Below, piece after piece: positions 1 through 36,085 of a DNA stretch of 36,085 bases. Source of the stretch: Candidatus Cryptobacteroides fimicaballi (GTDB taxonomy: Bacteria; Bacteroidota; Bacteroidia; Bacteroidales; UBA932); the NCBI GenBank assembly GCA_018065485.1, contig JAGHTF010000078.1:1-36085 (forward strand), in the 5' to 3' direction. The translations under genes and the position numbers were made by a program. Positions within the stretch are counted from its first letter, which is position 1; each line of letters starts with the position of its first letter. The notes beneath the pieces were generated by a model. It made no database searches, was not told the origin of the DNA, and saw nothing but the letters and a program-made list of their open reading frames with translations.

Positions 1-702
1 CTGGAATTCATCAATGTCGAGAACGACGGACTCTCTCCGGAGAGCAAGAAATCCTATTTCGACGTGCAGTGCACGGTGGATGACGGTTCCACAATCATAG
101 TGGAGGTGCAGCGGTCGAACCAGCCGTATTTCAGGGAGCGGGTGCTGTACACCGCCTCGCGGCCGATTCTAAGGCAACTGGAGGCCGGCGGGACCTACAG
201 CCTTGTGCCGGTGTATGTGGTATCCATCCTGAACTTCAGCCTGGAGCACGAGCGGTGGGAGGACGGCCGGGTTGAGTCGTACTATTCCATCAGGGAGGAA
301 CTCACGGGGGAGCCGATGACCGATGCCCTGAACTTTATCTTCATAGAGCTGGGTCGTTTCCGCAAGACTATCCAAGAGCTTGAAAATGACAAGGAAAAGT
401 GGTACTTTTGTCTGCTTAACATGGGGAAGTTCCTCGAGCGTCCGGCAGAGTTGCAGGCAGAGGTGTTCAGGCGACTGTTCGACGTGGCGGAGGTGGAGGC
501 ACTTCCCGGGAAGGAGCGGGAACAATACATCAAGGATATGACCACAGAACGTGACATCATCAATCAGAAGGAGTTCGCCCGTCAGGAAGGCAGAGCGGAA
601 GCCAAGTCAGAGCTCGCCAAGGGAATGCTGATTAAAGGAATCGACATTCAGATCATTGTCGAACTGACCGGACTTACAGAGTCGGAGATTCGAAATCTCT
701 GA
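1..702 (+). CDS. Rpn/PD-(D/E)XK nuclease family transposase-like protein, 5'-truncated by window edge
   Basis: Frame is open from base 1 (LEFINVENDGLSPESKKSYFDVQCTVDDGSTIIVEVQRSNQ...). FDV...VEVQ matches the D/ExQ nuclease signature. The C-terminal EGRAEAKSELAKGMLIKGIDIQIIVELTGLTESEIRNL tail is typical of the family. Confidence 0.85.
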   Translation: MEFINVENDGLSPESKKSYFDVQCTVDDGSTIIVEVQRSNQPYFRERVLYTASRPILRQLEAGGTYSLVPVYVVSILNFSLEHERWEDGRVESYYSIREELTGEPMTDALNFIFIELGRFRKTIQELENDKEKWYFCLLNMGKFLERPAELQAEVFRRLFDVAEVEALPGKEREQYIKDMTTERDIINQKEFARQEGRAEAKSELAKGMLIKGIDIQIIVELTGLTESEIRNL

Positions 703-715
703 GAACGGGAGGAGC

Positions 716-800
716 CTGCAGGCAAGGGCCTTCGGACGGCGTAGCCGCCCGTGGCTCGTGAATGACAGGTGCGTACCGGTCCGAAGGCCCTTGCCTGCAG
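716..800. repeat. Inverted repeat with 22-bp perfect arms (716-737 / 779-800), between convergent genes
   Basis: ctgcaggcaagggccttcggac ... gtccgaaggcccttgcctgcag, with a 41-nt spacer. Confidence 0.9.
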
Positions 801-803
801 CGG

Positions 804-2264
804 CTACGGCTTGGCCTGCACCTTACCCAGGTAGTCTTCGAGGCCGGTGAGGACTTTCACTGCGAGCTGCTGGCGGAAATCCGGGTCCAGAAGCTTCTCC
901 TCGTCGGGCATACTGCTCACGAAAAGCCCCTCGACAAGCATTGCGGGGTACTCGGTAGGGGTTCCGAGCGCAAAATTGAAGTTCCCCACAAGCCCCATAT
1001 TGGGCACGTCGTCGAACTCCAGAATCCTGTCCAGAATGCAGGCTGCCAGCTCCCGGTTCTGAATATACTTGTAATAGCAGCTGGTTCCCATAGGCTTGTA
1101 GGCGCTGCCGCTGGCGTTGTTGTGTATGGATACAAGCAAATCCACTCTTTTATCCCACAGAATCTTCCGCCTGTCGGCCATAGATATGCCCTCATCCTTG
1201 GTCCTGGTAAGCACGACGCAGGCCCCGCGCTCCTCCAGCAGAGCCTTGAGCCTGTACACGATATCCAGGTTCAGGTCCTTCTCCTTTGCCCCGGTAACGC
1301 TTATCGCCCCGTTGCTCTCGGGCCCGCCGTGTCCCGCGTCAAGTCCTATCACCATTCCGGCCAGCGCAGGCTTGGGCGCGTGCTTAACCATAATGGTGAG
1401 CACGTTCCTGTCGTAGTAGATATGGTATCCCCAGGAGTGAGTGTTCTTGAGCCTGATGGCCAGCCGCAGCACGTCGCTCTCGACCTGCTGGCAGTCAACG
1501 TAATCTATCATCTCCAGATCCCTCATATGGGTAATCCAGTTGCTGTTGTTCATCACGTTGAAAACATCTACGTACAGCACGGTCGGATCCAGTTCCATCC
1601 ACGAATAATATGTAGTCCTCTGCGGCAGGGGCAGCGTAACCACGTCGAAATCCCCCTTGTTCACGATTCTTATGTTCTCGCTGTTCATAGGGCCGCGAAC
1701 CGCCTCGGCGCATCCCTTCACGCAGCCTTTTGCAACGTATGCGAATCTGTTCGCCGAGAGCTGCAGCTTGTACTGGCTTCCGTACTCGGCCACAACCTTC
1801 ACAGGAATGCCGTCTACCAGATAAGTCATCTTGGAACCGCCCAGCCGGTCGCTCCCGTTGCCGTAGGCGAGAGCCGCGTCGTCGCAGGTCATACCGTACA
1901 GATCGAGCGCTTTCTCCACGGGTGCGGGACGAGCCTCCGGACGCCTCTGCCCGCCGGGAACATAATTGACCGTCAGAGTCTTGGCCAGCGACTTGCCATC
2001 CAGCTTCACTTCAATCTTCACCTTGTTTTCCCCTTCACAAAGCTGTACCGGCAAACCGAACGCCCCTGTCTTGTAAACGTGCGCCGCCTTTCCGTTTATG
2101 GTAGCGGTAGCTCCTGGGTCGGTCTGGCAAATCACGTCAATGGTCTTACGCCCGCTCGTTCCCTCTCCTCCTTCGAGCACCTTGAGCGGAATCTGCGCAA
2201 ATGCGCCGAAGCCTGCGCCGGCCGTCAGGGCAAGCGCGGCAAAAACAGTTCTTAATGTTTTCAT
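804..2264 (-). CDS. N-acetylmuramoyl-L-alanine amidase (amidase_3)
   Basis: Signal peptide MKTLRTVFAALALTAGAGFGAFAQ; VIGLDAGHGGPESNGA, VLTRTKDEGISMADRRK, LVSIHNNAS and MLVEGLFVSS motifs. Confidence 0.9.
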   Translation of the reverse strand: MKTLRTVFAALALTAGAGFGAFAQIPLKVLEGGEGTSGRKTIDVICQTDPGATATINGKAAHVYKTGAFGLPVQLCEGENKVKIEVKLDGKSLAKTLTVNYVPGGQRRPEARPAPVEKALDLYGMTCDDAALAYGNGSDRLGGSKMTYLVDGIPVKVVAEYGSQYKLQLSANRFAYVAKGCVKGCAEAVRGPMNSENIRIVNKGDFDVVTLPLPQRTTYYSWMELDPTVLYVDVFNVMNNSNWITHMRDLEMIDYVDCQQVESDVLRLAIRLKNTHSWGYHIYYDRNVLTIMVKHAPKPALAGMVIGLDAGHGGPESNGAISVTGAKEKDLNLDIVYRLKALLEERGACVVLTRTKDEGISMADRRKILWDKRVDLLVSIHNNASGSAYKPMGTSCYYKYIQNRELAACILDRILEFDDVPNMGLVGNFNFALGTPTEYPAMLVEGLFVSSMPDEEKLLDPDFRQQLAVKVLTGLEDYLGKVQAKP

Positions 2265-3304
2265 ATTGTATCGAATGCAAAAATTATCGCTTCCTTGTAA
2301 ACCTTACCCGGCTTAAGCACGGTAGAAGGGAATGCCGGCTTGTTGGGGGAGTCGGGGAAATGCTGGCACTCCAGGGCCACTGCGCAGTAGTCGTGATAAA
2401 TTGCGCCTCTCTTTCCCTTGGGACAGCCCTCGAGCCAGTTGCCGGTGTAAACCATAATTCCCGGCTGGGTAGTATAGACCTTAAGCACCCGTCCGCTGCG
2501 CTCGGAGCTCAACTGAGCCGCCTGCTGCAACTGTCCTGCGGTATAATTGTCGATGCACCAGCAGGCGTCGTAGCCCTTCCCGTACCTGAGCGCCGGAAAG
2601 TCCTTCCTGATATCCCTGCCGATAGTCTTGGGCTTGCGGAAATCCATCGGCGTACCGGTAACCAGTTCGGGAATGCCCGTAGGTATGAGGGTGCTGTCGG
2701 TAGGCAGATACTCGCTTGCATTCAGGACCAGCCGGTGTCTCAGTACGCTGCCTCCGCCGTTGAGGTTGAAGTAGGAATGATTGGTGAAGTTCACCACCGT
2801 CTTACGGTCGCTGCGGGCGGTGAAGGTAATTCGCAGTTCGTTGCTTTCACTCCACTCGTAGCGGACAATCAGTTTGACGTTGCCGGGGTAGCCCATCTCC
2901 CCGTCCTCGAAGAAATACAGGAACTCCACTCCGCCTTTGTGCTTGCGCGACTCCCAAACCTTGTTCTGACAGCCTTCGGGCCCGCCGTGATTGTGGTTGG
3001 GGCCGTTGTTTACGGGCAGATGATACTCCACTCCGTCCAGGCTGAACCGTCCTCCCGCTATGCGGTTGGCGAACCTTCCCGGGCACTTTCCCGCGCAGGG
3101 ACCGTCGTAAAAATAATGTTCCGGCTTACCGTAGCCTATCACAACGTCTCCGAGTTTGCCGTTCCTGTCCGGAACGCAGATGGAAACGACTCCTGCGCCA
3201 ATGTTGCACAGCGTCACCGACGCTCCGCTTCCGTTCGTAATAGTGTACCTGTAGATGGCCTTGCCGTCTGCGGCCCTGCCCCATATCCTGCGTTTGATTT
3301 CCAT
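2261..3304 (-). CDS. galM: Aldose 1-epimerase (galactose mutarotase-like)
   Basis: NHNHGGPEGCQNKVWES, FTNHSYFNLNGGG and ALECQHFPDSPNKPAFPSTVLKPGKVY motifs. Confidence 0.92.
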   Translation of the reverse strand: MEIKRRIWGRAADGKAIYRYTITNGSGASVTLCNIGAGVVSICVPDRNGKLGDVVIGYGKPEHYFYDGPCAGKCPGRFANRIAGGRFSLDGVEYHLPVNNGPNHNHGGPEGCQNKVWESRKHKGGVEFLYFFEDGEMGYPGNVKLIVRYEWSESNELRITFTARSDRKTVVNFTNHSYFNLNGGGSVLRHRLVLNASEYLPTDSTLIPTGIPELVTGTPMDFRKPKTIGRDIRKDFPALRYGKGYDACWCIDNYTAGQLQQAAQLSSERSGRVLKVYTTQPGIMVYTGNWLEGCPKGKRGAIYHDYCAVALECQHFPDSPNKPAFPSTVLKPGKVYKEAIIFAFDTI

Positions 3305-3369
3305 ATCCCTTATAATTGTATAACTCCGCTAAGGTACTACATTATTGTGTCTTTCTCAAAGAAATGCTG

Positions 3370-3377
3370 TAACTTTG
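3370..3377 (+). promoter_or_regulatory. Putative Bacteroidota -7 promoter box TAACTTTG for malQ
   Basis: TAnnTTTG consensus 5 nt before the malQ ATG at 3383; TTG at about 3345 is a possible -33 element. Confidence 0.6.
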
Positions 3378-3382
3378 CGGAT

Positions 3383-5272
3383 ATGAAAGTAAAATTCTCG
3401 ATTCAATACAATACCGTTTGGGGCGAAGGAATCTCCATTGCCATAGCCGGCCGCAAGTACCCTATGGAATGGAGCGAAGGAAACCTCTGGTGGGCCAATC
3501 TCGACGTGCCTGCCGCCGAACTTAAATGTTATGGATACGTGCTTATGCGCGACGGGCTGGTTGCCCGCCAGGAATGGCGCTCCCACAGCGCATCGGTAAA
3601 GCCCGGTACAAAGATTGCCGAGATTCGGGACAGCTGGATCGACTGCCCCATCCCCGGATGCCCCTTCCCGCGCGAGCATCAGGTCCCCGATTTCGACCGA
3701 CCCGGTTTCCGGGCCGCCGGAGTCGCTGTTCCGGTTTTCTCGCTCCGTACCGCCTCCGACTTCGGAATAGGGGAGTTCCTCGACCTTAAGCCCGTGGTCG
3801 ATTGGGCCGCAAGGGCCGGACTCACCATAATCCAGCTCCTTCCGGTAACCGATACCATCCGCAAGGGAACCTGGAAGGATTCCTATCCCTACAGTCCCGT
3901 CTCCAGTTTCGCGCTTCACCCGCTTTACATAAACTTGCAGGCCGTTGGAGTTGAGGCCGATGAAGCTTTCCTCGCCGCGCAGAAGAAACTCAATGCTAAA
4001 AAGGAACTCGACTTCCCCGCAGTGTTCAAGGCGAAGATGTCCCTGCTTCGCAAGGCTTTCGCAAAGTGCGGGCAGGCCGATATGTCCACTCCCTCCTTCA
4101 AGCGCTTCCGCAAGGAGAACGGAGACCTCTGGCTTTCTGAATATTCGCAGTTCTGCGCCGATAGAGACGGTGATGCTCCCGAGTTTTGGCAGTGGATTCA
4201 ATGGCACCTCGACACCCAGTTCCTGCAAGTCGTGAAGTATGCCCGGAGCAGGGGAGTTTACTTCAAGGGCGACCTTCCCATTGGCGTAAGCGCCGACAGC
4301 GCCGACGCCTACTGGCACCCGCAGCTCTTCAACCTCGACTCCAGCGCCGGCGCCCCGCCCGATATGTTCAGCGACGAGGGGCAGTGCTGGGGTTTCCCCA
4401 CCTATAACTGGGACGAAATGTCGCTCGACGACTATGCCTGGTGGAAAGCCCGCCTGCAACATATGTCCCGCTATTTCGACGCCTACCGCATCGACCACAT
4501 CCTGGGATTTTTCCGAATCTGGGAAATACCGGTAGAGAGCGGGAAGGGCCTGGACGGACACTTCAATCCCGCAATCTCCTATTCCGGTGCCGAGATAAGC
4601 TCGATGTACCTTCCTTTCGAGGGGCTCTTCCTTCCCGACCCCCGCCGCGAAGGCTATTGGCAGCCCCGCATAAAGCCCGACACTTCCAAGCTCGAGTGGT
4701 GGCAGAAGGAACGCTTCGACGCTCTCTACACCGACTTCTTCTATCGTCGCAACGACGAATTCTGGCGCAGGAGTGCCCTCCGCAAACTCCCCGAACTGCT
4801 TTCCGCCACTGGAATGCTCGCCTGCGGTGAGGACCTGGGGATGGTTCCCGACTGCGTTCCCGGAGTAATGCGCGACCTCGGCATCCTCTCGCTCGAGATG
4901 GCAATGATGGATAAGGGTCGCCCCTGGCCTGCCCTTTCGGTATGTGCCACCTCCTCTCACGACAGCGAAACCTTGCGGATGCAGTATGCCGGCTCTCACG
5001 GCGGCGCCGATATGCCCGTGGACGAAGTTCGCCGCAGCCTCGAGTGGCATCTCAACTCCGACTGTATGCTCGCCGTTTTCCCGCTGCAGGACTACCTTGC
5101 GCTGGACTCTAAGCTCAGGCTTAAGAACTTTGCCGCAGAGCGAATCAACGAGCCGGCCGATCCAAACCACCACTGGCGCTACCGCGTTCACTTCAACCTG
5201 GAGGAACTGTCAGGGCAGGACGAGCTCAACTCCCTGATTTCCGGAATGATAGCCGCCGCCGGACGTAAGTGA
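3383..5272 (+). CDS. malQ: 4-alpha-glucanotransferase (GH77), apparently one N-terminal CBM20-like domain
   Basis: YRIDHILGFFRIWEIP (nucleophile region), GEDLGMVPDCV (acid/base) and N-terminal MKVKFSIQYNTVWGE. Start placed at 3383 rather than the in-frame upstream ORF start at 2201. Confidence 0.93.
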   Translation: MKVKFSIQYNTVWGEGISIAIAGRKYPMEWSEGNLWWANLDVPAAELKCYGYVLMRDGLVARQEWRSHSASVKPGTKIAEIRDSWIDCPIPGCPFPREHQVPDFDRPGFRAAGVAVPVFSLRTASDFGIGEFLDLKPVVDWAARAGLTIIQLLPVTDTIRKGTWKDSYPYSPVSSFALHPLYINLQAVGVEADEAFLAAQKKLNAKKELDFPAVFKAKMSLLRKAFAKCGQADMSTPSFKRFRKENGDLWLSEYSQFCADRDGDAPEFWQWIQWHLDTQFLQVVKYARSRGVYFKGDLPIGVSADSADAYWHPQLFNLDSSAGAPPDMFSDEGQCWGFPTYNWDEMSLDDYAWWKARLQHMSRYFDAYRIDHILGFFRIWEIPVESGKGLDGHFNPAISYSGAEISSMYLPFEGLFLPDPRREGYWQPRIKPDTSKLEWWQKERFDALYTDFFYRRNDEFWRRSALRKLPELLSATGMLACGEDLGMVPDCVPGVMRDLGILSLEMAMMDKGRPWPALSVCATSSHDSETLRMQYAGSHGGADMPVDEVRRSLEWHLNSDCMLAVFPLQDYLALDSKLRLKNFAAERINEPADPNHHWRYRVHFNLEELSGQDELNSLISGMIAAAGRK

Positions 5273-5290
5273 ATCCTTTAAGTTGACTTT

Positions 5291-6253
5291 ATGAAATATC
5301 TTTTTGCCCTTCTTGCATCGGTGGTAATCGCCTACGTTACCTCCTGGAACGACAGTATGCCCGAGGCTACGAACCTCACCTGTATCAACTACTCGTTCGG
5401 ACACGTGAACAAGCGCTTCAACGGAGTAACCGTCGACAATCCCCGCAAGCTGCGCCGCATCGTGCGTCTCAAAAAGCAGAACCCCCAGCTCAAGGTTGTG
5501 CTCAGTATAGGCGGATGGGGCAGCGGGCGTTTCAGCGAGATGGCCGCCGACTCGGTCCTGCGCTCCAAGTTCGCCCGGGATTGCAAGAGGGTGGTGCGCC
5601 GCTACAAGTTGGATGGCATCGACATCGACTGGGAGTATCCGGGAACCTCCGTGGCCAAAATCTCATCTTCGCCCGACGACACCCGCAACTACACGCTTAT
5701 GATGCGGGATATCCGAGCCGCAATCGGCCCTGACAAGATTCTTAGCCAGGCCACCGTGGCTTCGGCCCGCTACATAGACTTCGCCGCTGTGGAGCCTTAC
5801 GTCGACTACACCAACGTAATGACTTACGATATGGGCGACGAGCACACCCACAACTCTCCGCTGCACCGCTCCGACTACACCCTCGGCATCGGTGCCGACG
5901 AGGGCCTTCAGATGCATATCGATGCCGGGGTCCCCGCCTCCAAGATTGTGATGGGGATGTCGTTCGGAGCCCGCGGCGCAAGGGAATTCCGCCGTCGCTG
6001 GAATCCCAATATGCCCCTCGACAGCCTTCCTCAGGGCTACAGTTTCTACCGTGACACCGTAGCCGGCGGCAATCCCTGCATTCTCGATTCTACGGGCGTT
6101 CTGGTAATGGCCTACGAAGACACCACATCCATCCGCCTCAAGTCGGAATATGCCATACAGCAAGGCTTTATGGGTGCGATGTTCTGGTGCTACGAGGGTG
6201 ACACCCCCTCCGGCGACCTCCGCCGCACCATCTACCAAACCTTCTCCCTCTAG
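5291..6253 (+). CDS. Glycoside hydrolase family 18 (chitinase/ENGase-like)
   Basis: LDGIDIDWEYP catalytic DxxDxDxE motif; KVVLSIGGWGSGRFSEMAAD. Confidence 0.9.
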   Translation: MKYLFALLASVVIAYVTSWNDSMPEATNLTCINYSFGHVNKRFNGVTVDNPRKLRRIVRLKKQNPQLKVVLSIGGWGSGRFSEMAADSVLRSKFARDCKRVVRRYKLDGIDIDWEYPGTSVAKISSSPDDTRNYTLMMRDIRAAIGPDKILSQATVASARYIDFAAVEPYVDYTNVMTYDMGDEHTHNSPLHRSDYTLGIGADEGLQMHIDAGVPASKIVMGMSFGARGAREFRRRWNPNMPLDSLPQGYSFYRDTVAGGNPCILDSTGVLVMAYEDTTSIRLKSEYAIQQGFMGAMFWCYEGDTPSGDLRRTIYQTFSL

Positions 6254-6290
6254 TTTGCACGCACGCGAGTCACTCGCGTTTTGCGCAACT
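6253..6290. repeat. Interspersed palindromic element, copy 1
   Basis: gtttgcacgcACGCGAGTCACTCGCGTtttgcgcaact directly at the GH18 stop codon; core 6263-6279. Confidence 0.88.
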
Positions 6291-6316
6291 TTTTATTAAA
6301 TTTGCAGGGCAAACTT

Positions 6317-6922
6317 ATGAAACGATTGATTTTAATCCTTACTGTCCTGGCATTCTCCGTGTCTTTGCGCGCACAAAATGGCGAAACGGCACAGGGGTAC
6401 AATACACGTGGCGACAGGGATGAGGTCCGCGTGGGCTGGAGCATCTCTCCGGCTTATTTTCTGAGCGAATTCTACGGTCCGCATTACTTCGGCATAGGCT
6501 ATACCCTTGGCGATGCCTATCGTGACATTGTAAGTGAGGCCCATTCTGCGGGGGTGTTCAGCGTAGAATACTCTCACTTTTTCAAAAATTGGATTTCGGT
6601 CTGCGCCGATTTCGGTTTCACACCGCTTTGGAACTATAAGACCAACGCCTTTGGAGTCAAACTCCCTTCCGACAAAGGATTTATGTTCCACGTTCTGCCA
6701 AAGGTCAGATTCTCCTATCTGCGGGCCAATCTGGTAAGCCTCTATTCAGATATCGGACTTGGTCTCGCCATCGGTTCAAGTGCGGGCAAGGTCGAATTCA
6801 ACGCGTTGTTCCACACCACGCTTCTGGGCGTCACCGTAGGCAAGCGGGTCTATGGATTTGCCGAATCTAACCTCAGCATGAAAAACATAGGCTTCACCAT
6901 AGGTGCCGGATACAGATTTTAA
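6317..6922 (+). CDS. Putative outer-membrane beta-barrel protein
   Basis: Start chosen at MKRLILILTVLAFSVSLRAQ (signal peptide); alternating amphipathic strands and terminal ...GFTIGAGYRF with a C-terminal Phe. Confidence 0.65.
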   Translation: MKRLILILTVLAFSVSLRAQNGETAQGYNTRGDRDEVRVGWSISPAYFLSEFYGPHYFGIGYTLGDAYRDIVSEAHSAGVFSVEYSHFFKNWISVCADFGFTPLWNYKTNAFGVKLPSDKGFMFHVLPKVRFSYLRANLVSLYSDIGLGLAIGSSAGKVEFNALFHTTLLGVTVGKRVYGFAESNLSMKNIGFTIGAGYRF

Positions 6923-6932
6923 AGAGAGCGTT

Positions 6933-7724
6933 ATGAAAAGAAACATCCTTGTTTTCGCAATTCTGCTGCAGATTTTCTGTTCTTGTCAGAAATATGTCCG
7001 GTACACCCCGTCCAGCCAGGAAAACCTCAAGAACTACGCCTGCAATCTGTTCTACGACAAAGTGGCTGCTCCCGCCCTTGCTATGGACCTTGCCTATGAC
7101 CTGCAGGCTTTTCTGAACCTTTCCGACGAAGAACGCAAGACCCACCGCTTTGCCAATATGGTGGCTCAATACGACTACAACAAATATGCGGTTCTGCTCC
7201 AGAGCGGACTCACAGCCCTGGTTATTGATACAAACGGAAAGGACCTCAGCACCCCTGGTACGCAGTGGGGACTCTATTTCGAGGCCGAAGCGCTTTATAA
7301 TCTTCTCAAGGTGGATCTGCCGTACAGCATTTCCGAAGCCAGCCTCCTCGTGAGTTGCACGGGGCCGGGGCAATGGAAGGTAAGCAATGACGCATCCATT
7401 GTCGGAAACGTAGTCCTGCACAGCGACGACTCCCGGGAAAGAATCTGGCTCGCGGGCGTTAGCGGGAAGGATACCGATGCGAACGCCACGGGAATTGAGG
7501 CCCGATACCTCACCTGCGACCTTGCCCGCAACGAGGCCGCCTTCGAGATAAGTCTGAACAAACTCTCAAAGGGAGAGGACTCCGACAGAAGTTACAGTTT
7601 CGAGGGGACCTTCCTTGTAGAAATCTCCTCTTTCGGCCAGCCGATGGAGCGGGCGTTCATTCTCGGCAAGAGCGGCTTTCTGCTCAATTGCATTACCGAG
7701 GTAATCGGCACCCCGTCATTCTAG
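6933..7724 (+). CDS. Hypothetical lipoprotein
   Basis: MKRNILVFAILLQIFCSCQKY lipobox-like signal; no family recognised. Confidence 0.7.
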   Translation: MKRNILVFAILLQIFCSCQKYVRYTPSSQENLKNYACNLFYDKVAAPALAMDLAYDLQAFLNLSDEERKTHRFANMVAQYDYNKYAVLLQSGLTALVIDTNGKDLSTPGTQWGLYFEAEALYNLLKVDLPYSISEASLLVSCTGPGQWKVSNDASIVGNVVLHSDDSRERIWLAGVSGKDTDANATGIEARYLTCDLARNEAAFEISLNKLSKGEDSDRSYSFEGTFLVEISSFGQPMERAFILGKSGFLLNCITEVIGTPSF

Positions 7725-7735
7725 CATAAAGAACA

Positions 7736-8569
7736 ATGACAGAAGAATTGAAGAATAAGCTGCTTTCTATCAAGCACGTAGCGCTGGATATGGACGGAAC
7801 CGTCTACCTGTCCGACACCATCTTCCCCTTTACCCTCGAATTCCTTTCCCGCCTTCGCGCGATGGGAATCGGTTATTCGTTCCTTACCAACAACCCTACC
7901 AAATCGCTGAGCGACTATCTTTCCAAACTGAAGCGGATGGGGATAGATGCTTCGCCGGAACAGATGTACACCACCAGCATCGCAATGATAGACTACATCC
8001 ACGTGCATTACCCATCGGCCCGAAAACTTTTCGTACTGGGTACTCCGTCGATGAGCGCGATGATGCAGGAGGCAGGATTTGAACTCACTTCGGACAGCGC
8101 AGATGACCGGCCGGATATTGTCATAGGTTCGTTCGATATGACCCTCACTTACTCCCGACTGTGCCGGGCAGCCTGGTGGGTTTCGCAGGGCCTGCCCTAT
8201 CTGGCCACCAACCCCGACCGCGTATGCCCTACCGACCAGCCCACCGTCCTCGTAGATTGCGGCAGCATCTGCAAATGTATCGAGCACGCCACCGGCAGGC
8301 AACCGGACGTTACTCTGGGCAAGCCCGATCCCAATATGCTCGCCGGAATTCAAAGGCGTCTTGGCCTGGAGGCCTGGCAGATAGCGATGGTCGGCGACCG
8401 CATCTACACCGACATAGAGATGGCTCACCGCGCCGGAGCTTTCGGAGTACTGGTATTGAGTGGCGAAACCACGCTTGAAGTTGCGCAGGCCGCCCCAAAG
8501 CAACCCTCGCTCATCTGCCGCGACATCGCTCACTTCGCCGACCTCCTCGCCCTTGCCCGCCAGCAGTAA
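7736..8569 (+). CDS. HAD-superfamily phosphatase, NagD/HAD-IIA-like
   Basis: ALDMDGTVYLSD, FLTNNPTKS, LGKPDPNM and MVGDRIYTDIEMA motifs. Confidence 0.9.
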   Translation: MTEELKNKLLSIKHVALDMDGTVYLSDTIFPFTLEFLSRLRAMGIGYSFLTNNPTKSLSDYLSKLKRMGIDASPEQMYTTSIAMIDYIHVHYPSARKLFVLGTPSMSAMMQEAGFELTSDSADDRPDIVIGSFDMTLTYSRLCRAAWWVSQGLPYLATNPDRVCPTDQPTVLVDCGSICKCIEHATGRQPDVTLGKPDPNMLAGIQRRLGLEAWQIAMVGDRIYTDIEMAHRAGAFGVLVLSGETTLEVAQAAPKQPSLICRDIAHFADLLALARQQ

Positions 8570-8570
8570 A

Positions 8571-8605
8571 GTTGCACGGACGCGAGTCACTCGCGTCCGC
8601 GCAAC
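8571..8605. repeat. Interspersed palindromic element, copy 2
   Basis: gttgcacggACGCGAGTCACTCGCGTccgcgcaac: 17-bp arms around a central C with one A/C mismatch; one base after the HAD stop. Confidence 0.92.
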
Positions 8606-8705
8606 TTACTGCACTAACCTGTTCTGACCGCTCAACACCAACACTTTTTTTGCCCGTTTTCAGAAACCACTAAGTATCAACTATTTCCAAAAACGGCTCC
8701 AGCAA

Positions 8706-9881
8706 CTACGCGTCAACCCCGTGCAGCTTTTTGGAAAATTTATCGACAATGAGGGCAATGGCCCCGTCGGCGGTGACATTGCATGCTGTGCCGAAACTGT
8801 CCATTACAATGTAAAGCGCAACAATCAGAGCCTGGCTGTCCGTGTCGAATCCGAGCACCGACGACAATATGCCCAGCGAAGCCATAACCACTCCGCCCGG
8901 CACCCCCGGCGCCGCAACTGCAATAATCGCAAGCATCAAAATGAAGCGCAGGATGAACCCGAAGGTAAAGGGCATCCCCTGCAGCAGCATAATCGTGATC
9001 ACGCAGGCCGTAAGCTTAATCATAGACCCCGGCATATGGATATTGGCGCAAAGGGGCACCGTGAATTTGCTGACAGGCTCGCTTGCACCGCATTTCTGGG
9101 CGCAGGCAAGCGTAACCGGTATCGTGGCCGCACTGCTCGACGTTCCCAAGCCCGTGAGGTATGCCGGCAGCATAGAGACAAGGCTCTTGATAGGATTCTT
9201 TCGGGAGACAATCCCGGAAACACAGAAAAGAATAACCAGCCACACCATACTCATCGCAAAGATTGCCACTATCACTGTAGCGAAAACTTTCATGATCGGA
9301 GCCATCTCCCCGGAGTAAGACATCTTGAGGAAAATGCCGAATATGTAGATGGGAAGCAGCGGGATGAGGGTCTTGGAGATGGCTTTTGTGACAATCTCCT
9401 CGAAGTCCAGGGCGACGTTCTTGAAATACCCCTTCCCTGTGGTTGTCAGCAGGGTTCCGGCCAAAAAGGAGAACACCAGTGCCGAAGTAACGTTCATAAA
9501 CGGGGGGATGTCCAGAATAAAATACGGAGCCAGGGTGTCGTCCCCGGTTTTAGCTACGCTCATCTGCATACCGTCCAGAAGGCTGGGGAACAGGCTGACG
9601 CTCACACCATACGAAAAAACTCCTGCAGCTACGCTCGAGAAATATGCCAGGGCGATGGTGAAAAGCAGCAGTTTTCCGGCCCCGCTTCCCATCTTGCAGA
9701 TGGCAGGAGTAACAAGCCCCACGATAATGAGGGGAATCATAAATCCGATGTACTGTGAGAAGATATAATTGAAGGTTGTGAAGACCCTGATTACCGGGGC
9801 CGGAAGCCAATGTCCCAAAAGAGCTCCCAGTACACAGGCAGCCAGAACTTTCCAAATCAGAGCGATTTTGATTTTTTTCAT
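8706..9881 (-). CDS. Dicarboxylate/amino acid:cation symporter (DAACS family)
   Basis: GLGTSSSAATIPVTLACAQKCG serine-rich motif and multiple TM segments; start at MKKIKIALIWK preferred over the ORF start at 9920. Confidence 0.85.
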   Translation of the reverse strand: MKKIKIALIWKVLAACVLGALLGHWLPAPVIRVFTTFNYIFSQYIGFMIPLIIVGLVTPAICKMGSGAGKLLLFTIALAYFSSVAAGVFSYGVSVSLFPSLLDGMQMSVAKTGDDTLAPYFILDIPPFMNVTSALVFSFLAGTLLTTTGKGYFKNVALDFEEIVTKAISKTLIPLLPIYIFGIFLKMSYSGEMAPIMKVFATVIVAIFAMSMVWLVILFCVSGIVSRKNPIKSLVSMLPAYLTGLGTSSSAATIPVTLACAQKCGASEPVSKFTVPLCANIHMPGSMIKLTACVITIMLLQGMPFTFGFILRFILMLAIIAVAAPGVPGGVVMASLGILSSVLGFDTDSQALIVALYIVMDSFGTACNVTADGAIALIVDKFSKKLHGVDA

Positions 9882-9898
9882 ACGTCCGGATATTTTGT

Positions 9899-9906
9899 CA
9901 AAGATA
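9899..9906 (-). promoter_or_regulatory. Putative -7 box TATCTTTG for the DAACS gene
   Basis: CAAAGATA on + strand, 18 bp upstream of the start codon. Confidence 0.5.
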
Positions 9907-9923
9907 ATCACTTTTTGCAAAAC

Positions 9924-9954
9924 TTGCTAAATAAAAAGGGATTTGCTATCTTTG
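9924..9954 (+). promoter_or_regulatory. Putative promoter TTGC-N19-TATCTTTG for rpsO(-pnp)
   Basis: Matches the Bacteroidota -33/-7 consensus; -7 box at 9947-9954. Confidence 0.7.
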
Positions 9955-10055
9955 TCCGATTTTTGACCGCGGTGGCCAGAAACGTTTAACCGGAGGATGC
10001 CGGACGGGCAGTGAAAAGGTCCGCAGGCAAACTCGAAAACAAAAATTAAACTGCT

Positions 10056-10331
10056 ATGGCTGAATACTTAATGCCAGAGAAAAAGCAGGAGATTTTCGCG
10101 AAGTACGGGAAGTCTAATAAGGACACCGGCTCACCTGAGAGTCAAGTTGCTTTATTTTCCTACCGTATCGCTCACCTTACCCAGCACGTTAAGGCAAACA
10201 AGAAGGACGTTGTAACACGCCGTTCACTCCTTCGCCTCGTAGGTAAGAGACGTCAGGTTCTGGATTATCACCAGAAGATCGACATCGAGAGATACAGAAA
10301 GATCGTCAAGGAGTTGGGTCTCCGTCGATAA
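10056..10331 (+). CDS. rpsO: 30S ribosomal protein S15
   Basis: FAKYGKSNKDTGSPESQVALFSYRIAHLTQHVKANKKD...RRSLLRLVGKRRQVLDY. Confidence 0.97.
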   Translation: MAEYLMPEKKQEIFAKYGKSNKDTGSPESQVALFSYRIAHLTQHVKANKKDVVTRRSLLRLVGKRRQVLDYHQKIDIERYRKIVKELGLRR

Positions 10332-10351
10332 TCACGATAGGAAAGATTAGG

Positions 10352-10384
10352 GGTGGTGCCCGGTTGCGGCACCGCCTTTTTTTT
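10352..10384 (+). terminator. Intrinsic terminator after rpsO
   Basis: ggtggtgcc-cggttgc-ggcaccgcc followed by a run of T. Confidence 0.85.
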
Positions 10385-10475
10385 AAAAAGCCCCGGCCGC
10401 CCGCAGAACCCCACCGCAGAAAAAATATAGCGCAGCAGCTCAAATAAAAGACGTAACGACGTAAAGAAAAAGACA

Positions 10476-12863
10476 ATGAACGTAATTAAGAAAACAATCA
10501 ATCTGGCCGACGGCCGCGTGATTGAAATCGAAACCGGAAAACTCGCCAAGCAGGCAGCCGGTTCAGCAGTAGTAAAAATGGGTGGCACTATGCTTCTTGC
10601 CACAGTAACAGCAGCAACAGAAGTAAAGGAGGGCACGGATTTTATGCCCCTCACCGTAGATTACAAGGAGAAGTACTATTCGGCAGGCCGGTTCCCCGGC
10701 GGATTCCTCAAGCGTGAAGGAAAATCTTCAGACTACGAGATTCTCATCTCCCGCCTCATCGACCGCCCCATCCGTCCTCTCTGGCCGGACGACTTCCATC
10801 TCGAAGTATTCGTGAACGTAACCCTTATTTCGGCCGACAAGGACACTCAGCCCGACGCCCTGGCCGGTCTTGCAGCTTCCTGCGCACTTGCAACTTCCGA
10901 CCTTCCGTTCCTCGGACCCATCTCTGAGGTTCGCGTTTGCCGTATCGACGGACAGTTCGTCATCAACCCCGGATTTGAAGATATGAAGCGTGCCGACCTC
11001 GAACTTATGGTCGCCGCCACCGAGGAGAACATTATGATGGTCGAGGGAGAGATGAAGGAAGTCAGCGAGCACGATATGCTGGAGTCCATCAAGTTCGCCC
11101 ACGAGGAAATCAAGAAGCACTGCCGCGTCCAGAAGGAACTTATGCAGGAACTCGGCACCGACGTCAACAAGCGCGACTATCCGCACGACGTCGAGGATGA
11201 GCAGCTCCGCAAGGAAGTTTACGATTTCTGCTACGGCAAGTGCTATGCTCTTGCAAAGAGCGCCAAGCCCAAGCACGAGCGCGAAAACGGCTTCAAGGCC
11301 ATCAGGGACGAATTCATTGCAACGATTCCCCAGCCCGGCGATTCCCTCGCTCAGGTTGCCGAATATAACACCAAGGTTGCCCTCGCAGGCCGCTACTACG
11401 GCGCTGTGGAGAAGGAGGCAATGCGCAATATGATTCTGGACGAAGGCTGTCGCCTCGACGGCCGTACCACCACTCAGGTACGCCCTATCTGGTGCGAAGT
11501 GGGCTATCTGCCCTGCGCACACGGCAGTGCAATCTTCACCCGCGGTGAAACCCAGTCTCTTGCCAGCGTCACCCTCGGTACCAAGATGGATATGAAAGAG
11601 ACCGACGAGGTTCTCATCCAGGACGACCAGCAAGTTGTGCTCCACTACAATTTCCCTCCGTTCGCTACCGGCGAGGCCAAGAGCCAGAGGGGAGTGGGCC
11701 GTCGCGAAATCGGTCACGGAAACCTCGCCCTGCGCGCCCTTAAGCCCGTAATTCCCGTAGCTCCCGAGAACCCCTACGCTGTTCGCATTGTAAGTGATAT
11801 CCTCGAGTCAAACGGTTCATCTTCAATGGCTTCGGTTTGCGGCGGATGCCTCGCGCTGATGGATGCGGGCGTTCAGATTTCCAAGCCGGTTGCCGGCGTT
11901 GCGATGGGCCTCATCACCGACGCTGAGCATCCCAACGACCGTTATGCCATCCTTACCGATATCCTCGGCGATGAGGATCACCTCGGCGATATGGACTTCA
12001 AGGTTACCGGTACTGCCGACGGTATTACCGCTACGCAGATGGACATTAAGGTTGATGGCCTCAGCTACGAAGTGCTCGAGAAGGCTCTTGAGCAGGCTCG
12101 TCAGGGCAGAATGCACATTATGGGCGAGATGCTCAAGACCATCAGCGCACCGCGCGAAGATTACAAGCCCTTCGTTCCCCGCATCCAGCAGCTCATCGTT
12201 GCTTCCGAGTTCATCGGCGCAATCATCGGCAAGGGCGGAGAGACAATCCAGAGGATTCAGAAGGAAACTGGCGCTACCATCAACATCGACGAGCAGCCCA
12301 ATCCCAACGGAGAAGGTACGGTGGGTGTTGTTGACATCGCTTCCAACGATGCCGAAGCTATGCAGAAGGCTATCGACTGGATTAACGGCATCACCGCTGT
12401 TCCCGAGGTAGGCCAGACCTATCACGGAAAAGTTGTCAGCATCCTCGAATTCGGCGCATTCATTGAGATTCTTCCCGGAAAGGAAGGCCTGCTGCACGTC
12501 AGCGAGATAGCCTGGACCAAGACCGATAAGGTTGAGGATGTTCTCAAGGTTGGCGACGAGGTCGATGTCAAGCTTCTCGAAATCGATGCCAAGACCGGTA
12601 AGATGCGTCTTTCTATGAGAGCTCTCACCGAGAAACCCGAAGGATACGTTGAGCCCGAGCGCAAGCCCCGTGGCGACAGGGGAGACCGTCGAGGCAGCGG
12701 ACACGACCGCAACGAGCGCTCCGAGCGCCGCAACGACCGTCGCAGCGGCGGACACGACCGCGGTGAGCGCTCCGAGCGCCGCTTCGAGCGCCGTCCCCGT
12801 CACGAAGATGCCCCCGCTCCCGTAGCCGACGATTTCAAGGAACCCGTAGACGAAATCTTCTAG
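10476..12863 (+). CDS. pnp: Polyribonucleotide nucleotidyltransferase with Arg/Gly/Ser-rich repeat tail
   Basis: RNase PH, KH ([24 protein letters not shown]) and S1 ([28 protein letters not shown]) domains. Confidence 0.97.
12693..12794 (+). repeat. Two in-frame 51-bp imperfect tandem repeats in the pnp tail
   Basis: [17 protein letters not shown] / [17 protein letters not shown]. Confidence 0.85.
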
Positions 12864-12864
12864 T

Positions 12865-13287
12865 ATGAGAATAGGAGTCTGTTCCGACCACGCCGGCTTT
12901 GAATACAAAGACCGCATCATAAGCTATCTGCTTGGAAAAGGCTACGATGTCGTGAATTACGGCACCGACAGCACCGAAAGTTGCGACTATCCCGACTTTG
13001 CCCACGCACTTGGCTCTGCCATCGACAATGGCGACGTGGATTGCGGAATAGCCCTGTGCGGCACCGGCAACGGAATGGCAATGACACTGAACAAACACGC
13101 AGGGGTACGCGCCGCTCTGGCTTGGGGCGTAGCCCTTGCTTCTCTTGCCAAAGAGCACAACAACGCCAACGTCCTTGTGCTTCCCGCACGTTTCATCTCT
13201 TACCGGATGGCCCTCGCCTGCATCCGCTCCTGGCTCGCCGCCGCCTTCGCCGCCGGCCGCCACCAGCGCCGCATCCAGAAAATCTAA
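12865..13287 (+). CDS. rpiB: Ribose 5-phosphate isomerase B (RpiB/LacAB family)
   Basis: IGVCSDHAGFEYK, DYPDFAHALG and IALCGTGNGMAMTLNK motifs. Confidence 0.92.
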   Translation: MRIGVCSDHAGFEYKDRIISYLLGKGYDVVNYGTDSTESCDYPDFAHALGSAIDNGDVDCGIALCGTGNGMAMTLNKHAGVRAALAWGVALASLAKEHNNANVLVLPARFISYRMALACIRSWLAAAFAAGRHQRRIQKI

Positions 13288-13321
13288 TTGCACACACGCG
13301 AGTCACTCGCGTCCGCGCAAC
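13287..13321. repeat. Interspersed palindromic element, copy 3
   Basis: ttgcacacACGCGAGTCACTCGCGTccgcgcaac directly after the rpiB stop; core 13296-13312. Confidence 0.9.
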
Positions 13322-13332
13322 TTTTAAAGATT

Positions 13333-13366
13333 GCCCCGGCCGTAAGTGAATCGTGCCGGGGCGTTT
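13333..13366 (+). terminator. Terminator hairpin between convergent rpiB and truB
   Basis: gccccggc-N14-gccggggc followed by gtttt. Confidence 0.75.
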
Positions 13367-13386
13367 TGGAATTGCGTATCAATAAT

Positions 13387-14298
13387 CTAATCCAGAAGCC
13401 GTAAGGCTTCGTCGAGAGTTATTGCTTGTTCAATTGTGAACCCTCCGTTGAGGGTCCGTCGCAGGGAGCTCAGAAATGCTCCGCTGCCGAGCGCTTCGCC
13501 CAGATCTCTTGCGAGTGCCCGTATGTAAGTGCCTTTGCTGCAGTTGACTTCCACCATCGCCGTAGGCAGATTGTACCCGCTTACATCCGCTACGTTTATT
13601 CTTCCGCTCGCCCCGTCCTCCCCGCCGGAGGCTGGCGCAGAGGACCCTAAGCACCCGCGCTTGATAGCGGGAGGGGCCCACGAAGTGGGAGGGATGAGCG
13701 ACAGCGAAGGTCCGGCTGTGCCAGCCTCCTGCGGCGCGGACAGCCACTCCAGCACCTTCAGGCTGTAAATGTTTATCCGATTGGTCTGCAGAAGCTCCGC
13801 CGCACTGTGGTCGAACTCCACCCCCTCGCGCGCCGCCTGCCTGAGCAGCCGCCGCGCCGTCTCATAAGCCCTGACCCCGTCCACCGACTTGGCGCTGAAA
13901 AGCGGCGCCACCTGCTCCTGCTCCCCCACGAAAGCCGGAAGCACCCTCTCCAGGGCCTCCCGCGACACTCCGTCCAGCGGACAAACCTTATCGATAGATT
14001 TCTCTCTGTCAAACGACGGCGTAGTGGCCCCGAAGCTCACTCCGGCAACATACGCCTTAGGGCTGGCCTGCAGTTCCTCCGCCTTCTTGGTGGCAGGACC
14101 AATACATACCAGCAGAATCCCCGTAGCCAGAGGGTCCAGCGTACCGGCGTGCCCCACCTTCAGGTTCTTCTTCCCAAAGTGACGCTTAGCCGCATACTTG
14201 ACCTTCCGCACCACATCGGCAGATGTCCACCTGTACGGTTTGTCAATCGGCAGTACTATCCCCTCGGGATAATCTTCTATCTTATCGGAAAATCTCAT
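13387..14298 (-). CDS. truB: tRNA pseudouridine(55) synthase with internal low-complexity insertion
   Basis: PIDKPYRWTSADVVRKVK, VGHAGTLDPLATGILLVCIG and VNCSKGTYIRALARDLG; start at MRFSDKIED preferred over a TTG at 14322. Confidence 0.93.
   Translation of the reverse strand: MRFSDKIEDYPEGIVLPIDKPYRWTSADVVRKVKYAAKRHFGKKNLKVGHAGTLDPLATGILLVCIGPATKKAEELQASPKAYVAGVSFGATTPSFDREKSIDKVCPLDGVSREALERVLPAFVGEQEQVAPLFSAKSVDGVRAYETARRLLRQAAREGVEFDHSAAELLQTNRINIYSLKVLEWLSAPQEAGTAGPSLSLIPPTSWAPPAIKRGCLGSSAPASGGEDGASGRINVADVSGYNLPTAMVEVNCSKGTYIRALARDLGEALGSGAFLSSLRRTLNGGFTIEQAITLDEALRLLD
13622..13734. repeat. Inverted-repeat-bounded insert inside truB
   Basis: ggaggctggc (13627-13636) / gccagcctcc (13720-13729), extending outward to ccgc/gcgg with one mismatch; encodes AGPSLSLIPPTSWAPPAIKRGCLGSSAPASGG on the minus strand. 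Confidence 0.7.
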
Positions 14299-14307
14299 CT
14301 GTCTCCA

Positions 14308-14366
14308 AATCCAACCGGCCAACCCACCCGGCTAATCCAATCAAACCCCAATCCAACCGGCCAACC
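14308..14366. repeat. Direct repeat aatccaaccggccaacc (14308-14324 and 14350-14366) in the truB-gltX spacer
   Basis: Two identical 17-bp copies 42 bp apart. Confidence 0.85.
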
Positions 14367-15965
14367 TTATCTCCCCAACACCTCTACCGCTGTTTCCCAT
14401 CGCCTCAGCACCTCATCGTGCCCGATGAACCTGATAATGTCGCCGATTCCCAGACCGCTTCCGCTGCCGCTCAGCACCAGACGGATGCAGTTCATAATCT
14501 TGCCCATCGGCAGCTCGCGGCTGCGAATCCACTCCTCCAGTTCCTCACCGGTAGCGCATTCTTTGCAGGCCTGCAGCGCGGGCTCAACGTTCTCGCTCTT
14601 CCAGAACTTTGCAACGTCCTTAGGGGCATACTCCTTAGGCGCCTCGAACAGATACCAGGAAATATTCCAGAAATCGCTCACAAAAGTGGCGCGCTCCTTA
14701 ATCAGAGCCACAATCTCCCGAACCTTCTCCGGCGTCGCCAACGACGGCTCCCCAGACCCGGCCAAAACCCCAGACCCGGCCAAAACCCCAGACCCGGCCA
14801 AAACCCTAGACCCGGCCAAAACCCCTCTCTCCTCCAACTCGCTCATCCACAGCGCCGCAAGCTCCTCATCGCTCTTGCTCCTAAGGTACTCCTTATTGAA
14901 CCACTTCGCCTTCTCGGGATTGAACTTCGCCCCCGACTTAATCACCTTCTCAACCGAGAAAGCCTTCACCAGCTCCTCCAGCGAAAAAATCTCCTGCTCC
15001 GTCCCCGGGTTCCATCCCAGCAGAGCCAGCATATTTATGAAGGCCTCGGGGAAATAGCCGTCCTCGCGATAACCGTGCGACACCTCCCCCTCGGGGCTTG
15101 TCCATTTCATAGGGAATACAGGGAAACCCAGCTTGTCCCCGTCGCGTTTCGAAAGTTTGCCGTTCCCTACCGGCTTCAGCAGCAGCGAAAGGTGCGCAAA
15201 CCGCGGCCTCTCCCAACCGAAAGCCTCGTAAAGCAGGTAGTGCAGCGGCAGCGACGGCAGCCATTCTTCTCCCCGGATTACCTCGGTGATTTCCATCAGA
15301 TGATCGTCCACGATGTTGGCCAGATGATAGGTCGGCAGCTCGTCGGCTCTCTTCCAAAGCACCTTGTCGTCCAAAGTCGAAGAGTTAACTTCTATATGTC
15401 CGCGGATGAGATCGTCCATCTTCACAATCCGGTCCTTGGGCATCTTGAACCGCACGGTCCATCCGGAACTCTCCTTCAGGCGGGCGGCACACTCTTCTGC
15501 GCTCATAGTCAATGAATTGCAAAGGCGCTCCCGAGTGCTCCAGTTATAAATGAAGGTCTCGCCCCGCGCCTCGGCGTCGGCCCTGGCCTTCTCCAGCGAC
15601 TCAGCCGAATCGAAGGCATAGTAAGCCCAACCGGCCTCCACCAGCTGCTCGGCATACTGGCGGTAAATCGCCCGCCTCTCGCTCTGGCGGTAGGGCGCGT
15701 GCGGATGCCTTTCGCTCTTTACGCTCACCATATTTCCCTGCTCATCGACACCTTCGTCGGGGTAAATCCCGCACCAGCGGAGCGCTTCGATAATGTATTT
15801 TTCGGCACCCGGCACAAACCTGTGCGAGTCGGTATCCTCGATTCTGAGTACAAAGTCCCCGCCGTTCTGCTTGGCATACAGGTAGTTGTACAATGCTGTG
15901 CGCACTCCGCCCATATGAAGGGGCCCCGTAGGGGACGGCGCAAATCTAACTCTGGTCCGTTTCAT
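14367..15965 (-). CDS. gltX: Glutamyl-tRNA synthetase with an in-frame hexapeptide repeat insertion
   Basis: RVRFAPSPTGPLHMGGVRTALYNYLYAK and GKLSKRDGDKLG (KMSKS-like); repeat VLAGSR/VLAGSG x4. Confidence 0.96.
   Translation of the reverse strand: MKRTRVRFAPSPTGPLHMGGVRTALYNYLYAKQNGGDFVLRIEDTDSHRFVPGAEKYIIEALRWCGIYPDEGVDEQGNMVSVKSERHPHAPYRQSERRAIYRQYAEQLVEAGWAYYAFDSAESLEKARADAEARGETFIYNWSTRERLCNSLTMSAEECAARLKESSGWTVRFKMPKDRIVKMDDLIRGHIEVNSSTLDDKVLWKRADELPTYHLANIVDDHLMEITEVIRGEEWLPSLPLHYLLYEAFGWERPRFAHLSLLLKPVGNGKLSKRDGDKLGFPVFPMKWTSPEGEVSHGYREDGYFPEAFINMLALLGWNPGTEQEIFSLEELVKAFSVEKVIKSGAKFNPEKAKWFNKEYLRSKSDEELAALWMSELEERGVLAGSRVLAGSGVLAGSGVLAGSGEPSLATPEKVREIVALIKERATFVSDFWNISWYLFEAPKEYAPKDVAKFWKSENVEPALQACKECATGEELEEWIRSRELPMGKIMNCIRLVLSGSGSGLGIGDIIRFIGHDEVLRRWETAVEVLGR
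14751..14822. repeat. Minisatellite: four 18-bp units within gltX
   Basis: cccagacccggccaaaac x3 plus cctagacccggccaaaac. Confidence 0.97.
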
Positions 15966-15978
15966 TGTATAAAGATTC

Positions 15979-17217
15979 TTATCTTAATATTCTTCTTATA
16001 GCCGGAGTGTTCTCCAGGTCCGACAAATCCTGACCCTCCCTTACCAGCAGGGCAGGAGCAGCGTCCGGGTCAAAGCGGAAGGTCCGGCTGTTCTCCTTAA
16101 TGTTAAAGCCTATCTGCCTCTCCTCCTGAATGTCTTCAAGCTCTCCGAATGCCACCAGATTGGAATCCTCGAACCTGAAATCCTTCCCCACCACAATCAG
16201 GTTACCCTTCTTGATGTCCGGCCCCAGCAGCTTTGTGAACTTGAATCCGGTAGCTATCGCCGTAATGCGAATCGTATCGTCGGCATCGGGGTCGCTGTTG
16301 TAGATAAGCCCCCTCTTGAAGTTGTTCGCCCCTCCGGTGTACTCGTCTATAAGGTCGTTCAGATGGTCCATTTCATCCATCTTAAGTCCTTTGTCGCTGC
16401 TCGCCACCGTAATGTTTATGAGCACGTTCTTGGCAGTCTTAAGGTCAAAGTCGTTCAGCAGGGGAGACTCGAACGCGCTCTTCACCGCATCCTCGATTCT
16501 CTTCTTCCCGCGCCCTTCTCCGATTCCCATAAGCGCCATTCCGCTGTTGCGCATCATAGTCTTCACGTCCTCGAAGTCCACGTTAATGTAGCCTTCCTTC
16601 TTGATAATCTCGATAATGCTCCTCACGGCGGTGGTAATAACCTCGTCGGCCCTGGGAAGCGCCTCGTGTACGAGCAGGTCGCCATACACTGCATACAGTT
16701 TCTGATTGTTGATGATAAGCAGGCTGTCCACGTTCAGCTCCAGCTCGCGTATCCCGTCGATGGCCCTCTCCAGAGCCTTGTCCCCGTCGGTCTTGAAGGG
16801 GAGAGTAACCACCGCCACGGTAAGAATCCCGCGCTCCTTCGCCATCTTGGCAATAACCGGAGCCGCACCCGTACCTGTGCCGCCGCCCATTCCCGCGGTA
16901 ATGAACAGCATCTTGGTCCCGTTGTCCAGAGCCACACGCGCAATCTCGTCCTGAGCCTCGATTGCGGCATTGCGTCCCTTCGAAGGGTCGGTACCCGCAC
17001 CCAGCCCAAGTCCCAGCTGAATCTTCACCGGCACGGGGCTTTTCCCCAGGGCCTGCGAATCGGTGTTGCACACGATAAAGCTGCAGCCTTCGATCTTCTG
17101 ACGGAACATATTGCTCACGGCATTGCAGCCGCCACCGCCCACTCCTATGACTTTGATTATGGAGTCGGAAGTCACCCAATCTGCGGGTGTTACGTTGGTC
17201 TCTAATACTTCTTCCAT
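15979..17217 (-). CDS. ftsZ: Cell division protein FtsZ
   Basis: [38 protein letters not shown]-terminal AIRRILR. Confidence 0.97.
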
Positions 17218-17221
17218 ATCT

Positions 17222-18766
17222 TTATTTCATTTCTTCATAATACTTGCCGATGAACGTTTTTCCCATCAGGCTCTCTACCTTATCCACAATCTTCGACCCC
17301 CAGGTCGGCTTAACCTCGTTCTGTCCTTCCCTCAGGCTCCGTTCCTTCTCCTCGTCCGGGCGCACGGGCGCCTTCTCCATAACAACTGGCCGCTTCTCTG
17401 CCGCAGGAACCTCCACCGGCTTAACCCCGTCTGCAGGCCTCTCCAAGCCCGAAATCACGCCCGGGACTACACCTGTAACCACATCTGTAACCACGCCCGG
17501 AACCTCCTCCGGCTCCACGCCCTCCCAGTCTTCTACTGCCGCCTTCTTCACCGGTTCTTTGCGGGCCTCGCTTATGGTCTCCACGCAGTTCAGATGCGTA
17601 TCCTCACGCGCCACCATCAGCATAGCCACCGAACTAAGCGACGCGGTGCCACCGAAATTCTCGCAGTCGGTAACCGAGAAGCCCTTGATATGAGGGTATC
17701 CCACCCTTACCGAGTATCCGCTCTCCTCCTTTACGAAATTCGCGCAGTTTATGATATTGGCGCCGCCACCGGTAATCACCAGCCCGGCGCGCAACTTGTC
17801 GGCATATCCGCTCTCCTGAATCAGGAACAGCACCGCCTGCAGAATCTCGTGCATCCTGCACGACACAATCTCGGAAAGATACTTCACAGGGAGCTTGTAC
17901 GTGGTTCCCATCTCTTCATTCACGAGCATCAGCGTCTTCTCCGAGAGCGACGGCAGTTTCTCGGGCATACAGGCCCCGAACGACCGTTTGATGTTCTCGG
18001 CCAGGCTTCCCTTTATGTTGCACTCCATCTTTATGTCCGAGGTGATTGCATTGCCTCCGAAAGGAATCGAAGAGTAATAGCGCAGAATGCCGTTCCGGAA
18101 TACGCTCACCGACGTTACCCCCGCTCCAATCTCTACCAGACCCACACCGTTCTCCATCTCGCCTTCGGTGAGCACCGCGCGTCCGCATATCTCGGGAAGG
18201 AAATACTTGCGGGCCACGCCTATCTCCAGCATATTGGTCATATTGTAGATGTTGTCCACAGCTCTCTTTGCACCCACGAAAATCTTGAAGTTGCCCTCGA
18301 GTTTCTCGCTGGGCACACCCACTATGTCCTCCTCGCTGGCATTCATAATGTCATCGGTGCTGAACGACTGGGCTATTGCCCCGTAAATCTCTTCGCGGCC
18401 GCTGTCTCCAAGGGGATAATTGTCCAGGGTTATGTTCTTGAGAGAGTCCACCTCCTCCTGCATTATGCAGCTGTAGGGCTCCGACCTGGGGAAGCTGGCG
18501 GGTGCGTTTTCCTGCCTTACCGAGCCTCGCGGCATAGCGGTAACCAGCTGCACAATCTTTATTCCAAGGCTCTCCTCGGCCAGCTTCACGCTCTCGCGAA
18601 GCCTCGTCGCTGCCTTGAGCGGGTTGAAGATGCTGCCGTAACGGATACCTTCCGAGGGACTTTCGTTATAGTAGATTACCTCGGTGTTCTCCCCGTTGAT
18701 TCGGGCTACTGTAAGGGCAATCTTGTAGGTGCCCAGGTCTGCGGTTGCAATGTATCTCTCTTCCAT
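17222..18766 (-). CDS. ftsA: Cell division protein FtsA with long repetitive C-terminal linker
   Basis: IATADLGTYKIALTVARI, GLVEIGAGVTSVSVF and LVITGGGANI actin-fold motifs; position next to ftsZ. Confidence 0.95.
   Translation of the reverse strand: MEERYIATADLGTYKIALTVARINGENTEVIYYNESPSEGIRYGSIFNPLKAATRLRESVKLAEESLGIKIVQLVTAMPRGSVRQENAPASFPRSEPYSCIMQEEVDSLKNITLDNYPLGDSGREEIYGAIAQSFSTDDIMNASEEDIVGVPSEKLEGNFKIFVGAKRAVDNIYNMTNMLEIGVARKYFLPEICGRAVLTEGEMENGVGLVEIGAGVTSVSVFRNGILRYYSSIPFGGNAITSDIKMECNIKGSLAENIKRSFGACMPEKLPSLSEKTLMLVNEEMGTTYKLPVKYLSEIVSCRMHEILQAVLFLIQESGYADKLRAGLVITGGGANIINCANFVKEESGYSVRVGYPHIKGFSVTDCENFGGTASLSSVAMLMVAREDTHLNCVETISEARKEPVKKAAVEDWEGVEPEEVPGVVTDVVTGVVPGVISGLERPADGVKPVEVPAAEKRPVVMEKAPVRPDEEKERSLREGQNEVKPTWGSKIVDKVESLMGKTFIGKYYEEMK
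17448..17507. repeat. Degenerate 12-bp periodic repeat in the ftsA linker
   Basis: cccgaaatcacg cccgggactaca cctgtaaccaca tctgtaaccacg cccggaacctcc; encodes PGVVTDVVTGVVPGVISG. Confidence 0.7.
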
Positions 18767-18775
18767 ATACGTCTG

Positions 18776-19543
18776 TTATTTTCTGCAGATTATCTTTCCC
18801 TTGTTGGTAACGTCCACACTCCTGTAATATCCTTCGCCTTTCAGGGGCAATATGTGGGTGTAGTATTTTTCTATCTTGGCAAATTTCCGTTCAATGTCAT
18901 CCGTGCTTCCGAAAAGGATTTTCTCGTTTCCCGTCCTGGGAACCATAACCAAACCTCCGTCGCGACCGACCCTTATCTGGCTTATGTTCGTGGCCCACAC
19001 TCCGTTCCTCATAACCGTCATCAGCTCAAGCATCCGCTCTACCCATTCCTGCTCCTCGGGAGTCGGTGCCAAGCCCTTGTAGCCGCCCGCAATCTTAACG
19101 GGTACGTTTCCGTCTATCACCGGAACCTGAGCGCTGTAGCCCTTCTGCAACGGGAAGATGCACCCGGTGCTGTCTATATAAAAGCCTGAGTTCCCGGTCT
19201 GGATTCTCATCACCGGGCAGCGCTGCATAACGTCTATGTGCACGCAATTGTCGCTTTCGAGCCATACCTGGCTCTTGAACACTGCGCTGTGCGAATCCAA
19301 CAGCTGCTCCATCTGCCACAGGTCAATCTCTCCCGCCTTCATCCCAACCGGGTCAGCGTAGCGCGACAGTATGAAATCGACAGCCTCGTTCGTATCCACA
19401 AAAGCGTACTCTCCGCTCACTTCCACCGTCATACCGTTGCAGCCCTGCTCATTGTAATAGCGTCCGGCTATAACGGCACCGGCCACCATCAGGGCGGCAA
19501 TAACTGCGCAAAGCAAAGCCATAAGAATTTCGGACGCTTTCAT
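18776..19543 (-). CDS. ftsQ: FtsQ/DivIB-like cell division protein
   Basis: Single N-terminal TM segment and synteny between murC and ftsA; CPVMRIQTGNSGFYIDSTGCIFPL resembles the FtsQ domain. Confidence 0.85.
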   Translation of the reverse strand: MKASEILMALLCAVIAALMVAGAVIAGRYYNEQGCNGMTVEVSGEYAFVDTNEAVDFILSRYADPVGMKAGEIDLWQMEQLLDSHSAVFKSQVWLESDNCVHIDVMQRCPVMRIQTGNSGFYIDSTGCIFPLQKGYSAQVPVIDGNVPVKIAGGYKGLAPTPEEQEWVERMLELMTVMRNGVWATNISQIRVGRDGGLVMVPRTGNEKILFGSTDDIERKFAKIEKYYTHILPLKGEGYYRSVDVTNKGKIICRK

Positions 19544-19545
19544 AA

Positions 19546-20904
19546 CTATCTGCTCTCCAGCATTTTAGTGATAGGCTCAATGAATCTGTCAATATTTCCG
19601 GCCCCGAAAGTCACCAGCACGTCAATATCCTCCTTCTCCAATGTCTCCATCAGCTTTTCCTTGCAAATCATAACCTTCTCGGGGGCTGTAACGTCCTTGA
19701 AAATCAGCTCGGAACTGACTCCTTCTATAGGCTCCTCCCTGGCCGGGTAGATGTCCAGCAGAATCAGTTTGTCCACTCCGCTCAGGGCCTTTGCGAACTC
19801 CGGCGCAAAATCCCTCGTACGGGTATACAGGTGCGGCTGGAACACGGCGGTAATCCTGCGTCCCGGGAAAATCCCCCGCAGCGACGATATCGCGGTCTCC
19901 AGTTCTGCCGGATGATGGGCGTAATCGTCGATGTACGTGCGTCCGCCCCTGTTGAACCTTTCGTCCAGACGGCGGCAGGCTCCCTGAAAACTCCCTATAG
20001 CCATCCTGATTACCTGCCCGTCAACTCCGTAGCAAAGGCAGATGGCTGCGGCGGCAATACTGTTCTCCACGTTGACCCAGCCCAGCGTTCCCACCCGGAT
20101 ATCCTGCAGTACTCTACCGGGGCGCACGAGGTCGAAGGTATAGTGACCGTCCCTGTCCAGCCTCAGGTTCTCGGCGTGGAAGTCGGCCCTTTCGTCCTCG
20201 AAGGCGTAGGTATATATGCGGGCGCTCACGTCGCTCTGCCGGATGGGCAGCCCCTCCTTTACGATAAGAGTCTCGCTCACCTGCGATGCGAACTCCACAA
20301 AGGCTTCCTGCAGGTTCTCCAGCGTTCCGTAGATGTCCAGATGGTCGGCGTCCATCGACGTAATCGCGGCAATGCTCGGCCTCAGCTGCAGGAACGAACG
20401 GTCGAACTCGTCGGCCTCGGCCACTATCACGTTGCTCCTGCTCATCAGCAGGTTTGTCCCGTAATTCTTCGAAATGCCTCCCAGGAATGCCGAGCACCCT
20501 TTTTCGGTCCCCTGAAGAATATGGGCCACCAGTGTAGATGTAGTGGTCTTTCCGTGGGTGCCGGCAACTGCCAGACAGCTCTGTCCGCTGGCAATCTCGC
20601 CCAGAGCCCGCGACCTTTTTATAACCTTGTACCCCTTCTGCTTCGCAACCTGCAGTTCTCCAAGGGTTTCCGGAATGGCGGGGGTATAAATTACCAGCGT
20701 ACCGGCAATATCCCCGGGAATGAGTTCGGGACTGTCGGTATAATGCACTGCAATCCCTTCCTCCACCAGCTTACGGGTCAGTTCCGATTCGGTACGGTCG
20801 TAGCCGCTTACCTCGCAGCCCTGGAACTTGTAGAAACGCGCGATGGCGCTCATCCCAATTCCGCCTATCCCTATGAAATAGACGTTCTTATATTCTATTC
20901 TCAT
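19546..20904 (-). CDS. murC: UDP-N-acetylmuramate--L-alanine ligase
   Basis: FIGIGGIGMSAIARF, AVAGTHGKTTTSTLVAHIL, DDYAHHPAE. Confidence 0.96.
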   Translation of the reverse strand: MRIEYKNVYFIGIGGIGMSAIARFYKFQGCEVSGYDRTESELTRKLVEEGIAVHYTDSPELIPGDIAGTLVIYTPAIPETLGELQVAKQKGYKVIKRSRALGEIASGQSCLAVAGTHGKTTTSTLVAHILQGTEKGCSAFLGGISKNYGTNLLMSRSNVIVAEADEFDRSFLQLRPSIAAITSMDADHLDIYGTLENLQEAFVEFASQVSETLIVKEGLPIRQSDVSARIYTYAFEDERADFHAENLRLDRDGHYTFDLVRPGRVLQDIRVGTLGWVNVENSIAAAAICLCYGVDGQVIRMAIGSFQGACRRLDERFNRGGRTYIDDYAHHPAELETAISSLRGIFPGRRITAVFQPHLYTRTRDFAPEFAKALSGVDKLILLDIYPAREEPIEGVSSELIFKDVTAPEKVMICKEKLMETLEKEDIDVLVTFGAGNIDRFIEPITKMLESR

Positions 20905-22040
20905 ATCAGTTTGTAAATTTCGTCAACAATGGTTTGGGCCGCATCCCGCAGCGCCAGTTTTGCAATGTTCTTCTCAAGAGCCTCAATCTTTGGCCTGTCT
21001 GCCGAAAGGCCCACTGCAACGTCCAGCAGTTGCTCCGGGGCGTCGGCATCCTTCACCAGCAGCGCAGCGTCCCTGCTCACAAGGGCCATAGCGTTATGGG
21101 TCTGATGGTCTTCGGCAACGTTCGGCGAAGGTACGAATATGCAGGCCTTCTGCGCTGCGCAGAGCTCCGAAATCGACGACGCGCCCGAGCGCGACACTAC
21201 CACGTCGGCTACGGCATAAGCCAAATCCATCCGGGCAATGAAGTCGGTGTGGTGAATGTACTTCCCGAATTCTTTCCCGGGACCCTCGCTCATAAACTCG
21301 TCCACACCCTTCTTATAGTACTTCCCGCACTGCCAGGTAATCTCCACGTCTTCTCCGCCGGGGCATCCCCGCTCAATCCAGCGCATCATGCTCCGGTTCA
21401 GCGTACCGCTTCCGAGGCTGCCGCCGACTATCAGAATCTGCCTGCGCGTGGGGTCCAGCCCGTAGAATTTCATTCCTTCCGAAATCATCGGCGCGGTAGC
21501 GGGAACAATATCGGCGCGGATCGGATTTCCGCTCTTCACAATCTTCCCGGCCGGGAAGAATTTCTCCATCCCGTCGTACGCTACGCAAATCGAGCCTACT
21601 TTGCTTCCAAGCAGTTTGTTGGTAGGCCCGGCAAATCCGTTCTGCTCCTGAATAAGGGTAGGGATTTTCTTTCCGGTAGCCCTCCACAGCAGGGGAGCGC
21701 TGGCATATCCGCCCACACCCACCACAATGTCGGGCTGGAACTCGTCTATGACCTTTCCGGCCTTGCACAGGCTGTACAGCAGCTTGAACGGAACCCCCAG
21801 GTCGTTTATTATATTGTGCAGGGTAAGCCTGCGCTGCAATCCCGCAATAGGCAGCCCCACAATCCGGTATCCCGCTGCAGGAACCTTATCCATCTCCATT
21901 TTTCCCTCGGCACCCACGAACAGGATTTCGGTGTCGGGATTCACTTCCTTAAGCTTGTTAGCTATCGAAACGGCAGGGAAGATGTGCCCTCCGGTACCGC
22001 CTCCGCTTATCATAGCCCTTATTGCTCTGTACTTTTCCAT
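20901..22040 (-). CDS. murG: UDP-GlcNAc:lipid I N-acetylglucosaminyltransferase
   Basis: ISGGGTGGHIFPAVSIA, IQEQNGFAGPTNK, SRSGASSISELCA. Confidence 0.96.
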   Translation of the reverse strand: MEKYRAIRAMISGGGTGGHIFPAVSIANKLKEVNPDTEILFVGAEGKMEMDKVPAAGYRIVGLPIAGLQRRLTLHNIINDLGVPFKLLYSLCKAGKVIDEFQPDIVVGVGGYASAPLLWRATGKKIPTLIQEQNGFAGPTNKLLGSKVGSICVAYDGMEKFFPAGKIVKSGNPIRADIVPATAPMISEGMKFYGLDPTRRQILIVGGSLGSGTLNRSMMRWIERGCPGGEDVEITWQCGKYYKKGVDEFMSEGPGKEFGKYIHHTDFIARMDLAYAVADVVVSRSGASSISELCAAQKACIFVPSPNVAEDHQTHNAMALVSRDAALLVKDADAPEQLLDVAVGLSADRPKIEALEKNIAKLALRDAAQTIVDEIYKLI

Positions 22041-22046
22041 AATATC

Positions 22047-23402
22047 TCAGTTCTCGGTTTCTTCATCTACGATATATGCTTCTTCACCCTGCGTGTTTTC
22101 AACCAGAGCCTTCGCCTCCTTCTCCTCCTTCTCTATCCTGCGCTGTGCCAGACGGCTCATACTCAGTATGATTCCGAATGCCGCGCAAAAGCACAGGAAC
22201 GCCGAGTTTCCGTGGCTCACCAAAGGCAGAGTCTGCCCCGTGGTAGGTCCTATGCCCACGTTCACGATCATATGCAGAAAAGCCTGCATCGAAATGAGCA
22301 GTACCATTCCCGCCACGGTGGTCCTGGCAAATTCGTCCTTGCCGCAGTTCCTGGCTATAATAGAGCCTCTCGCCAGCAGCGACACATACAGGAAGATTAT
22401 TATGAACGCGCCCCAAAGCCCGTATTCCTCAATTATGAAACTGAACATATAGTCTTCCGACACGTCCGGCACCATATACCTCTGTGTACTCTGTCCCGGG
22501 CCCTTTCCCAGCACTCCGCCTTCCTTTATGGCAATGCGCGCGCTGTATGGCTGCCTCAGTTTGTCCAGCGCTTCCTGCTTCTCGGTACGGTTGGCGGCCA
22601 TATGGTACTCCTGCTCCATCTCTTTCAGGTTTTTTGTACGGCTGCCCGAAAGCGCCGTTCCCAGCCTCTGGAAAGCCTCTCCGTCCGACAGGCTGTAAAT
22701 CGAATAGCATCCGGCCAGCACCACCGCTCCCAGCAGGATAAGCAGCGTCACGTCCTTCACTCCGCCTCCGCCCAGCAGAATTGTGAGCATCATAATGAAC
22801 CCTATGAATAGGGCAGCGGTATTGCTTCCGGGCAGAATCAGCACGCACACCAGCAGGAATGGGATAAAGATATAGTACGCCTTCCTGGCGGCCTCGGTCT
22901 TGAGCAGTTTGAAGTTGTGCTTGCGGGCAAACCTGTCGAAAACCGTAAGTTCCCCCCGCTTGAGAGCGTCGGTAGCCCACGACAGATAAAGTATCATTAG
23001 CACCTTAACTGCTTCGAACACAAAGAATTGCAGGCCAAATACACTTATCGCCCTCCGCGCTCCGTTCAGCGAAATGCTCCGTATGGGCCCCGAGGTGGGT
23101 CCGAAGTGCAGGAACAGCAACAGCAGCATACTCAATATAAAGCTCCATCTGGCAATAAACCGGTAAACCTCGGTCGAACGGCAGATGTAGCACAGGAAAA
23201 TCACAACCAGGCCCATCCCCACCGTCTTGAACTGGTCCAGCACCATATCCAGCCTGGTTTCCCCCGGCTCCAGCAGGCGCGATGTCGACGAGAATATGCA
23301 CACAATGGAGGTAAGGATAAGCATCAGCACAATTATCCATACCACCTTGTCGCCTTCCAGCCGGCTCATAAGACCGGCTCTACCTTCTTTGCTTTGCGTC
23401 AT
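22047..23402 (-). CDS. ftsW: FtsW/SEDS peptidoglycan polymerase
   Basis: Multi-TM protein, GIGPTTGQTLPLVSHGNSAFL, synteny between murD and murG. Confidence 0.92.
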   Translation of the reverse strand: MTQSKEGRAGLMSRLEGDKVVWIIVLMLILTSIVCIFSSTSRLLEPGETRLDMVLDQFKTVGMGLVVIFLCYICRSTEVYRFIARWSFILSMLLLLFLHFGPTSGPIRSISLNGARRAISVFGLQFFVFEAVKVLMILYLSWATDALKRGELTVFDRFARKHNFKLLKTEAARKAYYIFIPFLLVCVLILPGSNTAALFIGFIMMLTILLGGGGVKDVTLLILLGAVVLAGCYSIYSLSDGEAFQRLGTALSGSRTKNLKEMEQEYHMAANRTEKQEALDKLRQPYSARIAIKEGGVLGKGPGQSTQRYMVPDVSEDYMFSFIIEEYGLWGAFIIIFLYVSLLARGSIIARNCGKDEFARTTVAGMVLLISMQAFLHMIVNVGIGPTTGQTLPLVSHGNSAFLCFCAAFGIILSMSRLAQRRIEKEEKEAKALVENTQGEEAYIVDEETEN

Positions 23403-24742
23403 TACAGTTTTCTTACGGCTTCTTTGAATTGTCTTCCACGGTCTTCATAGCTCTGGAACAGGTCGAAACTTGCACAGCAGGGGCTCAGCAGCACCACGTC
23501 GCCGTCTTTCGCAAACGCGGCGGCGGCCCTTACAGCCTGCTCCGCTCCCAGCGTGTCCACTATCCGGGAACTTCCCACTATATGCTCGTAGGCCTTGTGA
23601 ATCTTCTCATTGTCCACGCCCAGGCACACGATAGCCTTCACTTTCTCCCGCACGAGCTTCTCCAGAATACCGTAGTCGTTGCCCTTGTCCTTGCCCCCGA
23701 CAATCCACACCACAGGTCTTGTCTGGCATTCCAGCGCGTACCAGGCCGAGTCTATGTTGGTAGCCTTGCTGTCGTTGATATAAGTTACTCCTCCCACCGT
23801 GAGCACCGGTTCGAGCCTGTGCTCTATGGGGCTGAACGAGCGCAGCGACTGCCTTATTGTCTCGTCGTCTATTCCGCTTGCCTTGGCTGCAAGAGCCGCG
23901 GCCATAGAATTGTAGATGTTGTGCTTTCCGCCCAGTGACAGCTCTCTCAGATAGATTTCGCTCTCGTTCTGGCCTACGCGCATCACAATCCTGTCTCCAT
24001 CTACGTATGCACCCTGCTTCAACGGCTTCTCCTGGCTGAACGGCAGCATCTGTGCCTTCACTATTATCTTGCTCAGATGCCCCACGGTAATCTTATCGTC
24101 GGAATCAAAGATAAAGCAGTCCTCGGGCCGCAGGTTGCGCGTAATCCTGAACTTTGCCTTAACGTAGTTCTCCATTTCGTGGTCGTAGCGGTCCAGGTGA
24201 TCCGGCGTAATATTGGTTATGATAGCAATGTCGGGGCGGAAGTCGTAGGTGTCGTCCAGCTGGAAGCTGCTGATTTCCAGCACATAGTAGTCGAACTTCT
24301 CGGTCGCTACCTGCAACGCGTAGCTCTTGCCTATGTTCCCTCCCAGGCCAACGTTAAGTCCGGCATTCTTAAGCAGATAGTATATCAGCGAAGTCGTAGT
24401 GGTCTTCCCGTTCGACCCCGTAATGCATATCTTCTTGGCGCTGTCGTAGCGCGAAGCGAATTCGATTTCCGACAGAATTCTGGTTCCCTGCGCGCGCAGA
24501 CTCTTTATCATAGGTGCGCTGGAAGGGATTCCGGGGCTTTTTACCACCTCGTCGGCATTCAGAACAAGTTCGGGGGTATGGCCTCCTTCCTCGAACGGAA
24601 TCTCCCATTTTTTCAGGGTCGCAACGTATTCATCCTTAATCTTACCGTTGTCCGAAAGAAAAACGTCGAATCCCTTGACCTTTGCGAGCACGGCGGCTCC
24701 TACTCCGCTCTCTGCTCCACCCAAAACAACTATTCTTCCCAT
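23402..24742 (-). CDS. murD: UDP-N-acetylmuramoylalanine--D-glutamate ligase
   Basis: CITGSNGKTTTTSLIYYLLKNAGL, NITPDHLDRYDHEMENYVKAKFRI, YINDSKATNIDS. Confidence 0.96.
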   Translation of the reverse strand: MGRIVVLGGAESGVGAAVLAKVKGFDVFLSDNGKIKDEYVATLKKWEIPFEEGGHTPELVLNADEVVKSPGIPSSAPMIKSLRAQGTRILSEIEFASRYDSAKKICITGSNGKTTTTSLIYYLLKNAGLNVGLGGNIGKSYALQVATEKFDYYVLEISSFQLDDTYDFRPDIAIITNITPDHLDRYDHEMENYVKAKFRITRNLRPEDCFIFDSDDKITVGHLSKIIVKAQMLPFSQEKPLKQGAYVDGDRIVMRVGQNESEIYLRELSLGGKHNIYNSMAAALAAKASGIDDETIRQSLRSFSPIEHRLEPVLTVGGVTYINDSKATNIDSAWYALECQTRPVVWIVGGKDKGNDYGILEKLVREKVKAIVCLGVDNEKIHKAYEHIVGSSRIVDTLGAEQAVRAAAAFAKDGDVVLLSPCCASFDLFQSYEDRGRQFKEAVRKL

Positions 24743-24746
24743 AGTT

Positions 24747-25904
24747 CTAGCGAATCTTTAACAGGGCGAGGGTTGCCACGCCCAAAATTATACCTACTAC
24801 CCAGAACCGGCTTACAATTCTCGGTTCGGGAATGTTCTTTTTCTGATAATGATGATGCAGCGGCGCCATAAGGAACACCCTGCGCCCTTCGCCGTACTTC
24901 TTTTTGGTGTACTTGAACCAGTATCTCTGAATGAGCACGCTGGCGCTCTCGGCGAGGAAAATTCCGCACAGCAGGGGCAGCAGCAGTTCCTTGCGGATGA
25001 GCACTGCGCTCACGCCTATTATCCCGCCTATCGTAAGGCTGCCCGTATCGCCCATAAACACCTCGGCCGGGAAGCTGTTATACCACAGGAAGCCCAGCAG
25101 CGCTCCCGCAAAGGCGGCCATATAAACTGCAACCTCGCCCGAATCCCTCAGGTACATTATGTTCAGGTACTGCGCATCGTTCACGTTGCCTCCCAAATAG
25201 GCCAGCACACCCAGCACCACGCCCACAACCGCCGACGTACCCGCGCTCAGCCCGTCCATTCCGTCGGTGAGGTTCGCTCCGTTGGAGCAGGCCAGAATCA
25301 CCAGTATTATAATGGCCATATAGATTCCCCAGGTGCAATAAACGCCCATCTGCCCGCTCAGAGGCGAAAGCCAGGAATAGTCGAACTCGTGTGCCTTCAC
25401 AAAAGGAATTGTGGTTACGATTTTTTCGGTATGGATGGTCTCGCTCAGGCACATCGTAAGTGCTACCGCCAGCCCGAGGCCGAACTGCCCTATGAGTTTT
25501 TTCTTCTCCGAAAGCCCCTCCTTGTTGTGCTTGAACACCTTAATGTAATCGTCGGCAAAGCCCAGCGCCCCGCACCACAGCGTGGTCACCAGCAGCAGGA
25601 TCGTATATATGTTGTTCAGCTTGCATACCAGCAGGGCGCTCGACACCACTGACAGGATAATTATGATGCCTCCCATCGTAGGGGTTCCCTTCTTCTCCAT
25701 CTGGCCCTGCAGCCCCAGGTCCCGTATGGTCTCCCCAATCTGGGCGGCTTTCAGGCGCCCGATTATCCTGCGTCCGGCAATAAGCGACACGCACAGGCTT
25801 ATCACAGCCGCCAGCATTGCGCGGAACGAAATGAAGTTCATAAGATTGATGCCGGGGAAGTCGCCCCCGCATTCCTTGATGTATTCGAACAGATGATACA
25901 GCAT
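24747..25904 (-). CDS. mraY: Phospho-N-acetylmuramoyl-pentapeptide transferase
   Basis: GTPTMGGIIII, GFADDYIKV, NLTDGMDGLSAGTS, MAPLHHHYQKK. Confidence 0.96.
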   Translation of the reverse strand: MLYHLFEYIKECGGDFPGINLMNFISFRAMLAAVISLCVSLIAGRRIIGRLKAAQIGETIRDLGLQGQMEKKGTPTMGGIIIILSVVSSALLVCKLNNIYTILLLVTTLWCGALGFADDYIKVFKHNKEGLSEKKKLIGQFGLGLAVALTMCLSETIHTEKIVTTIPFVKAHEFDYSWLSPLSGQMGVYCTWGIYMAIIILVILACSNGANLTDGMDGLSAGTSAVVGVVLGVLAYLGGNVNDAQYLNIMYLRDSGEVAVYMAAFAGALLGFLWYNSFPAEVFMGDTGSLTIGGIIGVSAVLIRKELLLPLLCGIFLAESASVLIQRYWFKYTKKKYGEGRRVFLMAPLHHHYQKKNIPEPRIVSRFWVVGIILGVATLALLKIR

Positions 25905-25907
25905 AGC

Positions 25908-27314
25908 TTAGTTTTTAGCGGTTCCGAATATTTCTTCTACAATCTCCCTTTCGTCGAAGTGGAGTTTCTCTTTTCCTATAATCTGATAAGTCTCGTGCCC
26001 CTTGCCGGCCAGCAGAATGGTGGCGTTGCCTCCGCACAGCCCGATTGCGGCGCGTATTGCCTCCTTCCTGTCCGCAATGCAGATGCATTTGCGCAGCCCC
26101 TCCTTCGAAAAGCCCTTTTTGATATCCTCTATTATGTCCTCGGTGCGCTCGGTGCGCGAATTGTCCGACGTTACAATCACGGTGTCGCTCAATTTCTCGG
26201 CAATCGCCGCCATCTCCGGCCTCTTTGTCCTGTCCCTGTCCCCGCCGCAGCCGAACAGGCATATCAGCTTCCTTTCCGGAGCCACGTCCCGCAGCGTTCC
26301 CAGCACGTTCTCCAGTGCATCGGGAGTGTGGGCATAGTCTATTATCACGTTAATCCCGTCCGGTCCCTGGATATTCTCCAGCCTTCCTTTCGCGCTCTCC
26401 AGCCGGCTCAGGGCGGTAAGGACCTCGGTCTTGTCGCATCCCAGCTCCACTGCGGCGCAGTATATCGCCAGCAGATTGTAGGCATTGTGCCTGCCTATCA
26501 GACGGGTCCACACCTCCGTGCCGTCGATCTTCAGCATCATCCCGTCAAAGCTCTGCTCCATTATCCGGCAGCAATGGTCGGCAATGCTCCGGCACGAATA
26601 GCTTACAATCCTTGCCGCCGTGTTCTGTACCATCACCGTCCCGTTCTTGTCGTCGATGTTGGTAATTGCAACGGCGCCCTTGCCCAGATTATCGAAGAAA
26701 AGTTTCTTGCACCGCAGGTACTCTGCGAACGTGCCGTGGTAGTCGAGATGGTCGTGGGTAAGGTTCGAGAAGATTCCTTCGGCAAATTCCAGCCCCAGCA
26801 CCCTGTCCTGCTCTACTCCTATGGAACTGACCTCCATAAAGCAGTACTCGCACCCCTGCTCCACCATCTGGGCCAAAAGTGAGTTTATGGTGATGGGGTC
26901 GGCTGTGGTGTTCAGGGTTTCCAGCCTTCGGCCGCCCACGAAATTGGCAATGGTCGAGAGTAACCCGCATTCGTATCCCAGGGAACGCAGCAGGTTGTAC
27001 AGCAGAGTAACCGTAGTGGTCTTACCGTTGGTTCCGGTAATCCCCACCAGCTTGAGTTTCCCGCTGGGATGCCCGTAGAACCTGTCGGCGCACAGCGCCA
27101 GAGCCTTGCGGTCGGCATCCACTACTGCTGCAGCGCCATTTTCTAAGGCCGATGGAATAAAGTCGTGCCCGTCGGCCGATGCTCCCTTGACTGCAAAGAA
27201 CGCGCAGCCTTCGCTCGCCTGCCTCGAATCGCAGCTGATCGAAAGCACCTCGGTGTTTTCGCCACCGTGCAGGATTACTGCTCCTGTACCTTTTATCAGT
27301 TCTCCAAGTTTCAT
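25908..27314 (-). CDS. murE: UDP-MurNAc-tripeptide synthetase
   Basis: VGITGTNGKTTTVTLLYNLL, NLTHDHLDYHGTFAEY, DNSRTERTEDII, LLAGKGHETYQI. Confidence 0.95.
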   Translation of the reverse strand: MKLGELIKGTGAVILHGGENTEVLSISCDSRQASEGCAFFAVKGASADGHDFIPSALENGAAAVVDADRKALALCADRFYGHPSGKLKLVGITGTNGKTTTVTLLYNLLRSLGYECGLLSTIANFVGGRRLETLNTTADPITINSLLAQMVEQGCEYCFMEVSSIGVEQDRVLGLEFAEGIFSNLTHDHLDYHGTFAEYLRCKKLFFDNLGKGAVAITNIDDKNGTVMVQNTAARIVSYSCRSIADHCCRIMEQSFDGMMLKIDGTEVWTRLIGRHNAYNLLAIYCAAVELGCDKTEVLTALSRLESAKGRLENIQGPDGINVIIDYAHTPDALENVLGTLRDVAPERKLICLFGCGGDRDRTKRPEMAAIAEKLSDTVIVTSDNSRTERTEDIIEDIKKGFSKEGLRKCICIADRKEAIRAAIGLCGGNATILLAGKGHETYQIIGKEKLHFDEREIVEEIFGTAKN

Positions 27315-29371
27315 TTCAGAATTATATTAACGTTGCTGCCTTTGTCCACTGCGGTTCCCTTTTCCGGAATCTGTTCCGACACGTGCCCCATACCCTCGTA
27401 TGTGCAGTTCAGCCCCATATTCTCAATCGTGTGCACTGCATCCGACAGGCTCAGACCCTTGAGGTTCGGCATCTTCAGTTTGCCCGCATCGGTTCCCGAA
27501 AGTTCCACAAGCCTGCTTTCCATAGGCACAAGTTCCGCCTTCTTCTCAATCTGCGGTTGCCAGTACGGGTCAATGTCGCAGATATTGTCCACAATGCTTC
27601 TCACGGTTGCGGCGGGTATCGTACCCCCGTAGAAATCCTTGTTCGAGAGGTACGAGTAAACGGTGCAGATTATACTGTACTGCGGGTCCTCCGCCGGGAA
27701 GAATCCCACGAAGGTTCCCTGCTGCTTCTTCTTTCCGTCCTTGGTGTAGCCCCCGCTTCCCAGCGCAACCCTGGCGGTGCCGGTCTTGCCGGCCACGGTA
27801 CATTTGGCGCCTTTCAGCCTTTTGGCCGTACCCTCTTCGGTAACCGCCTTCAGCGCGCGGGTAAGGGTATCGGCGGTAGCTTTCGAGCAGATTTTCCCAT
27901 CCAGTACAACCGGGCCCCGTTCTTCGGTAACCACTCCGTCGGATTCGATGTCCTCTACCAGATACGGCCGCATCATCCTTCCCCCGCCGGCAATGGCGTT
28001 GTAAAAACATAGAATCTGGAGCGGAGTCTCATCTACAGCGTATCCGGTTGCAGCGCCGGTAAGATCGGTCTTGCTCCAATGCTTCGACTTCGGATTGGGA
28101 AGGGTGGGGGAGGCCAGACCCTCGATGTCGAATTCGAAGGGCGTTCCCAGCTTATAGGAATACAGATTGTCGAAGTATTCCTGCGGACGCTTCCCGTAAT
28201 GCTTCACGGCAAGGTATCGGAACATATAGTTCGACGACACCTTGAATCCGTCGATTATGGGGATCTGCTTTCTCCCGGTTTGTCTCTCAAAGTCGGTTAT
28301 GTGCACGTCCGGGGCATATCCGTATCCGGCCAGCACACCCCGGTTGGTAGGTATCGTTTCGTCCAGGCTGTGAAGATGCCCGTTCTCCAGCATCATCATC
28401 AGACAGCTGCTCTTGAATACCGATCCCGGCTCTCCCTTGCGGCCTATCGCCAGGTTCGAGATTTCCTCCAGCTGTCCCGTCTTGCTGTCGCGCAGCAGAT
28501 TCACCATAGCCCGAATGGCGCCTGTCTTCACGTCCATAAGCACTACGCATCCGCCCTCCAGGTCTTTTTCATTCTCAATGTTCGACTTCAGCGCATTGTG
28601 CGCTATAATCTGGTAGTTCACGTCCAGAGTGGTGCGGATGTCGCCTCCGTCGTTGGCCTTCACATACGCGCTGTCGAATCTCTGGACCTGCCCGAAGTCG
28701 GTCCTGGTTGTCCAGAAACGCCCGTCCTCACCGCTCAGGATTGTATCGAACTTGCCTTCCAGCCCTATGTGGCTGTTCTGCACTCCGCTGTCCTTTTCCC
28801 TTACGAAACCGATGGTACGCCGTCCCATAGTGCCGTAGGGGTAGTGCCGTTTATTATTGGTTTCCACAATGAGTCCGCCCCGGTTCTTGCCGCTGCGCAG
28901 GATAGGCAGTTCCCTCAGTTCCTTCAGGGCGTACATATCCAGGCCCTCGCCCAGTTTCAGGTAGCGCGACGCTTTCTTCCGCCCGTTTGCCAGGAGACTC
29001 CGGTACTGGGAGGCACTTTTTCCACCGATTATCCTGCTCAGTCCGTTGCTCAGGTCGGTCAGATTGTTTTCCCACACGCTGTCTTTCTGCACCGTGCAGT
29101 CCAGAAATACTGTGTACTCGGGGTAAGACGTTGCAAGCAGCCTGCCGTCCCTCGCCAGTATATTGCCTCGTTTTGCCTCTATCTTCACTTCCCGAGACGA
29201 GGGGGTAAGCACCCGTTCTATCTCCGGGTCGGGTTTGAAGAACGCCTGTATATATATGATACGCCCTATCAGGCCTATCGAGGCCACCAGCATAAGCAGG
29301 TAGATCGCATAGAGGATTATACCTACCGCATCGGTTTTTTTAGCTTTCGTTTTTTCTTCCGTGGCCATCAT
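27311..29371 (-). CDS. ftsI: Class B PBP / FtsI transpeptidase with C-terminal PASTA domain
   Basis: GSVFKSS (SxxK), SSNYM (SxN), AGKTGTA (KTG); C-terminal MPNLKGLSLSDAVHTIENMGL PASTA-like segment. Confidence 0.95.
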   Translation of the reverse strand: MMATEEKTKAKKTDAVGIILYAIYLLMLVASIGLIGRIIYIQAFFKPDPEIERVLTPSSREVKIEAKRGNILARDGRLLATSYPEYTVFLDCTVQKDSVWENNLTDLSNGLSRIIGGKSASQYRSLLANGRKKASRYLKLGEGLDMYALKELRELPILRSGKNRGGLIVETNNKRHYPYGTMGRRTIGFVREKDSGVQNSHIGLEGKFDTILSGEDGRFWTTRTDFGQVQRFDSAYVKANDGGDIRTTLDVNYQIIAHNALKSNIENEKDLEGGCVVLMDVKTGAIRAMVNLLRDSKTGQLEEISNLAIGRKGEPGSVFKSSCLMMMLENGHLHSLDETIPTNRGVLAGYGYAPDVHITDFERQTGRKQIPIIDGFKVSSNYMFRYLAVKHYGKRPQEYFDNLYSYKLGTPFEFDIEGLASPTLPNPKSKHWSKTDLTGAATGYAVDETPLQILCFYNAIAGGGRMMRPYLVEDIESDGVVTEERGPVVLDGKICSKATADTLTRALKAVTEEGTAKRLKGAKCTVAGKTGTARVALGSGGYTKDGKKKQQGTFVGFFPAEDPQYSIICTVYSYLSNKDFYGGTIPAATVRSIVDNICDIDPYWQPQIEKKAELVPMESRLVELSGTDAGKLKMPNLKGLSLSDAVHTIENMGLNCTYEGMGHVSEQIPEKGTAVDKGSNVNIILK

Positions 29372-29706
29372 TCGCTGATTTTAATCGCAGGGCTTTCGCT
29401 TTCCTGCAGTTCCGAGCTGCGCTCCTGCAGCATTCTTCCCGTAAATGCCCGGCTGCGGTACCTTTCCAGCTCGAAAGTCTTCATCACTTCCGTAGTCTGG
29501 AGTTCCCTTATGATATTCTTGTTCTTTTCCACTTTCCCGAGCGTGTTGTCTATCATAAGGCTTATCCATATAATAAGACATATCAGAAAGAATACGTACA
29601 GGATCTTCCCGAAGTAGCGGGTTATGCCGAGCCTCAGCAGGAACTCCCCCTTGAGCACTGCCGCCGCACTGTTGCCTATGGTAACCAGTATATTCTTGAA
29701 ATCCAT
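29368..29706 (-). CDS. FtsL-like division protein
   Basis: 112 aa, one TM segment, coiled-coil-like C-terminal part, located between rsmH and ftsI. Confidence 0.75.
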   Translation of the reverse strand: MDFKNILVTIGNSAAAVLKGEFLLRLGITRYFGKILYVFFLICLIIWISLMIDNTLGKVEKNKNIIRELQTTEVMKTFELERYRSRAFTGRMLQERSSELQESESPAIKISE

Positions 29707-29709
29707 CCT

Positions 29710-30567
29710 TTATATTTTTATGGCTGCGCGCAGCTTCGCGCTGCGTGCGCGCGTGTTCTTTCTTATTTCTTCCTCGCCGGGCACTATGGGCTTGCGGTTT
29801 ACCGCTTCCAGTACTGTGCTCTGCCTTATAAAGTTCTTTACCGTCCTGTCTTCCAGCGAGTGATAGGTAATCACTGCCAGCACCCCTCCCTGTTTCAGCG
29901 ATGCTGCCGCCCCTTCCAGGAATTTCTCCAGAGAGCGCATTTCGTCGTTCACTTCTATCCGCAGGGCCTGGTAAACCTTGGCCAGTACCTTGTGCTCCCC
30001 ATTGCGCGGCAGGGCGGCGGCAAGGGCCTCGTCCAGCTGCCCTGTAGTGAGAATGGACGCCTTCTCCCGGGCTTTTTCTATGAGCGCGGCCATTTGCCGG
30101 GCATTGCTCACCTCACCGTAGGTCCAAAGCACCCTCTCCAGTTCTTCGCGCGGGTACGCGTTTATAATGTCGGCGGCGGTTTTCTCTCCCTTCGAGTTCA
30201 TTCTCATATCCAAGGGAGCGAAGAAGCGGAACGAGAATCCCCTCTGGGCCGTATCCAGCTGATGCGAAGAAACTCCGAGGTCGGCCAGAATCCCGTCCAG
30301 CCCTTGAGGACAGTCCCTTAGAACGTAATTGTGTATGAACCGGAAATTATTGCGGATAAGTGTAAAGCGATTGTCGTGCGGTGCGTTTGCGGCGGCGTCG
30401 GCGTCCCTGTCGAAAGCCATCAGAGTCCCTTGCGGCCCCAGCCTTGAGAGAATCTCTCTGCTGTGGCCGCCTCCCCCGAAGGTAGCGTCGGCATACGCGC
30501 CGTCCGCTCTGCCTATCAGGGCGTCCACGCTTTCCTTTAATAATACAGGGTTGTGATATTCACTCAT
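29710..30567 (-). CDS. rsmH: 16S rRNA (cytosine1402-N4)-methyltransferase
   Basis: YHNPVLLKESVDAL, DATFGGGGHSREIL, GILADLGVSSHQLD, ISYHSLED-like ITYHSLEDRTVKNF. Confidence 0.97.
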   Translation of the reverse strand: MSEYHNPVLLKESVDALIGRADGAYADATFGGGGHSREILSRLGPQGTLMAFDRDADAAANAPHDNRFTLIRNNFRFIHNYVLRDCPQGLDGILADLGVSSHQLDTAQRGFSFRFFAPLDMRMNSKGEKTAADIINAYPREELERVLWTYGEVSNARQMAALIEKAREKASILTTGQLDEALAAALPRNGEHKVLAKVYQALRIEVNDEMRSLEKFLEGAAASLKQGGVLAVITYHSLEDRTVKNFIRQSTVLEAVNRKPIVPGEEEIRKNTRARSAKLRAAIKI

Positions 30568-30579
30568 CTAAAGCTTCTC

Positions 30580-31029
30580 CTACTTTTTGGAGAGGCTTCT
30601 TGCAATGGCGACAAAATCTTCTGTGTTCACCCGGGCATTTGCGAAATTCTGTTCTGCCCATATTTCCAGACGGAAATTGACGCCGAAGAAGACAGCTTCC
30701 CGGTCCACTCCTATTGCGTCAAGAAGATATTTTGGAATCGATATGCGGCCGAATTTGGAATCCGGTTCCACAATAATGCAGCCCAGCATATACTGTCTCC
30801 AGAACTGCAGGTGGGCGGGGTTGAAGAAATCCACCCTCTCCCGAATCCTGTCGGTTTCCCTTTCCCACTCGGGGTAGGGCCACATTTCCAGACAGTTGTC
30901 GTACAGGCTTTTCTTGATTACAAACCGCTTGTCTTCACCCTCGGGCACAAGCCGCTTGAACGGCGCGGGAAAGACCAGCCTTCCTTTGTCGTCAACCTTC
31001 GACGGATATGTTCCTATGAATGCAGTCAC
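30580..31029 (-). CDS. mraZ: Transcriptional regulator MraZ
   Basis: FIGTYPSKVDDKGRLVFPAPFK (AbrB-like/MraZ repeat), second repeat RISIPKYLLDAIGVDREAVFFG. Confidence 0.95.
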   Translation of the reverse strand: MTAFIGTYPSKVDDKGRLVFPAPFKRLVPEGEDKRFVIKKSLYDNCLEMWPYPEWERETDRIRERVDFFNPAHLQFWRQYMLGCIIVEPDSKFGRISIPKYLLDAIGVDREAVFFGVNFRLEIWAEQNFANARVNTEDFVAIARSLSKK

Positions 31030-31064
31030 GGCGGTTTAAAAATTTTCTTATACGCAATTCGTGG

Positions 31065-31072
31065 CAAATATA
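31065..31072 (-). promoter_or_regulatory. Putative -7 box TATATTTG of the mraZ/dcw promoter
   Basis: CAAATATA on + strand, 36 bp upstream of the mraZ start; no clear -33 box. Confidence 0.5.
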
Positions 31073-31081
31073 AGGAATTTA

Positions 31082-31116
31082 TTCCAAAGTTTTCCACTTT
31101 ATTCCAAAATTTTCCA
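31082..31116 (-). promoter_or_regulatory. Candidate MraZ box array: four TGGAA half-sites at 10-bp spacing
   Basis: TTCCA on + strand at 31082, 31092, 31102 and 31112 (minus strand GTGGAAAATTTTGGAATAAAGTGGAAAACTTTGGAA), just upstream of the mraZ -7 box. Confidence 0.65.
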
Positions 31117-31158
31117 CTAAAAATTTTTTCGGCCTTTAGCGTGAAAAAAAACGATAAT

Positions 31159-31190
31159 TTTGTTTGCATAAGAAAAATTTTCTATATTTG
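31159..31190 (+). promoter_or_regulatory. Putative promoter TTTG-N20-TATATTTG for the 1050-aa lipoprotein
   Basis: Good Bacteroidota -33/-7 match; ATG at 31256 gives an AT-rich leader of about 60 nt. Confidence 0.65.
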
Positions 31191-31255
31191 TCCGTTAAAT
31201 TTTGTGTAGACAGAATCAAAACCATTTAATAACTGTTTAACTATTCATTTTCATT

Positions 31256-34200
31256 ATGAAGAAATTCTTTAAAATTTTGATGGTGCTCGCGCTGCTCAGC
31301 GGTGCTGCACTCAGCTGTACAAAGGATTATTCTAAGGAGATTGCAGACGTTCAAAAACAGAACCAGGACCTTCAGGCCCTCGTTGCATCTCTGCAGAATG
31401 CCCTCAACAGCACAAACGCTACAGTCAGCCAGCTTAACAGCACAAGCGACAAGCAGGCTGCAGACATCGCAAAGATTGTCAGCGATATCAATGCACAGAA
31501 GGGAGATATCTCTGCCCTCATGGCTGATGTTGAGACTATCGAAGCATTGAGTGAGGTCTTTGCACAGCTTGGTGTAGATCTTTCTGAAGAAATTGAAGAT
31601 CAGGCTCTTCTTATTGCAGCTCTGCAGGCACAGGCCAAAGAGCTTGAAGAAGGAATTGAAACTGTAGATGGCAAGGCAACTGCAAATGCTGCCGCAATCG
31701 CAAAGATTGATGAGACTCTCAAAGGCATCGCTTCTACTCTCGATCTTCTTGAGGAAGGAATCGCCGATATCGAGGCTAACAAGACCGCAATCGCTGCTAA
31801 CAAGACCGCTATCGAAACGGCACAGGCCGACCTTGCAAAGATTAAGGAGCAGATCAAGAGCTTGAGCGCCCGTCTTACCAACATCGTTGCAGCTCCTGCA
31901 AAGGATGTAGAGATCCAGACCTTTGAGTGGGCAAACATCAAGAAGACAACCGTGAATATGAACTTCATCGTTGCTCCCACCGAGGCTGCAGAAGCTGTTG
32001 CCGAAGGCTTCAAGAACGGAAAGGTTGATGTTACACTCTTTATCAATTCCGGCGTGGATAGAATTTTAAATATTTCAAAAGCTAGGGTTGATTCTTGCGA
32101 CTACGTGATTATACCTAACAAGGTTGAAGCTGCGGAGGATGGTATTATCACCATTTCTGCTATTGTTGACACCACCCTTGCTAATCTTGAGGCACCGGAA
32201 CTTAGTAAACATGATGGTCTGACCTACGATTATTACGCAACTCTCGCAGTATCCGGTGAAGACGAGGTTGGTCCTTGGCAGCGCGTAAGCGACCCTGTTA
32301 AGCCTATCATCAACAACACGGGTAAAGATGTTACATATGCTTGGTATAAGGGTGACAAGGAAGTAGAAAAAGCTTCTGCTGACTTTGTTCTTAAATCAAC
32401 CGCCTTCGGTGCTAAGGATTCAGTAGCAGTATTTGGAAATGTTCTTACCATCGTTAAGGCAGACTGGGATTGGAAGTCCGAAGAGTACAAGGTTGAAAAT
32501 ATCATCGCCGGTTACGAACCTAAGTTCGTCATTGGTTCAACCGCTTATTCAGTTGACGAATTCAAGACCGCATTCGACCTTCCCGACTCTCTTAAGATTA
32601 CTGCACCTCGTTTCGTTGACCTCAAGCAGACATTCACCGAACCCTTCGAGTGGGGTAGTACTATAACAGACATCAATAAACCGGCCGACACCGATAGCGC
32701 CCTCTTCAAGGCAACTGTTAAGACCGACAGCACTATCAACGCTTACGGCTTCTCAATTGTACTGCCTGATAAAGAAGCCGACCAGGTTGAGGCTGTAGGT
32801 AAGGCAACTGTATTTGCTGCAACTAAGATTGCTTTTGGTAAAGTTGCTACTCCTTGCTCTCTTGGAGTTAAGTTCGTTCAGAGAATCGGCAAGCACGTAG
32901 AAAAAGAAGAAGCTGCCGACGGTCTGACTGCTGAGTTTGGTATTACAAAAGTTGGTGGAAGCTTGCAGGCAGCAAAGATTGACACCACATTCGCTCCGGT
33001 TGCTTGGAAGTCAACAACTCAGGTTGGTAAAAGTACGGATGCAAAGATTATCAATGACAAGAAGGAGCAAGTAGGGACTGCAACAATCACACCGAATTCT
33101 AACAACACCAAGTTTGTTGATGTTCAAGTTAACGTTCCTTACGCAGAAAATGAACAGAAGCTGACAATCGTTCTTGAGGATGATGCACAGAAGAACGGTA
33201 AGGGAGTTATAGTTCTCGAACACGGCGACTACATCGACCTCACAGTAGATCCTTATCATGCTCCCGTTATAGTAGAGGCAACTTCTAAGGACAAAGTATA
33301 TATTAGCAAGAAGGCCAATGCTGCGAAAACCTTCAAACTCAACAAGAGCGTTAACGACATCTTGGGTGACTATCACGAATGGCTCATTAAAGACGGTAAG
33401 CTTGAAAATGCTGATTCTACAATTGTGAAGGATTGGTTTAAGGTTGATGGCACCAGTGTAGATGCTAAGCAGGGAACAGCAAAGGTTGGTGAAGCAAAGC
33501 TTAGAATCATTAATGATACTCTTACTGTTGTTGATTTTAAGGTAACTGACAAGAACAAATTCAAAGAGGGAACTTCTGTTACAATCGAAAAGAAAGATAG
33601 CATCGATCTCGTAAATAAGTTCACTTACAAGGTTTCCTTCACTCCTGAAAAGGTTGGTGTAAAGGTTGTAGCAATCCCCGGCTTCGTTGTTGACAATGTA
33701 ATTACTGTTGAAGGCAAACTTAACGAAGCAGAAGACGACTATGTAATCGACGATATCAACCTTGCAAACTACTTTAAGGTAACTGGTCTTGAAAAGAAGA
33801 GCGCTGATGATGCTGACATTAAGGTTAAGTTCAGTGATGATACTACAGGATTAATTTACAGTATAGTAAATGCTGTCGATTCAATCTATGTCGCAACTGA
33901 TGAGGGTAAACTTCCCACAGCGGCTAAGATTGGTTGGGGTGATCTTAAGGCTACAAGCTTCGTGCTCAAAGCTCAGGCTCTCCTCGAAGGCTCTCCGGTT
34001 GGTGACCCTGTTACCGTAACAGTTCAGACTGCAGATCCTATCCTTACTATCGATGATGTAAACATCAAAGCTACCCTCCACGGACAGGACTCTACATTCC
34101 AACTTCTCGATAGCCTCAAGATTTACAGCATCCTTGACAAGACCAAGAACATCTATTCAGACGGCTTAACTCCTTATTGTGGCGAAGACGACGGTGTTAA

Positions 34201-34408
34201 ACTCAATAAGGAAGATAAGTCCGATTGGACCTGCACTGTTAACGGTCAACCGTATGAGGGCGCAGAGCTCTTCACTTTCGATGACGAAAAGAACGAATTG
34301 ACTTATAAGAAGCACGATGCAGTTGGTCAGGTTGTTATCACTATCCCTTATAAGTTCACATATAAGTTTGGTGAGAAGACGTTCAATGTAATTCTTACAA
34401 TTAACTAA
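31256..34408 (+). CDS. Large surface lipoprotein: N-terminal coiled coil plus beta-rich repeat region
   Basis: MKKFFKILMVLALLSGAALSC lipobox; heptad-like region from about aa 22 to 215 (IADVQKQNQDLQALVASLQNAL...IKEQIKSLSARLTNI); later segments look beta-sandwich-like. Confidence 0.85.
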   Translation: MKKFFKILMVLALLSGAALSCTKDYSKEIADVQKQNQDLQALVASLQNALNSTNATVSQLNSTSDKQAADIAKIVSDINAQKGDISALMADVETIEALSEVFAQLGVDLSEEIEDQALLIAALQAQAKELEEGIETVDGKATANAAAIAKIDETLKGIASTLDLLEEGIADIEANKTAIAANKTAIETAQADLAKIKEQIKSLSARLTNIVAAPAKDVEIQTFEWANIKKTTVNMNFIVAPTEAAEAVAEGFKNGKVDVTLFINSGVDRILNISKARVDSCDYVIIPNKVEAAEDGIITISAIVDTTLANLEAPELSKHDGLTYDYYATLAVSGEDEVGPWQRVSDPVKPIINNTGKDVTYAWYKGDKEVEKASADFVLKSTAFGAKDSVAVFGNVLTIVKADWDWKSEEYKVENIIAGYEPKFVIGSTAYSVDEFKTAFDLPDSLKITAPRFVDLKQTFTEPFEWGSTITDINKPADTDSALFKATVKTDSTINAYGFSIVLPDKEADQVEAVGKATVFAATKIAFGKVATPCSLGVKFVQRIGKHVEKEEAADGLTAEFGITKVGGSLQAAKIDTTFAPVAWKSTTQVGKSTDAKIINDKKEQVGTATITPNSNNTKFVDVQVNVPYAENEQKLTIVLEDDAQKNGKGVIVLEHGDYIDLTVDPYHAPVIVEATSKDKVYISKKANAAKTFKLNKSVNDILGDYHEWLIKDGKLENADSTIVKDWFKVDGTSVDAKQGTAKVGEAKLRIINDTLTVVDFKVTDKNKFKEGTSVTIEKKDSIDLVNKFTYKVSFTPEKVGVKVVAIPGFVVDNVITVEGKLNEAEDDYVIDDINLANYFKVTGLEKKSADDADIKVKFSDDTTGLIYSIVNAVDSIYVATDEGKLPTAAKIGWGDLKATSFVLKAQALLEGSPVGDPVTVTVQTADPILTIDDVNIKATLHGQDSTFQLLDSLKIYSILDKTKNIYSDGLTPYCGEDDGVKLNKEDKSDWTCTVNGQPYEGAELFTFDDEKNELTYKKHDAVGQVVITIPYKFTYKFGEKTFNVILTIN

Positions 34409-34435
34409 TTCTTAGAACTCAATACTCTATAAAAC

Positions 34436-34459
34436 GGGGCGCCCACAAGCGCCCCATTT
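34436..34459 (+). terminator. Intrinsic terminator after the lipoprotein
   Basis: ggggcgc-ccacaa-gcgcccc-atttt. Confidence 0.8.
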
Positions 34460-34500
34460 TAAACTAACTACCGTTCATCCGGCTTCCGTCCCGTTCCGGA

Positions 34501-34664
34501 CTCAACCGAATTAGACCGTTCAAACCTGAATCCGACCGAGCCAAAGCGGACCAAACGGAATTCGAATCAGACCAAACAGGACCGAACCGACCTGAATCGA
34601 ATTCGACCGTTCCAGACCTGAATCAGACCGACCTGAATCAAACTCGAACCAGACCGAACTGAAT
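34501..34664. repeat. Degenerate intergenic repeat tract built from GACCG / CCTGAATC-type words
   Basis: CTGAAT at 34526, 34592, 34618, 34633 and 34659, interspersed with gaccg/accaaac/tcgaa words. Confidence 0.6.
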
Positions 34665-34697
34665 TTGCAGTTATACTAATATCAAAAATTTGTAAAA

Positions 34698-35894
34698 ATG
34701 AAAAAGATTATTTTTGCAGTAGCATCTCTGCTCCTTCTTGCTTCAACCGCCAAGGCACAGGATACTTTCTATTCCGCTTGGTATTGGGGCATCAAGGCAG
34801 GTGCTTCCTACACCTCCGGTGAAGCCAGCAAATGGTCCGACCTCGTAACCGGTCCTACCATCGGCATCAACGCAGGCTACCAGTTTGCTCCTTGCTTCAG
34901 CCTCCGTGGCGAACTCTCAGGCTTCCAGGCCAAGGGTACAGCCATCTCCGGCGCAGCCGAAAAGACCTATAAATTCAACTACGCACAGCTCGCTGTCGAT
35001 GCAGTCCTCGATATCTGCAACATCTTCAAGTTCAAGGCTGCCCGTGTTGTAAATCCTTACCTGTTCCTTGGTATAGGCGGAAACCTCTGCTTCAACAATA
35101 AGGAGTGCCCCGCAGCTATGCTGCCCGCCGAGAACTATTACTGGACTTCTCCCGCCCTTTCATTTATGGGACGTTTCGGTGGTGGTATCGACTTCCGCGT
35201 ATCTCCTTCAGTTGTTCTTGCCCTCGAATTCCAGGACAATGTTGTTTCCGACAAATTCAATTCCAAGGTTGGTAATGCTCTTGGCACTCTTGAGTGCGAC
35301 CAGAACCTCTCTCTTCTTGCTGGCGTAAAGTTCACCTTCGGTGCCGCCAAGGCTGCCAAGGCCGCTGAACTTGCTGCCGCTGAGGCTGCTGCCGCTGCTG
35401 CCGCAAAGGCTGCTGCCGAGAAGGCCGCCGCCGAAAAAGCCGCCCGCGAAGCTGCTGAGAAGGCTGCCGCTGAAAAAGCTGCCCGCGAAGCTGCCGAGAA
35501 GGCTGCCGCCGAGAAGGCCGCTCGCGAAGCTGCAGAGCGTCAGGCTCGCCTCGATGCCCTCGCATCTGCCCTCGACGACGACACCCGCAGCATCTACTTC
35601 CTCATTGGCAAGTCAGTTATCCGCAAGAGCGAGTCCGCTAAGATCGACAAGATTGCCGACGCTATCCGCAACCTCGACTGTAACGTTGTAGTTAAGGGTT
35701 ATGCCGACAAAGCAACCGGTTATCCTGCCCTCAACCTCAAGCTCTCCGAGAAGCGCGTCAACGCAGTTAAGGCCGCTCTCGAAAAGAAAGGCATCGACGC
35801 CGGCCGCATCAGTACCGAATACTACGGTGACACCCAGCAGGTATCCGACGTTCCCGCCAAGAACCGCGTCGCCATCAGCATCCTCACCGACTAA
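34698..35894 (+). CDS. OmpA-family outer-membrane protein: beta-barrel, Ala-rich TolA-like linker, OmpA C-terminal domain
   Basis: Signal peptide MKKIIFAVASLLLLASTAKAQ; AAAEKAAREAAEK repeats; NLKLSEKRVNAVKAALEKKGIDAGRIS...NRVAISI. Confidence 0.92.
   Translation: MKKIIFAVASLLLLASTAKAQDTFYSAWYWGIKAGASYTSGEASKWSDLVTGPTIGINAGYQFAPCFSLRGELSGFQAKGTAISGAAEKTYKFNYAQLAVDAVLDICNIFKFKAARVVNPYLFLGIGGNLCFNNKECPAAMLPAENYYWTSPALSFMGRFGGGIDFRVSPSVVLALEFQDNVVSDKFNSKVGNALGTLECDQNLSLLAGVKFTFGAAKAAKAAELAAAEAAAAAAAKAAAEKAAAEKAAREAAEKAAAEKAAREAAEKAAAEKAAREAAERQARLDALASALDDDTRSIYFLIGKSVIRKSESAKIDKIADAIRNLDCNVVVKGYADKATGYPALNLKLSEKRVNAVKAALEKKGIDAGRISTEYYGDTQQVSDVPAKNRVAISILTD
35421..35537 (+). repeat. Three 39-bp tandem repeats encoding KAAAEKAAREAAE
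   Basis: 35421-35459, 35460-35498 and 35499-35537, differing mainly at synonymous positions. Confidence 0.9.
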
Positions 35895-35929
35895 CTTGCA
35901 CACACGCGAGTCACTCGCGTCCGCGCAAA
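35895..35929. repeat. Interspersed palindromic element, copy 4
   Basis: cttgcacacACGCGAGTCACTCGCGTccgcgcaaa immediately after the OmpA stop codon. Confidence 0.9.
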
Positions 35930-35977
35930 CCCCACATACCGCCTGCCCCTTGCCCCGCAGGCCTCTCTCTCCCCGAA

Positions 35978-36014
35978 GTTGCGCAATACGCGAGTCACTC
36001 GCGTTTTGCGCAAC
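35978..36014. repeat. Interspersed palindromic element, copy 5
   Basis: gttgcgcaatACGCGAGTCACTCGCGTtttgcgcaac: 18-bp arms with one mismatch. Confidence 0.92.
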
Positions 36015-36085
36015 TTTTGCATTTCCCCACCCCCCCCAGACCGTCCGAAAAGTCGGTTTTCGAACGTCTCAAGGTTGTTGATATG

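Follow-up and report, generated by a model that had tools for sequence, protein, structure and literature searches.

The question raised by this locus is which factor recognizes four evenly spaced TGGAA repeats upstream of mraZ in the window, the term used here for the whole 36,085-nucleotide stretch of DNA that was analysed. An initial annotation had described the repeats as a candidate MraZ operator which lay over the -33 region, about 10 bp from the -7 element, and which was built from a half-site specific to Bacteroidota. All genes of the cluster are on the minus strand: mraZ (30580..31029) encodes a 149-aa protein from a GTG start at 31029 and is followed by rsmH (mraW; 29710..30567), the second dcw cluster gene, by ftsL (FtsL_2; 29368..29706), by a gene for an ftsI-type penicillin-binding protein (27311..29371; scores fall under the curated cut-offs, and the name is a class assignment only), and by murE, mraY and murD (23402..27314). 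This gene order, mraZ-rsmH-ftsL-penicillin-binding protein-murE-mraY-murD, is the standard dcw order.

On the minus strand, TGGAA is found at 31116-31112, 31106-31102, 31096-31092 and 31086-31082, with a spacing of exactly 10 bp, and the array ends 9 bp before TATATTTG (31065..31072), the Bacteroidota-type -7 element (TAnnTTTG) of the mraZ promoter, whose position relative to the boxes is conserved. Both the exact 10-bp steps and the placement reported by the initial annotation were confirmed, with the array occupying the stretch immediately before the -7 element. No run of even three TGGAA, and none of four TGG, arose when the 226-bp intergenic region was dinucleotide-shuffled 20,000 times; window-wide, three TGGAA-N5-TGGAA pairs were found against 0.07 expected, a number reached by none of 100 shuffles, and the exact TGGAA triple is unique to the array in the 1.33-Mb assembly (~77% complete). 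When resolved into 10-nt units, all on the minus strand, the array consists of box 1 (31111..31120, TTAGTGGAAA), which carries GTGG and whose 10-bp register is kept in the genus; box 2 (31101..31110, ATTTTGGAAT), a degenerate unit in which TTG replaces the GTG core; box 3 (31091..31100, AAAGTGGAAA), an exact AAAGTGK; and box 4 (31081..31090, ACTTTGGAAT), with a degenerate TTGG core, the core T being 14 nt upstream of the -7 element, which is the conserved spacing. Boxes 1 and 3 (AGTGGAAAA) and boxes 2 and 4 (TTTGGAATAA) form a 20-bp repeat, so that the GTG core is present in only two of the four.

To assess conservation of the phasing, the sequences preceding mraZ were collected for 55 genomes of the window's GTDB genus, 31 from other families of the order, 25 other members of the class and 45 from other classes in the phylum. 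In every group, distances between TGG trinucleotides on the coding strand peaked only at 10, 20 and 30 bp, a pattern that was absent from the other strand in all four groups; pairs at 10 bp numbered 87 against 3 expected in the genus, 45 against 1 in the order, 37 against 1 in the class and 63 against 4 in the phylum. A phased-box finder returned at least four boxes in 54 of the 55 genus promoters, and three boxes was the commonest count in the rest of the class. Because the finder requires TG and its scoring leans toward the published consensus, the TGG spacing constitutes an independent test. The pattern is thus conserved upstream of orthologous mraZ genes, within the genus and phylum-wide, and together with the 10-bp phasing this supports the original proposal of an MraZ operator.

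The array also follows mraZ in its absence. In 14 genomes without a detectable mraZ, no array was found upstream of rsmH, the best score in 900 bp being 7-14; mraZ-bearing promoters gave a median of 27 and a 5th percentile of 16, and the 95th percentile of shuffled sequences was 11. Seven or eight of the 14 belong to one family, so the independent losses are fewer than 14, and in draft genomes the absence of mraZ may sometimes reflect an assembly gap. Within these bounds, loss of MraZ goes with loss of its boxes. An MraZ operator is recognized by lying directly upstream of mraZ where the dcw cluster begins, by at least three direct repeats with a 10-bp period, and by being kept and lost with mraZ; the window site adjoins mraZ at the cluster head with four repeats at exactly 10 bp, and arrays of its kind are retained and lost with the gene. 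As a separate observation within the genus, mraZ appears to have been deleted at locus L217 (genome G031), where rsmH lies directly behind a promoter in which the -7 element survives along with one box remnant, GTGGAGAA.

In every group the per-position box frequencies read A-A-A-(G)-T-G-(G/T)-N-N-N; across the genus, G occupies position 4 in 49% of boxes and TG occupies positions 5-6 in ~100%, as the finder demands. This agrees with the Mollicutes MraZ repeat (AAAGTGKN3)3, K being G or T, of Fisunov et al. 2016 as quoted in PMC5282649 and PMC8475190, and the E. coli K-12 boxes fall in the same register as those of the window (TCAGTGGGAA|ATTGTGGGGC|AAAGTGGGAA). The suggestion that TGGAA is a Bacteroidota-specific half-site was therefore not upheld, since the boxes fit AAAGTGKN3 (PMC5282649) and the E. 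coli register. Nor is its distinctive base a feature of the phylum: A at position 8 accounts for 94% of boxes in the genus, 35% in other families of the order and 5% in the rest of the class, where T prevails (61%), and G prevails in other classes (60%). At the level of sequence, the window box is an instance of the general MraZ box AAAGTGKNNN that appears to differ at position 8 only, with A as a family trait; taken with the published consensus, the position 8 frequencies indicate that TGGAA is the family flavour of this box.

The window MraZ matches PF02381 with 59.9 bits (cut-off 23) as a double domain with two DXXXR loops, D13-R17 and D90-R95, whereas its score against the NCBIfam equivalog TIGR00242 (62.3 bits) falls below the curated cut-off of 98.35; the protein is a divergent member, and its naming rests on Pfam, synteny and fold. 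Across 55 diverse MraZ proteins the only invariant residues are D13, R17, D90, R95 and W124, that is, the two DXXXR motifs and one tryptophan. In the AlphaFold model (pLDDT 94.7), both DXXXR motifs occupy equivalent strand-to-strand loops, and the fold matches M. pneumoniae MraZ (1n0e, TM ~0.8) as well as the M. genitalium MraZ cryo-EM entries 9r4j and 9sz7, which are titled 'in complex with its promoter' and 'in complex with 4 box promoter', respectively.

The second DXXXR loop, a part of MraZ predicted to contact DNA, is one residue longer in the window's family, D90-S-K-F-G-R95 (codons at 30745..30762, minus strand) against D-x-x-G-R elsewhere; the insertion is present in 54 of 54 genus proteins compared and in 0 of 99 outside the family. 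Loops and boxes were sampled from 25 genera of the family. In 21 of these the insertion is present, nearly always as PDxKxGR (one with Gln), and the boxes carry A at position 8; in three genera without the insertion (g144, g159, g161) position 8 is mainly G or T; and in the remaining genus, g154, with the loop PDE(I/N)SGR, it is C (AAAGTGCCAT or GTGGCA). On an MraZ tree built without these loop columns, g144, g159 and g161 branch as sister to all other genera, with g154 nested next to a genus of the Lys/A type. There are thus only two loop changes, each with a matching box change, which makes the covariation suggestive only; a sign test over independent pairs has n=2, at which significance is unattainable. 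A mutual-information analysis of MraZ columns against position 8 was dominated by phylogeny, and the second loop alone was followed up from these columns because it is a DXXXR motif. A-rich boxes without the insertion arose in other families too (L008/L022, L012), so A does not require the insertion. Within the window's family, the position 8 base and the loop nevertheless look coupled, suggestively so. It is possible, and we propose it tentatively, that the second DXXXR loop reads position 8, with no insertion specifying G or T, PDxKxGR specifying A and PDE(I/N)SGR specifying C, and that this joint specificity switched at least twice. Such natural MraZ-operator variants provide material for testing how the MraZ ring selects bases. 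Separately, the g154 loci with C-type boxes (L255, L265, L284, L287, L301, L302) present an apparent operator-specificity switch.

Comparison with characterised systems places the window site among known MraZ operators. The Mollicutes operator, for which a four-box promoter complex has been solved (9sz7 title), shares the 10-bp direct repeats, a GTG/TGG core and an A-rich 5' part; by comparison, the window has four boxes of which two carry TTG for GTG, a position 8 fixed as A, and a site upstream of a -7 TAnnTTTG promoter. The E. coli operator (mraZ1p) has three boxes in the same register and shares the mraZ-rsmH order, and the Burkholderia cenocepacia site heads its dcw operon with four 7-nt repeats and 3-nt spacers (PMC7761207). 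Position 8 is G in E. coli, however, and both operators lie downstream of the -10 element, that of B. cenocepacia overlapping the start (PMC7761207), whereas the window site lies upstream of the -7 element. The latter placement recurs in Bacteroidia: the last-box core is 13-15 nt upstream of TAnnTTTG in 51 of 55 genus, 23 of 31 order and 17 of 25 class promoters. In other classes, the last box is ~50 nt downstream of TTGAC, i.e. past -10. From these distances, operator placement varies between lineages while box phasing is constant. The window site is very probably an MraZ operator of ordinary layout, lineage-specific in its base and protein loop. The MraZ-operator system, characterised so far in Proteobacteria, Mollicutes and a few Gram-positives, is thereby extended to Bacteroidota, with precise promoter geometry. 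An intermediate placement was observed at five loci of one family of the class (f43: L101, L103, L107, L114, L145), where the MraZ boxes, rather than preceding the -7 element, seem to share sequence with it (AAAGTGTTATTTTGTG).

Judged from the sequence evidence, the four repeats are almost certainly where MraZ, the regulator encoded by the cluster itself, docks. Several protomers of one MraZ oligomer would bind cooperatively, one to each 10-bp box and all along one helical face; as the boxes cover the -33 region and immediately precede the -7 element, bound MraZ would block RNA polymerase, and the blocked transcript, mraZ-rsmH-ftsL-ftsI-murE-mraY-murD, would close a negative feedback loop. In the window's family, the A at position 8 would have changed together with the one-residue insertion in the second loop. 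We consider it very probable that this joint account, a cooperative, autoregulatory MraZ operator that represses the dcw transcript and whose position 8 and protein loop co-changed, is the best explanation. Among the observations that weigh against this account, two of the four window boxes are without the GTG core, and the co-loss set comes mainly from one family. In the literature, binding or expression data were not found for any Bacteroidota MraZ.

The sign of regulation is the point at which a rival comes closest. The placement over the -33 region suits polymerase exclusion, yet is compatible with activation; being upstream of the -7 element, unlike the E. coli and B. cenocepacia operators, the site is one at which an activator could also sit. 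Counted from the inferred start, the boxes span ~-28 to -58, a position from which an oligomer bound there could touch RNA polymerase, whereas the E. coli and Burkholderia repressor sites overlap the start, and overexpression of MraZ in M. gallisepticum accompanied raised FtsZ (PMC8475190). Conversely, loss of mraZ in M. genitalium raised ftsZ, MraZ represses dcw in E. coli, and the -33 region is itself covered by the boxes; activation by MraZ is on balance rather unlikely. A reading in which a different regulator binds the repeats, or in which they are A-tract-like curved DNA with no connection to MraZ, would accord with their AT-rich, strictly helically phased character and with the poor match of window boxes 2 and 4 to AAAGTGK, but the array tracks the presence of mraZ, its TG core and MraZ consensus are kept phylum-wide, and position 8 tracks the MraZ loop, leaving this reading very unlikely. 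The probability of a G-quadruplex element, as reported at the S. aureus mraZ promoter (PMC11796246), is negligible: there are four GG tracts on one strand, but no GGG, the G4Hunter score is 0.25, and many genus boxes are TGTAA, which destroys the tracts. A G-quadruplex promoter element would be recognized by four GGG tracts or a G4Hunter score above ~1.2, and this candidate was rejected.

A final rival takes the first box and its flanking DNA as putative DnaA boxes, a site reporting replication state. It draws on a motif, TTWTYMACA, found at a fixed offset upstream of the first MraZ box in 52 of 111 Bacteroidia promoters against 0.6 expected overall, as estimated from 360 kb of genomic background (22/31 order, 11/25 class, 19/55 genus, 0/45 other classes). 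Three mraZ-less genomes (L218, L220, L221) retain TTWTYMACA or a one-letter variant of it upstream of rsmH, and the motif is therefore not an MraZ box. In the window, however, no TTWTNCACA-type DnaA 9-mer occurs upstream of box 1, the other strand of which reads TTTTCCACT, and elsewhere the element complements the MraZ boxes rather than replacing them; as an account of the array, this rival is highly improbable.

The element itself resembles a DnaA box. Its forms are TTATCAACA, TTATTAACA and TTTTCCACA and, once in the genus, exactly TTATCCACA, and in the genus its orientation is inverted. Individual examples of TTATCAACA/TTATTAACA or of the inverse, TGTTGATAA, were seen in L003, L007, L070, L031, L133 and others. 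A mechanical search for DnaA-box clusters beside dnaA found none; the oriC of Bacteroidetes is usually distant from dnaA (PMC4755523). In finished genomes, TTATCMACA clusters number a few per genome at most, with none for a reversed-pattern control, and coincide with the GC-skew switch in G195, G288 and G234 and not in others, a coincidence which is supportive, short of proof. Precedents exist in other bacteria: in B. subtilis the promoter region of ftsL is bound by DnaA (PMC8203912), and in E. coli the mioC locus has a DnaA box across which MraZ binds (PMC4446571). The DnaA-box-like neighbour raises the testable idea that replication initiation is linked to the division cluster at this promoter in Bacteroidia.

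Further features lie on either side of the operator. A second TATATTTG lies at 31183-31190 on the plus strand, in the opposite orientation and ~60 bp from MraZ box 1, and is likely the -7 element for the divergent gene at 31256-34408 (plus strand), which encodes a 1050-aa protein with a lipoprotein-like N-terminus and a coiled-coil start; a Pfam search with this protein gave no match. On the other side, the mraZ leader contains GCGTATAAGAA (31045..31055, minus strand), a motif that recurs in mraZ leaders of the window's family only; as GCGTATAWGAA or GCGTGAAA it was found in 42 of 128 family leaders and 0 of 101 outside the family, mostly 13-17 nt downstream of where the -7 element begins.
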